From positions 22,407,554-22,471,553 of the forward strand of contig CM020619.1 of assembly GCA_009829735.1 (NCBI GenBank): 64,000 bases of DNA. Reading direction: 5' to 3'. The position numbers and the translations under genes are program-made. Below the pieces are notes generated by a model. It did not search any database. It was given only the letters and a program-made list of their open reading frames with translations, and had not been told where the DNA came from. Shown here in pieces: positions 1 through 64,000 of this stretch. The number at the start of each line of letters is the position of its first letter. The first letter of the stretch is position 1. This DNA is from Pyropia yezoensis (lineage: Eukaryota > Rhodophyta > Bangiophyceae > Bangiales > Bangiaceae).

Positions 1-539
1 CCCCGGAGACGGCCGCGTTGTTCCACGGGAGGCCTTGGGGCGGTGCTTTCACCCCGCTTGGCCTCTGTATAGGGAGGGGTTGACGGTTCTCCGCTGTGGC
101 CGACTTGGCACAGCGATGAGTCGCGTATGGGACCGCCTACGGAGAAGTTCCCCCGTAGGGTCGGGTTTCCTCCCGACTTCAGGACGGACCAGTTTGCCTT
201 CCTGGATGAGGACGAGGTCGAAGACGTGCAGCGGGCCAAGGCCATGGTGGACCGCGGGGGTACTATCCCGGGCACTGGCGACGTGCCAACCATCACTTGG
301 GACGCGGTGGCAACTCCCCCCCCGTACCTTCGCGACGTCGATCCGCACACTCATCACTTTGATGTGCGGATGGAGAAGGACTTCCGGCGAGGTCTCTACT
401 TGGTGACCTCGGCTCAACTCGAGTTTCCGCAACAGTCACCTGCTAGCAAGGAACAGTACTACCCTAAGAAGCCCGAGTGGTGGCCTCAAGTTGAGGTCCC
501 CTACGGTTTTCCGGCGCTCCTGCCACGGTTGCTCGACCA
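1..539 (+). pseudogene. Element C antisense ORF, upstream fragment
   Basis: Plus-strand fragment matching the antisense ORF of element B (around 20800-21329), including the stretch around DPHTHHFDVRMEKDF and the YYPKKPEWW and VEVPYGF motifs. The first part reads in one frame (residues GRCFHPAWPLY from about 39) and the rest in another, so there is a frameshift near 135-145. The frame is cut at 539 by the LTR of element A; the remainder resumes at 10187. The product is unknown. Confidence 0.8.
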
Positions 540-1110
540 TGTGGTATAAAACTCGATCCTCTCAGACACGTGTCAATATCCCTCGGGGGAAAGGGACAGG
601 TAACACAGAAAGGGGAACTACGAGAATGGTATGCCTGTTGCCTCACGTGCCTGCTCGCAGAGCAAACAGATACGCACGGTAGTGCACACGGGGAAGAGGA
701 AAGCAAACGCGCAGTTGTCTTTTTCCTGAGGGCGCGGGCCAAGGGCGCCTCGCTGTCCCTCTTAACGTGCATCTGGGGGAGCCTCGGCACGTTGGCCAGG
801 TAGCCCCCCCATAACCCCGAGTGGCCCCGACCCGAGTCTAACCTCGTCAGGTCGGGGGCCACTATCACTACTAATTCTATTCCCACTCACTAATCTCACA
901 CTCAAATTCTCTCAAATCAAGTCCCTCACAAGTATGCAAAAACCCATCAGCAATCCCTCTCTCACGTGTGGATAGCGTAGTCCACCGCATCCCAGTGCCG
1001 GGCACGGGCCACGGCCGCCAACCATCACCACACGGCGGGCGTGTTCTGGCACCTGGTGCCCTCTGGTTGTAGTCCCGGGTCGGCGCCAAGTCGGGGCCAG
1101 GGATGCTACA
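540..1110 (-). repeat. Element A 3' LTR (left)
   Basis: 571-bp copy, nearly identical to 9616-10186. It has TG...CA ends and a TATAAAA box at 545-551 on the plus strand, pointing toward the antisense ORF. An imperfect hairpin of GTGGCCCC-GACC type lies near 820-865. Short ORFs inside the LTR are repeated in both copies and are not genes. Confidence 0.93.
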
Positions 1111-1125
1111 TAGCTCCCTCCCTAG
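1111..1125 (-). other. Element A polypurine tract
   Basis: Read on the minus strand this is a purine-rich run (AGGGAGGGAGC) directly against the 3' LTR, the expected plus-strand primer site. It confirms that gag-pol runs on the minus strand and that the antisense ORF lies inside the element. Confidence 0.6.
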
Positions 1126-1293
1126 TCCGGCACGTCCTCGGGCCGAACCAGGTGCCACCGTGCACAGCCTCGAGCACGTCCACACCGGTGCCGAGGTCGA
1201 GCGTCTTCACCCTGGTCACGATCACCTGCTCCGGTTCTCTGCCCCCTTCTCTCCTTCACCTTGGCCCTCTCGTTCCCCCGGAGTCTGGACGTC

Positions 1294-3410
1294 ATGTCCA
1301 GTTCCGAGATCCAAGCTGGGCCCGTGGTTCCGGCGGCGAGTGTTGCGGAGGAGAACTCGGGTAGTCGCGCCCCTCTCCTGCCTCCGGTTCCTCGGGTGTC
1401 GATGTCGGCGCCGGTCGCCACGGCGGGGACGGATCGGGTTCCCCCGGCTTCTGAGATGCACCCGGTCGAGACCCCCCCGGTGGGTCTCCCGGAGATGCTT
1501 CTTGGGCAGGACCCTCTGGCGGGCCGGCGCTACTCCACGGTGGTCGGCGACGCCGGCGCGGCCCAGTGCCAGAAGGATTGCTTGGACCTCTGGCGCAAGG
1601 AACTCCAGCGCGGGGTCCTGACCGAGATGGATAAGGCTCGTCTTCACACGGCGGACCAGATGCGCCTGGCACAAGACCGCTCCCAGAGCTTCTCGGGTTC
1701 CTCTTGGGTTGCTCGTCTGGAGGATCTCCCCTTCGCGCTGGTGCTGGATCTGCCCTTGACCGAGCGTCGCGTGTCCGCGTCGTTCTCCGGTGGCCGGAGG
1801 AGGAAGGGTACGTCCACCGGGCGCTCAAGGTCTGGGACGAGGCGCTCAAGGGGTCGGGGAGCCTGAACTGCGACCCCCGTCCGAGCATGGTCGCTCTGGA
1901 GCCGCCTTTCCTGACCCGGAAGTACTCCAAGCTGTCACCGGCACGGGAGCAAGGCGAGCGACGCGGCCGTCAGCGTGACTTCCTCGTGAGCTGCAACCAT
2001 CAGGAGTTCTGGAAGCTGGATAAGGCTAACCGGGCGGCGTACTACCCCAAGGTCATCCCGCAGCAGCAGGAAGTCGAGATCCCGGTCGGGTTTGCTCCTT
2101 CCAGCATCCCCTTCACCTGGTACTTCTTGGACGCCTTGACTCAGGCGTCGATCAAGGGCTTCTTCCACTCGATCCCGTACATGATGTACACGTCCGAGAT
2201 GACAGTCTTGGCGGCCAACCACTGGCTTCACGAGGTCTTGGTGTCCAACCGGCTTTGGTTTCTCCCTGACCTCCTGATGGTCTGGATTGTCGACAAGTTG
2301 ACCGTCGACTTCCTGTGCAGCCAGGACGAAGAGTACAAGGGGCTCTTCCAGGCGATGATTGACTTCCGGCGTCTGGTGCCGGTGCATGACCGGAACTTCT
2401 TGAACGCGATTGCCGACCAGAACCGCCCGCGTCGGGATGGCTTCGGTTGGGCGCAGGTGGTCTACCAGTCTTCTCCGGTCAAGGTGCAGCTGGCGACGCC
2501 GCTTCCGGCGTGGCCGCAGCTAGGTAGCTTTCCTGCCCCGGCCGCCCTTGATCTTCTGCCAGTTGGGCCGCCGGTGCAGGAGTCGGGATGGGCCGCGGCG
2601 GTCGGTCAGGCGTCTGCGGCGGCTCCGCTTCCTCCTGTTGCACCTGTCGCCCCGGTGGCCTCGCCTGAACCGTCGCCGGCGCGTTCACGCCCTGTTCCGG
2701 CTGTGCCGTTACTTCAAGCTCCTCCGGCACCGCGCCTGTCTGCGGCGAGTCTGGGGGTGACCGTGCAGTCGCCTACCACTCCGGCCGCTCCGCCTCGGAC
2801 GCCTTCTTCCAACGCCGGCGGCGCTGTGCCTCCGCTGGAGTTGGGTACTCCGGTTTCGGGGGCCGTTGTGGACCGTCCGGTGGTGTCATCCTCGGGGCGG
2901 TTCGAGATTCCGGCGCCGACTCTGCGCCTTACCCGCTTCCGGGTGCCTGACTGGTACCTGATCCAAGGTGGTCCGACATGCGACCAGTACGACGTCGGTA
3001 TGATTAAAGACCAGCTGGGTCGTCTTCTGGTGCAGGTTGAAGGCGTTGGGTCCTCCCTGGTGCTGGGTACTTACGCCAGCGTCTTGAACAACGTGGTCGA
3101 CCGGGTGTTTGCTTGCGCGGACAGCGGCCAGATGTCGAACAGCCCGGTGGTTGGCGAACTTCTGGCGACCTTGACGCGGCATGGCTTGGCCCAGCGGTGG
3201 TCAGAGACCTTCACTGGCTTCCAGGGGCGCCAACGGGCATATCTCGACGAGCGGGAGCCCCCGGCAACTACCGGTACTACTCCGATGGCGTCATACCGGG
3301 ATGCACCGCGTCCACCGCACTACGTCATCCCGTCTTCCTCCGGTTCCCGTCGTGCCGCGGAGGCAGCGCTGGAGGACACTCCCGCGGCTCAGCGTCCGCG
3401 CCGGGAGTAG
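1294..3410 (+). pseudogene. Element A antisense ORF (one frameshift)
   Basis: Long plus-strand reading frame between pol and the 3' LTR, opposite to gag-pol. It starts MSSSEIQAGP at 1294 and runs to about 1780 in one frame, then continues in another to a stop at 3410, so one frameshift lies near 1765-1790. The second part holds a region similar to the element B antisense protein: a DFLVSCNHQEF segment, then YYPK and VEIPVGF. This is followed by hydrophobic helices around SIKGFFHSIPYMMYTSEMTV, a Pro/Ala-rich linker (about 2480-2900) and a basic tail ending QRPRRE. It ends 145 bp before the pol stop, tail to tail. No known domain is recognised. Codon use is coding-like. Confidence 0.75.
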
Positions 3411-3555
3411 TAGTTGGAGGCAAGGAGGGTGAGGGTCTTGGGAGAAGCGAGGAGGGAAGAGGCGGAGAGAAGGGTTGCCCGAGCGGGTGCTTGTTTTCCT
3501 TGATTGTTCCATGCTTGTATTGCGTGTTCTCCTTTATATACCCGTTCCCTTCTTC

Positions 3556-6500
3556 TCAATCCTCTTGTTCCGCATCCGTTGCGGATGAACTCGGCTCGTC
3601 CCGAGGGTCTTGGTTGGCCCCATCCTCTTGGTCCTCCTCCGAGTCCGACTCCATAATCTTGCCGGCTCTGGCCACTGGAGTGCCCTCTATCCCGTTCCGT
3701 CGCGTGTAGGCACAGACATCCGCGATGGGTAGCCGGTTTGAGGGTTCCCAGGTATCATCTGCCGGGATAAAACCGAACCAGCGTACTCGCAGGTACAGGC
3801 GTCCGTCTCTCCAGGCATGGTCCACAAACTTGACGTAGACATATTCCCGACCTTCTTCTTGGATAGCCAGGGTACGGCGGCCCGCTTGCGCCGGGTCAAG
3901 TCCCGTTGGCTTGGCGGTGGAGCTCGGGTGACATGGTCGCTGCTCACGCGGTACGGGGAGCCATCCACGTCTAGAAGAAAGGTCCAACCGTCCGTATTCA
4001 GGATCTCATAAGGTCCATCCGTCTTCGAGTCCAGCTTCCCCCGGGTCTTGCTATGGTTGTCCACAAAAACCCAGTCGCCACCACCCAGTTCCTTGTTCTT
4101 TTCCCGAACGCCCTTGTCATAGCCCCGCTTGTATCGCTCCTGGGTCTTCGAGATTGACTCCTTGACTCTTGGGAGCAGGAGCTTCAGTTGCTCTAGGAAC
4201 TCATCCTTTGCCTTGGGACCTGACTTCAGTGCAGGCTGGAGACCGTCTGGTATTCTTTCCAGCGAGAAGTTGGTCAGCCGCCTTGGGGTGACAAAGTCGA
4301 GTGGAGCGACCCCCGTTGTCCGGTGAACTCGGGAGTTGTAGGCTAGAGTGAGGACAGCCAGGAGCTCGTCCCAGTCTTCTTGATGCTCCTCCACGTAGTG
4401 CCGTAGCATGACTACTAGGGTCCGGTTGAATCGTTCCACCTGGCCGTTCGTTTGAGGGTGGTACGTCGTAGTGTACAAGTTCTTGATGCCCATCAGGTCA
4501 CAGACTCCTTGGAAGAACAGGGATGCAAACTGGGGACCGTTGTCGGTCAAGACGGAGTCTGGAGGGCCGTAGGCAGCTATCCAGTACTCGCAGAAGGCTG
4601 ACGTGACATCCAGAGCCGTGATGGTCCTCAGCGGGATTGCTCGAGTAAGCTTGGAGAACCGGTCACATATGATGAGCAGGTATATGTTGCCACTGGATGT
4701 TTCAGGTAGGGGCCCCAGGATGTCCATGCTTAAGCTTGCAAAGGGCTCCGCCGCAGGGAATAGGCGTAGCTTAGAAGTCTTCTTCCTCTGGGACAACCGG
4801 TTCCTTGCACACGAAACACAAGCCTCCAGGTACTTATGGACGTCACTGGCCATGGTTTCCCAGTAATAGTGTCGTCTCATGGAAGCATACATCCGATTGA
4901 TACCAGGATGTCCGGCCTGGGGAGACGAGTGCTCCAGGCGTACAATGTCAGCTCGTAGGCCCCGGGGTACGTAGACTTGAGTGGCCCCATCGAAGGGTGA
5001 CACCCGTACTAGGAGTCCGTCCGTAGACTCGGAGAAACGACTGTTCCGGTTCAGGTCCATTTGGTGGCGAAGCTCCAAGCATTGAGGATCCGTCAGTTGT
5101 GCCTCCAGCATCCGGTGAATGGTCACCGGTTGATGAGCTTCAGGTGTCTCATACAGGGGAGCGTGCCAGCCACGTCCGACATTCGGGAGGATGAAGTAAG
5201 GTATTTCCTCCGGGATAGGACCGGTATCGGCTGCAGGAGTCTCCAGCCGGGACATGGTGTCGGCGCAGTGGTGCTCCCTCCCTGCTCTGGTGCACACCTT
5301 GTACTTGAACTCCGAAAGGCGTAGGCGCCACCGGGCGACCCTTCCTTGACTGCTGTCCATACATAGCAGCCACCTTAGGCTGGCGTGGTCCGTCCGGATG
5401 AGGAACTCTTGTCCTTCAAGATATGGCCGTAACAGGAAGCAAGCCCAGACGACTGCCAAGCACTCGCGCTTGGTCGTGGAATAGTTCTTCTCAGCTGGAG
5501 TCAAGACGCGACTGTAGTAGCCTATCGGGAGAAAGTGCCCATAAGGTTGCTGCTGGAGTAGTGAGCACCCCACCTGGACGCCACAGGCATCCGTCTCCAG
5601 AACAAACTGGCCCTCCCGCTTGGGTAACGCCAGTACTGGAGTGGTGGTCAGGCGCTTCTTGAGCTCTTCGAAGGCCGCGGTCTGCTTCTCGTCGAACACC
5701 GGGAGTTGTGCGGGAAGCTTCTTGCTGGTCAGCTTGGTCAGTGGCCGGGCAATCAGAGCATAGTCCCGTACGAACCGGCGATAGACGTTGCACATACCCA
5801 GGAAGCTCTTGAGTTCCGTCTGGGTTTTGGGTTGCCGTGCATGCCGGAGGGCCTTGATGTTCTTCTCATTGACTCGGAGCTCCCCCGGACTCAGCACGTG
5901 CCCCAGATACTCCACCTCAGTCTCAAACAGGTGGCACTTCTCGGCCTTGAGGGTAACTCCAGCCTTGGACAGGAGGGCCAGGACCTCCCGAAGGTGCTCC
6001 AGGTGTTCCGCTGGGGTCTTGGAGAAACCGATAATGTCATCCAGGTAGACCAAACATGTTCTCCACCTTAGCCCGGACAGGATGATGTCGATGGCTCTTT
6101 GGAAGGTCGCCGGAGCATTGGTGAGACCAAAAGGAAGACGCTTGCACCGGAATAGTCCCAGGTGGCACGTGAAGGTGGTCTTGTCCTTGTCCTCGTCAGC
6201 CAGAGGGATCTGCCAGTAACCGGCATTACAATCCAGCGTCGAGAAGAGGGTGGCATCACCAAGAAAGTCGAGGCAATCATCCATCCGGGGTATCGGGTAT
6301 ACGTCCTTGACTGTCATCTCGTTCAGGCGCCGGTAGTCAACGCAGAAACGGAAGTGACCGCCGGTTTTCGGGACGACTACCACCGGGAAAGCCCACTCGC
6401 CATCAGACGGCTCGATAACATCCATCTTGAGCATCTTGTTAACCTGCTTCTCAATCTCATCCCGGCGATGAGGTCCTGCCCGATATGGTTGCATGTGCAC

Positions 6501-7642
6501 TGGCTTAGCTTCCGGCTTGAGTTGAATCCGGTGTAGAGTGACGTCCATCTTGCCCAGCTCTCCCGACCACAGGTGCCGATATTCCTGGAGAAGCTTCTCC
6601 AGTGCCTCCTTCAAGTCGGGAGGGACATTTTCTTGCTTGACCTTCGGCATCCCGGGTGGTGCTTGTTCGGGTTTCGGAGTAGCGCTGCCAGCCTGTTCTT
6701 GCTTCGGAGGTACGTCTAAGGCCGTCAAGTTGGATGCCAGTTCTTGTTGCAGGTTCAGGAGGTCTTCCTTGCTCATAGCACGGGCGGATCCCCGGTAAGG
6801 CTCTGCTGTACCAACTCGGGTGCCCTTGGCGAGGGTTATTGGCTTCCGGCTCACGTTGACGATTAGCACCGAGAACGGGGTGTGCCTTTCTACCTTCTTG
6901 TGATGTCCGTGGGCCAAGTATAACCGGTGTTTCGCCAGAAATTCCTTACGTCCGTAGATCAGGCATTGACCTGCAATCCGGGTCGTTACTTGAACCTTGG
7001 TTTCCGAGCGAGGGGGTAGGAGCACCGGTTTGAAGAGAGTCAAGGTAGAGGGTGGGATGCGTTCCCTCTTGCTCTTGGCTACACGAACCTTGGCGTCCAG
7101 ATGTTCCAATACCGGTGACAAAAACCCATGGTTGAACTGGACCTTCCCTTCTCCGGGTAGGATGCTCTTGACATGCTGCTTCTGGAAGTCCCAGCCTAGG
7201 ATGAGGGGGACCGATAGGGTCTTGACTACTAGAAAGGGAAAAAGCATTGGTTCATTGTTGACATAGATGGCGACAGGAAGACGGCCAAGCGGTCGTAGGG
7301 TTTGACCCTAAGCGTCGACGATATGGGTCCGGGTAGGCGCTCTCCAGGCATGTCGACGCCAGCCCGGAGGTAACAGGTTCTCAGTGATGACGCTTGGTCC
7401 GGCTCCCGTGTCAACCACCGGCGTAACAGCTTGGGGGAGGCTATCCCCCACACGCATACGAGCATTAATCTTGAGGTTTTCTTTACGAAGGACGAGGAAT
7501 GTCCCCTTGAACAAACAGGGTGTCCAGGCGGCTACCGGTTGAGCGGGTAACTGCCGTCCTTTCTCCCGGCACGCAAGGGGAGAACGGGTAGAAGTACCCT
7601 GCCGTCGGAGATTCGGGAAGACACTTGGGGAGAGCGCCTGCC
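3556..7642 (-). pseudogene. pol: Element A pol: protease, RT, RNase H, integrase, chromodomain
   Basis: Ty3/gypsy polyprotein, entered by -1 frameshifting from gag. The frame is open from the gag end. It holds the aspartic protease motif DTGAGPSVI near 7400, the RT active site YLDD at 6036-6047, RNase H (ETDACGVQVG), an HHCC zinc finger, the integrase core (SMDILG, TDNGPQF, HPQTNGQVERFN) and a C-terminal chromodomain (YVKFVDHAW, VRWFGF, DDTWE) at about 3700-3860. Two lesions break it: an in-frame TAG at 7306-7308 in the protease, where a single C-to-T change of CAG would explain it, and a frameshift around 3870-3930 just before the chromodomain. The domain order is that of chromoviruses. Confidence 0.9.
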
Positions 7643-9403
7643 CTACTCGTTTCCCGGGTCCGAGGAGTCCTTAGAGGTTTCGGTCTCCAGGTCGAAGTCC
7701 GTAGGAGCTTCCCTTGCCAGAGCCTCCGTGATGCTCTGTAAGGTTGCCACTCGGATTGCATGTACCTGTGCCTTGTCCATCTTGGAGGGTGCCCGCCGGT
7801 CAGCCCAGTTGACCGCCTTTGCAAACACCAGTCCTTGACGCTTGAGTTTCTCCTGGAGGTCCTTGGGAATGGTCGGGCACTGGTAGGACATGTGATCCTC
7901 CTTCTGGCACAGCCAACAAGACCGGAACCGCTGGTTCTTGACTTGCTTGGGGGCGACCAGGGATGGTTGCTCCTTGGAAACGAAGCCGCCCCACTTGTCC
8001 CCTGACCCCATGGGTGAGGCCTCGCCAACTGCGAGTACTGGTACGGGGCTATCACCTCCCTTATACTTGTCGGGTCCGGGTCGAACTCGCGACAACGGCT
8101 TGGGAGTTGATACCATGGGAGCTTGGAGGGCCCTGGCTTGCCGGTACTTGCCCTGGGTGTAGGCCATCAACTGCTGGAAGGTATGTTCTTGATGTTCCTG
8201 GTTGTAGTTCTCCGCATCCACTTGAAGATATTCAGGAAGCCCTTCCGAGAAGATCATCTTGAGCCTGTACTCGGGGTAAACGTTGCCACAAGCATCGCTC
8301 ATCTCCCGGACACGACGGGCGAACGCCTCTGGAGTCTCTTGTCTTTCCATGGTTGCCCGGTTCAGCCTGCCGACTGCTTTACGCAGAGAGTCCGCGTCAG
8401 CGTAGTTGGACAGGAGCCAGTTGACCGCCTCCGGATAACTCGCGCCGGTACGTCCGACAATGTGTCCGGCAGAGTCTGGTAGAACCTGTGCAAACCGCTG
8501 TTCCGCTTCTCCGGTCATGAAGTTAACCAGGAGGTAGAGAGCCTTGCCCTCGGACACATCGTTGTCATTGCATGCCTTGACAAACCGGCGCAGGAAGGCA
8601 AAGATAAGCGCCGGTCTCTTCCCGGAAAACTTAGGATGTCCCCCGAAGCTCGGCTGCATTCGCCGGTTCAGGGACGCCATCTTCTTGGCCATCTTCCGGG
8701 TGTAACCTTGGTCTTGGTTCTCCAGCCGGTAGTTACCCCAATACGTGACCTTGTCCAGGGTGGCATCTCCCACTTGGTGGGCAGGGAAGTCAAACTCGAC
8801 TAGCCTGCGCCGGGTGGGACCGGGAGATGCATCCCAATCATATCCCTCCTCAGAGCTGGAGGAACTGGTCTCGCTGGTGCTAGAGCGACGGCGATGACGC
8901 CGACGCCTTCGGCTGCTCCGGTTACCGGTCTTGGAGCTCCCCGCCCCATAGGATGCAAGGGGAGAAAAAGCTTGGCCGGTCCCAGGAGTCGAGGTCTCAG
9001 GGAGACCCGTAGAACCAGTCACAACGGTGCCTCTGGCATCGCTAGTGCCCACAGGAAGAGGTGTATACACCCAGCTGCCATGTGTGGGTCCAGGAGTAAA
9101 CACACCAGGGGCTATCCCTGGAGGTTGAGGAGTAGAACCGACAGGAGGGAGACGTCTGCTGCTAGCGGACTCAAACGCCGTTGACCCCGGGGTGGCTCCC
9201 ACAGAAGGAACAGCCGGAGGAACGGGAGCAGGTGGTGCTTGGCCGCCTGTGGACTCCAGTCCGCTACCGGATGTCACACCCAGGTCTGCTTCACCCGTAG
9301 GGAGAACGCCGGGTTGGGCACCGTCCCCCGCGGTGACCAGGGATGCGTCAAGGGACGCGGGGTCTACCCCTTCGGGCACCGTCGTGCCAGGGAGGGTAGC
9401 CAT
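7643..9403 (-). CDS. gag: Element A gag, 586 aa
   Basis: Structural protein of the retrotransposon particle. I chose the ATG at 9403 (MATLPGTTVPEG); the frame is open further upstream but without matching elements in the other families. The first 200 residues are Pro/Ser/Gly-rich, followed by an Arg/Ser-rich patch (about 155-195). A helical capsid-like region follows (about 240-410: ALYLLVNFMTGEAEQRF, AVNWLLSNYADADSL). One CCHC zinc knuckle, CWLCQKEDHMSYQC, is at about 496-509. The protein ends DPGNE, the codons that form the slippery heptamer. Confidence 0.88.
   Translation of the reverse strand: MATLPGTTVPEGVDPASLDASLVTAGDGAQPGVLPTGEADLGVTSGSGLESTGGQAPPAPVPPAVPSVGATPGSTAFESASSRRLPPVGSTPQPPGIAPGVFTPGPTHGSWVYTPLPVGTSDARGTVVTGSTGLPETSTPGTGQAFSPLASYGAGSSKTGNRSSRRRRRHRRRSSTSETSSSSSEEGYDWDASPGPTRRRLVEFDFPAHQVGDATLDKVTYWGNYRLENQDQGYTRKMAKKMASLNRRMQPSFGGHPKFSGKRPALIFAFLRRFVKACNDNDVSEGKALYLLVNFMTGEAEQRFAQVLPDSAGHIVGRTGASYPEAVNWLLSNYADADSLRKAVGRLNRATMERQETPEAFARRVREMSDACGNVYPEYRLKMIFSEGLPEYLQVDAENYNQEHQEHTFQQLMAYTQGKYRQARALQAPMVSTPKPLSRVRPGPDKYKGGDSPVPVLAVGEASPMGSGDKWGGFVSKEQPSLVAPKQVKNQRFRSCWLCQKEDHMSYQCPTIPKDLQEKLKRQGLVFAKAVNWADRRAPSKMDKAQVHAIRVATLQSITEALAREAPTDFDLETETSKDSSDPGNE
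7649..7655 (-). other. Element A gag-pol -1 frameshift heptamer GGGAAAC
   Basis: On the minus strand the gag codons read G GGA AAC GAG TAG. This is a canonical X XXY YYZ slippery heptamer 3 nt before the stop. The open pol frame is exactly -1 relative to gag here. The same heptamer in the same phase is found in elements B, C and D. Confidence 0.8.
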
Positions 9404-9594
9404 GTTGGTCTCTTGACAGCCACAGTCCAGTTGCCTGCGTGTCCAAAGATCGCCAGACCACAAAAGAGGGGTTGGAGAGCCAGGAATGGGATTCCCGTGA
9501 ACGGGTGCAAATAATTCCCAAACCACAGAAAAAGACAGAACAGGAACAACCCAACCGCTGCTCCCAAATGTCTCTTCTCAAACACTCCAATCAT

Positions 9595-9611
9595 CCCCTG
9601 CTGCTCCACCA
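9595..9611 (-). other. Element A primer binding site
   Basis: On the minus strand, 4 nt inside the 5' LTR, the sequence reads TGGTGGAGCAGCAGGGG. It begins with TGG (complement of CCA) as a tRNA primer site should, and it is shared with B, C and D. It does not match the usual initiator-Met site. Confidence 0.65.
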
Positions 9612-9615
9612 AATA

Positions 9616-10186
9616 TGTGGTATAAAACTCGATCCTCTCAGACACGTGTCAATATCCCTCGGGGGAAAGGGACAGGTAACACAGAAAGGGGAACTACGAG
9701 AGTGGTATGCCTGTTGCCTCACGTGCCTGCTCGCAGAGCAAACAGATACGCACGGTAGTGCACACGGGGAAGAGGAAAGCAAACGCGCAGTTGTCTTTTT
9801 CCTGAGGGCGCGGGCCAAGGGCGCCTCGCTGTCCCTCTTAACGTGCATCTGGGGGAGCCTCGGCACGTTGGCCAGGTAGCCCCCCCATAACCCCGAGTGG
9901 CCCCGACCCGAGTCTAACCTCGTCAGGTCGGGGGCCACTATCACTACTAATTCTATTCCCACTCACTAATCTCACACTCAAATTCTCTCAAATCAAGTCC
10001 CTCACAAGTATGCAAAAACCCATCAGCAATCCCTCTCTCACGTGTGGACAGCGTAGTCCACCGCATCCCAGTGCCGGGCACGGGCCATGGCCGCCAACCA
10101 TCACCACACGGCGGGCGTGTTCTGGCACCTGGTGCCCTCTGGTTGTAGTCCCGGGTCGGCGCCAAGTCGGGGCCAGGGATGCTACA
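9616..10186 (-). repeat. Element A 5' LTR (right)
   Basis: 571-bp LTR with TG...CA ends, equal in length to 540-1110 and about 99.5% identical by eye. It lies upstream of gag on the minus strand, next to the PBS. Confidence 0.93.
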
Positions 10187-11122
10187 GTACTCAAGGAGGG
10201 GCTGGGCTTCGGGGACTACCCGTACGCCCTGGTGGTGGAACGCGACACTGCGCCTCCCCCGGACAAGGCAGTCTTGCTGGCCGTGCCCGTCCATAATGAC
10301 TACGTGACTCAACCCACTGCGGGGGCCCCGAGTAGGGGTCGCAGTTACTCTCGGACTCCGCGTACTCGGCGAGCTCCTCCGCTTCCTCCTGTCCCATTCC
10401 AGGCGCACGGGGACATCCCGATAAGCGTTGCTGTTGAGACATCCACCCCGGTGTCCCCCAACTTGGGAGCCACCCTCCTCACGGTTCATCCTAAGTTGGT
10501 ACTGCCGGCCACGCCCTTGACCTCCGAGATGATGATCACCACGTTGGTGCGCAACATTTCTTGCTTGGCCGCGTCGGCTGCAACCTTTGAAGTTTCCGAG
10601 ACTCCTCATCTTGAGGACTTCGTTCGTCCTGTGGTGGCGACCGCGAGTTGCGAGTCGGTAGCGGGGTTCATGACGACCGAGTTGGCTCGTATTGGGTCGA
10701 TTGTGCCCCAGCCGGCCCCACTTGGGCGCGGCAAGCGTCGGGCAAGCCGGGCATACTCGCCTCCTCGCCGTCGTCGCCGTCACTCGCGGCGGTCTCCCTC
10801 CGTGTCGGAAGACGAGTTGTCTTATTCCGTCTCGGAGTCCTCTACCCCGTCGGAGACGGAGTCGGTCCGGCGTCTGCGTCGCCAAATTGCGCGCAAGACC
10901 AAGCAGAAGAGTAGCCGCAGTCGTCGCCACTTGCGCGACCGTGAGAGGCGCGACGGTTCCGACTTGGAGCCGCCGCCCCCGCCGACGGGTGGGGAACGTT
11001 ATCGGCGTGGGTCTCGCCGCTCGCCTCCACGTGAGAGCGGGGGCCGTGGTGTTGGGGAGTCTTGCATGCGTGGCTGCTTGGCCGCTGCCTTTGTTGTGAG
11101 AGTGTATCGGTTAGGGCTGTAG
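10187..11122 (+). pseudogene. Element C antisense ORF, downstream fragment
   Basis: Continuation of the antisense ORF interrupted by element A. It matches element B from about 21685 to 22575. The segment with MMITTLVRNISCLAAS is followed by an Arg/Ser-rich domain (RRRRRHSRRSPSVSEDELS and RSRRHLRDRERRDG) like the RS tails of splicing factors. Relative to B, some 355 bp are missing at the junction, and the final stop is displaced so the frame runs 18 residues further. Confidence 0.8.
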
Positions 11123-13001
11123 TTGAAAGCCACTCTGCGTACCACTTCGACTTGAAGCACTCTCTTGGCACTGTCACTTAGCCTTCCCTCACGTTGAGCG
11201 AGGGCAGTTAGGGTGGATATCATTCCGGGCGCAGTATGCCCGGACCCTCTCGGCGGGAAGGTCCTCCACGTATTCCCACGTATCATCCTTAGCTTTATAG
11301 CCGAACCAACGCACCCCCAACATGAGGCGGTTAGTGTCCTCATCCCACCCGTGGTCGATGAACTTATCGAACACGTATTCCTGCGGGCCCTGTTTGGCCG
11401 CAGGTAGCGAAGGCAGGCGCCACGCTTCCAGCGCACGCGCCCAAGCCGGGTTGCCTGCAGGAGGTGGTGCAACTTATACCACGTCCTGTCCGTTTACTGT
11501 GTGGACCCCATCGTCATTTTCGATGGTAAACCGCCGTCCTTCCGTACGAAGGACCTGGTATGGCCCCTTCGTCTGGAATACCAGCTTACCCCCAGTTGGG
11601 GTGTGCGAGTGAGCCAGCACCCAGTCACCCTGCTCGGGGACGTGCTTGGCGTTACGCACCTTTTTGTCAAAAGGACGCTTGTAGCGCTTTTGCGCTTTGT
11701 CCATCTCAGCCCTGACTTTAGGAATGAGTTTTTCGAGCCTAGCAGCGAACTCCGCCTTACTCTCAGTAGGAGTAGGCGTACTGCCACCATCCTCCCTAGT
11801 TGGGAGCGACCGCCGCACGGCAATAGACCGCACGCGACGGGGGGTCACAAAAGCGAGGGGTACTTCCCCTGTAGATGAGTGAACCTGCGAATTGTAGGCA
11901 GTAGTAAGGATAGAAATGTATTGGTCCCACGTCTTCACGTGCTCACTCACATAGTGGCGCAGTTGCCGAACAATAGTTTTGTTGAAGGGCTCCACCTGCC
12001 CATTAGTTTGTGGGTGGTAGGGGGTGGCATAGTTTGCCTTAACCCCCAACATATCCAGCACTCCCTGAAACAGTACAGACGCAAATTGCTGTCCATTGTC
12101 CGACAGTGTACTGTCTGGGATACCATAAGCGGCAACCCAGTGATCTAGGAAGGCTCACACGACCGACATGGCCGTGGTCTCTGCCAGAGGAATCGCTCGC
12201 GTAAGTTTCGTGAAGCGATCACAGATGACCAGGAGGTACTGGTTGCCCTCCTCGGTCACTGGCAGGGGCCGAAGGATATCCATTGCCAACGCGGAAAAGG
12301 GCTCCTTGGCCGGGAACAGTAACATGGCCCTGATAGGCCGCCGTTCCATCAGACGGTTCTGCGCACAACTTGTGCAGGCAGCTACCCAACTATAGATGTC
12401 CACCACCATGGACGGCCAGTGGTAACTGGTCCTCAGGGTCGGGTACAGTTTACTAGACCCCAGGTGTCCACCTGTGGGAGCGTTATGCTCCCTCTCAAGG
12501 ATACTGTCCTTGAGGGATGCGGGGACGACAAGTTGTTCGGTCCGCTGAATTACCCCCCTCCTCAAGAGGAGGCCATCGTCTCCGATGAAGAACCGCGTCT
12601 CCGCCACCGTATCTAGCGTATCCCTCTGCGAATTGCAGAAGGAGTCCTCGGGCTGGGCCTTCACCACCTCGTCCAGGGACAGGGGCAAGTACTTCTTGTT
12701 CCCTGGCGCCTCAGGGTCCAACGCCTGACCCGAGCGCGTGACTACTCCCACGATGGGGATGTCGTCATCGACTGAGCTAGTGTCCGGCCCCTCGGTTGGT
12801 ACCCGAGAAAGGCCGTCGGCTCGGGCATGTTGCCTGCCAGGTCGGTACTCAATATCAAAGTTGAAGGGTGCCAGTCGCACCCTCCACCTGTTCAGGCGTG
12901 TGTTCGTGCAATCCGTCTTAAAGATGAACAGCAACGCGCGGTGGTCACAGGGGATGGCAAAAGGGGGAGTTAACATTGCCACGCCCCCACGCACGCATAC
13001 G

Positions 13002-13145
13002 AGGGCTCTGGGGTCCCATTTCCGATGCCCTATCGTAAATTTCTATATGGGACCCCGGAGCCCTTTTGTTATAGTTGAGGTTTCCTCAACGGGTTTGGGT
13101 ACGTCGTACCCAATCCAGGGGTCTGGGGATGGAAAATCCCCAGCC
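13002..13145. repeat. Cluster of four hairpins beside the Rep fragment
   Basis: Four inverted repeats in a row. The largest has 18-bp arms at 13002-13019 and 13047-13064 (one G-T pair) with a 27-nt loop. It is followed by GTTGAGG/CCTCAAC (3-nt loop), TTGGGTAC/GTACCCAA (3-nt loop, about 13095-13113) and CTGGGGAT/ATCCCCAG (about 13122-13142). The long hairpin could be a rolling-circle origin or a terminator; I see no standard TAATATTAC-type nonanucleotide in its loop. Confidence 0.7.
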
Positions 13146-13150
13146 TTAAA

Positions 13151-13807
13151 CTATTTCTCAACTTTTTTGTAATGAGTAATCCTGTTAAGGATTGTTTCAA
13201 AAGCGTCGAAATCACTAAAGAGAGGTTTCGTAAGCTCTATTTCTCGAACTCTTACTCCAAGAGTTTTAGAGAATAGATCTCGTTTGCTATCTTGATTGAA
13301 TCATTTATCGGAACAATGTTGATCAAGAGGTTGATTGGAGGTCATGATAATGAGAGGATTAACTTCTTTGTATATATGAGATCCATTCATAGGTAACCGC
13401 ATATTTTCTCCAGAAAGGAATCGACTTAAAAAGAACCCTACTCAACCTTTTGAGTAAAGTTCATCTCAAAGAATTCATTGATACGTATTATTTTTATAAT
13501 AATCGAATCAATTGTCGTCGGGTCAAATATACGATGGTGAATTATGATTTAAGAAATGGATAATACTAGTTTTTCCAGTATTAGGTTCTCTACTTCAAAG
13601 ATGGAGCATGGGCATTTTATACTTTCTTTTACCCGCATTATCATTCAAGTATTCAAGAATGTTCACAAGGCCTTCTTTATTGGTCAACACATTGTCACCA
13701 ATATTTTTAATGCTGGCGATATCAAAATATTTTATAGGAACAAGCTTGTCCATACGTAAATTACGTTGATGCTGCTGGAAGTTTTTGCTATATCTTACTA
13801 TCTTACC
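13151..13807 (-). pseudogene. Rep superfamily 3 helicase fragment read with UGA=Trp
   Basis: On the minus strand, 218 codons run without TAA or TAG from the insert edge to a TAG at 13151-13153, but contain seven in-frame TGA. Read as Trp, the protein has superfamily 3 helicase motifs: Walker A-like PNTGKTS, Walker B-like WILWDE and motif C IIMTSN, spaced as in Rep proteins of CRESS-DNA viruses and plasmids. The first Gly of Walker A is replaced (Ser-Arg-Glu-Pro). The N-terminal HUH endonuclease is absent, cut off at the junction. Several TGA positions sit where aromatic residues are expected. With the standard code it is untranslatable in the nucleus. Confidence 0.85.
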
Positions 13808-16012
13808 TTCTCACCCTCTAGGTAGTGTCGAAGTGTCGTCACCGCCCACACCACTGCGAGTCCTTCCAACTCGGTGACTCCGTAGTTCTTCTCGGCCGAG
13901 TTCAGCCCCTTGCCAAAGTATCCCACCGGCAAGTACTCCTTGTCCGGCAGCTGCTGAAGCAACACACAACCAAGTTGGTCGTAGCTAGCATCTACGTCTA
14001 AGATGTACTGGCCTCCCAACCTGGGAATAGCCAAGATGGGGGGCTTCAGCAGAAGGTCCCGAAGAGTCTCAAAGGATTCCTGCTCCACCCGACTTGGGGG
14101 AGGCAGGTTCTTCGGTAGGACCGAGCTAACTAACCAATTCAGCGGCTTCGCCACCTTGGCGAAGCCCTTGGTGAAACTTCGGTACACGTTGCACATCCCG
14201 AGGAAGCTCCTCATCTGGGTCTTGGTCCGGGGGTACTGAGCCTTACGGATGGCTCTCAAGTTCTTCTCGTTGACGCTGAGGCGCCCCGGACGGACAACAT
14301 GTCCCAAGTATTCCACCTCCTGAGTGAAGAGGTGGCACTTGCTCGCCTTCAGTGACACACCGGCGTCAGCAAGTAGCTTGAACACCTGACCAAGATGGCC
14401 AATGTGCTCCTCCGGACTTCGGGAAAACACAATGATATCGTCTAGGTACACAAGACAGATCTGCCACCGTACTCCGGCCAGAATCATGTCCATGGCGCGC
14501 TGGAAGTTGCCGGCGCGTTGCACAATCCAAACGGTAGTCGTTTGCACTGGTAGGTACCACAGTGACAGGGAGATGTAGATTTACTCCTGTCTTCCGGGGC
14601 AATGGGAAATTGCCAATACCCCGCGTTACAGTCTAAGGTAGAGAACACGTTTGCCGCCCCCAGTGAGTCCTGACAGTCGTCCATCCTAGGGAGGGAATAA
14701 CTATCCTTCACCGTGCTCTCGTTGAGCTTACGGTAGTCGGTACAGAACCGTGGGGTCCCATCAACTTTGGGGACAATGACCACCGGGCTCGCCCACTCGG
14801 CGTTGCTGGGCTCAATCACATCGAGGGCCTCCATGCGAGCAACTTGCTCCTTGACGAGGGCCCTTGAACGGGGCCCTCCCCTGTACGATTCTTGGCGTAT
14901 AGGGGGTGCACCGGGTTTTAACTCGATCCGGTGCTCGGTGGCTTTCATGAGTCCCAATTGACCATCCCACAACTTGTGATATTGGTCCAAGAGGCGTTCA
15001 ACTTGAACCCTCAACCTGGGTGGAACATTCTCTATGTTCACGTGGGGTCGAGGAGAGGCGGCCGGCTTGTCAAGGTGCTTCTCCTTTCCAGACTTCGGGT
15101 CGCTACTCGCGCCCGCGTTGAGGGTGACCGCTACTACGGGTCCCTCATGTTTGTCGATGTAGCCAAACTTGGCTCCCGACTTGAAGTACTTGGGCAAAGA
15201 GCTCAGGTTCATCACCTGAACCTTCCACGGGACTCCGGCTTTGGAGTCCATCGTGCCAAGGGCAACATGCACTTGGTGCTTACGAGCAAGACGGGGGTTA
15301 GGGTGCACCAACCCGTTCCCCGTAAAATCAGTTACAACGTCAACGTGCGCCACCGAGTTGGGGGGCAACGTGACTGTACGGGCTAAACGCAGAGAAGCAG
15401 TAAACCCTTCTCTCACGGAGCAAACAGGCTTCGACTGTGAGACTGTCACAGGAGCCACAGACTTTCCCTTACCAAGGATGAGGATGGTCTCCCCATTCAT
15501 CAACTTGACCCGATACTCCGGGCCACAAATCAAAGGCACTTGTGTTACAACATAAGGGGTACCCATAAGCAGGGGTACCGATATATTCTCGACTACTCAA
15601 TAGGTCACGTCGACCTCATGGGTCCCGAACCTAGTTGGTAGGGTCACGGCACCAACGATGGGAAGTACCCCACCATTGATGTCAATCATATGGTCGGCCA
15701 TAGACCTCCAGCGTTGGAGCTTCATCTCCTTGGGTAATAGCGACTTGCGTATCAAAGAGGCTCCTAAACCGGCATCAAGTACGATACGGGCACAACAGGC
15801 ACGGCCGGGGGCCAGTTGCACCCGTCCAGCCACCTGGAAGTTCTCACCCGTCAGCACCGCGATGACCCGACGTGGGTTTACGTTCTTGGGGAGTCCTACC
15901 CGAGGTGGGCGGACTTCCTTAGGTCGCCGCAGTATCCGGCAGGGTTGGTTCGTCCTCTTGACCCACTTGGCGGAGGCTGCCGTTGTGAGCTTCGGACGGC
16001 CAGCTCCAACGG

Positions 16013-17959
16013 TCATTCGTTTCCCGCCGACTTGGCGTCGGAATCCGAGGGCGAAGGGGACGACGACGAGTCCGATGACGACGTGTCCGCCCCTTCCGCC
16101 GAGGGTGTGGTGACCGCAACTACTGGTCGAGGTCCACCCTCGCGGCGTGAACGTACTTCGTTCGTAGCCGACTTCTTTCTCGCATTCTTAACGAGTTGTT
16201 GAATGCGTATATTCAACATAGGGCAATCATATGCCCAGTGTCCATCGGAGCTGCAGCTCCAACACCGATTGTCAGTTCCCGGAGGAGTCTTCTCGACTTT
16301 GGAAGCCGGTGAGGTACCCTGGGAAGTTCCCACGGCAGCTCCTATGTTATCCTTGCGGATTCGGCGTGCCTCTCGTAGCTCTCTGGCCTAGCGCGCCTCT
16401 CCTCGCTCTTGGGCCAACTCGGCCTGACGCTCCTGGCGTTGCTCCTCCCGCAACTTGCTGTAGGCCTCGCCTCTGCGGTGAGCGAACCTGGCCACCCCGG
16501 CTATTGTCGCCCGGGCAGTTTTATGCTCCCGGGTCCCCATACGGACTGACCAATGGAGTCCCTCCACAAACCGACTCTTTACCACAGCTTGTGGATAATG
16601 AAAGCCACAAAGATTATTGAGCTTACGGACCCGCTCCACACATGACAACTCGTCAGCAGTCTCTTCCTGATGAGCTTGCGTATACTCCTCGACTTGAGAA
16701 GCCAACGCTGCTTCATCCACGATAGCTCTCAACAGCCAGTTGACGAGCTCCAAGTAGAACGTCACCTCACCAGCGCCTCCACTTGAGGAACTGGGCATGA
16801 CGGACATGAGTCTTGTCCGTAGGTCGCCCTTGGTAGACTCCTGTAGCATGTAAAAAGCCATGCTTTCACTTATGGCATTGTCTTCACAGGCTTTTGTGAT
16901 ACGACGTAGAAACTCAAAAACACGGAGGGGGGGAGTTCCATCCCACTCCGCTTTGTGCCCAAAAGAGTGAAGTGCATTCATCTTCGCACGGCCCATAGCT
17001 CGGGCCTGAATAGGACCGTACACCACCGACTTGTTGTGGAGGGCGTTGGTCTCACAGTCAAAGATCCTCTGATAGACGGGGTTGGCCACCTGGATCTTGG
17101 GCGGCACATTACGATGAGGGAAAAGCCGCTGAAGCAATGGGGTGAGTTGACCCGCAGTGCCTATCGTCTGCCGCGGCGAGCTTGGTGTAGCCACCGGCGT
17201 TTCCGAGGGGGACTCCCCCGTGAGGGGCGTGCGCCCCACCGAGATTGGTGCGGCTCCCTCGTTGGGGGTCACAGGGGTCGCCCCCTGTTCGGGGCGACCC
17301 GAGATAGGCGTGAGGAGGGATTCCCCCTGGGCCTGCGGGCTCGAAAGCCCCAATCCGATCTGGACATTGAGACCATCTGGCAAACTCGCCACAATCTGAT
17401 TCAGAATAGTATTCGTCATCGTGACCACCAGGTCCGGCAAAGTCTGCCGCAACACATTGGTCGCCTCCCGACGGACAGTTTCCGCGAGGAATGGAATATC
17501 GACTCCAGTTGAGTCTCGGCCTGCCTCCGGGAGTCCACCTGAGGGGCAACCACGATCTTCAGCGGCCTCAACCACGGGCATGGGCGCGAGCCCATCACCG
17601 ACCCACGGAGGTCCGCCGTCCTCCAAAAGCCTACTTGGCGACGGCTCCAATCCAAAGTTGGCTCCAGCCCGAGTGGATTCCGCGGGGACAGTCCTCTCAC
17701 CTTGGAACGTTCCCGTTGAGTGTACCACACGGTGGCCAGACTGCGGCCCACCAACATCAGAAGTGCTACCCGAATGAACTCCCGACTGAGTCGAGGTGGC
17801 CAGTTGCCCGCCCGTACTCCCAAGCCAGCTGGCTTGAGGGACCTCTAGTCCCTCTGCGACCCCAGGTACACCTAATTGTGTCTCACCAGTATTCAAAGGC
17901 ACTTGAGTACGTGCGTCACCCGTGTACTCCCCAGACGACGGGAGGTCCGAACCAGCCAT
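16013..17959 (-). pseudogene. gag: Element C gag, one nonsense codon
   Basis: Counterpart of the element B gag, starting at the same ATG context (MAGSDLPSSGEYTGDA). The reading frame is intact except for an in-frame TAG at 16388-16390, where B has CAG (Gln) in the sequence AR-Q-AREL. Downstream in the same frame are the CCHC knuckle CWSCSSDGHWAYDC and the acidic Ser-rich end finishing AGNE. The end carries the GGGAAAC frameshift heptamer at 16019-16025. Confidence 0.88.
16019..16025 (-). other. Element C -1 frameshift heptamer GGGAAAC
   Basis: Same G GGA AAC GAA TGA arrangement as in element B. The downstream CCGTTG/CAACGG stem is kept; the second stem is weakened by one G-T pair. Confidence 0.75.
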
Positions 17960-18059
17960 GTTCGCTAACGATCCGTATGACACGGTCCAAGTCCACCATT
18001 CCTCTGAGAGAGAGCGCCCCCTACACCCGGGCGCACCCGGAGGTAAAATTTACCTCTGT

Positions 18060-18076
18060 CCCCTGCTGCTCCACCA
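18060..18076 (-). other. Element C primer binding site
   Basis: Minus-strand TGGTGGAGCAGCAGGGG, 2 nt inside the 5' LTR, identical to the site of element A. Confidence 0.6.
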
Positions 18077-18078
18077 AA

Positions 18079-18548
18079 TGTGGCAAAAACCACTCGCACA
18101 CGCTACACCCAAGTTGGGGCGGTGCGCAAGGGCTGCCTCCCGTGTCGGGGGAACCGGAAGAAGTGCAAGTCGCACACACTCTGTCCCTGTTGTGGGGCAA
18201 TCCACCCCACTGACAAACAAGAAGATGGTGCGTGGGCCAACAGTTCCTTGGTCGGGACGGGGAAGCGAGGCCAAGCCCCGCTGTCCCTCCCCTTATCCCC
18301 CCAGGGTCCCCTCAGAATCTCGCCTGTCAGAATCTCCCACCCCAGCCCCTGCCCACCGGGCCACACGAAAATTCGAGACGATAAATGCAGAAAACCCTCA
18401 AATCCACGTTGGGTTTACTACTAAGCTAACTATCCCTAACTTAGGGAATATGGACCCAAATGGAGGGGGAGGAACGGGTCAGGCTAGTGGCCTGCCGCCC
18501 CTTGCATGGCACGTGTTGGCCCACTACCTGGGGGTCAATACTGCCACA
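18079..18548 (-). repeat. Element C 5' LTR
   Basis: 470-bp LTR, TGTGG...GCCACA. It resembles the LTRs of element B but has its own variants (CACTCGCACACGC near the start, CAATCCACCCC in the middle). It is the first of three LTR copies separated by 403-bp spacers. Confidence 0.9.
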
Positions 18549-18951
18549 CTGACGGTGGCGTCTTTCGACAGGCCATGATGGGTTGTCGATGGCTGCTGAC
18601 GTGCGGCCGGCGGACACGGTTAGACAGCGGCTGACTCATCTTGAGTCTGGAAGGTACACCGCGTCATGGCCCACCATACAAGGAATTGATCCATGTTGCC
18701 AGGAGTTGGTTCGGCAGGATCTGTATGGCGAGGTCCTAGACATTATTCTTAGGTAGTAGGCCTGGGAGTAGGGGGAAGTCCATAGACATGTAATTGGTCA
18801 GTGGACTGTTGTTCTTGTTCTTGTCAGGATCGGCCAGAGTTGGGAGAACTGCAATACCTGGATACATTTGGAGATGGAAACAACAACCCAAGTCAACCGT
18901 AGCCTTACCTCCTGCTACCCAACCCGCCCACCCACATGTCAATGACGTAGA
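18549..18951. other. Spacer copy 1: target DNA between elements C and B
   Basis: 403 bp of pre-existing sequence, repeated at 19422-19824. On the plus strand it has a 58-codon ORF starting MAADVRPAD (about 18589) and, at its end, a frame (ending HPHVNDV) that would run on across the element B target site into 29202-29315. No product is recognised. Confidence 0.6.
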
Positions 18952-19421
18952 TGTGGCAAAAACCACTAGCACACACGGCACCCAAATTGGGGCGGTGTGC
19001 TAGGGCTGCCTCCCGTGTCGGGGGAACCGGAAGAAGTGCAAGTCGCACACACTCTGTCCCTGTTGTGGGGCAATCCACCCCACTGACAAACAAGAAGATG
19101 GTGCGTGGGCCAACAGTTCCTTGGTCGGGACGGGAAAGCGAGGCCAAGCCTCGCTGTCCCTCCCCTTATCCCCCCAGGGTCCCCTCAGAATCTCGCCTGT
19201 CAGAATCTCCCACCCCAGCCCCTGCCCACCGGGCCACACGAAAATTCGAGACGATAAATGCAGAAAACCCTCAAATCCACGTTGGGTTTACTACTAAGCT
19301 AACTATCCCTAACTTAGGGAATATGGACCCAAATGGAGGGGGAGGAACGGGTCAGGCTAGTGGCCTGCCGCCCCTTGCATGGCACGTGTTGGCCCCCTAC
19401 CTGGGGGTCAATACTGCCACA
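18952..19421 (-). repeat. Chimeric solo LTR (element B start, element C end)
   Basis: 470-bp LTR. Its first part carries B-type variants (CACTAGCACACACGG, GTGTGCTAGGG) and its later part carries C-type variants (CAATCCACCCCACTGAC, GGTGCGTGGGCC). The switch lies between about 19005 and 19073, where B and C are identical. It has no internal region, and its flanks are GTAGA on the left and CTGAC on the right, each belonging to a different insertion. Confidence 0.88.
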
Positions 19422-19819
19422 CTGACGGTGGCGTCTTTCGACAGGCCATGATGGGTTGTCGATGGCTGCTGACGTGCGGCCGGCGGACACGGTTAGACAG
19501 CGGCTGACTCATCTTGAGTCTGGAAGGTACACCGCGTCATGGCCCACCATACAAGGAATTGATCCATGTTGCCAGGAGTTGGTTCGGCAGGATCTGTATG
19601 GCGAGGTCCTAGACATTATTCTTAGGTAGTAGGCATGGGAGTAGGGGGAAGTCCATAGACATGTAATTGGTCAGTGGAGTATTGTTCTTGTTCTTGTCAG
19701 GATCGGCCAGAGTTGGGAGAACTGCAATACCTGGATACATTTGGAGATGGAAACAACAACCCAAGTCAACCGTAGCCTTACCTCCTGCTACCCAACCCGC
19801 CGACCCACATGTCAATGAC

Positions 19820-19824
19820 GTAGA
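19820..19824. repeat. Element B target site duplication, left copy (GTAGA)
   Basis: GTAGA directly before the left LTR equals GTAGA at 29202-29206 directly after the right LTR. A 5-bp duplication is standard for Ty3/gypsy integrases. Confidence 0.85.
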
Positions 19825-20293
19825 TGTGGCAAAAACCACTAGCACACACGGCACCCAAGTTGGGGCGGTGTGCTAGGGCTGCCTCCCGTGTCGGGGGAAC
19901 CGGAAGAAGTGCAAGTCGCACACACTCTGTCCCTGTTGTGGGGCAAACCCCCCACGGACAAACAAGAGGATGGTGTGTGGTCCAACAGTTTCTTGGTCGG
20001 GACGGGGACGCAGGGCCAAGCCACGCTGTCCCTCCCCTTATCCCCCCAGGGTCCCCTCAGAATCTCGCCACTCAGAATCTCCCACCCCAGCACCTGCCCA
20101 CCGGGCCACACGAAAATTCAAGACGATAAATGCAGAAAACCCTCAAATCCAAGTTGGATTTACTACTAAGCTAACTATCCCTAACTTAGGGAATATGGAC
20201 CCAAATGCAAGGGGAGGAACGGATCAGGCTAGTGGCCTGCCGCCCCTTGCATGGCACGTGTTGCCTCCCTACCTGGGGGTCAATACTGCCACA
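19825..20293 (-). repeat. Element B 3' LTR (left)
   Basis: 469 bp, TGTGGC...GCCACA, paired with 28733-29201. It contains the palindrome TCCCTAACTTAGGGA near its right end. Confidence 0.93.
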
Positions 20294-20308
20294 CTCCCCT
20301 CTCCTCCG
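20294..20308 (-). other. Element B polypurine tract
   Basis: On the minus strand, GGAGGAGAGGGGAG abuts the 3' LTR, so second-strand synthesis would prime here and the antisense ORF is inside the element. Confidence 0.65.
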
Positions 20309-20631
20309 TTCCGACCGACCCGGTCGGCCCTGTGAGGGGGTGCGTAAACGCACGTCTCGGCGTTGGGGGCGCGACTTGCTGTCCCCCATCGAGTACGTAA
20401 CACGGATGTGGAGGCGGTCACGTTGACCGCCCCTGTCCTCAAGCTTGCCCACTCGGCAGCTTGCTCTCCTCAGTTCACACTTCACCATCACCACCACCTC
20501 CCCTTCACCTTCCACTGGGCCGCCCCACGCTGGGGAGGCCACCCGTATACCCACGATCCGAGTCCCCCTCAACTCGAGGCGGGTCTCGTGCTGCGATAGC
20601 CAGAGCGTCTCTCCCCAACTTGGGGAGAGCC

Positions 20632-22575
20632 ATGGCGACTCCGGGAGTGGAGACGGACTCTCTTGACGAGCGCATGGAGGACACCTCCTACGGTGCAGCA
20701 CCCGCCGGGACTTCCGGCGGGGGCTCCGCGATCGCTCCGGGGGACGGGACTCCCGCGTCACCCGGCTTTGGGTTGACGGCGGGGTCTCCCTCGGAGGCGG
20801 GACAAGTTGTCCCGCGTGAGGCCTTGGGGCGGTGGTTTTACCCCGCTTGGCCTCTCTATGAGGAGGGGCTGACTGTTCTTCGCTGTGGCCGACTTGGCGC
20901 AGCGATGGGCCGGGTATGGGACCGCCTACGGGAGAAGTATCCCCGTAGGGTCAGGTTCCCTGCCGGCTTCAGGACGGACCAGTTTTCCTTCCTGGACGAT
21001 GAGGAGGTTGAGGACGTTCAGCGTGCCAAGGCCATGGTGGACCGCGGGGGAACTATCCCGGGTCCCGGCGACTTGCCGACCTTCACGTGGGACGCTGTGG
21101 CAACTCGCCCACCGTACCTCCACGAGGCCGATCCGCACACTCATCACTTTGATGTGCGGATGGAGAAAGACTTCCGGCGAGGTCCCTACTTGGTGACCTC
21201 GGCTCATCTTGAGTTTCCTCAACAGTCTGCTGCCAGTAAGGAGCAGTACTATCCGAAGAAGCCCGAGTGGTGGCCTCAAGTTGAGGTCCCCTACGGGTTC
21301 CCGGCGTTGTTGCCACGGTTGCTTGACCACTTCGGCTCCGTCATGTTGACGGCTGCCCCTGATCACCTGGTGTGGGCCATGTTGGCCACCCAGTGGCTCC
21401 TCGAGGTCATGTCGACCTGGGTGTCCTGTGTTCAGCGGCGGGGGATGCTCTGGCATCTCCCCCTCCGGCTCCTCCAAGGTTTGGAACAGCTCACCCCTCA
21501 GCTAGTTGCTGAGGGGTGCTCATCAGGACAACTCACTCTACTTGAGGAGATGCTCCGGCTCCATAAGTTTATCGAGTGGGAGAGCATTGAGCACAAGTTG
21601 CGCCGCCCCACTCGTGGGCCCAAGGACGATGGCGCACTTCGCCAGTTCGTGTGGGTCGCTCGTGAACTTCACGACGGCCGTGTGGTCCTACGAGAGGGGT
21701 TGGGCATCGGGGACTACCCGTATGCCCCGGGGGTGTATCGCCACACTGCGCCACCCCCGGACAAGCCCATAGTTATGGCCGTGCCGTCCTATGATGACCA
21801 TATGACTCAACCCACTGCGGGGGCCCCAAGTCGGGGTCGCAGTTATACCCGGGTACCGCCACCTCGGCGTGCCCCTCCGCTTCCTCCTGTTCCTTTCCAG
21901 CCTCACGGGAACATCCCGATCAGCGTGGCCGTGGAGTCTTCCACCCCGGTGTCCCCCAACTTGGGGGCCACCCTCCTGACGGTATACCCCAAGTTGGTGT
22001 TGCCGCCCACGCCTCTAACCTCAGAGATGATGATCACCACGTTGGTGCGCACCATTTCCTGGTTGGCCGCGTCGACCGCAACCCTACAGAGTTCCGAGAC
22101 TCCTCAACTTGAGGAGCGCGCTCGTACTGCAGTGGCGACCGCGAGTTGCGAGTCGGTGGCGGAGTTTATGACAGCCGAGTTGGCTCGCATTGGGGCTATT
22201 ATGCCCCAGCCAGCCCCACTTGGGCGTGGCAAACGTCGCGCGAGCCGGGCATACTCGCCTCCTCGCCGTCGTCGCCGACACTCGCGGCGCTCTCCTTCCG
22301 TATCGGAAGACGAGTTGTCTTACTCCGTTTCGGAGTCCTCTACCCCGTCGGAGACGGAGTCTGTCCAGCGTCTGCGTCGCAAACTTGCGCGCAAGACCAG
22401 GCAGAAGAGTGGCCACGGTCTGCACCACTTGCGCGACCGCGAGGGACGCGACGGTTCCGACTTGGAGCCGCCGCCCCCTCCAACGAGTGGAGACCGTTAT
22501 CGGCGTGGGTCTCGCCGCTCGCCTCCACGTGAGGGCGAGGGCCGTGGAGTGGGAGAGTCTAGCATGCGTGCCTAG
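20632..22575 (+). CDS. Element B antisense ORF, 647 aa, RS-rich C-terminus
   Basis: Intact plus-strand ORF opposite to gag-pol. I chose the ATG at 20632 (MATPGVETDSLDERMEDT), which follows a 9-bp hairpin (CTCTCCCCAACTTGGGGAGAG split by ACT); the frame is open upstream to 20461. Layout: acidic, Gly-rich N-terminus; a folded-looking region (about 60-280: LGRWFYPAWPLY, FDVRMEKDF, YYPKKPEWWPQVEVPYGF, then helices around WAMLATQWLLEVM); a Pro-rich linker (about 380-430); a helical segment (MMITTLVRTISWL); then an Arg/Ser-rich domain (SPPRRRRRHSRRSPSVSE) and a Gly/Arg-rich tail. RS domains occur in splicing and nuclear RNA-binding proteins; any such role here is inference. It stops 111 bp before the pol stop, tail to tail. 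Confidence 0.82.
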   Translation: MATPGVETDSLDERMEDTSYGAAPAGTSGGGSAIAPGDGTPASPGFGLTAGSPSEAGQVVPREALGRWFYPAWPLYEEGLTVLRCGRLGAAMGRVWDRLREKYPRRVRFPAGFRTDQFSFLDDEEVEDVQRAKAMVDRGGTIPGPGDLPTFTWDAVATRPPYLHEADPHTHHFDVRMEKDFRRGPYLVTSAHLEFPQQSAASKEQYYPKKPEWWPQVEVPYGFPALLPRLLDHFGSVMLTAAPDHLVWAMLATQWLLEVMSTWVSCVQRRGMLWHLPLRLLQGLEQLTPQLVAEGCSSGQLTLLEEMLRLHKFIEWESIEHKLRRPTRGPKDDGALRQFVWVARELHDGRVVLREGLGIGDYPYAPGVYRHTAPPPDKPIVMAVPSYDDHMTQPTAGAPSRGRSYTRVPPPRRAPPLPPVPFQPHGNIPISVAVESSTPVSPNLGATLLTVYPKLVLPPTPLTSEMMITTLVRTISWLAASTATLQSSETPQLEERARTAVATASCESVAEFMTAELARIGAIMPQPAPLGRGKRRASRAYSPPRRRRRHSRRSPSVSEDELSYSVSESSTPSETESVQRLRRKLARKTRQKSGHGLHHLRDREGRDGSDLEPPPPPTSGDRYRRGSRRSPPREGEGRGVGESSMRA

Positions 22576-22686
22576 TTGGACGCTGACTTTGTTGTGAGAG
22601 TGTGAGGGTTAGGGCTGTAGTTAAAAGCCACTCTGCGTACCACTTCGACTTGAAGCACTCTCTTGGCACTGTCACTTAGCCTTCCC

Positions 22687-25600
22687 TCACGTTGAGCGAG
22701 GGCAGTTAGGGTGGATATCATTCCGGGCACAGTACGCCCGGACCTTCTCAGCGGGAAGGTCCTCCACATACTCCCACGTATCATCCTTGGCTTTGTAGCC
22801 AAACCAACGCACCCTCAACATGAGGCGGTCAGTGTCTTCATCCCATCCGTGGTCGATGAACTTATCGAACACGTACTCCTGCGGGCCCTGTTTGGCCGCA
22901 GGCAGTGAGGGGAGGCGCCACGCTTCCAAAGCACGCGCCCAAGCTGGGTCGCCTGCAGGCGGTGGTGCAACTTTGACCACGTCCTGTCCGGTCACTGTGC
23001 GGACCCCATCGTCACTTTCGATGGTAAACCGCCGTCCTTCCGTACGAAGGACCTGGTACGGTCCCTTCGTCTGGAATACCAGCTTACCCCCAGTTGGGGT
23101 GTGCGAGTGTACCAGCACCCAGTCACCCTGCTCGGGGACATGTTTAGCATTGCGCACCTTTTTGTCAAAGGTACGCTTGTAGCGCTTTTGTGCTTTGTCC
23201 ATCTCAGCCCTGACTTTAGGGATGAGGTTTTCAAGCCTAGCGGCGAACTCCGCCTTACTCTCAGTAGGAGTAGGCGTCCTGCCACCATCTTCCCTAGTTG
23301 GGAACGACCGCCGCACGGCAATAGACCGCACGCGACGGGGGGTCACAAAAGCGAGGGGTACTTCCCCTGTAGATGAGTGAACCTGCGAATTGTAGGCAGT
23401 AGTAAGGATAGAAATGTATTGGTCCCACGTCTTCACGTGCTCACTCACATAGTGGCGCAGCTGCCTAACAATAGTTTTGTTGAAGCGCTCCACCTGCCCA
23501 TTAGTTTGTGGGTGGTAGGGGGTGGCATAGTTTGCCTTAACCCCCAACATATCCAGCACTCCCTGAAACAGTACAGACGCAAATTGCGGTCCATTGTCCG
23601 ATAGTGTACTATCTGGGATGCCATACGCGGCAACCCAGTGATCTAGGAAGGCTGACACGACCGACATGGCCGTGATCTCTGCCAGTGGGATCGCTCGCGT
23701 AAGTTTCGTGAAGCGGTCACAGATGACCAGGAGGTACTGGTTGCCCTCCTCGGTCACGGGCAGTGGCCCAAGGATGTCCATCGCCAACGCGGCAAAGGGC
23801 TCCTTGCGCGGGAACAATAGCATAGTCGTAGTAGGCCGCCGTTCCATCAGACGATTCTGTGCACAACTTGTGCAGGCAGCCACCCAACTGTAGATGTCCA
23901 CCACCATGGACGGCCAGTAGTACCTGGTCCTCAGGGTCTGGTACAGTTTACTAGACCCCAGGTGTCCACCCGTGGGAGCGGTGTGCTCCCTCTTAAGGAT
24001 ACTGTCCTTGAGGGATGCGGGGACGACAAGTTGTTCGGTCCCCTGGAATACCCCCCTCCTCATGAGGAGGCCATCGTCTCCCAGAAAGAAGCGCGTCTTT
24101 ACCACTGTATCCAGTATATCCCTCTGCGACTTGCAGAAGGGATCCTCGGCCTGGGCCTTCACCACCTCGTCCAGGGACAGGGGCAAGTACTTCTTGTTCC
24201 CTGGCGCCTCGGGGTTCAACGCCTGACCCGAGCGCGTGACTACCCCCACGATGGGGATGTCCTCATCGACTGGGTTAGTGTCCAGCCCCTCGGTAGGTAC
24301 CCGAGAGAGGCCGTCGGCAAGGGCATGTTGCCTGCCAGGTCGGCACTCAATGTCAAAGTTGAAGGGTGCCAGTCGCACCCTCCACCGGTTGAGACGAGTG
24401 TTCGTACAGTCCGTCTTGAAGATGAACTGCAACGCGCGGTGGTCACAGCGGATGAGGAACTTCTCACCCTCTAGGTAGTGACGAAGTGACGTCACCGCCC
24501 ACACCACTGCGAGTCCTTCCAACTCGGTGACTCCGTAGTTCTTCTCGGCCGAGTTCAGCCCCTTACTAAAGTATCCCACCGGCAAGTACTCCTTGTCCGG
24601 CTGCTGCTGAAGCAACACACAACCAAGTTGGTCGTAGCTAGCGTCCACATCCAGGATGTAGTGGCCTCCCAACCTGGGAATAGCCAAGATGGGGGGCTTC
24701 AGCAGAAGGTCCCGAAGAGTCTCAAAGGATTCCTGCTCCACCCGACTTGGGGGAGGCAGGTTCTTCGGTAGCGTTGAGCTCACTAGCTCATTCAACGGCT
24801 TCGCCACCTTGGCGAAGCCCTTGGTGAAACGTCGGTACACGTTACACATCCCGAGGAAGCTCCTCATCTGGGTCTGGGTCCGGGGGTACTGAGCCTTACG
24901 AATGGCCCTCAAGTTCTTCTCGTTAACACTGAGACGCCCCGGATGGACAACATGTCCCAAGTACTCCACCTCTTGAGTGAAGAGGTGGCACTTACTCGCC
25001 TTCAGTGACACACCGGCGTCAGCAAGTAGCTTGAACACCTGGCCAAGATGGCCAATGTGTTCCTCCGGACTTCGGGAGAACACAATGATATCGTCTAGGT
25101 ACACAAGACAGATCTGCCACCGTACTCCGGCCAGAATCATGTCCATAGCGCGCTGGAAAGTTGCCGGCGCGTTACACAGACCAAACGGTAGACGCTTGCA
25201 CTGGTAGGTACCACAGTGACAGGTAAAGGTAGTTTTATGCCTGTCCTCCGGGGCAATGGGAATTTGCCAGTACCCCGCGTTACAGTCCAGGGTAGAGAAC
25301 ACGTTTGCCTCCCCCAGAGAGTCCAGACAGTCATCCATCGTAGGTAGGGGATAACTGTGCTTCACCGTGCTCTCGTTGAGCTTACGGTAGTCGATACAAA
25401 ACCGGGGGGTCTCATCAACTTTGGGGACGATAACCACTGGACTCGCCCACTCGGCGTTGCTGGCCTCGATCACATCGAGGGCCTCCATGCGAGCAACTTG
25501 CTCCTTAACGAGGGCCCTTGAACGAGGTCCTCCCCTATACGGTTGTTGGCGTATAGGGGGTGCACCGGGCTTCAACTCGATCCGGTGTTGGGTGGCTCTC

Positions 25601-26670
25601 ATGAGTCCCAATTGACCATCCCACAACTTGTGACATTGGTCCAAGAGGCGTTCAACTTGAACCCTCAACCTGGGGGGGACACCCTCCATGTTCACATGGG
25701 GTCGAGGAGAGGCGGCCGACTTGGCTTGATGCTTCTCCTTTCCGGACTTCGGGTCGCTACTTGCGCCCGCGTTGAGGGTGACCGCTACTACCGGTCCCTC
25801 GTGTTGGTCGATATAGCCGAACTTGGCTCCCGACTTGAAGTACTTGGGCGTCGGGCTCAGGTTCATCACCTGGATCCTCCACGGGACTCCGGCTTTGGAG
25901 TCCATCGTGCCAAGGGCAACATGCACTTGGTGCTTACGAGCAAGACGGGGGTTAGGGTGCACCAACCCGTTCCCCGTAAAATCAGTTACAACGTCAACGT
26001 GCGCCACCGAGTTGGGGGGCAATGTGACTTTGCGGGCTAAACGCAGGGTAGCAGTAAACCCTTCCCTCACCGAACAAACAGGCTTCGACTGTGAGACTGT
26101 CACAGGAGCCACAGACTTTCCCTTACCAAGGATGGGGATAGTCTCCCCATTCATCAACTTGACCCAGTACTCAGGGCCACAAATCAAAGGCACTTGTGTA
26201 ACAACATAAGGGGTACCCATAAGCAGGGGTACCGATATATTCTCAACTACGCCATAGGTCACGTCGACCTCATGGGTCCCGAACCTAGTTGGTAGGGTCA
26301 CGGCACCAACGATGGGAAGTACCCCACCATTGATGTCAATCATATGGTCGGCCATAGACCTCCAGCGTTGGAGCTTCATCTCCTTGGGTAATAGCGACTT
26401 GCGTATCAAGGAGGCTCCTGACCCGGTATCAAGTACGATACGGGTACAGCATGCACGGCCGGGGGCAAGTTGCACCCGTCTAGCCACCTGGAAGTTCTCA
26501 CCCGTCAGCACCGCGATGACCCGACGTGGGTTTACGTTCTTGGGGAGTCCTACCCGAGGTGGGCGGACTCCCTTAGGTCGCCGCAGTATCCGGCACGGTT
26601 GGTTCGTCCTCCTGGCCCACTTGGCCGAGGCTGCCGTTGTGAGCTTCGGACGGCCAGCCCCAACGGTCAT
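22687..26670 (-). CDS. pol: Element B pol, 1327 aa: protease, RT, RNase H, integrase, chromodomain
   Basis: Uninterrupted Ty3/gypsy pol. Aspartic protease DTGSGAS is at residue 81. The reverse transcriptase has YLDDIIVF at 524, and RNase H has DVDASYDQLG near 672 and PGRQHALADGLSR. The integrase has an HHCC finger (about 870-920, ending CTSCAQNRL) and the DDE core (AMDILGPLP about 963, SDNGPQFAS about 1022, HPQTNGQVERFN about 1058). A C-terminal chromodomain (VFDKFIDHGWDE, LRVRWFGY, DDTWEYVEDLP, about 1262-1318) would bind histone marks and guide insertion. The first ATG overlaps the gag stop (ATGA) in the -1 frame; expression is more likely as a gag-pol fusion through the GGGAAAC heptamer. 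Confidence 0.95.
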   Translation of the reverse strand: MTVGAGRPKLTTAASAKWARRTNQPCRILRRPKGVRPPRVGLPKNVNPRRVIAVLTGENFQVARRVQLAPGRACCTRIVLDTGSGASLIRKSLLPKEMKLQRWRSMADHMIDINGGVLPIVGAVTLPTRFGTHEVDVTYGVVENISVPLLMGTPYVVTQVPLICGPEYWVKLMNGETIPILGKGKSVAPVTVSQSKPVCSVREGFTATLRLARKVTLPPNSVAHVDVVTDFTGNGLVHPNPRLARKHQVHVALGTMDSKAGVPWRIQVMNLSPTPKYFKSGAKFGYIDQHEGPVVAVTLNAGASSDPKSGKEKHQAKSAASPRPHVNMEGVPPRLRVQVERLLDQCHKLWDGQLGLMRATQHRIELKPGAPPIRQQPYRGGPRSRALVKEQVARMEALDVIEASNAEWASPVVIVPKVDETPRFCIDYRKLNESTVKHSYPLPTMDDCLDSLGEANVFSTLDCNAGYWQIPIAPEDRHKTTFTCHCGTYQCKRLPFGLCNAPATFQRAMDMILAGVRWQICLVYLDDIIVFSRSPEEHIGHLGQVFKLLADAGVSLKASKCHLFTQEVEYLGHVVHPGRLSVNEKNLRAIRKAQYPRTQTQMRSFLGMCNVYRRFTKGFAKVAKPLNELVSSTLPKNLPPPSRVEQESFETLRDLLLKPPILAIPRLGGHYILDVDASYDQLGCVLLQQQPDKEYLPVGYFSKGLNSAEKNYGVTELEGLAVVWAVTSLRHYLEGEKFLIRCDHRALQFIFKTDCTNTRLNRWRVRLAPFNFDIECRPGRQHALADGLSRVPTEGLDTNPVDEDIPIVGVVTRSGQALNPEAPGNKKYLPLSLDEVVKAQAEDPFCKSQRDILDTVVKTRFFLGDDGLLMRRGVFQGTEQLVVPASLKDSILKREHTAPTGGHLGSSKLYQTLRTRYYWPSMVVDIYSWVAACTSCAQNRLMERRPTTTMLLFPRKEPFAALAMDILGPLPVTEEGNQYLLVICDRFTKLTRAIPLAEITAMSVVSAFLDHWVAAYGIPDSTLSDNGPQFASVLFQGVLDMLGVKANYATPYHPQTNGQVERFNKTIVRQLRHYVSEHVKTWDQYISILTTAYNSQVHSSTGEVPLAFVTPRRVRSIAVRRSFPTREDGGRTPTPTESKAEFAARLENLIPKVRAEMDKAQKRYKRTFDKKVRNAKHVPEQGDWVLVHSHTPTGGKLVFQTKGPYQVLRTEGRRFTIESDDGVRTVTGQDVVKVAPPPAGDPAWARALEAWRLPSLPAAKQGPQEYVFDKFIDHGWDEDTDRLMLRVRWFGYKAKDDTWEYVEDLPAEKVRAYCARNDIHPNCPRST

Positions 26671-26679
26671 TCGTTTCCC
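26612..26679 (-). other. Element B -1 frameshift site: GGGAAAC heptamer plus predicted H-type pseudoknot
   Basis: The heptamer is at 26673-26679 on the minus strand, in phase G GGA AAC GAA TGA. After a 6-nt spacer comes CCGTTG (26661-26666), which pairs with CAACGG (26634-26639). CTGGCC in its loop (26652-26657) pairs with GGCCAG downstream (26612-26617). Spacing and topology match known -1 frameshift pseudoknots. Both stems are 6 bp, read by eye. Confidence 0.7.
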
Positions 26680-28613
26680 GCCGACTTGGCGTCCGAATCT
26701 GAGGGCGGGGAGGAAGACGACGAGTCCGAGGACGACGTGTCCGCCTCCTCCGCCGAGGGTGTGGCGACCGCAACGACAGGTCGAGACCCACCCTCGCGGC
26801 GTGAACGTACTTCGTTCGTAGCCGACTTTTTACTCGCATTCCTAACAAGTTGTTGGATGCGTTTACTCAACTTGGGGCAATCATATGCCCAGTGACCATC
26901 GGAGTTGCAGTTCCAACACCGATGGTCCGTTCCGGGAGGGGTCTTCCCAACTGGGGAAGACGAAGGGATACCCTGGGAAGTTCCCACGGCAGCTACCACC
27001 CTCTCCTTGCGGATTCGGCGTGCCTCTCTCAACTCTCTGGCCTGGCGTGCCTCCTCCCGTTCCTTGGCCAACTCGGCCTGACGCTCCTGGCGTTGCTCCT
27101 CCCGCAACTTGCGGTAGGCCTCGCCTCCGCGATAGGCGAACCTGGCCAACTCGGCCAGGGTCGCCCGGGCAGTGTTATGCTCCCGGGTCGCCATCCGGAC
27201 TGACCAATGGAGTCCCTCCACAAATCGACTCTTCACCACAGCTTGTGGATGAAGAAATCCACAAAGATTGTTGAGCTTACGGACCCGCTCCACACATGAC
27301 AACTCGTCAGCAGTCTCTTCCTGATGAGCTTGCGTATACTCCTCGACTTGAGAAGCCAACGCTGCCTCATCAACCATGGCTCTCAACAACCAGTTGACGA
27401 GCTCCAAATAGGACGTCACCTCCCCAGCGCCTCCACTTGAGGAGCTGGGCATGACGGACATAAATTCTGTCCGTAGGTCGCCCTTCGTAAACTCCTGTAG
27501 CATGTAAAAAGCCATGCTTTCACTTATGGCATTGTCGTCACAGGCTTTTGTGAAACGACGTAGGAACTCAAAGACACGGAGGGGGGGAGTTCCGTCCCAC
27601 TCCGCTTTGTGCCCAAAAGAATGAAGTGCATTCATCTTCGCACGGCCCATAGCTCGGGCCTGGTCAGGACCATACGCCACCGACTTGTTGTGGAGGGCGT
27701 AGGTCTCACAGTCAAAGATCCGCTGGTAGACCGGGTTGGCTACCTGGATCTTGGGCGGCACCTCACGTTGAGGGAACAGCCGTTGTGGCACTGGGGTAAG
27801 CTCACCCTCAGTGCCTGTAGTCCGGCGCGGCGCGCTTGGTGTAGCCGCCGGCGTTTCCGGGGGGAACTCCCCCGTGAAGGGCGTACGCCCCACCGAGTAT
27901 GGTGTGGCTCCCTCGTTGGGAGTCACAGGTGTCGCCCCCAGTTCGGGGCGACCAGAGATAGGCGTAAGGTCGGATTCCCCCTGCGCCTGCGGGCTCGAAA
28001 GCCCCAATCCGGTTTGGACATTAAGGCCATCTGGCAAACTCGCCACAATCTGATTCAGAATAGTATTCGTCATCGTGACCACCAGGTCCGGCAAAGTCTG
28101 CCGCAACACATTGGTCGCCTCCCGACGGACAGTTTCCGCGAGGAGTGGATTGACGACTCCAGTTGAGTCTCGGTCCGCCGCCGGGAGTCCACCTGAGGGG
28201 TAACCACGTTCCTCAGGGGTCTCAACCGGGGGCATGGGCGCGAGCCCATCGCCGACCAACGGAGGTCCACCGTCCTCCGAAAGCCAACTTGGCGACGGCT
28301 CCAAGCCAAAGTTGGCTCCAACCCGAGTGGAACCCGCGGGGACAGTCCTCACCCCTTGGGACGTTCCCGTTGAGTATACCACACGGTCGCCAGACTTCGG
28401 CCCACCCACATCAGAAGTGTCACCCGAGTGAACTCCCGACTGAGTCGGGGTGGCCTGTTGCCCGCCCATACTTCCAGTCCTGCTGGCTTGAGGGACCTCT
28501 AGTTCCTCTGCGACCCCAGGTAAACCCACCTGTGTCTCACCAGTATTCAAAGGCACTGAAGTACGTGCGTCACCCGTGTACTCCCCGGACGACGGGAGGT
28601 CCGAACCAGCCAT
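26667..28613 (-). CDS. gag: Element B gag, 648 aa
   Basis: Retrotransposon structural protein. The ATG at 28613 (MAGSDLPSSGEYTGDA) is the first true ATG; the frame is open a few codons upstream. Domains: a long Pro/Gly/Ser-rich N-terminus (1-280) with an amphipathic stretch (VRREATNVLRQTLPDLVVTM), a capsid-like helical region (about 290-470: GRAKMNALHSFGHKAEWDG, AFYMLQEFTKGDLRTEF, SYLELVNWLLRAM), a Glu/Arg-rich coiled coil (EEQRQERQAELAKEREEARQ), one CCHC knuckle CWNCNSDGHWAYDC, and an acidic Ser-rich end finishing SAGNE. The frame is intact throughout. Confidence 0.92.
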   Translation of the reverse strand: MAGSDLPSSGEYTGDARTSVPLNTGETQVGLPGVAEELEVPQASRTGSMGGQQATPTQSGVHSGDTSDVGGPKSGDRVVYSTGTSQGVRTVPAGSTRVGANFGLEPSPSWLSEDGGPPLVGDGLAPMPPVETPEERGYPSGGLPAADRDSTGVVNPLLAETVRREATNVLRQTLPDLVVTMTNTILNQIVASLPDGLNVQTGLGLSSPQAQGESDLTPISGRPELGATPVTPNEGATPYSVGRTPFTGEFPPETPAATPSAPRRTTGTEGELTPVPQRLFPQREVPPKIQVANPVYQRIFDCETYALHNKSVAYGPDQARAMGRAKMNALHSFGHKAEWDGTPPLRVFEFLRRFTKACDDNAISESMAFYMLQEFTKGDLRTEFMSVMPSSSSGGAGEVTSYLELVNWLLRAMVDEAALASQVEEYTQAHQEETADELSCVERVRKLNNLCGFLHPQAVVKSRFVEGLHWSVRMATREHNTARATLAELARFAYRGGEAYRKLREEQRQERQAELAKEREEARQARELREARRIRKERVVAAVGTSQGIPSSSPVGKTPPGTDHRCWNCNSDGHWAYDCPKLSKRIQQLVRNASKKSATNEVRSRREGGSRPVVAVATPSAEEADTSSSDSSSSSPPSDSDAKSAGNE

Positions 28614-28712
28614 GTTCGCTAACGATCCGTATGACACGGTCCAAGTCCACCATTCCTCTGAGACAGAGCGCCCCCTACACCCGGGTGCACCCGGAGGTAA
28701 AGTTTACCTCTG

Positions 28713-28730
28713 TCTCCTGCTGCTCCACCA
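28713..28730 (-). other. Element B primer binding site
   Basis: Minus-strand TGGTGGAGCAGCAGGAGA, 2 nt inside the 5' LTR. It has one difference from the site of A, C and D. Confidence 0.6.
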
Positions 28731-28732
28731 AA

Positions 28733-29201
28733 TGTGGCAAAAACCACTAGCACACACGGCACCCAAGTTGGGGCGGTGTGCTAGGGCTGCCTTCCGTGTC
28801 GGGGGAACCGGAAGAAGTGCAAGTCGCACACACTCTGTCCCTGTTGTGGGGCAAATCCCCCACGGACAAACAAGAGGATGGTGTGTGGTCCAACAGTTTC
28901 TTGGTCGGGACGGGGACGCAGGGCCAAGCCCCGCTGTCCCTCCCCTTATCCCCCCAGGGTCCACTCAGAATCTCGCCACACAGAATCTCCCACCCCAGCA
29001 CCTGCCCACCGGGCCACACGAAAATTCAAGACGATAAATGCAGAAAACCCTCAAATCCAAGTTGGATTTACTACTAAGCTAACTATCCCTAACTTAGGGA
29101 ATATGGACCCAAATGCAGGGGGAGGAACGGATCAGGCTAGTGGCCTGCCGCCCCTTGCATGGCACGTGTTGCCTCCCTACCTGGGGGTCAATACTGCCAC
29201 A
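28733..29201 (-). repeat. Element B 5' LTR (right)
   Basis: 469 bp, TGTGGC...GCCACA, equal in length to the left LTR. It is followed by the GTAGA target duplication at 29202-29206. Confidence 0.93.
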
Positions 29202-29791
29202 GTAGAAACCCCTCGGGTACGAGCGGTCTACGTCGACCCATGGGGGGTGGTCCAGGCTAGCGTCCGATGGGACAAGGAAGACCACGACGTGCTCGAGCAA
29301 GTGCCTGAGCACTGAATGAAATCCATCCTACCCAGGGCATGCCGCAACCTCACATACCCCACATGGGACCCATTGCCTAAACAAGCACAATTAGTCATCA
29401 CTATGGGCGAATGCGCCCCAACACCAACGTCGACAGCCGCGACGCTTGCCTTGTGCAACACAACAAGCAAGAAAGTTTATCGCTAACCCTCACGGTCCAC
29501 ACAACCGACCAAGTGGTCGCTGACCTACAACGATGTCCCGAGGACGCTGCCCTTTTCACTCCCCTCTGGGAGCACACCGCTTAGCTCTAAAGAGAGAGAC
29601 GGCTCTGCCAGGAGAATTACCTACTCAAGCCCATTAAAAAAAGAGATTCCGTGTCGACAGAATGTACCAAGACGGCTTTCCTCTTTAATAGCACACTCAC
29701 CCACAAGAAATGGCCCCCACCACGCCTCATATGCAAACGCAAACTAGACGAACAAGACCCAGCGGGCAGCACAGCACATTGCAACAAGCAC
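29202..29791. other. Target DNA right of element B, with the end of a small plus-strand ORF
   Basis: The sequence resumes the spacer interrupted by element B. On the plus strand the frame entering from 19824 continues VETPRVRAVYVDPW and ends VLEQVPEH at a TGA at about 29315. The WGVVQASVRWDKEDHDVLEQVP stretch weakly recalls the end of a chromodomain, so this could be the pol tail of an older, plus-oriented element; that is speculative. From 29316 to 29791 I see nothing recognisable. Confidence 0.35.
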
Positions 29792-30398
29792 TCAATAGTG
29801 GTGACGACGGTCCTTGTCAGGCGACAGGCTGCGAGAGCGACTGTGGCGCACATTCGGCGCCACGGGCAGCTCCTCATCGTCGACTTCTTCGACGGAACGC
29901 CGACGCACGCCCAAGATGGAATTCACGTCAACCCGAGGAGGGCTGGCGTCCCGAAACTCTACCTCAGGAGCCGACCGCAACTCAGCAAGTGTGCTGTCAC
30001 GGACGTAGTCCGCCTTGGTCAAACAAGACACCGTGAGAATCACCGCCTCGGCTACGGTCATACAATTGACACGGTGCAATGCACCCTCGAGCTCGGCAAC
30101 CTGGCGAGAGCAGTCAACGGCCAACGCCCCGACCGTCGTCCCACGAGTAACCATCCGCCCACGGAGCTCTTCCGTCCGGTCCGTACCTCAGAGGGAGATC
30201 GCACCCGCTCGGGCCTCCTCGGACTGCCAAAGCGGCTGATGCCCACGGGATCCCGACGAAGCGGAAGCACGTCCACTCGGGCCGCCACGGTCAACCGACT
30301 CACCGCCAGCACAAGGAGACGAAGAGCGGGAGTGCGCCCGCGCCTTTCGGCGATAACCACGCCCACCGCCCGCCAGGCCTCGCGCGACAACCGTCGGG
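29792..30398 (-). pseudogene. RS-rich ORF, distal part, split by element D
   Basis: The minus-strand frame continues the one at 41115-41475 once element D and one copy of the 42-bp repeat are ignored. It begins in GLAGGGRGYRRKARAHSRSSS, has one in-frame TGA at 30188-30190, then runs to a stop at 29792. It carries a helical stretch (EGALHRVNCMTVAEAVILTVSCLTK split over about 30 residues) and a tail with RHSRSRSLSPDKDRR. The layout resembles the antisense ORFs of elements A-D, so it may be the antisense ORF of another, oppositely oriented element. Confidence 0.5.
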
Positions 30399-30399
30399 C
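30358..30399. repeat. 42-bp direct repeat, left flank of element D
   Basis: 42 bp (CACGCCCACCGCCCGCC...) immediately left of the left LTR, matched at 41115-41156 except for the last base (C here, T there). It is far longer than a normal 5-bp target duplication. Confidence 0.85.
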
Positions 30400-30766
30400 T
30401 GTAGCACAATAGGTATCCATCCTCTGCACGTCCACTCTCAGGGAACACTCACCAAGGGGGATCGGCACCAACGTCACCGGGAGGCCAAGGTTGCTTTCCA
30501 TGGAGCGCAAGCCACGGGACCAAGATGGGAGCCCAAATGGGAGGGGTTTGTTGTTCTACCATGGCCGGCGGTGGATTCGCCGCCGGCCCCCTCGTTATAA
30601 ACCCTCGGAGACACTACTATCTACCCTCCACCCCAAGATGCAAGTCCCTCTGGTCATACGTAACTTATAGATACCGTGACCAGTACGGACTCCCAAATTG
30701 AAAGTTAAGGGTTAGAAGTGGCCCCCCTAATATTAGGGTCACAATACGGCCAAACATATTGCTACA
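30400..30766 (-). repeat. Element D 3' LTR (left)
   Basis: 367 bp, TGTAGC...GCTACA. On the plus strand it has a 9-bp hairpin GGCCGGCGG/CCGCCGGCC (30563-30588) and a TATAAA box at 30596-30601 pointing toward the antisense ORF. It differs from the right copy by a few indels near the start. Confidence 0.92.
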
Positions 30767-31353
30767 TATCCCCCCCTAAGATTCGGCCCGTCCTCGGGTC
30801 GAGTTGCATTCGGGTTTCCGAATGTAAGTGGGTCGCGTGACCGTTTACCAGTCGCGTGGGGCTTTGCGCCCTGTCGCGACAGACACCCCTTTTCGAGGTT
30901 GTCTGAGGGGGGTGCCCCCCTTTGTGTGGTACACACACGATCCGTTTTCCGGACCGTTGAATTCCCGATGCGGGTTTTCGTTCACGACCCCCCTTTCCGA
31001 GGGGTGGTGCAAGCGGATCCGCCACCAGGCGTCTGCTGGTAGGGGGGCCCCTCTCGCGGGACAATTGAGTGGGTGGCGGGGGCTGCCCGCGTTACGTGGG
31101 GGCGGTTGGGGGTGACCCCCCTTGGTTACCCCGTGTGGAGGGGCGTGGCCCCGATCCAGGTGCCTGGGTGGAGCGCCCTCGTAGCTCGGCTGGCGCGGGT
31201 CGTCCCGCGCTGCCGTATCGCTCGTGCTAAGCTGTGTGGTTATAAGCGCGGGTGCCCGCGCTTCCCTGGCTCGTCCGCGCGAGCGTTCCTTGTACCGGGT
31301 CGAGCCGGCTGCGGCTTTTTGGCACGGGGCGCCCCTGCTACCCCGGCTCCACC
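30767..31353. other. Element D polypurine tract and leader of the antisense ORF
   Basis: Directly next to the LTR, the minus strand reads AGGGGGGGATA, the polypurine tract. The remaining 570 bp lead to the antisense ORF; they are GC-rich with many G runs and no convincing gene. Confidence 0.5.
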
Positions 31354-33722
31354 ATGTTGGACCCCCAGGTACCTGGGGGCGAGGACGACCTCCTGCTTGA
31401 GGAGGAGGAGGAGGTGATGGTGGACGACGTTCCCGTCTCTGCCACCGCCGCCGAGTGCTTCTTGGAGAGCTCCTCGGAGGACGAAGGCGACCGGGTGACA
31501 GTTCGTGTGGCCCCGGAAGGCGCGCCGGGCGGATTGTCGTCCGTGTGCAGCGGCACGACGGCTCCGTCGGGTGGCGGGCAACCGTGTGTAGCGGCTGCCT
31601 CTACCTCTACTCCTCCGGCGGCCCGGATGGCTCCTGTCGCCGGTGCCGGCGCGGCTTCACCTCAAGACGGCGTCACCGGTGTGTCGGACGGTCGTGGCGG
31701 CACCCCGGCCGGGACGGCGGGTCAAGACGGCGCGGGTGCCCGCCCGGTTGGTGTGTCCGTGGCGGCGGGTAACGGGTCTACCCCTGCTGCCCCCGTGGTG
31801 CCCACGTCGGGCCCGGGTGGCGGCGATGCTCTGCCCGCGGTGCCGCGGGCGCTTGGTGTTCAAGAAGTGTCTACCCCGATGGCGGTGGACTCCGGGAGCT
31901 ACTTCAGGCGGGCGCCCGCCCTTCTTCTTCCTCCTCGGCCCCGTGCGCCTCCGGTGCCGGCCCATCTGCCGGTGGGGCTCCCCCCGGCGCCCCCGATTCT
32001 CCCTGGTCCTGCCCGGGTTGCCCCGTTGGGTGGCGGCGTCGCCTTGGCGGCACGTCAACCCGCCATGTCGATGTCCGACTTGGTGGCTCGGGTTCGAGGC
32101 ATGACTGTGCAGGAGTCGATGGACTCCGCTGGGCGGATGCGGGTGGACTTCCACCAGCCGCGTCTCCCTGGAGAGTCCTCCCGGCGCGTCAAGGTGGACC
32201 CGAGTTGGGAGCGGGAGTTGGTGCGGCTGGTCAACCAGCCGAACGCGGTCCGGGTGGAACATCATTGGATCCTGAGTCAGCCGGACGACCGGCATGCGCA
32301 GCTCTGGCGCACCCGGATGGGGCGGGGTGAAGTCTACCTCGACTCCGCCTTCGGGATATGCGACTTGATTGCCCCCGCGTTGCCGCGGGAGGTTGACTAC
32401 CCGGCTAGTGCTCGGGGGATTGCGGCGGCGGCGGAGCCGGTGGCGTTTGGGGAGACGGTGAGGGATACCGGCCGGTATCCCGGGTTTGAGTACTTCCCGA
32501 GGGTATCCCCGTACCTGACGTTGACGGCTCCGTACCCGCCCATGGCGGGGTTGAAGTCGGCGTCGAGTTGGCGACGCAACCATGGTGTCATGGCGGATGC
32601 GTTCCGCACCGATATAACGGTGCGTTGCAGACCGGTAACGGTCGCGCGCCGGTGCACACTCCCGTGCGCCTGCCTCTGTGGCAGGAGGGGTCGGAGCCCG
32701 CCCCTGCTTTCCGGTTTGACACCGGCTCCTGTCTCCGATACTTCGGTAGTGTGTTGGCTTCCCGGCCTGTCCACCCGTTGCAGGGGACCTTCATCCTTGA
32801 GGTCACCCTCGGGCAGGCTTCCTCCTTATTGCTGTCCGTCCGCCGGCAGGGGCGCCTGTTTCATCTTCCAACGGGTGTCCGTCGGCACATCGAGCAGCTG
32901 GGCGTGGACATGATAGCTGCCAAGACCGGGTTGGCCCGGGAGTTCGAGGCCCTGCTGGCCGTTCACGATGCCGGGAACTGGGCGGGGGTGTTGGCCCTTC
33001 CCCCGTTCCGGGACCCGCAGGCTGGGGCTTCCCCCTTGCCTCGTCACTCGTTGCGTATCCGGTGTACTCAGCCGGGTGAGCCCAATTGCCGGGGGTGGGC
33101 GTCCACCGAGGCTGTTCCTGACCTGGGTATTCCCATGGTTATCCATGACCCTCTTCAGATCCTCGCCCCGTGGTTCGGTAACCCGATACCGATGGCGGTT
33201 GGCCGTCGTCCCCGAGAGTGGGGCTCTGCGGGTGGGAAGCGTGAGGTTTCCCGTCGTAGGGCGGAGCCCCGCAGGGTTTACGGTGGAGCCCCTTCCGTAG
33301 GGTCCTACCGGGCCTCGCATCAGGTGCCACCGGCTCCGGTGGTAGCCGTGTCGGCTCCTGTGGCTCCTCTGGCTGCGCCAGTGTCACTTTCCGCTCCTGT
33401 CATGCGTGACGGGGGTCTCCGTCTATGGTATGAGGGCGTTGACGCCCTCATTGCTCGTGAGATGCGGGAGGGTCTCTCTGTTAGCTGGGGGGATATCCCT
33501 CCAGGTGCTGCGCTGGTTGGGTCCGCGCGTTGCTTCGGTGGCGTGCTGGACCGCCTCCAGTCCGCTCTGGCGGACGTGGAGGCTTGCCGCAGCACCCTTG
33601 TCCAGCTATGCACCGAGGTAACTCGGGTGATTGACCGTCGTGAGATTGCCGACCGATGGAGCATGGAGGTGTGCGCGCTTACGCGCGAGTGGCCTCCCTC
33701 GGGCAGTGGGTCTACCCACTGA
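31354..33722 (+). pseudogene. Element D antisense ORF (one frameshift)
   Basis: Plus-strand ORF between pol and the 3' LTR. It begins at ATG 31354 (MLDPQVPGGEDDLLLEEEEE), with an acidic N-terminus and a long Pro/Ala/Gly-rich region. A globular-looking part follows (VRGMTVQESMDSAGRMRVDF, VRVEHHWILSQPDDRHAQLW). The frame shifts between about 32570 and 32640. The second half holds YFGSVL, FHLPTGVRRHIEQLGVDMIAAKTG, a basic Pro-rich linker and a helical end (LVGSARCFGGVLDRLQSALADVEACRS). Its position, length and layout parallel the A and B antisense ORFs; sequence similarity to them is weak by eye. No known domain is seen. Confidence 0.7.
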
Positions 33723-34173
33723 GGAGTGCTATTCTTTGTGAGGGAGAGGGACCCGGCGACCCTTATGGTGGCCGGGTAGTAGTGAGTATAAACTCATCCC
33801 CCGCTGGGGCGTTTGCATGATACCAATGCCTGCCATTGGGGAGTACCCCGTCTGACTTAGCCGTGGCCTGCCTCGGTTCTTTGCCGCGCCCCCCAACCCA
33901 TCCTGGTTGGTTAATACTCATGAAGGTCAACCTTCCTTCGTCCGTCACTTGCCCCATGGATGAAGGTTTACCTTGGTGTAAGCCTCAGGTTACTTTGAAA
34001 TTATCGGAGTTAGTCATCTCCTTCAAGTAAACTTGAAAAAGTCAGTAGCTTACTTAGTTTGCCTAAGTCCGCTCCAACTTAGTGAACCTAAGTCTTGCCG
34101 AATCCGTGTGACACCCTACTTAGTAGGTATAAGCCTCACCCCCCAACAGCCGAAGTCGGTGTCGGTTGGGTAG
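33723..34173. other. Element D convergent intergenic region
   Basis: 451 bp between the stop of the antisense ORF and the stop of pol, tail to tail. It contains repeated short blocks of ACTTAGT type (around 34045-34130) and no ORF. Convergent transcripts would end or overlap here. Confidence 0.4.
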
Positions 34174-37100
34174 TTACAGTAGGCGTCGTCGCCTCATGTA
34201 AGGCATGAGAAGTTGGCGGGGTATATTTGCCGCCTGTTCCCAGGTGGGTGCGTCGTATCCGACCCACATCACCTTGACGTACCAGGGTCTTGGTAGGTCC
34301 GAGTCGGTGTGTCCGACCACGCTCTCTACTTGGTATGGAATCCCATCCGGTCCCACCGGGTCATCTGACCGGTGGGTTGTAAGAGCTTTATGTAGCAACC
34401 CAGCCGGTACCGGCTGAGGCTGTTCCGGCTTCGGAGCAGGTGTCACATCATTGAGGTTGATGCGTTGTATCTCCGTATCGGAGTGCAGGATGACAGAGTG
34501 ATCATCTCTGTGTAAGATCTGGTACGGTTCTTTGACCGGTTGCATAAGCTTGTTCCCTCGGAACTTCTGGTGTCTGATATAGACCCAGTCTCCTGTTACC
34601 AGGGTTGCGTTGCGTACCCGTAGCCGGGCGTCAAAGTTCTTCTTGTATCGAAGTTTTGTACGGTCAAGGGCACCCTTGAGCTTCGGAATCACCCACGATA
34701 GCTTGGCCAACCAAGCTAAGTGGATCCGTTCGGCCGGTCGGCCCTTCGGTATGTCATACCGAGTGCATCTGCCCGGTGGCAGCGTCAGGTTACCGACGCC
34801 CATCGGCATGACCCATTCCAGTGGGGCAATGCTGGTACTCCGGTGGGGCCTGGCATTGTATGCCAGGTTCAAGACGGACAGAAGCCTGTCCCACGTCTTT
34901 GTGTGCTCCGCCACATAGCATTGGAGCATCTCCACGATGGTGCGGTTGAACCGCTCCACCTGCCCGTTGGATTGCGGGTGGTAGTCGGATGCCCGACGGG
35001 GTTCGATACCGAACATGCCCAGGACCTTAGTGCAGAATGCTGACGTCAGGTTTGCTCCGTTATCGGAGAGGAGTTGCTTCATTACTCCGTAAGCACTGAT
35101 CCAGTGGTCAACCACTGCGTTCATGATGGTGTAGGCCGTATCGTTCGGGATTGCTACTGCCCGTGACAGCTTAGCAAAGCGGTCCGTCATGACCAGGATG
35201 TACCTGTTCCCTTCTTCCGTTACCGGAAGCGGCCCGAGTATGTCGATAGCGACTTGCTCGTTGGGCCCATCCGGGGGGAACAGTTTCATAGCGGATGCCC
35301 GCCTATGAAGACTCATACGATTCCGTGCACACGGGTGGCATCCCCGCACGTGGTCGATTACGTCGACGGCCATAGCTGGCCAGTAGAAGAACCTTTGCAT
35401 TGCTGCGAACATGCGCGAACCCCCCGGGTGTCCGGCTGTGGGGTTCTGGCGTTCTCGTTCCATGACGGCTTGCCGTAAGGACACGGGAACCACTACCTGA
35501 TGTCGTCCATCGGCGGGTGCCCGCCGGTACATGAGGCCGTCCTCGTTCTCGGAGAAGATGCCGGCCGTGCCGGCCAGGAGGTTGGCACGATGGCGTTTAC
35601 AGTCGTCGTCATTGGCCTGTGCCTCGCGGAAGTCCGCGAGGGTCAATGGGTACGCAAGGTGTGCCATGGTATGGTCAACCATACCTTGGGTAGCATTACC
35701 CACCATGCAAACTGGTACAACCGGGATGTCCTCTTCCACCTGTCGGGTATCCCCGCTCGGTGTATCGAGTCGCGACAGCGCGTCCCCCAGATGATGTGTG
35801 GAGCCGGCCTTATACATGGTCCGGTAGTCGTGCTCGGCCATCTTCAGCCTCCACCGGGCTAGCCGACCGTGGCTGTCGTAATCCTTGTCACCAAGGTTGA
35901 GAAGCAATCTTAAAGGTTCGTGGTCCGACCTTACGATGAACCTGGAACCTTCCAGGTATGGCCGGAGCAGTTGCACTGCCCTTATGACTCCGAGGCACTC
36001 GCGCTCGGTGGCACTATAGTTACGCTCAGCCGGGGTGAGTGTCCGGCTGAAGTACCCTACCGGATGTAGGTCCGGGATAGCATTATCGGTACCGATGATG
36101 GTCTCACCTTGTAACAGGGTGCATCCCGCTTGGGTATCGCATGCATCGACGTCGATGACGAAGGTCCCGCGTCTATGCGGCAACGCAAGCACGGGTGGGG
36201 CTAGCAGAGCTTGCTTGAGCAGCTCGAATGCCTCTACCTCGCTGGGCGAGGGAGGTTAGAGTACCATTGGCAAGGCGCTGCTCGTCAGAACCGTTAACGG
36301 TTTGGCTATACGAGCGAAGTCCTTGACGAACCGTCGGTATACGTTGCACATCCCCAGAAGGCTTTTCAGCTGTGTCTGGGTGGTTGGGTATCGCGCATCC
36401 CGGAGTGCCCGGGTATTAGCTTCGAGCACTCCCAGTTTGCCTGGTGTGATCTGGTGACCCAGATTCTCGACGGTCTGCTGAAAGAAGGCGCACTTCTTGA
36501 GGCGCAGGGTTACCCCGGCGTTCCGCAAGAGGGTGAGTACCTCGTCGACATGTTGCACATGGGCATCCATGTTACGCGAGAAGACGATGACGTCGTCCAA
36601 GTACACCAAGCAGTTACGCCACTTGACTCCCGACAGTATAATGTCGATGGCCCGCTGGAATGTGGCGGGGGCGTTGGACAATCCGAAGGGCATCCTTAGG
36701 AACTCGTACACGCCACTGTGACAGACGAACGCCGTCTTGGGGATATCCTCTTCCGCAACTGGGATCTGCCAGTACCCGGCATTGCAGTCGATAGTGGTAA
36801 ACACTGTGGCCTCCCCCAGCGAGTCGATGCTCTCGTCCATCCTTGGTGAAGGGTATGAGTCTTTCTTGGTAACCAAGTTGAGGCGTCGATAATCGATACA
36901 AAACCGAGGGGTTTGATCCTTCTTCGGTACGATAACGACTGGGGCGCCCCACTCCGACATCGAAGGTCGGATCACCTTAGCTTCGCTCATCCTCTTCACT
37001 TCTCCATCAACGATCTCTCGTTGCATAGGCCCCGCGCGATGAGGTTGCGACCGCGCTGGTCGAGCACCTGGTACCAGGTCTATACGGTGTTGGGTTGCCC

Positions 37101-38360
37101 CAATGGTACCCAGCGCCCCGCCGGTACACATGACGTCATGCTTTCTTAGCATCCGTCGTACCCCTTCAGCTACCGAAGGGGGAAGGTGGTCGAGGTCAGC
37201 CTCGGCCCGTGCCTTCAAGGCTTCTTGTTCCTTTGGCGGCATGTCCGCCGGAGCTGCCGATGGGTTAGGCTTCCCGTCATCGGGTTGCTGCCGCTCGGTG
37301 GTCTCGGCGACCGCCAGTACCTGAAGTGGTTCAACTTGACCTTCCTTGTCAGGGGTCAGGATATCTCCTTCGTAGAGCTCGGCAATTCCGAGGATAGTTC
37401 CCTTCGGGAGGGTGACTGCCTTACGGGGATACTTCGCCATCACGAGCAGTCATGAACCCCCCGCCCGGAGGTCTACGATACCGTTGGCCATGGTCAACTC
37501 ATGGCGCTTGTAGGTTCGTAGGTTGGACTGAACTCTGCAGATGCCTGCGAGGTCACAGTTAACCGGGAGGACGGTCTCTGATAACGGCTCAAAGCGAGTC
37601 CGCTTGGCCAGCCGGAGTATCTTCGGTTCTACGCTGGCGCATACCTCAGCCACGTTAACGTGGCTCCCTTGTAGCGTCAGGTCCCTGACGATCGCTGTCT
37701 GTCCTCTCTTAGTCCCGTCGGCCCCTTGCAGCTCGACGGCCCTCCGGCCCGGCCGGATTGCATCAACGTGAACGTTGATGAAGGTGCACCCCAGTATGCA
37801 AGGAACAGATAGAGTCTCACACACCAGGAAGTCAACTTCCGTAGTGAGCTTTCCGATGGTGACCTGCAGCGACATCGCTGCGGTCGTACGAATGAGACGA
37901 CTATTCGCATCCCTGATCGTGGGTCCCCGAGCAACTCTGACTCGCGGGAGCCACTTGTCCGGGAGGGTATCCTTCCGGATCAGGTTAGGTCCAGCCCCTG
38001 TATCCAGTACAGGGTAAAAAGATCGGGTCGACTGGGGGTCAACCCCCAGTGTGGCTGATACCTTGAAGTTCTCCAAGGTGAACAGTACGTGGCCTACACC
38101 GATATCCGGTGTAGCTCGGGCATCCTGAACAGGGCCCTTGTCTGGGTTCATGTGACGGGGCTTCCCGTCCTCTCCTCCCAAACTTGGTGGTTGGTCATCA
38201 ATCCCCTGACGCCGTGTCGTCGGGGCCGGAAGGTGTACCCGGGGGTTGATGCGGCGTCGGCTCAACCGCGCTCTCCGTGGGGCTTTCCCCGCGGCAGTCC
38301 GGGGTGGCTTGCTAGGGTTACCCCAGCGACCCCGTGCCGTCCTTCCTCTTACTCGTTTCC
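34174..38360 (-). pseudogene. pol: Element D pol, two in-frame stops
   Basis: Ty3/gypsy pol in one frame from the GGGAAAC site to 34174, broken only by TGA at 37450-37452 (after DLRAGGS) and TAA at 36256-36258 (before PPSPSEVEAF; CAA to TAA would explain it). Protease LDTGAGPNLIRK is near 38000. RT has VYLDDVIVF near 36595 and RNase H has DVDACDTQAG near 36140. Integrase has a zinc finger ending CHPCARNRM, DILGPLP near 35230, SDNGANLTS and HPQSNGQVERFN near 34960. The C-terminal chromodomain-like segment is YVKVMWVGYDAPTWEQ near 34250. It needs -1 frameshifting from gag. Confidence 0.9.
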
Positions 38361-40412
38361 CGTGCTCGGCCGGGTACTATCTTCCGCGATATCCGGGAGA
38401 GGAGGTGCCTCTCCGACTGCCAGCACTCCTCCTGGAGCTTGCTGCCTACCCGGTGCCGGGCCTCTGGCGGGATACCCCCCAACGGATGCCTTGCGTTGCG
38501 CCGCTGCCCTTCGAGACTCCTCCGGGATGAGCGGGCATGAGGACACCCAGTGTTGGGGGTCTCCGCACAACATACACCCGGACGTGCCGGCCGTCCCGGG
38601 CGTCCGCGTCGGGTTGGCTCCATATGTCCGGTTGCCTGCTTCGGGCGCCCGAGTGCCTGCCCCTCGGTAGGCCTTGGGTCCCGGTGCCAACCGGAACATG
38701 GACTCCCCCAGCCGGTTGGTTCTACCAGCGATGTGCGGAGGTGCCTCCGTACGCACTGCCCATGTCGGCAGGGGTTGGTGGGGGTTACCCGCAACCGGGG
38801 CATACCCCGTAGTCCGCACATACGGGACGCGCCGTCCCGCTCCCTCGTTAACCTGGAACTGGGTCCCAGCCGGGGCGATGTACGCTACCGTACCATGCTC
38901 ATCGATCACCGGCGTCGCCGGTAGCAACAGGTGGCCCTGTTGGTCGACTAGAGGTTCATCCTCACCGGTAGGGGTATGTTCGGTCGCCACCAGTACTGGT
39001 GCGGTCTTACGTTCCCCCTTCTCTTGCCTCGATACCGGGGTAAGACTGGGCTTGCCTCCCTCACCCTTGGGCTTCGGGGCCAAGGCGCATTCCGGGTGTA
39101 GCACCCGGTAGGCGTCCCCTAGGGACTTGCACATATGCATCAGTCGACTGAAGTTCGTCCGAGCCGTATTGGCTCCCCGTGCGGATATCCGCACATAGTT
39201 GGGTACTCCTGCGAACAGGATGGCCCGTAGTTCCCCTTCGCCGAGGAGCTTCCCCAGCTCGTAGTCGAGCTCTTGCATCCGGCGTCCAAACATCTCTTCA
39301 TCCTCCCAGGACTAGGCGGTGGCAGTGCGAAGGGCCCGATAGTGGTCTTCGCACTTGTCCTCACTGAGGTAGCTGCTAAGCAGCTCCTTCAATATCCCAC
39401 GGTAATCCATGGGGGTGGCTGCGACCCTCATTCCCGGCATCGGGGATGCCTGGTGGAGGATGCCTCCGACCCGTTCATCCACAAAGAACCGGAGGATCTC
39501 CAGGACCAGCCCCTCGTTGACGAGTGCCTTGTCCGCGGCTGCCTTGAAACTAGTCAAGAAGCCAATGACTGCCAACGGGCGTCCGTTAGGGCCCCCGAAC
39601 ATAGGGACTCCCTTCATAAGGGTCTGCATAGAGCGGATCGCTCGGCGCGAGGTCGTACGCATCGATTCCGATACGGTAGTGGATCGGTCCTTCAAACGAA
39701 AACGTTCCGGAGGCAGTACCGACCTGAAGACTTCGTTGACAATCTCCGTGTCCGCGTCCTGGATATCCAGTCGCTTGGCCAATTGATGAGTAAACTCATC
39801 GGACTCCATCCGCTTCAGTAAGCTCGCAGTAACCTGCGCTGTCATCGCTTGCACCATTGACGCTGGAACCTCCGGCGTCGGCGCCTCGGGTACCCGAGTT
39901 GCCTGGCTTCTGTCGTCGAGGGGGCAATGCGAGACGGTACCGTCTCCCCCCATCGCCGACTCCGTTCCGGCGTAAGTTTCCGCCGGACCATGTCCGCGGA
40001 GCCCGCTCTGGGTGCTCCGAGCGTAGCGCTCCGTATGACTACGTTCCAACTCAGCCGACGAGTCGGATCCATAACCCGCCGTGTCCGGGGGTTGTCCAGG
40101 AGTAGCAACACCGGGGTTGACCCTGGTGGACTCCGAAAGTAGTCCGGCCGGTTCGAACCGTACCGGTGTGGGAGGAATACGACGGGGTACCGTCGTATGG
40201 CGTGCTGACATCAGCACCGCCATAGCGTCCTGCGTACGCTTTTGACGGGCGTCGAGCCCGGTGAACCGGGCCTCGATGCGGGCCAATGATGCCATCAGGG
40301 AATCCTCTGGTGAAGGTGGCGGCGGCGTGAGGTCGGCAGAGGACAGTTGCGGCGGTCCGCCGCCCCCGGCCGTCCGTGCCGTACCAAACGTCGATGCGGC
40401 ACCGGAGAGCAT
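38349..40412 (-). pseudogene. gag: Element D gag, one nonsense codon
   Basis: gag frame from ATG 40412 (MLSGAASTFGTARTAG) with a single TAG at 39312-39314 between RTATA and SWEDEEMFG. The frame is open upstream to a TAA but without another in-frame ATG. Features: Pro/Ser-rich N-terminus, helical capsid-like region (KGVPMFGGPNGRPLAVIGFLTSF split, LVLEILRFFVDERVGGIL), a CCHC knuckle CMLCGDPQHWVSSC near the end, and a C-terminus ending STGNE, the codons of the slippery heptamer. Confidence 0.87.
38355..38361 (-). other. Element D -1 frameshift heptamer GGGAAAC
   Basis: Minus-strand G GGA AAC GAG TAA, the same phase and distance to the gag stop as in A, B and C. A GCTGGGG/CCCTAGC hairpin lies about 30 nt further on; no closer pseudoknot is obvious by eye. 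Confidence 0.75.
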
Positions 40413-40733
40413 CGGCGTCTCAATTTTGTCGATCGGGTTACCGATCCCGGTTCCCGGGTTCAGCTCCGGGGTCGGCGTCGACGCCGATCCGTCATAGTGA
40501 GCGTTCCCCGTCTCTTAGGTAGACATGGTCACAATCAGTCAACCGACGTCACAGTCACCACGAATAAGAGAGCGTGGGGGTAGTTGCGGGAGAGTAGCCG
40601 TAGATCGCAGTCAAACGCAACCGCTCAAAACAATCAAACAGATCGCAGCACCACGAGTACAAGAAAAGGACTGGATCCCTATCCGTGTGCCAGGGCCGAA
40701 GACGGCGTCACCACAAGGGTGACGGAAACCCGT

Positions 40734-40750
40734 CCCCTGCTGCTCCACCG
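40734..40750 (-). other. Element D primer binding site
   Basis: Minus-strand CGGTGGAGCAGCAGGGG, 1 nt inside the 5' LTR. It differs from the A/C site only in the first base. Confidence 0.6.
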
Positions 40751-40751
40751 A

Positions 40752-41114
40752 TGTAGCACAATAGGTATCCGCTGCACGTCCACTCTCAGGGAACACTCAC
40801 CAAGGGGGATTGGCACCAACGTCACCGGGAGGCCAAGGTTGCTGTCCATGGAGCGCAAGCCACGGGACCAAGATGGGAGCCCAAATGGGAGGGGTTTGTT
40901 GTTCTACCTTGGCCGGCGGTGGATTCGCCGCCGGCCCCCTCGTTATAAACCCTCGGAGACATTACTAACTACCCTCCACCCCAAGATGCAAGTCCCTCTG
41001 GTCATACGTAACTTATAGATACCGTGACCAGTACGGACTCCCAAATTGAAAGTTAAGGGTTAGAAGTGGCCCCCCTAATATTAGGGTCACAATACGGCCA
41101 ACCATATTGCTACA
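40752..41114 (-). repeat. Element D 5' LTR (right)
   Basis: 363 bp, TGTAGC...GCTACA, paired with 30400-30766. It carries the same hairpin and TATAAA box on the plus strand. Confidence 0.92.
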
Positions 41115-41156
41115 CACGCCCACCGCCCGCCAGGCCTCGCGCGACAACCGTCGGGT
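41115..41156. repeat. 42-bp direct repeat, right flank of element D
   Basis: Partner of 30358-30399, abutting the right LTR. The minus-strand ORF reads in frame across the repeat, as expected for a duplicated insertion target. Confidence 0.85.
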
Positions 41157-41475
41157 CCTCAGGCATTACCCGAGAGGCCTCCGGCTTCCAGTCGATGCTG
41201 CCAGACGGCTGGCGAAGCACAAACCCGTACTTGGCCAACTCTTCCAGCTTGACGAAGGCCTGGCGGGCCGCCTGGCTGCGGATGTCATAAAGACGTACGT
41301 TCACCACCACCGTCGTCCACAGCAAGTCCCCATGGGCCTGCGTCATCGGGCGATAAGCCGTAAGGCGCGCCTCGCCCCCCGGCCCGTCGGCCAAAGGCCT
41401 GTAATTCAAGGAATCCAGCCACTCCAGCACTTGGTCGGGCAGCCAAGAGAACTGTCCTTCATGAACAAGCTGTAG
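41115..41475 (-). pseudogene. RS-rich ORF, proximal part, split by element D and the E repeat
   Basis: Open minus-strand frame from the edge of the E repeat (LQLVHEGQFSWLPDQV) through DLLWTTVVVNVRLYDIRSQAAR and YGFVLRQPSGSIDWKPEASR to the 42-bp repeat, continuing at 30398. No family is recognised. The start is missing, probably removed or displaced by the E repeat. Confidence 0.5.
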
Positions 41476-42062
41476 TGTTATTGGCCCTTACAGACCCCAC
41501 AATCACACACACACGGGAATTCACAGACAGGGCAGGAAGGAACAGGTAAAAGCACGAGCGTGATCCACTCGCCCACCCCGTCAGAGGTAAGGGTAAGAAG
41601 GACAAAAGCCCGAGGGAGCAGCAACGCAACGCACTGTTGATGTCACAAGACGGCCCCGGGGAGACCCCGGAGCTACTCTCAAGAACCTCCCCCCTGGCCC
41701 CTCCAGGGGCCCAGAGCGGGGCCCCCAGAGGGCGCCCCCTGCGGCTAAGTGCCAGCAAGGCACCGGCCACTCACCAGGCCAACTAACGGAAAGCAAGCGA
41801 CAATCCCCCCACACACAAATGTCAGTCCCCATGCAAAAATCCCGTGGGAAAGAGGGGAAAGACACGAAATCACGCAAGGAAAGCAAATGCGAAAATCAAG
41901 CAAATGACAAAAGGGGTCAACACGCTCACAACCTGGGAAAGTCCTCAAGTCGGGTGGGCCAATCAGGGCTCCGGGTGCGTCGCCACAACGCCGGGCCACC
42001 TAGGCAAGGCTCCCCAGACAGCATAGGGCTCTACATTCCACTGCCGGCCGGGTCCCAAGTCA
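41476..42062. repeat. E repeat, copy 1 (LTR-like, 587 bp)
   Basis: TGTTATTGG...CAAGTCA, the same length as 43471-44057 but visibly diverged, mainly in the second half. TG...CA ends suggest an LTR. No target duplication is seen around either copy alone or the pair. Confidence 0.7.
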
Positions 42063-43470
42063 CCTTACTGAGGGCCCGCCTGTTCCCAAAGGCAAGAACG
42101 CCACACAAGCCTGTGCACCCACTCAGCCAGGAAGAATCAGAAGAACTCGTCGTAGACGACGTCCCAAGCCGCTTCGCACGCGTCGGTGCGCCCAGTGGCT
42201 ACGTACGATGACTCCAACGGCGACTCCATGGACGGACCATAATGGGTCCAACAGGACGGGCGCTCAGGCAACCATCGCTTCAAGTCGAAATTGGCCTTCA
42301 CCCGTCTCATGCTCGACACCCACGCCGGCGCCAACAGGCCACGACGCCCAATAACGAGCATGTCCGCAATGCGCCGATGGTGTACCGACGTCGCCGGATC
42401 CCGAAAGGGATTGGGCAGATCGCACGAGGACGGCCCATAGCCCGGCTCGGGCGGACCGGGACCGTCCTCAGCCTTGTCGGCCAACAGGGTTGGAAAACCC
42501 TCGATGCCCGGCTCTTCATCCATCGGAACGTCCAGCCGATAGGCCAAGGCACGCTCAAGAAACACGGTCGAAAGCCACGGACGTCGCAGACGACCGAAGT
42601 TGTTGGCCGCCACTTGAAACATCACGGTGCTCCCAACATGGAAGCAAAAAGCCCAGCCGTACAGCCAGCGGTGGAACGGATGGAGATCACCCCCGGCGCC
42701 ATAGCGCAAAAGTTCGTCGCAAATTGCCAGTACTCGTTCGGCTGCCGGGCCGGCCTTTGACGACCGAAGTCGGAATCACCGTGAGCGTCATTAACGGAAT
42801 CGCCAGTGTAGAAAATCCCGCCCAACGTGGCGTCCTAAAACGGACTCAGGTCCGACCAACGCGCATCGCGAATGCGATTCAAGGCAAACAGTCGTATGGT
42901 ACGCGCTGCCGCCACTAGCGGTGCATCCGCCACGTAGCCGACACCATCGTCCACCGACGTCGCCTCCGAGCTGCGGTAATGACCACGCCCCGCCCGGTTG
43001 GCACCCGCCAAAATATCGGCCGCCCCAAGAGACGCAGCACCATGCCCAACTAGGCCCATGACATCCGGCATATTTGCGTTCGACCACGACGGCAGTCACA
43101 TGGTCACCTTGTCGTTGACCGCTTGGCCGCCCTTGTCGCCTTCGCCGTCCTTGGGCACCCTTGTCGCTTGACCACGCTTGTGCCGCTCGCGCTCAAGAAG
43201 AGTAACTGGTCAACGACCCACACCGGGACTCGTAACCAGCGAAACCGCTGTCAGCCCGGCCACACGGTCAGGTTCCCCTCCCTCACCGTCGGGTGCCCAT
43301 ACGTATCACTGAGGCCGAAGCCAGACGTGCTAAGGGGAGCGGATGCACGGCCAGCCGGCCCAAGGTGCCCAATGGCGGAAGCGTAGGACGACGGCCAACT
43401 GTCTAGCCCCTAAGAGCCCTTGCTGATGCACTCGCCCGCCACGGTACGAGGCAAAGGTAAACAGGAAAAG
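42063..43470 (-). pseudogene. Unrecognised, broken minus-strand coding region between the E repeats
   Basis: Two stretches read as protein on the minus strand. 43071-42835 begins PDVMGLVGHGAASLGAADIL and reaches RDARWSDLSPF. 42709-42137 holds CDELLRYGAGGDLHPF, WAFCFHVGSTVMFQVAANNF and ends VVYDEFF. They lie in different frames with a stop between, so at least one lesion is present. I do not recognise the family. The internal region of a short LTR element or another disrupted antisense ORF are both possible. A purine-rich AGGAAAAG abuts the right copy of E on the plus strand. Confidence 0.4.
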
Positions 43471-44057
43471 TGTTATTGGCCCTTACAGACCCCACAATCA
43501 CACACACACGGGAATTCACAGACAGGGCAGGAAGGAACAGGTAAAAGCACGAGCGTGATCCACTCGCCCACCCCGTCAGAGGTAAGGGTAAGAATGACAA
43601 AAGCCCGGGAGAGCAGCAACGCAAAGCACTGTTGATCTTACAAGATATCCCCGGAAAGACCCCCGGAGCACCCCTCAAGAACCGTCCCCCCTGGCCCTTC
43701 CAGGGGCCCAGAAGGAGGCCCTCAGAGGGCACACCAAGTGGGCCAAAGGCCAGCAAGGTACCGGCCGCTCACCGGGACAACACACGAAAAGCAAGCGAAA
43801 TCCCCTCACACACAAATGTCAGTCCCCATAAAAAACCTAGTGGGAAAAAGCGGGAAGACACGAAATCACGCAAGAAAAACAAATGCGAAAAATTAAGCAA
43901 ATACCCCGGAGGTCAGTGTGCCCCCAACCGGGCAAGTCCACCACTCTGGGCGACCAATCAGGGCACGGGGCGTGTCGCCACTGCCCCTGGCCACCGAGGC
44001 AGGGATCCCAAGCCTGCGCGTGGTTCCACGTAACGCTGCCAGCCGGGTCCCAAGTCA
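43471..44057. repeat. E repeat, copy 2 (LTR-like, 587 bp)
   Basis: Partner of 41476-42062 with TG...CA ends. The divergence between the copies points to an older event than elements A, B and D. Confidence 0.7.
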
Positions 44058-44094
44058 GCCTCCCGGGTACCAAACGCTGGATGGTCCGACAACT

Positions 44095-44335
44095 GTTGTT
44101 TTCTGTCACGATCTCGGCGGATTTCCCTCAATCTCGGCCCGATCCACTCGAGAACACTGGGATACGTGGCAGCTGGTTCATTCGATCTTTTTTCCCTCCT
44201 GGATGTGGGCAGAAGTCTCGAGAATGTCCCAGATCGCACTGTTTCCACACTCACGCGGAGCACTCATTGGCCAGAGGTGCGCCATCTGAGGCGTGCCATT
44301 GGCCTGCTGTACGGGTGGTCAACTTCCCGTCCTTT
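44095..44335. repeat. Dispersed repeat, copy 1
   Basis: Shares blocks with 45638-45875, for example GATCTCGGCGG versus GATCTCGTCGG, CAGATCGCACTGTTT versus CATATCGCACTGTTT, and GCCATCTGAGGC versus GCCATCTGAGAC. Both are on the same strand. No coding capacity was recognised. Confidence 0.6.
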
Positions 44336-45637
44336 AGTATAAACGTTTCCTACGCATTACAGCGAAGTCATCCCTCCTTCTCTCCTTCTGGAGTTTGTTT
44401 CCTCGCGAGGCTTCAAAAGAAGATGGCAGCAGGTAGATTGCCGTGAGTGAGTGAACATGCCTGTTGCCTCACTTGCGTACTAAGGGGGCTGACACGCATA
44501 TGCGTTACAATACTGAAAGAGCTCTTTTTGCTCTTTGATTAGTCAATAAAGTGGTTATACGTGGGTCTATCGGAATTCATTATGTACATTGAATGTTTTG
44601 GCAACCCTGGTTGAAGGGGTGATCATCAGCTCTCCAGGCCAGTCATACCGGTCCGGAAATCCTAATGATTTTGAAAATTACAAAGCTATTTCATTATTTT
44701 TACTATTAGCGATTTGATAAGAAAGAGCAATACTTAAACGTTATTAGATGTTTTTTCTAAGGACTTAAGAGATTTTGAATTGGATGCAAAGTATTATGTG
44801 GCGTAGTTGGCTTTTGGCCTCTCAACAACCCTGGTCTTGAGAGCGCTTGGCAACCCGTATTGGCACGATTGGGCGCGACTCGAATTTTGGCGTGCCTTTC
44901 GTGGCCGAGGATTGCCTTCTTCTCGCAGCTTCCATCAAACACGACAGCTGAGACGAGCCTGTGCAGAGCTAACTCGCATTTAAGTGCAGTGAGTCCAAAA
45001 GAATCCCGCAGCAAAAACCTGTTTTTGACACTTTTGCTCACTGGACGAAGAGAACAGTCAAAGTATGCAGACACGTTAGAAGGATGACGCGGGGATACCT
45101 CCCCCAGATGCCTCACAGACTTTCGACCGGACACCTTGTGTGGGGGTCGTGCGTGGATCTCTCCATAGTGCACCAAGCGCGAGCTCAGAAATGCCTCCAG
45201 GAAGGAGCCGACTCCAAACGAGCCGGATCACTGTTAGCTGGCGGTCATATCTGGGCCTTGGCGACTTCAGGACGCACAAATCTCAGAGCGGGCTATCTCG
45301 GCTCAGTCGTGCACAAGAAAAGTCAGAATTCCATCGTCCCCCGCAACAGACACAGTTGAAGAAACTGAGTAGGTGGTGTGTGCATCTGTCGCATTTTACA
45401 CTGTTGCCTGGGTATTGAAGAAAATTTCGATTAATAGACATGCGGTAAGTATTGCAGTTCCCCGAATTTTGTCTCATGGAGACAAAGTGAAGAGCGCAAT
45501 AACAAGGCGGTGAGCCAATCGCGTGCTGGTAGCTCATAGCCGACGAATGGCGTGCTATGGCGCTTTCGCATTGAACAGGAGATGATTGGCTGCAGGCGCA
45601 GCAGGTCTGGTACCGAACGCTGATTGGTCAGAATACT
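44336..45637. other. No gene seen
   Basis: Moderately AT-rich stretch between the two dispersed repeat copies. Only short ORFs without recognisable features are present on either strand. Confidence 0.5.
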
Positions 45638-45875
45638 GTTCTTTTCTCTCCCGATCTCGTCGGAATTACTTCCATCTCGGCGCGATCCTCTCAAAAACAG
45701 TGGAACACGTCACAGCTAGTGCCTCTTCATGCCGGCTTTCTCTTCGATGTGGTCAGAAGTTTCGAGATAATACCATATCGCACTGTTTGCACAGCAACAC
45801 GGAGCTGTCATTGGTCAGTGCAATGCCATCTGAGACATACCATTGGCCTGGTGTTGTCATCGTCGCCATGAGACT
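45638..45875. repeat. Dispersed repeat, copy 2
   Basis: Diverged partner of 44095-44335. The flanking sequence is not shared, so this is a dispersed family rather than a tandem duplication. Confidence 0.6.
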
Positions 45876-48800
45876 GAATTCGGGGCACTGCCATACCGAT
45901 GGCCTGACAATGTTCTCATGACTTAGTCCTTCCGGGGCCTCCAACACGGCTCTTCAAACAGAAGTGATCGGTGATTTCAATTATGTGAAAACGTGCAGGC
46001 TATCAAGTTCGGGTCATGTCAATAATCAAGAATAGCTTCTTACTTCCCGTGACTTGCCAGCACGCGAAGCGGTCTTCCAGCGAGCTGAATCATCCCGCGC
46101 GATCGGCTTGAACAGGGTCGACCTTGCCGTGGCGACTCGATCTGCCAGTTCTCGCGTCATGCTGCGGTTCCGGTGCTGCAAACACGCCCGCAGTCTTTCA
46201 CTGATCCCACTAGAGTCCGCAAAAAAAGTCAGTTGAACGGTCTTTTATGAGAGTGCAGCCGGTCATTGAAGGCGGGTCCTCTGCAGTTGTTCTCTCCTCA
46301 GTTGCATCCGTGGCTTAGAACATCGGGATCAGTTAAGATGAAACTCAGCCAGACATCTGTCTCAACTAAGCAAAAGTGCAAGCATGGGTCCAGACGAAAA
46401 GTCGCATGCCGTCGATATACGTCAGAGGCCCTGTGCGAGGGCGGCGGCCATCCAGCCCAGCTTGGCAGCTCTGGCCCGAGACGGACTGAGCTGTTCAGCA
46501 AGCCCGAGTAGGTTTCAACGGCACTGTCGCAGAACATACCAGCACCTGTCCACTGTCCATGCCATCCTATGTAAGCCGCTGCTCTCTGTTTTCGTCTTGC
46601 GTGCGTGCTTCAGTACAGAACATCAAACTGATTGTTCTTGTTAGGTACTGGATCACGCCGAAGTGCACGCTGTGAAAAGCGCGGCGTGCACGCCTGTCAC
46701 GCCGCGAATCACGCCGTCAGAGCACGCCGCGTTCAGAGCCTCTATATTTTACGGTATCAACCCCCCCCGTCACGACACGGCACATGGCTTTTGCCCTCGC
46801 TCGCCATAGCCCCTTCCTCCCTCAACGCGTGGTATTCATTATCGGTACATTAAACCAGGATTACTCACCCACACTTCTGTTGTACTGATATCAAAGGGGT
46901 GGGGGGGTTGCCGCAGGCGTCTGCGGGCGACTTGGGGGCATGTGGTCTCCCCAAGACCGCCCCCGGCCCTGCGAAGATGCAGGCGGGGAAGGGGGGGGGC
47001 GCTCAGACTGGGGCCGAAACTGCATCCGAGCCCCAAGACCCGCAAGTGTGCGAAGCGCCGCTGCGACGCAACCCCCTCTGATGGGCCCTGTGGCGTGGGG
47101 ACATAATTGGTGACAAGCCTTATGTCACCAATTTTCTTTGAGCCACTGAGAGGGGTCCACCTAGGCATGAAAAGAGTGTGTAATGAGAACCCAGGATGCA
47201 CTCCTTAACTAGGTGTGCCAGTCGATGGCGCAACGCCGCAGCCTCGCCACCGCTGGTGTCGTCGGGCACTCGCCGCTAGTGGAGCAGCTTAGTGCCGAGA
47301 CCTCCACCAACACCGATGTCAGTCCCCTTCCGGATCACCACCGCACAGCTGTGACCAGCCCGCGGTCCAGGCGGTACCCAGGCACGCTGCAGATCCAAGT
47401 ACAAACCAGGCACACATGTGCGCTTGGGCGCTGTCACCCGTCCGAGGCGCACGCCACGTGGGTTGTTGTGTGAGCAACGCGTCGCCGCCTAGAATTGCAC
47501 CATGGCTGACACCACCCATCCCCGCTCTGCTTTGCGCCGTGCCTATCGGCCAGACAGATTTGGTGGTCGATAGGCCTTCCACCGATGCGGTGCGTCAGCG
47601 TGGCGGTGTGGCAGCGGCTGTCTGCCCACAGATATGCGTCATAGTCAGGGCCCGCCTCGTGACCTCATGACACAACGGCCACTAGCAGCTTGGCGGTAGA
47701 TCATCTAAAAAGGCTGTATGATACAGCGTTTTGGCAGTGCGTCAGTTGCTCCCACGGTTGGTCAGCGGTTGGGTCCAGAAAGGCTCATCGCCGCGACATT
47801 CACAATGCCATGACACGTGTTGATCAGTGCCAGAAACCGTTTCAATTGGAATCGCATAATTTTGGTTACAATGAATGCTTTCTGGGATTATTGACAACCC
47901 TGTCTCGCTCCCTGGCGTTCACAAGACAAACTGTGGATGGCGAAAAAAGTCTACGTATTGTTCATGCACGACGGATAGATTGATGTGTAGATCGGGCTAG
48001 CAAATCTCAATATTTTGGATGGCCTGATTGGCTTATAGCTCGACTTTGCGGGACAATCCTAAAGCTTTAGGTAGGGAGTCCTCCTCCTTGGATCACAACC
48101 AGAACCGGGTTGAGAGGTAATAATCATCATGTCCAAAGTATTGAGTAAATTATCGCGAAAAGAAACGATCACGAGGCTGCGTGTTCATAATTATCAAACG
48201 GTCGACTACGTGTCCCTGGATCCGTGTGAGCCCTCCGTTGAGCCATCGTGCTCGACGGGAAAGACGCCATAGCCATGAACGCGACCACCGTGGCGGCGAC
48301 AGTCACCTGTGACAGTCCTGTCCCCCACTCGAAGGCACTTCGCAGTGAAGGCGAGGAGGTGCCTCTCAGCTACATGGTCGCCACTGATGTTGGCGTCCTT
48401 TCCACCGCCGACGTTTTCCCGCGCATCGACGGCCACATCGGCGAACAGGCTGCACTCCGCGCGAGGGCGGCGAGGCCCGACGCCGTGCGCGAGGCAACCT
48501 CCCTGAAGGCGATGCGCCCGTCATCGGCTGGGAAAAAGGGCGGTACGTTGGTGCGACTGTCGGGAGAGCGGTAGCAGTCACCATCAGGCGGCTCATCCTC
48601 GTCACCACGAACAACATCACTAAACGTGCGCGCGCCCATTGAGGAGTCGATTAGACGTCTAATCACCTATTGAGCTTCCAATGGGCGAATGGTGGGTCCC
48701 GTAACTGAGTCATTTTGGAGTCATTGAGAGGTGGGTTTAATGACCTTTCACAGGGGTAGGCTCAATGAGCAGTCTGAGAGGGGGCCCGTCAGAGAGTTCC

Positions 48801-50527
48801 GAGAGCGACCCCCCTCGCAGAATTATTTCCGTCAAAGACCAAGCCACGGCCTGGTGAGCAATGGCGCCGCTCCGCCCGCGTCCTGCGGGTCGTTTTGAGG
48901 GGCAGTGAGTGCAAGTCTCTTCGTGGCAGGAGGGTGCGGGGGGGGGCACGTCCACGCCGTGGTTGGTGCGGCGTCACGCAGCGCCTCGGCAAAGCGTTGC
49001 TGACAACGGAAAAGAAGAGGGGGGGACCGCCAACTGTGCACTGTGCGGGCACAACGGCCACCAGCCCTCCGCAAGCACTTCGACTTGGTCGTGGGGCGCA
49101 CGGCTCGTCGGCTCGAGGAGCGTGGGGTATGGACGGCGAGGGAGCGTGGGACAGCGAGGGGGGCACGGGCAGGGACGAAGACAAGGATGGGGGCGAGGAG
49201 GGAGGCGGTAACGGAGGGGTAAGTGAGAAGGGCGAGGGGGTGAAGATGGCCGAGGACGTTGAGGCAAGGGATGTGGTGGGGAGAAGGGAGAAGGGGGGTG
49301 CGCGGGGACAAGAGGGGTTCTGGTGGCGGCCGCGGTGGGGGCCGTGTGGAAGGGTGGGTGGGTCTTTATTGATGGGGCGTATGCGGCCGAGGTGACGGGG
49401 GTGGCACGAAAGGCGGCTGGAGCAGCTGCCAACGCCGCTGCCCCATCGTTGTTCCTTGAGTCTGCGCCATCTGCCGCTCACGCTCCGCCGCTGCTTGCGG
49501 CTACGGATGTTTGTTCACCTATCGGTAAGGCGGACGCTGATGTGGTCATGCCATTAATACCTCCGCAGAGGTACAGCGCCCGGAGTGGTGGATGGGCATG
49601 GAGACAGGTATGTAAGTGGGGGGGGCAAGGGTCGGGTGCGGAACGACTTCTGACGGGCACGCCGTTCGCGGAAGTGAGTTTTTGTGGGCGCATGCGGCAG
49701 TGGGGAGGGAAGCATGGAGGGGAGGGTTCTGCACGGACCGCAGCATGGCAAGACTGGCGTTAGTGACGGTGGATGCGAGGTTGGACCCGTGGAGGGAGGC
49801 GCCGCGCGTGTAGCTTGCTGGTCGACCGTGCCCCCACCTCCGCGCAGCCGGCTGGTTCTCGCAACGCGTACATGTTGCTAGCGGCGGAGCGGCGGTAGGG
49901 ACCTTGGAGACTGGAGTCTCACCGTAGGTGAGGGTGTGCTGGATAGGATATCAAAAAGAATGTCCGTGGCCATGAAACATCTGCCCGTTCCGAAAAACGT
50001 GACCATTCAAAAAAAAACGGTGCCAATGGACCGCGCTGTCAGGGCACCATTAGGGCACCCCTCGTAATGGGACCAAGGGATCCCATAAAGGCATGTCTCA
50101 TAATGGTTCCATTGGATGGGGGCCTCAATGGTGTGGCGCATTTTACTGATGAAGGTCAGCCATCTCCAGTCGGCCTGTGCTTCAACTTGGAACACGTGTC
50201 AAGAAACGTGGCGATAGCTGTCATTTGATAATTTTGATCATTATCGCATAATTTTATTAACGATCGATGGTTTCTTGAAATATAACAACCCTGAACCAGA
50301 ACACACCTTGAACTGTTCACGGCTGCCGGTCAGAGGAATCCGCCCCTGTCCTGACGTTGAATCGTCGCCTCACGGGGCGCGCGGCTAGGGAAAGTAGCTG
50401 CGAGGGTAGGTGTGGCGCTGGCGCTAGGGATTGCGACCGCAGCATCAGCGCCAGTGTGTGGCTTCCGCATCCTGTCTCACCCCCCGCCCGCCGCCCGACC
50501 GGCTCCACCCACCTCCTCCCAGGCCCC
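45876..50527. other. Intergenic region without convincing genes
   Basis: About 4.6 kb with only short or low-complexity ORFs. Structures seen: a run of CACGCCG motifs around 46650-46730, an 11-bp hairpin AATTGGTGACA/TGTCACCAATT at 47105-47133, and a nested palindrome at 48633-48687. GC-rich ORFs at 48.8-49.8 kb overlap on both strands and show no domain. Confidence 0.45.
48633..48687. repeat. Nested palindrome
   Basis: Outer arms CGCCCATTG (48633-48641) and CAATGGGCG (48679-48687) enclose a perfect 16-bp palindrome GATTAGACGTCTAATC (48649-48664). It could extrude as a cruciform; no gene is attached to it. Confidence 0.65.
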
Positions 50528-51421
50528 TCACTTGAAGAATCCGGGTCCGCGCCGCTTTTCCAGCCTCCGCACCTGCTCCTCCAACCGCTGCAGGCGGGCG
50601 GACACGTCCACCCGTTCCTCCAAGGCCGCCATCCGACGCTCCAGGTCGGTGGGGGCGGCGCGGCCGGCCGCCGGTGGTGCGACCGCCGTCCCGGCCGCCG
50701 CGGCGACGCCAGCGGCGGCACCCGCCGCGGGCGCCGCGTAGGGTGCCACAGGCTGCCGCTGCTGCATTTGCTGCTGCTGTCCCTGCCCATAACCGCTGCC
50801 ACCGCCCATGCCCATTCCCCCCTGCTGGCCCATGCCCCCCATGCCGCCACCCATGCCACCACCCATTCCACCCATCCCCCCCACCCCCCCCCCCCCCATC
50901 CCACCCATCATCCCACCGCCCATGCCGCCCATGCCCCCCCCGCCTACGCCGCGCCCACCCGACCCGTACTGCAAGCCAATGCCGACCCCATAGCCCGCGC
51001 CAACACCACAGCCCACCCCCGCCGTCGCGCCCGGGAACTGCCGCAGCACCTGCCGGAGGACTTGGGTCAGCTGGTACCCTCCCGGCAGGCGCTGGATCAT
51101 ATCGTACGGAATGCCCGGGCCGCCGCCGGAATCCCCCGGGCTGGTACTCACCTTGAAAACGGGAAAGCCACGGCCAATGCCAGCACCACACCCGACGCCC
51201 AAACCAATGCCATAGCCTGACCGAAGGCACACGGGGCCGATGCAGAAGAAGGTCCGCTGTAACGCCGCGGGGTCCAACCGGAACTCGCGGCCGGCAATGG
51301 TAAAGGAAGTGGGCATGCGAGGGCCGCCGCCGCCGCCTCCCTGGAAGGGCGGTTGCTGCTGCGGTGTGGGCGCCGAGAAACTGTCGCCGGCGCCAGCAAA
51401 ACCGCTGCCATCCGTCTGCAT
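50528..51421 (-). CDS. Gly-rich protein with coiled-coil C-terminus, 297 aa
   Basis: Single-exon minus-strand gene. I chose the ATG at 51421 (MQTDGSGFAGAGDSF); upstream codons are low-complexity. After a Gln/Gly-rich start comes a conserved-looking core, FTIAGREFRLDP then FFCIGPVCLRSGYG, with small-residue hydrophobic stretches (GIGLGVGCGAGIGRG and GVGCGVGAGYGVGIG). A Met/Gly-rich repeat of GGMGG type follows (about 165-215), then an Ala-rich linker and a short coiled coil (DLERRMAALEERVD, RLQRLEEQVRRLEKR). The GxGxG stretches recall small Gly-rich envelope proteins of plants such as TGD5, but I do not claim orthology. The function is unknown. Codon use is strongly GC-ending, like the neighbours. 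Confidence 0.65.
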   Translation of the reverse strand: MQTDGSGFAGAGDSFSAPTPQQQPPFQGGGGGGPRMPTSFTIAGREFRLDPAALQRTFFCIGPVCLRSGYGIGLGVGCGAGIGRGFPVFKVSTSPGDSGGGPGIPYDMIQRLPGGYQLTQVLRQVLRQFPGATAGVGCGVGAGYGVGIGLQYGSGGRGVGGGGMGGMGGGMMGGMGGGGVGGMGGMGGGMGGGMGGMGQQGGMGMGGGSGYGQGQQQQMQQRQPVAPYAAPAAGAAAGVAAAAGTAVAPPAAGRAAPTDLERRMAALEERVDVSARLQRLEEQVRRLEKRRGPGFFK

Positions 51422-51786
51422 GGCGCCAGTCGTCAGGAACGAGAAGGCGAGGGGGTCCAGGGGAAGCAACGACAAGGGGCGAAGAAGGGGAATCGAGGGG
51501 AGAAATAGGGATGGGGGATGATGATGGGGGGGACGTCGGAGACAGGGGGCGAGAAGGTTGTGTGATGTGGCTCTGATCACGACGGACGAGGGACGGCAAA
51601 CCCGCGTGCAACCGCTACTCGGTGATCACGTCACTTGCACGTGGCACCGCTTCATTCCTGTGTAATTTCACTCACACCTTGCGACAATTTGAGGGATCAC
51701 TCCCAGTAGCAGGTAGTATCCACGTGGCTGCCTCTTCGCACTGGCGGCTACATTTTGTTGCTTTTACGTGCGCATACATACATATA

Positions 51787-52215
51787 TGGCTTGTGACAAT
51801 AGAAATCCCATTGTAATTGAGATCATCTGAACCGAGAAAACCGGCTTGCAAGAGTCTGTGTTCTAAACTCCGCAGGACCAGCCCCAATCCAGACGGCCCT
51901 CAGAGGCCACCTGGTCTCACAGGGCAGAACGTGCGCTCGCGCAACGCAAGCCCCAGCTCTCCCCACGAGCTGCCCCAGCATGCTTGGTCGAAACAAAGCT
52001 GGCAAAGAGGGTGAAGTCTCCACATTTCCAACATTCATCCTAAAGTCGCCAAAATCTTTAGCATGTTAATGTCATGGTCCCCAAGGTGTAATGTGAAAGC
52101 TCTAAGACAAAAAAACCACACCATTCGACATATCTCGGGGCCATCTTTCCAGCAGTGTGCGCAACTCAGAAATGTTCACTGCGACATATAATGGGATTTC
52201 TATTGTCACAAGCCA
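51787..52215. repeat. 429-bp region bounded by 26-bp perfect inverted repeats
   Basis: TGGCTTGTGACAATAGAAAT... at 51787-51812 is the exact reverse complement of 52190-52215. The interior has no ORF of note. This could be a small terminal-inverted-repeat (MITE-like) element, although no target duplication is evident (TATA on the left, CATA on the right). Confidence 0.65.
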
Positions 52216-52477
52216 CATACAGTCATTCCCCGATGATGTCCCACCCCTATGTCAAGCATTACAGCTGCCGGCACCGCGACGCCAGGTGCGTGCTCGCCAA
52301 TCAATCGCTCCAGAAAAGCCACCCGCGCCTCTCTCGCTGCTCTGAATGACTGTGGAAGACTGTCGGCCACTTCGTTATAGGTCCACCCGGGCTTATACGG
52401 GAGTAGTACAAGGTCGGGGATTGACTGTATGCTACGTTCGCATCCTCCGTGCAGCCTCACCACAGACGCCCGAGCAC

Positions 52478-54200
52478 TCACCGCCCAGTCCCCGTCCGCG
52501 CGACGACGTGCCCAAACGCCAGCGCCAGGCGCTCGCGCAGCACCGCCGCGTCACCCGCCCCCCACACCAGCGGTCGGTCATCCGAGCGGTAGTGGTCACG
52601 GCACGCAGCGTCACGTGCCACACACACCGCCGCGTCCCCCCCATAGCGGCCCAGCTCCGCCCACTCGTCCCCCGTGGCGAGCGACATCGACACGTATTTT
52701 AGGCCCGACCCGCAACCGCCCCGGTACAGCCGGTGCGAGAAGTGGTGGGGAAAGATCTCCACCAGCACCGCCCCAGAGGGCAAAAAGATGGACGCCGCCA
52801 GCTGCGCGCCGTGGACGCCAACCATCACGCCTGCGCCGGCCGCCACCTCAACCTGCTCCCGAAACGACGCTGCCGCCATGGCCACCCGCTCGTACGCCCA
52901 GCCGGCCGACGCGGCCGCTCCGGCGAGCGCCGCGCCGACCGCCGCCTCTGACGGCGCATCAAAGGTGCGCTGCCCCCCCGAGCGGGTGACGTAGAGGAGC
53001 TTGCGGCGGAGGGGCGGCGGCGCCGCCGCGCCCACACTCCCCGCCAGCTGCAGGCGGAAGCGAGCAACGTCAGCCCAGGGGGGTGCGTCCACCGCCGTCG
53101 GCGGCGCGGGCTCCGCCGCCGCCGCCGGGTTGGCAACCCCGGGACCGTCGCCGTCGGGAATAAAGAAGCGGGCGTCTAGCTGGCCTGGCAGCACCGCGCG
53201 GCGGAAGCAGGGCACCCGCCGCCCCCGCGCGAGGCCCTCCACCCCCGATGACACGTACACCCGCATCGCGGGCCGGCCTGACGCGGGCGCGCCCACCGCC
53301 GCGGCCACGTCGCGCAGCCGAAACGACGGCACCGCCGGGTAGACGACCGCAGCGAGGAGGCCGTGATGCCACGAGCGACGGTAGCGGAGCTTACGGGCCA
53401 GCTCGGGCAGCGCCACAATGACCACATTGGAAAAGCCCCCCGGCGGCGCACCATACGCCATCGGGTTGGACAGCACCTGGTGAAGAAACAGGATGCGGGT
53501 GGCGTAGTGCGCGACGGATCGCGACGCAGGGCCGAGGCGGAGAAAGACCGTCTCGCCCTCCCACCAGTGTACCTTGTCCCCATCGGCGAGGGTGGTCAGC
53601 CACGAGGCGGGCTTTTGCTCGGGCTCGGGGAGCTCCGCCTCGCGCTGCCACCACGCCTCAATGGACGAGCCGCAGGCCGCGCCCAGTGGCGCCAGCACGC
53701 GCCCCGACGACCGCGACACGTACGCGCCGCAGGTGGTGCCCGTCGCGAGGAACACCAGCCCCGCAGAGCGCACACAAAACGGCGCGTGCACGCACACCTT
53801 TTCCTTGAGGGGGGACGTCACACAGTGGCGCTCGCTGCCGTCGACGCGCCGGCCACCGCTGTACGCCACCGCCGCCGTCGATACGATCGCCGCCAGCGAC
53901 GCGGCCGCCTCGGTGGATGGCGGGGGGGGGGGGGAGCCCCAGCCAAGGCTGCCGCCACAGGCGGCGCTGCCACTGCAGCGGAAGGGGGGGGGGGGAGGGC
54001 AGGTGCCACCGCTGACGGCACCCCGCTCGCCGCCGCCGCCGCCGCCGCCGTCGCCGCCTCACTGGCCGGCGGAGCAGCCTCTGGGGCGCCCCCCCCCCCC
54101 ATCCCCCCCACCTCGCCGTCCCTCCCCCCCTCTGGGACATCCGGCTCGGGCTCCTCCCCCCCCAGCCCGCCCCCTCTACTCAAGCCCCGTGCGGGCGCCG

Positions 54201-54231
<31 letters not shown>

Positions 54232-55023
54232 CGTCGTCGCGCCCGTGGCGGGCGGCGCCCCACTCCCCCCCGCCCCCCCCCCCACGCGGGCGACCGCGGG
54301 TGCGGAGACGGTCCCGGGCGCGGCGTCCCCCCTCCCTGGAAAGGGCAGGCCCAGCTGCCGCCCCGTGCGCACCATAAACAGCGCAACACCGAGGTAGCCC
54401 AACAGCAGCAGCGCCCGCCCGCCAAACCCTGTCGCGGACGCCCACCGGGGGCGGGCCTTGCCCCACTCCCCGCCAGCGCCGCCGCGGACAGACAGGCGGC
54501 GCGCGCCGTCGCCGCCGTCGCCACCGCCACCGCCACCCCCGGTACCGCCCCTCCCCCGCCGCCCGTGGCCCGACTCACCCCCGTCATACCCCCAGTCCGA
54601 CTCGTCCTCCCCTCGGCTGCCCGCATGGCGGTGACGGCGGCCGTTGGGGGCACGGCGGCCGCTGCCGCCGCCGCCCCCACCCCCGCCGCCGCCACCTCTG
54701 CTGCTTGCCCCGCCGCCATCACCGCCACCGCCACCGCCACCGCCGCCTCTCCCGTCGCCACGACCACCGCCGCCGCTACCGCTGCCCCCATCGTCTGCGC
54801 GCCCACCACCGTCGGCGCCGCTCGACGTGTGTCGCCGGCGGTGCCGCCGCTCCGCCGCCTCCCACCGCTCCTCCCCCCCCCCGCTAGGGGGTGAGCGGTC
54901 GCCCAGTCGCCGCCCAGCGACTGGGCGGTGGTCTGGGGTCCCGCCGCCGCCCCGCCGGGGGGGGCGCTCCCGCCGGGAGGGGGACGGCGCAGACGCCGCG
55001 GCGACCAGCCAGGAGGTCAAGCC
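52478..55023 (-). CDS. GT61-type glycosyltransferase (DUF563/EOGT-like), frame broken in a poly-C tract
   Basis: Likely Golgi or ER glycosyltransferase of family GT61, which transfers xylose, arabinose or GlcNAc in other eukaryotes. The C-terminal catalytic region shows HYATRILFLHQVL, SWHHGLLAAVVYPAVPSFRLRD, LLYVTRSGGQRTF and the hallmark GVHGAQLAASIFLPSGAVLVEIFP. The N-terminal part, from ATG 55023 (MGLTSWLVAAASAP), is a long Gly/Arg-rich cytosolic tail and a membrane anchor ALLLLGYLGVALFMV, giving a type II protein with an Ala/Pro-rich stem. The two parts lie in different frames; they meet at a C tract (plus-strand G run, about 53925-53938), where one inserted or deleted base separates them. 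An assembly error or a real frameshift are both possible. It is divergent from the GT2 gene. Confidence 0.8.
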
Positions 55024-55090
55024 CATGGCGCACACAGGGAACAGGGGCCTGGAAAGGGAGGTCTGAAGGGAAGACAAGAGGGAGGGGGAA

Positions 55091-55114
55091 GGGGGGGGGG
55101 GGGGGGGGGGGGGG
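55091..55114. repeat. 24-nt G homopolymer
   Basis: Uninterrupted run of G, 70-90 bp upstream of the GT61 start codon. Together with neighbouring G runs it could form a quadruplex; run length may be unreliable in the assembly. Confidence 0.8.
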
Positions 55115-55621
55115 AGGGGGAATGGAAGGGGGATCCCGTGGGTCCTCCCGCGTGTGGGGAAAAGGCGGGCGCGCCGGGGGCGAGCACCTCGCGCACCAGG
55201 CCTGCACTAGCACCCCTATGGGCAAAAGGGAAGAGAGCGGCCAGCGGCGACGCGCACGGCGCCGCCAACGCCCCGTGAGCGGCGGGATGGGGTGGAAGCC
55301 GACACTGCCCGCTACAGAGGGGGGGGGGGGGGACACTGGCCGGCTGCCGACCCCCCCGTCACGCCCGTCGACGCGCCCACGCGGCCGCAGCGTACTGTAC
55401 ACGTGCGGGAAGCGCTGCCGGTGCGGCGGGCCCCCAATGACACCACCCCCGTCCAGGGAGGGAGGGCGGTCTGGGTGGGGGGACGGCGGCAGCGACAGCG
55501 CCGCGGGGCAACGGCCGCGGTGGAGGGGAGGAGTGGGGGGGAGGGAGCGACCGCCCGCCGCACCGACGCGGTGAGCCAAGGTGGGCGGCCGCCTTCCCTA
55601 CCCCTGCCCGGCTGGTCCCCT

Positions 55622-55641
55622 CCCCCCCCCCCCCCCCCCCC
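55622..55641. repeat. 20-nt C homopolymer
   Basis: Uninterrupted run of C on the plus strand. Same caveat on length as the G tract. Confidence 0.8.
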
Positions 55642-57177
55642 GCGGCGGGAGAGCGGGCTGGCTCGGCATATTGCGGTGGCCGGCAGGGGCGGTCTCTATG
55701 GGGAAGGGGTGGTGGGAGGGGAGGGCAGGGGGAGAGGTGGCGCATTCGCAGCGAGAGAGAGGGAGGAGAGGGGGGCGGGCGCGCTTCGGGAGTAAAGGGC
55801 GGAGCAACCGACAACACCTCGGGCAATGGCCGAATGCAAGCCGCCTGTGGGGGAGACCGCGAAAAAGCCTTCATTATTTTGTATAGCAACGAAAATTGAT
55901 CTATAACAGTATGGGAATGTCTACTGAGAAGAAGTGATTCCTATTTGACGGACTTTGACAAGGCTGACCTCGCTCCAGGCGCAGTGGCGGACGCCTCTCC
56001 CGTGCGGGTCCGCTCTGTCCAAGCTGGACAGTGGTCCCCGCGAGGCCGTCAAGAACAACAGGCGGGAGGGGGCACAGATACATACGCAACCACTGCAGCC
56101 CAATGAGGAGCAACGACCCAAACGCTTCTGCGCATGGAGCTATTGCAAGCGGTAGATATCCGCCTCATATGGCGCGCGCCGCGACGGGCGCGTGCTGCCG
56201 CCTCTCTCAGGCGACAGCCCAAAGCTGCCAGCAGTTCCCCGTGCACTTGCAAGCCGTGAACCGCCGCGCCGCGCCAACCGAACGCCCCTCCCCGCGCAAG
56301 CAGTGCCGTTCACCGCCAGTATCCACTCCCCGCCTCGGAACACCGTCTGCAAACGCCCTACGGCACAACGGCACACTGCCCACTGCAGCCGCCGAGCGGT
56401 ATTCGTGTTTGTTCTTTGTCTGCATATATACGTTTATCCATTCGTTTTTTAGCTTGGTAAAGGGGGCCTCACGCCTGACTTCACTTTCGCCTCTTCCAGC
56501 GCAACGCTCCCCACACGCACCCAACGTCCACTAGTCCCACAGCCTCTCGAGCGATTCACTCCCTCTGTACCCACCCGTGGAATGTCGGAGAAAGAGGGAA
56601 GCGCCTTTTCCTTGTTTTGGCCACCACGGAACGCAGAGGATGCTGGACACTCATAGGCGAGAGAGACAGGTGCGGTTTAGAATGGACGGACGGGCTGCAC
56701 GACGGTGGGCGGGCCACCAAGCTGGGCACCAGTAGAGAGTGGCCGAAGAAATCCACTCGGACGCGGTGATCACCCGTTTTTCTGGGCGACACCTCTTGCC
56801 GTCCAGACCCTCCCGCCTACCACCCATCACCCCCCCCGCAAGCCCAACCGATGTCTCCGTCCTTTTCCCAGTCACCAAGCCCCCTTCTGCCGCCCCCGGA
56901 TGCCGCCGCCACCCCCGCTACCACGCCAAGCCGCGCCAATGGCGTGCGCTTCACCTCGTACACCCCGCTGGACCGACGGCCGGCGGGGTGGAGGGCGGCC
57001 CGCCGCGGTGGCGACAGAACGACAGGCTGCACTGCCGGCGGGGGCGGGGGCGGGGTCGGTGGTGTGCGGCCGCAAGTCCCCGGCCGTCGCCACGGCCGTC
57101 GGCTCTCCACCGGCGGGCGAGGCGGGCGCGGAGGGCGCGCTCTCGGTCGCCGACGCGGCCGCGGCGACGGAGGCCGC

Positions 57178-57308
57178 CGTTCCGCGGCGACGGAGGCCGC
57201 GTTCCGCGGCGACGGAGGCCGCGTTCCGCGGCGACGGAGGCCGCGTTCCGCGGGGCGACGGAGGCCGAACGTTCCGCGGCGACGGAGGCCGCGTTCCGCG
57301 GCGACGGC
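57178..57308. repeat. 22-bp minisatellite, about six copies
   Basis: Units of GTTCCGCGGCGACGGAGGCC plus GC repeat with small variants (one copy has an extra G, one reads GAAC). Because 22 is not a multiple of 3, ORFs through it cycle frames, which makes spurious Arg/Gly-rich ORFs on both strands. Confidence 0.85.
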
Positions 57309-58129
57309 CGCGCTCAGCACGGCACCGCGGACAGCAGGACCATTGTGGACCGCCGGGCAGACATAAAAAACACTGTGAAATCTCTGCAAACGCCCGCACA
57401 CTACGTTGTTTCGAACAGCTGTGGCAGAGACTTGTGCGGTCGCTCTCTTTCCGCCTCTCGTGATCCTCGGCCACCCGGCTGGGCGCCCGCCTCGGCCTTG
57501 CTTGCCTCGCTCTCGTGATCCTCGGCGGTGTGCCGGCCTCAACCATGCCTGGCGCGAATGTCAGCCATTGTGCGTAGGCGTGGACCGGCATCGCCCCAGG
57601 CCCGCCTTTGCCCGCCACTTCCATCCCCCCGCTGGTGCCCCCGCTCTCCCCCTTCCTCGGCGGCGGGCCTGCCGCACGCCGGCCGCAGGGGGTGGCGGGG
57701 TAGCGTCTCTCCGCCGTGCATTTCTGTCGCCGCGTGGTCGTCGCTGCCGTGACGTCAGTCACCCGGTTTTGGGCCACCGACGACGCTCTCCCTTCCCCTT
57801 CCCCCTTCCCACCTTTCGACGCTGCTCCTTTTCTCGCGACTTGTTGGGAGGGGACGCTGGTCGTGGGGGCTGCCACATTCTAGCTCCCCCCCCCCTCCCC
57901 CCCCCCATTTCCCCACTTATGCTGTTGTCCCCGCCGTTGCCGTTGGTGTAGTGTCACGATTGTTGCGGCTGCGGTGCAGAACCCCGTGCGCACGGCCTTC
58001 CCTCGCCCCCCGCTTCACCCTCTCATTTTTTTATCGCTGTCCCTGTCGTTTTCATTGGTGTCGTGGTGTAACAGTTGCGGTTGCGGTGCGGCGGTGGGTG
58101 CGCACGGCCACACGGGTGGTCGCTGGTTC

Positions 58130-59722
58130 ATGGACGCTGGGGGAGGTGGGGGCGACGCGACGAGACCGGGCGCTGCAGCTCTGATAGGCGTCGGTGGAGC
58201 TCCTGCAGTGGTGGCTGCTGGTGGCGGAGGCGGTGGTATTGGCGGCGGCGGCGGCAGCGACAGCGGCAGCGGCGACAGCTGTGGCAGCGGCGCGGCTGCT
58301 GTGGGCGTCGCAGCGCCGACCGGGGCCCCCTTGCTTGACACACGCGCCGGCGGGCGCCCTATCCCTCTCCGCCGGTCTAGTGGTGGCGGCGGGGGCGACG
58401 GCGGGGAGCGCCCCCCCGCCCCAAGTGGCGGCGGCGGTGGTGGCGCCCCCCCTTCTAGGGCGGGCATGGCGCCCGTCCTGGCCGCTCTGGCTGCCCGCCT
58501 CGGCCGGGCGCTCCGGTCGTTACGCCCCCCGTCCGGCGTCCGCGGCCTGCCGCTGACACCCCTCTCCCGCCCCGCCCGTGTGTCGCTGACGGTGGGCTTC
58601 ACCCTGTACGCGTCGCTCCTGCTGACAGCCACCTATCGCTCGCTGACGGGCGGCGGGTCGGCAGCAGCCGTGGGCGCTGCGGGTGCCCTTCCGTTGCTGC
58701 CCCCCATTGACACTGAGACGCGGCGGTTTTGCTCGACGCGTGCGCTGCAGCCGCCGCTGGGTGGTGGCCGCATCTCCCCCACCGCCTCGTCCATCAAGGC
58801 GCAGTACGAGTGCGGCTGCCGCCAGCCCGATGTATACGAGGCGGGGGAGAACCCACGGGTGGCGGTGGTGGTGCAGTCGTTCAACCATGTGAGGAATATT
58901 GGCGCCCTTGCGGGGGCGCTCCTTGCCGCATCGGCCATTGAAGAGGTTATTGTGTGTGAGGACGGTTCGACAGACGGGTCGCTGGAGGCGTGGACAAAGG
59001 CCCTGCAGGGGGTGGCCCACTTTGTGGTTACAAGCAACGACCTCCACGAGGTGCGCTGCTACAACCGCGCGCTACGGATGACGAGCGCGGACTTTGTGGT
59101 GCTCCTCCAGGACGATGACCTGCCGCCAGCGTCGAGCAACTGGGTGACGGCGGGGACCGCCCTCTTTGACGCCGACCCCGACCTGGACGTGCTGTCTGGG
59201 TTCATCGGCCAGCTGTGGGACTCGTCGGGGGCGGGCGCTGAGTTTGGCGAGTCCCAGTCGGACCACGGGGGCCTCCGCCGGGGCCCCACCCAGCGGATCC
59301 CCACCGTCTCCCCGGCAACTGGCGCGCCGTTTATGTACGCCGAGTGTGGCTGGGCGGCGCCCCTGTGGATCCGCTCGTCGGCGGTTCGCCGCACCGGCGG
59401 GCTGGACATTGACCTATTTGCGGCCGGCCAGCCGGGCGTCTGGCAGGACTGTGTTATCAGCTACGCGGCGTGGGCGGCGGGCGGGCGGGTGGGCGTCTAT
59501 GACGCGGGCTTTCGGCGGGGCGTGGGCGGCCACGGCACCACCCGCGGGTCGGGGGGCGCGGAGCGCCGGGCAGCGGTGTGGCTCAAGGCTCGCACCGCCG
59601 TGGACGAGCGCTACGACAGGGCGCACGTGCGGGAGCTGGCGGTGGACCTCAACCACCGGCTGCTGCTGCCACGCTACCCGGGGGGGGTGGGGGCGCGTAA
59701 CGAGACAGCGGGCCGGCGTTGA
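58130..59722 (+). CDS. GT2-type glycosyltransferase, type II membrane protein, about 530 aa
   Basis: Predicted Golgi glycosyltransferase with a GT-A fold. I chose ATG 58130 (MDAGGGGGDATRPG); the frame is open upstream from 57974. The Gly-rich N-terminus is followed by a membrane anchor (VSLTVGFTLYASLLLTATY, about 155-175). The catalytic domain starts VAVVVQSFNHVRNIGALAGAL, with VIVCEDGSTDGSLEAW (nucleotide-sugar binding) and the metal-binding acidic motif VVLLQDDDLPP. A later GLDIDLF and WQDCVISYAAWAAGG segment matches the acceptor-side region of GT2 enzymes. Substrate is unknown; cell-wall galactan or protein glycan synthesis is a guess from the likely red algal host and the GT61 neighbour. 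Confidence 0.85.
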   Translation: MDAGGGGGDATRPGAAALIGVGGAPAVVAAGGGGGGIGGGGGSDSGSGDSCGSGAAAVGVAAPTGAPLLDTRAGGRPIPLRRSSGGGGGDGGERPPAPSGGGGGGAPPSRAGMAPVLAALAARLGRALRSLRPPSGVRGLPLTPLSRPARVSLTVGFTLYASLLLTATYRSLTGGGSAAAVGAAGALPLLPPIDTETRRFCSTRALQPPLGGGRISPTASSIKAQYECGCRQPDVYEAGENPRVAVVVQSFNHVRNIGALAGALLAASAIEEVIVCEDGSTDGSLEAWTKALQGVAHFVVTSNDLHEVRCYNRALRMTSADFVVLLQDDDLPPASSNWVTAGTALFDADPDLDVLSGFIGQLWDSSGAGAEFGESQSDHGGLRRGPTQRIPTVSPATGAPFMYAECGWAAPLWIRSSAVRRTGGLDIDLFAAGQPGVWQDCVISYAAWAAGGRVGVYDAGFRRGVGGHGTTRGSGGAERRAAVWLKARTAVDERYDRAHVRELAVDLNHRLLLPRYPGGVGARNETAGRR

Positions 59723-60554
59723 GGTGGAGGAACGGGGAGCTGGAATTGGGAGGGCGGACGCGGGGGGGGGAGGGGGGAAGGGGGCGCGGCCTCTCCGTGC
59801 GGTCCATTGACTTGCAATCAAAAACAACGCTGTGCTTTCCCGTTTGGGTGCGGGGCGGCGCTGGCGCCTCTCCTGCTGGGCAGTTACGCCCCCCCTTGCA
59901 TATGAGGCGCCGGGGCTCGGCCACCGCCGCCCCGCATGTGCGCAGCTGCACTTGTCCAAAGGCCGCTGCTGCTTGGTTCAGAGCGGCTGCCAAGCGTGGG
60001 AAGAGGAAATGGCAATAACAATGCGGTGGCCTTGTTGAAGGATACACTTCCACGTAGTAACCAAACTTGTACGTCCGACCCCGCGGTGGACTGACAGTCT
60101 GGGACCGTGGTGGACTGACGGTACATGCCGGGGTGGCCAGCCGGCGACCGGTGCGGGCTGCTTCCACGCGCACGGGCGGGCGGGCCCGGCAACGCGGACC
60201 GTGCCCAGCTGTCGGCGCTCAGGCCCCCATCTACCATGTCAACGTCTGGGTGTCACAGGTATTGGCGCTGCGAGCGCAAGTCACAACTCAGGAGGGCAGG
60301 TACACATAACATAGGGTGAGAAGGAATATCCTCACCGAAAAGACGAGGTTACGCTCTGCCGTGGGTCCCCTCCAACTTTCCGGGCGATTGACAATGGCCA
60401 GTTGAGCCTCTGTAGCCCCGCCACCCTCACACCCTCACACCTTGACCTCGCTGGTCGAGCCAGAGCTCCCGCTCACGGCCACCCACCCCCCAACGGCATC
60501 GACGCGACCTGGCCTGCCTCGGCCACCCGCCACTGTCGCTGCGGTCTCGCTTGG
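59723..60554. other. Intergenic region between the GT2 and DUF819 genes
   Basis: About 830 bp. A direct repeat of GGGACCGTGG/TGGACTGACAG-type blocks is seen near 60085-60125. No gene is recognised. Confidence 0.4.
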
Positions 60555-62402
60555 ATGGTGCGTGCACGCGCGGCTGGTGGGCCCCCGTCCAGGCGGCGGC
60601 CCGCCCATGACTGGCGCCCGCCGGCGTCGTTGCCCGCCTGGCCCGTCGGCCCGCTGCTCCCCACGGCCGGCGCCATGGCGCCGCGCCCACCCCACCGCCG
60701 TCTGCCGGTCGCCTTTGTCACTGGCGTCCCTGTTGCTGGTGGGCCACCTCGCCTGAGTGGCCACTGCGCTGTCAGGCGGGTGCCCGCCGCTGGGCCGGTG
60801 GCGACGGGCTGTCCGCAGAGGCCCGCCGCCGGCCTTTGGCAGTCGCCATGGACGGGGCGACCGCAACCCCATGGCCGGCTACATGTCTCGCCCCGGCGGT
60901 CTGCTGCAGCTGCCCGCATGCCCGCCCGCTCTGGCCCCGTGTGCAGCGCCTCGCCAGCCTCCGTAACGCCTCTGCTGGCGACCGCCTTGGCCAGCGCGGC
61001 CATGGCTGTGGGCGCCCCCCTGGGTGCCGCCGCGGCGGCCATTGGGTCGTCCGTCTGGTGCACCTGGGCCATCCTCCTGGCCGCCGCCGCGGGGGGCCTG
61101 GCCGCCGAGTCTCGCACCCGCTGGGGCGCCGCCGTCTCTGCGCCGCTGGTGAGCATGTTTGTGACGCTCGCCGCGTGCAACCTGGGCATCCTCCCCGCTG
61201 TGTCCCCCGCCTACCGCCTGGTGCATACGGTGGTGGTGCCGCTCGCGGTGCCGCTGCTGCTCTTCTCCGCCGACCTGCGGCGGGTCGCGTCGGCGACGGG
61301 GCGGCTGCTGCCGGCCTTTGTGCTGGGCACCGCCGCCACCCTTGTGGGCACCGTCGCCGCCTGGATGGCCGTACCACTGCCAGGCACGGCAACGGCGGCG
61401 GCGGCGGCGGCGGCGGTGGCAGGGACGGCAGCATCGTCGGCTGCCAGCCACGCGGCGGGCCTTGGCGCCCCTGCGGCCGCCGCCGCCGGCAGCGAGGCGT
61501 GGAAGATTGCGGCGGCGCTGACGGCCCGCCACATTGGCGGCGCCGTCAACTTTGTGGCCGTCTGCGATGCGACGGGCGCGACCGGCTCGGCGGTCACCGC
61601 CGCGCTGGCGGCGGACAACCTGGTCGTCGCCGCCTTTTTCCTCGCCCTCTTTGCCCTCTCCCGCGGCCACCGCCCGCGGGGGGAGGAGGGGGTGTCGTCC
61701 CCCCCGCCGCTGGGCGCGCAGCAGCAGCAGCAGCCGCAGCAGCAGCCGCCGCCCCCCCCGGCGGCGGCGCCCACGCGTGCCGCTGCGGTGGCCACCCTGG
61801 GCGGTGAGGAAACGGCCTCCGCCTTTGTGCCCCTGGGCGTTCGGCAGATGGCCACCTGCCTGGCGCTGTCGGCCTGCTTTTGCGTCGCCGCCCGGGGGGT
61901 CCTCGCCGCGGGCCTGCTCCCCGCCGCCCTGGGCGTCGTGCCGACGGTGACGCTGCTGGTGGTGGCCGCCGCTACCGCCGTGCCGGCCGCGCTGGCGCCC
62001 TACCGCGCGACGGGGGGGGTACTGGGGTCGGTGTTGATGCAGGTCTTCTTCGCCGCCACCGGCGCGACCGGCCGGGTGGCAACGGTGGTGGCGACCGCCC
62101 CCGCGTGGGCGGCCTTTTCGGCCGTCCAGCTGGGCGTCCACCTGGCGGTGATGCTCGTGCTTGGCGAGAGGGTGCTGCGAATGGGCCGCGCCGAGCTGCT
62201 CCTCGCGTCCAACGCCAACGTGGGCGGGCCGACGACCGCCGCGGGGATGGCAGGCAGCCGGGGGTGGACGCCCCTGGTGGTGCCGTGCATGCTGGTGGGG
62301 GTACTCGGCTACGCGACGGGCACCTTCTGGGCGCTGGGCATTGGCCACTGGCTGCTGCGTAGCGGCGTGTTACCGGCGGCGGCGCAGTTGTGGGGGCGCT
62401 GA
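60555..62402 (+). CDS. DUF819 family multi-pass membrane protein
   Basis: Member of the DUF819 (YjcL-like) family of about 10-TM proteins found in bacteria and plastid-bearing eukaryotes; transport is suspected but the substrate is unknown. I take ATG 60555 (MVRARAAGGPP); a second ATG is at 60675 (MAPRPPHRR). The first 130 residues are Arg/Pro/Ala-rich, compatible with a plastid transit peptide. Conserved segments: WTWAILLA-like (WCTWAILLAAAAGGLAAES), SAPLVSMFVTLAACNLGILP, VVVPLAVPLLLFSADLRR, a GS-containing ARHIGGAVNFVAV and ALAADNLVVAAFFLALFAL, then SNANVGGPTTAAGMAG near the end. Gln-rich and Ala-rich loops (around 61710-61790 and 61400-61450) expand it beyond the usual length. Confidence 0.85.
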   Translation: MVRARAAGGPPSRRRPAHDWRPPASLPAWPVGPLLPTAGAMAPRPPHRRLPVAFVTGVPVAGGPPRLSGHCAVRRVPAAGPVATGCPQRPAAGLWQSPWTGRPQPHGRLHVSPRRSAAAARMPARSGPVCSASPASVTPLLATALASAAMAVGAPLGAAAAAIGSSVWCTWAILLAAAAGGLAAESRTRWGAAVSAPLVSMFVTLAACNLGILPAVSPAYRLVHTVVVPLAVPLLLFSADLRRVASATGRLLPAFVLGTAATLVGTVAAWMAVPLPGTATAAAAAAAVAGTAASSAASHAAGLGAPAAAAAGSEAWKIAAALTARHIGGAVNFVAVCDATGATGSAVTAALAADNLVVAAFFLALFALSRGHRPRGEEGVSSPPPLGAQQQQQPQQQPPPPPAAAPTRAAAVATLGGEETASAFVPLGVRQMATCLALSACFCVAARGVLAAGLLPAALGVVPTVTLLVVAAATAVPAALAPYRATGGVLGSVLMQVFFAATGATGRVATVVATAPAWAAFSAVQLGVHLAVMLVLGERVLRMGRAELLLASNANVGGPTTAAGMAGSRGWTPLVVPCMLVGVLGYATGTFWALGIGHWLLRSGVLPAAAQLWGR

Positions 62403-62995
62403 GGTTAATGAGGGGGGGGGCGGCGGCACCACCAGCGGCGCAGGGAGGAGATTGGGGGCGCGACGAGCGGAGGTTGGTGCGTCGCAACGCCTCTAGCGTT
62501 GTGCGGGGCTGTGAGCTTTCATTGTAACTGTTTGTGTCTCTGCCATGGTGCTCCCTTGCGCGGGCTGCCGGCTGCGGTCGCTTGGCTGGTGCCCATCGCA
62601 AGAGGCCGCACAGGCGCTGCGACGGCGCCCGACTAGCAGACGGACAGCGGGCTCGCACGCAGCGCACACGTTCCGGGAACGCCCATCACTGAAAGCACAG
62701 CCTACGGTCGTGGGTACCCGTCTGCGCGAGCGCCGTGCGACCCTTCGCACTCCTGCTTTGTGTGGTATCAGCGGTCGCAGGCCGGGAGCATCCGTAGACG
62801 TCCTCGGCTACGTAGAGCGGAGCTGCCGCAGCATGTACCCCAATATCAGCCGTGCCCTCGCTGCTCGTGACAGCCGCTCCCTCCTCAAAACAATGGGCAC
62901 CCTCCCCCCCTGCGACCCCTCTCATTGCGCCATCTCGTTGGCCCTGTGTGACTGCGACCAAAAGCTATGCTCGCCACCACCCTACCCCTGCCACT
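62403..62995. other. Convergent intergenic region
   Basis: Between the stops of the DUF819 gene (plus) and the oligopeptidase gene (minus). A 183-codon plus-strand ORF (62545-63096) overlaps the oligopeptidase 3' exon and shows no domain; I do not call it. Confidence 0.45.
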
Positions 62996-63940
62996 TCATT
63001 CGTGAATGCCGTGCCGCGACAGCAACCATGCAAGTTCAAACGACCGCTCCCGCCAGTAGCGATAACGGTCCGACGCCGAAAAGTGACCCGAAGTGAGGTC
63101 GCACTTGAAGATGATCGGCGCCGCCCGCGGGTCCCGGGTGGTCGCCGCCCGGAGCAGTGCAGCCATCTTGGCAGCCTCCTGTAACAATCACAAAAGTAGG
63201 TGCCCATGAAGAGCTATGTCAGTCCAGCTCAAGGCGCGACCTGGCCAGAAGTGCCTCACGACAAAGAAATGCACACATACACCCCACCCATCCCTGGCAG
63301 CCTCCCAACGGATGCTCCTGCCCAGACAAGCGAATTGCAAGCTTCTAGCTCGCAGTGGCACCAAGAAAGAGCAACCAGCAGAGAATCAAAGGGCACGCAT
63401 AAACGTGAACTTACCCAGTATCCGACCCGTGGGTCATGCAGGCCCGCGGTGAAGAGCACAGCAGGATAGGCCACGCCAGGCTTGACGTTGTCCACAGGCG
63501 AGTACGCTTTGATAGTCTCAAAGTCTGCAGCTACGTTGGGGTTGCCCCACTCCTCCCACTCCCCCGTCGTCAGGGGAATGCTCGCGTCCGCCATGGTCGT
63601 CAGCACGTCCACAAACGGAACACCACCAATCGCGCCGTTGAAAAGGTCGGGCGCCATGTTAAGCACCGCGCCAACAAGCAGGCCCCCCGCAGATCGCCCT
63701 TCGATGGTCAGCTGCGTCGGGGTCGTCACGCGACGCGCCACCAGCGCCCGCCCACAGGTGATAAAGTCGGTAAACGTGAGCGCCTTGGTGCCAAACTTGG
63801 CCGATTCGTACCAAGTGCGACCCATCTCACCGCCGCCCCGCACGTGGGCCACCACAAACACGACACCGCGGTCGAGCAGGGGCAACAGCGTAGACGAAAA
63901 GGACGGGTCAATAGAGATCTCATAAGACCCATACCCGTAC
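62996..63940 (-). CDS. Oligopeptidase B-like serine peptidase (S9 family), 3' exons
   Basis: C-terminal catalytic part of a prolyl oligopeptidase-family enzyme that cleaves small peptides, by similarity after basic residues. Exons on the minus strand: 63940-63415 and 63178-62996, joined in phase 0. The Ser nucleophile is in IEGRSAGGLLVGAVLN, the Asp in LFTAGLHDPRVGYW, and the His in KCDLTSGHFSASDRYRYW of the last exon. DPSFSSTLLPLLDRG and VVAHVRGGGEMGRTWYE are typical of oligopeptidase B. The upstream edge at 63940 follows CTCGCTCCCTGACTGGCAG, a plausible acceptor; the rest of the gene lies beyond 64000. The stop is TGA at 62996-62998. Confidence 0.9.
63179..63414 (-). other. Spliceosomal intron in the oligopeptidase B-like gene (236 bp)
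   Basis: Donor TGG|GTAAGT and acceptor CTTTTGTGATTGTTACAG|GAGG on the minus strand. Removal joins the Asp-motif exon (GYW) to EAAKMAALLR in phase 0, matching the family sequence. It is the clearest sign that the locus is nuclear and eukaryotic. Confidence 0.88.
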
Positions 63941-64000
63941 CTGCCAGTCAGGGAGCGAGTGGGCAACCACGCTCACAAGCGTTCGCACAACGGGAAAGGC
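63941..64000 (-). other. Probable 3' end of a further oligopeptidase B intron
   Basis: Pyrimidine-rich sequence ending TGGCAG just before the YGYGSYEIS exon. The upstream part is outside the window, so the intron is a prediction. Confidence 0.5.

Follow-up and report, generated by a model that had tools for sequence, protein, structure and literature searches.

A nuclear retrotransposon of Pyropia yezoensis is interrupted by DNA that appears to encode part of a replication protein (Rep), provided that TGA is translated as Trp. This raises the question of what kind of molecule the DNA came from, and how it reached the nucleus. The locus lies in the 64,000-nucleotide stretch analysed here, referred to as the window (contig C2, positions 22407554–22471553), and the genome searched comprises 107,475,971 bases in 11 contigs.

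A foreign insert replaces five bases of a nuclear retrotransposon

The interrupted element and the insert occupy the following positions of the window.

10196–18548, minus strand: host retrotransposon copy interrupted by the insert; its two parts, 10196–12956 and 13807–18548, match the copy at 21694–29201 with 90.6% and 92.3% identity, respectively
12957–13806, minus strand: foreign insert replacing TTCCT, delimited by alignment to 11 of 11 empty element copies

The host retrotransposon is a high-copy element; from 1,274 candidate copies, 40 were scored and 12 were fetched, the copy in the window being one of the 12. All 11 other fetched copies, including the other window copy, whose empty site lies at 24454/24460, have the uninterrupted site GAGAAG-TTCCT-CATCC, whereas the interrupted copy has 850 bp of foreign DNA in place of the 5 bp TTCCT. 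The first-pass annotation had given the insert as 851 bp, 12957–13807, which is right to one base: base 13807 aligns to the retrotransposon, and the insert thus ends at 13806.

The complete insert occurs once in the genome and the 11 other fetched element copies are empty, indicating that the insert arrived after this element copy had inserted, as the annotation had proposed. No target-site duplication flanks it. The absence of a duplication, the 5-bp loss and the single full copy are features of nuclear insertions of the non-homologous end-joining type, suggesting that the insert arrived by something like end-joining repair.

Other repeats were seen around the host element. A tandem duplication of 1,346 bp (18078–19423 and 18951–20295, 97.2% identity) lies at its end; the duplicated region, 18078–20295, contains a 470-bp block that is repeated at 28732–29201 and has an LTR-like look. 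A 572-bp repeat pair (9615–10186 and 539–1110, 99.5% identity) adjoins the retrotransposon, and its members are possibly the LTRs of a young element.

The insert is open for 218 codons when TGA is read as Trp

The reading frame and its motifs, which were read in the translation and aligned with relatives, are as follows.

13151–13807, minus strand: C-terminal part of a putative geminivirus-type (CRESS) Rep, consisting of a linker and a superfamily 3 (SF3) helicase; 218 codons with TGA as Trp, terminal TAG
13565–13588, minus strand: EPNTGKTS, residues 74–81, presumably the Walker A region
13460–13483, minus strand: YQWILWDE, residues 109–116, with two TGA codons inside, presumably the Walker B region
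13331–13360, minus strand: NPLIIMTSNQ, residues 150–159, presumably the motif C/sensor 1 region

From 13807 down to 13151, the minus-strand frame contains seven TGA codons, no TGG, no TAA, and no in-frame TAG before the terminal one, in agreement with the earlier description of a frame broken by TGA alone. With only TAA and TAG counted as stops, the longest open stretch in 2,000 mononucleotide shuffles of the frame averaged 79 codons and reached at most 206, compared to 218 observed; this control for open length is weak, because the stretch had been picked for being open. The three motifs follow one another in the order expected for an SF3 helicase, as also noted at first pass (PNTGKTS, WILWDE, IIMTSN), and the predicted model has the SF3 fold. 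The N-terminal HUH nuclease domain is absent from the insert, which begins downstream of that domain.

Relatives and predicted fold point to a geminivirus-type Rep

The TGA=Trp translation of the frame (P0001; the other P-numbers denote database proteins) was compared with 5.8 billion proteins. Of 126 candidates at E ≤ 10, seven were relatives, P0002–P0008, and each of these scored 3.6e-30 or better. The best was P0002 (1.3e-61); P0003 (4.9e-50) has a Gemini_AL1 domain. P0006–P0008 are 88% identical to P0001 over 32% of the query. A profile search yielded 25 proteins at E ≤ 1e-5 among 5,906 candidates, and a search with P0008 yielded eight, P0008 itself counted. Gemini_AL1 scored above its cut-off in P0003, P0008, P0012, P0013, and P0030–P0034, and below it in P0004 and P0005. 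The family profile matched the nuclease structure of a geminivirus Rep (1l2m) at 1.7e-13, as well as the Rep helicases of redondovirus and AAV.

The structure predicted for the fragment from 27 aligned rows has a pLDDT of 93.4 and a pTM of 0.89. Among the best 50 PDB structure matches listed, the leading ones were helicases of AAV, Vientovirus (a redondovirus), parvovirus B19, papillomavirus, and circovirus, with TM-scores of 0.37–0.52 by query length, and in a viral structure library CRESS Reps matched the model at up to 0.71.

The fragment by itself gave little: the only match in Pfam was Parvo_NS1, at E = 0.02 and below its cut-off, the only one in PHROGs was a weak unknown family at 0.043, and a PDB sequence search returned chance-level matches only. 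NCBIfam, too, yielded nothing but weak matches far under cut-off. The code-4 translation, which the first-pass annotation had proposed to compare with protein databases and Pfam, has close protein relatives but no Pfam assignment above cut-off of its own, Gemini_AL1 being carried by several of the relatives. No relative was found in the phage collection searched with P0003, none was confirmed in IMG/VR scans with exact peptide patterns, and the plasmid collection contained no match to P0001. Because several relatives carry Gemini_AL1 and both the family profile and the predicted fold match viral Reps, the fragment is assigned, on relatives and prediction, to a geminivirus-type Rep, of which it would represent the linker and the SF3 helicase. 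The initial identification of an SF3 helicase of Rep thus held.

PF00910 (Pfam RNA_helicase) was detected at two places in the whole genome, L001 and L002. The place L002 (1–2577; C2 about 16698871–16701447) was rejected as a Rep: its open frame contains GGPGVGKS and GDFPQLGPL, which we take to be motifs of a Pif1/Helitron-type helicase. Among the relatives, the nuclease part of P0016–P0018 lacks the HxH and Tyr found at the same columns in other relatives; these columns are presumably nuclease motifs, and the three proteins are perhaps helicase-only Reps. P0007, identical to P0008 over 145 common residues, lies on a contig of 1877 bp that is recorded as Undibacterium fentianense, a bacterium; this label may reflect contamination or another, unexpected host.

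TGA columns are occupied by Trp in close relatives

In an alignment for which TGA had been masked as X, P0002 has Trp at all seven TGA columns, compared to 2 of the 175 other aligned columns; a hypergeometric count for this 7/7 in the unmasked alignment gives 2.9e-11. Trp occupies five of the seven columns in P0003, P0012, P0013, and P0016–P0018, and just one or two in the distant relatives P0020–P0029. Over the 24 relatives reaching these columns, Trp fills 79 of 168 TGA-column cells. Two other codons also fit translation table 4: in 13 chosen relatives, 30 of 39 cells opposite AGA contain Arg, and 22 of 38 opposite ATA contain Ile.

The ends of several database proteins point the same way. 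P0008 and P0030–P0034, the latter 49–70% identical to P0008, all stop in MLH followed by V, L, or I, the next column being that of the first TGA-coded Trp. To judge from these protein ends, their genes would have a TGA after MLH[VLI]. P0006 and P0007 stop at the same point as P0008 and are identical to it where they overlap, and P0035 is a shorter piece that ends before the first TGA column. A tree of 31 rows, built without P0006, P0007, P0019, and P0035, places the insert sequence as sister to P0008 inside a clade of eight (the insert sequence, P0002, P0008, and P0030–P0034) with support 100/99. The proposal that UGA is read as Trp is supported by the Trp columns of P0002 and also by the six other Reps whose ends fall at the first such column.

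TGA=Trp is used in all seven red algal mitochondrial genomes compared in the available part of PMC3386957, in line with the annotation, and the standard code is applied to mitochondria of cyanidiophyte red algae in that of PMC7487498. With seven TGA, no TGG, and Trp at 7/7 columns in P0002, the gene in the insert is readable with the red algal mitochondrial code and unreadable in the standard code. A COX1 search of the assembly gave no match and no mitochondrial contig.

The non-coding part of the insert is rich in hairpins

The remainder of the insert contains the following features.

12957–13150, minus strand: part of the insert beyond the stop codon, non-coding; 54% GC by composition count
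13002–13019 and 13047–13064, minus strand: hairpin arms, 18 nt, 94%, 27-nt loop
13074–13080 and 13084–13090, minus strand: hairpin arms, 7 nt, 100%
13092–13103 and 13105–13116, minus strand: hairpin arms, 12 nt, 92%
13123–13130 and 13136–13143, minus strand: hairpin arms, 8 nt, 100%

The GC content of this part differs from that of the reading frame (54% versus 33%). The four successive hairpins (13002–13143) are 4 of the 23 inverted pairs listed for 12900–13850. Folded as single-stranded DNA, 12957–13160 reaches −49.6 kcal/mol, compared to −27.5 (sd 3.3) in shuffles (z = −6.7), and none of 200 shuffles was as stable. Elsewhere in the genome, the arm of the largest hairpin is matched once, on contig C3 with one mismatch. 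Another stem and 24 bases close to the border have no further genomic match at up to one and two mismatches, respectively, and pattern searches of parts of 12957–13150 found no further perfect genomic copy. These results suggest that 12957–13150 is probably part of a replicon control region. The loop of the largest hairpin contains TTTAC on the minus strand; this candidate for a geminivirus-like nick site was dropped, because the motif would often occur by chance.

A second fragment lies in another repeat on C1

A genome search with the insert returned an 88% match over 144 bases at C1:32502290–32502434. The fragment there measures 244 bp (L006 1401–1644; C1 about 32502190–32502433) and lies inside another repeat. 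With P0008 as a guide, kinship was found at residues 130–147 and 143–208 in two frames, indicating a frame break. Among the five fetched relatives of the flanks, L023, L024, and L025 align without interruption, within one base, where L006 has 244 extra bases, and the borders against L023 and L025 were also read letter by letter; L026 and L027 gave no alignment across the site. In these three of five flank relatives, the C1 copy is seen to join its repeat cleanly, with no loss of repeat sequence.

The window and C1 copies differ at 17 of 149 bases. Mismatches by codon position are 7/50, 3/49, and 7/50 (Fisher p = 0.59), and since the nuclear copies compared show no codon-position bias, there is no sign of past selection. 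The C1 copy extends further upstream and sits in another repeat, which argues for two separate insertions.

Origin of the insert

The best explanation of these results, at a probability of roughly 0.78, is that the insert represents a fossil, preserved in the nucleus, of a small Rep replicon which decoded UGA as Trp and was most likely mitochondrial, and that its DNA entered the nucleus in two repair-type insertions. The source would be a small extrachromosomal replicon whose recognised gene is a geminivirus-type Rep, with an HUH nicking nuclease followed by an SF3 helicase. This Rep would be translated inside mitochondria with UGA as Trp. Mitochondrial residence is considered most likely because the gene reads UGA as Trp, like red algal mitochondria. 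There, Rep would nick and unwind a presumably circular molecule for rolling-circle copying. Replicon DNA would have reached the nucleus at least twice and been used as filler in the repair of double-strand breaks, presumably by end joining; in this process the window copy would have taken the place of 5 bp of the retrotransposon, and the C1 copy would have entered the other repeat without loss.

A broader proposal, held less firmly and somewhat favoured, is that mitochondria are home to a clade of CRESS replicons, about 1.6–1.9 kb long, which lack a capsid gene and carry only a Rep, adapted to the mitochondrial code, so that geminivirus-type machinery would work in an organelle and seed the nucleus repeatedly. 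The longest contigs of P0007, P0008, and P0030–P0034 are 1,611–1,877 bp, and those of P0006 and P0035 are 1,117 and 628 bp. A Rep of about 380–395 residues needs about 1.15–1.2 kb of the 1.6–1.9 kb contigs, leaving little space for a capsid gene, which the replicon would presumably lack. The contig band of 1.6–1.9 kb is only suggestive of a circular genome. Such a clade would be hidden from standard gene callers, because its Reps are cut at the first UGA.

The seven TGA codons might instead have arisen from TGG by G-to-A decay of a nuclear copy. The insert does contain a dead copy in the nucleus, and a drift towards A+T is a common form of decay; yet all seven Trp codons are TGA, with no TAA, no early TAG, and no frame break in 218 codons, and six further database Reps break at the first TGA column, making decay highly improbable. 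The position of that break in P0008 and P0030–P0034, between nuclease and helicase, would also fit a single leaky or recoded UGA stop that gives a short and a long Rep under an unchanged code. This can be given almost no weight in view of the six more in-frame TGA codons within the window helicase, each opposite Trp in P0002. It is likewise very unlikely that the insert is an assembly chimera, absent from this place in the living genome: the available part of PMC7423979 describes an assembly built from PacBio reads, Hi-C, and BioNano, a second, diverged copy with clean borders exists elsewhere, and over the 70 residues that the insert has in common with P0008, the two differ by 12%.

Two further alternatives concern the source. 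The insert could be a NUMT with a plasmid-derived ORF, copied from a Rep gene that already formed part of the mitochondrial DNA. This gains some plausibility from the Rep-like ORFs described in Phytophthora mtDNA (PMC3198968) and from the ORFs of plasmid origin described in the organelle DNA of red algae (PMC4814812), but the narrow contig band of 1,611–1,877 bp would suit complete small molecules more than fragments of mtDNA, and the alternative is considered unlikely. About as little credit goes to a replicon from a different UGA=Trp system, which could be a Mycoplasma-like bacterium or the mitochondria of some associate of the alga, fungal or otherwise. Gemini_AL1-type Reps do occur on phytoplasma plasmids (15 records), and the P0007 contig is filed under a bacterium. 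However, no relative was found in genome contigs of 84,980 prokaryote species searched with exact peptide patterns (contigs of at least 3 kb), and two separate insertions into the algal nucleus call for a resident rather than a passer-by. On balance, a small UGA=Trp replicon resident in the mitochondria of the alga remains the preferred source.

Comparison with known systems

Phytoplasma plasmids, the 15 records matched by P0003 in the plasmid collection, encode Reps whose N-terminal nuclease is 33–40% identical to that of P0003. In contrast to the present family, they are bacterial plasmids of 3.4–5.1 kb, the matches cover only 18–36% of P0003, and P0001 has no match among them. The Geminiviridae and other CRESS-DNA viruses share the HUH nuclease, which is found in relatives of the fragment, and the SF3 helicase fold, which is predicted for the fragment itself; they differ in that the fragment family reads UGA as Trp, the contigs of its relatives are mostly below 2 kb, and a capsid gene was not seen in the parts of the replicon that are preserved in the nucleus. 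The Ulva plasmid pUme (PMC9389341) is also a circular mitochondrial seaweed plasmid that integrates into other DNA, but at 5.36 kb it carries an RNA polymerase gene, and the available part of the paper does not mention a Rep helicase. The terms "geminivirus", "CRESS", and "Rep protein" do not occur in the text of PMC11528492.

The mitochondrial genomes of Phytophthora sojae and P. infestans contain a Gemini_AL1-type Rep ORF in a mitochondrial setting. As far as the accessible part of PMC3198968 goes, this ORF is described as truncated and as lying within an oomycete mitochondrial genome, with no mention of a UGA reading. Its authors place it nearest to the plasmid Reps of Porphyra tenera and propose an integrated plasmid, which by analogy hints at a mitochondrial setting for the red algal replicons as well.

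In Porphyra/Pyropia tenera and P. pulchra, red algae of the same genus group as the present host, plasmids have been described (PMC4814812 and PMC6668415, as far as available) that encode a geminivirus-type Rep regarded as viral in origin and that are extrachromosomal DNA found integrated elsewhere. The terms "genetic code" and "UGA" are absent from the available text of PMC4814812, which states that the nuclear data of the time did not suffice for a judgement on plasmid integration in the nucleus. Geminivirus-like red algal plasmids were thus known before; as far as was found in the open-licence literature surveyed, UGA=Trp in such Reps and the nuclear copies described here are unreported.

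The home of these plasmids is unsettled in the literature surveyed, and a Rep that can be read only with UGA as Trp points to mitochondrial rather than cytosolic translation. If this is true, rolling-circle replicons of the CRESS type have colonised an organelle. Databases have a blind spot for them, the Reps of the P0008 clade appearing as proteins cut at the first UGA. The two nuclear copies in P. yezoensis would record both the past residence of such a replicon in the algal lineage and the flow of a mobile element into the nucleus.
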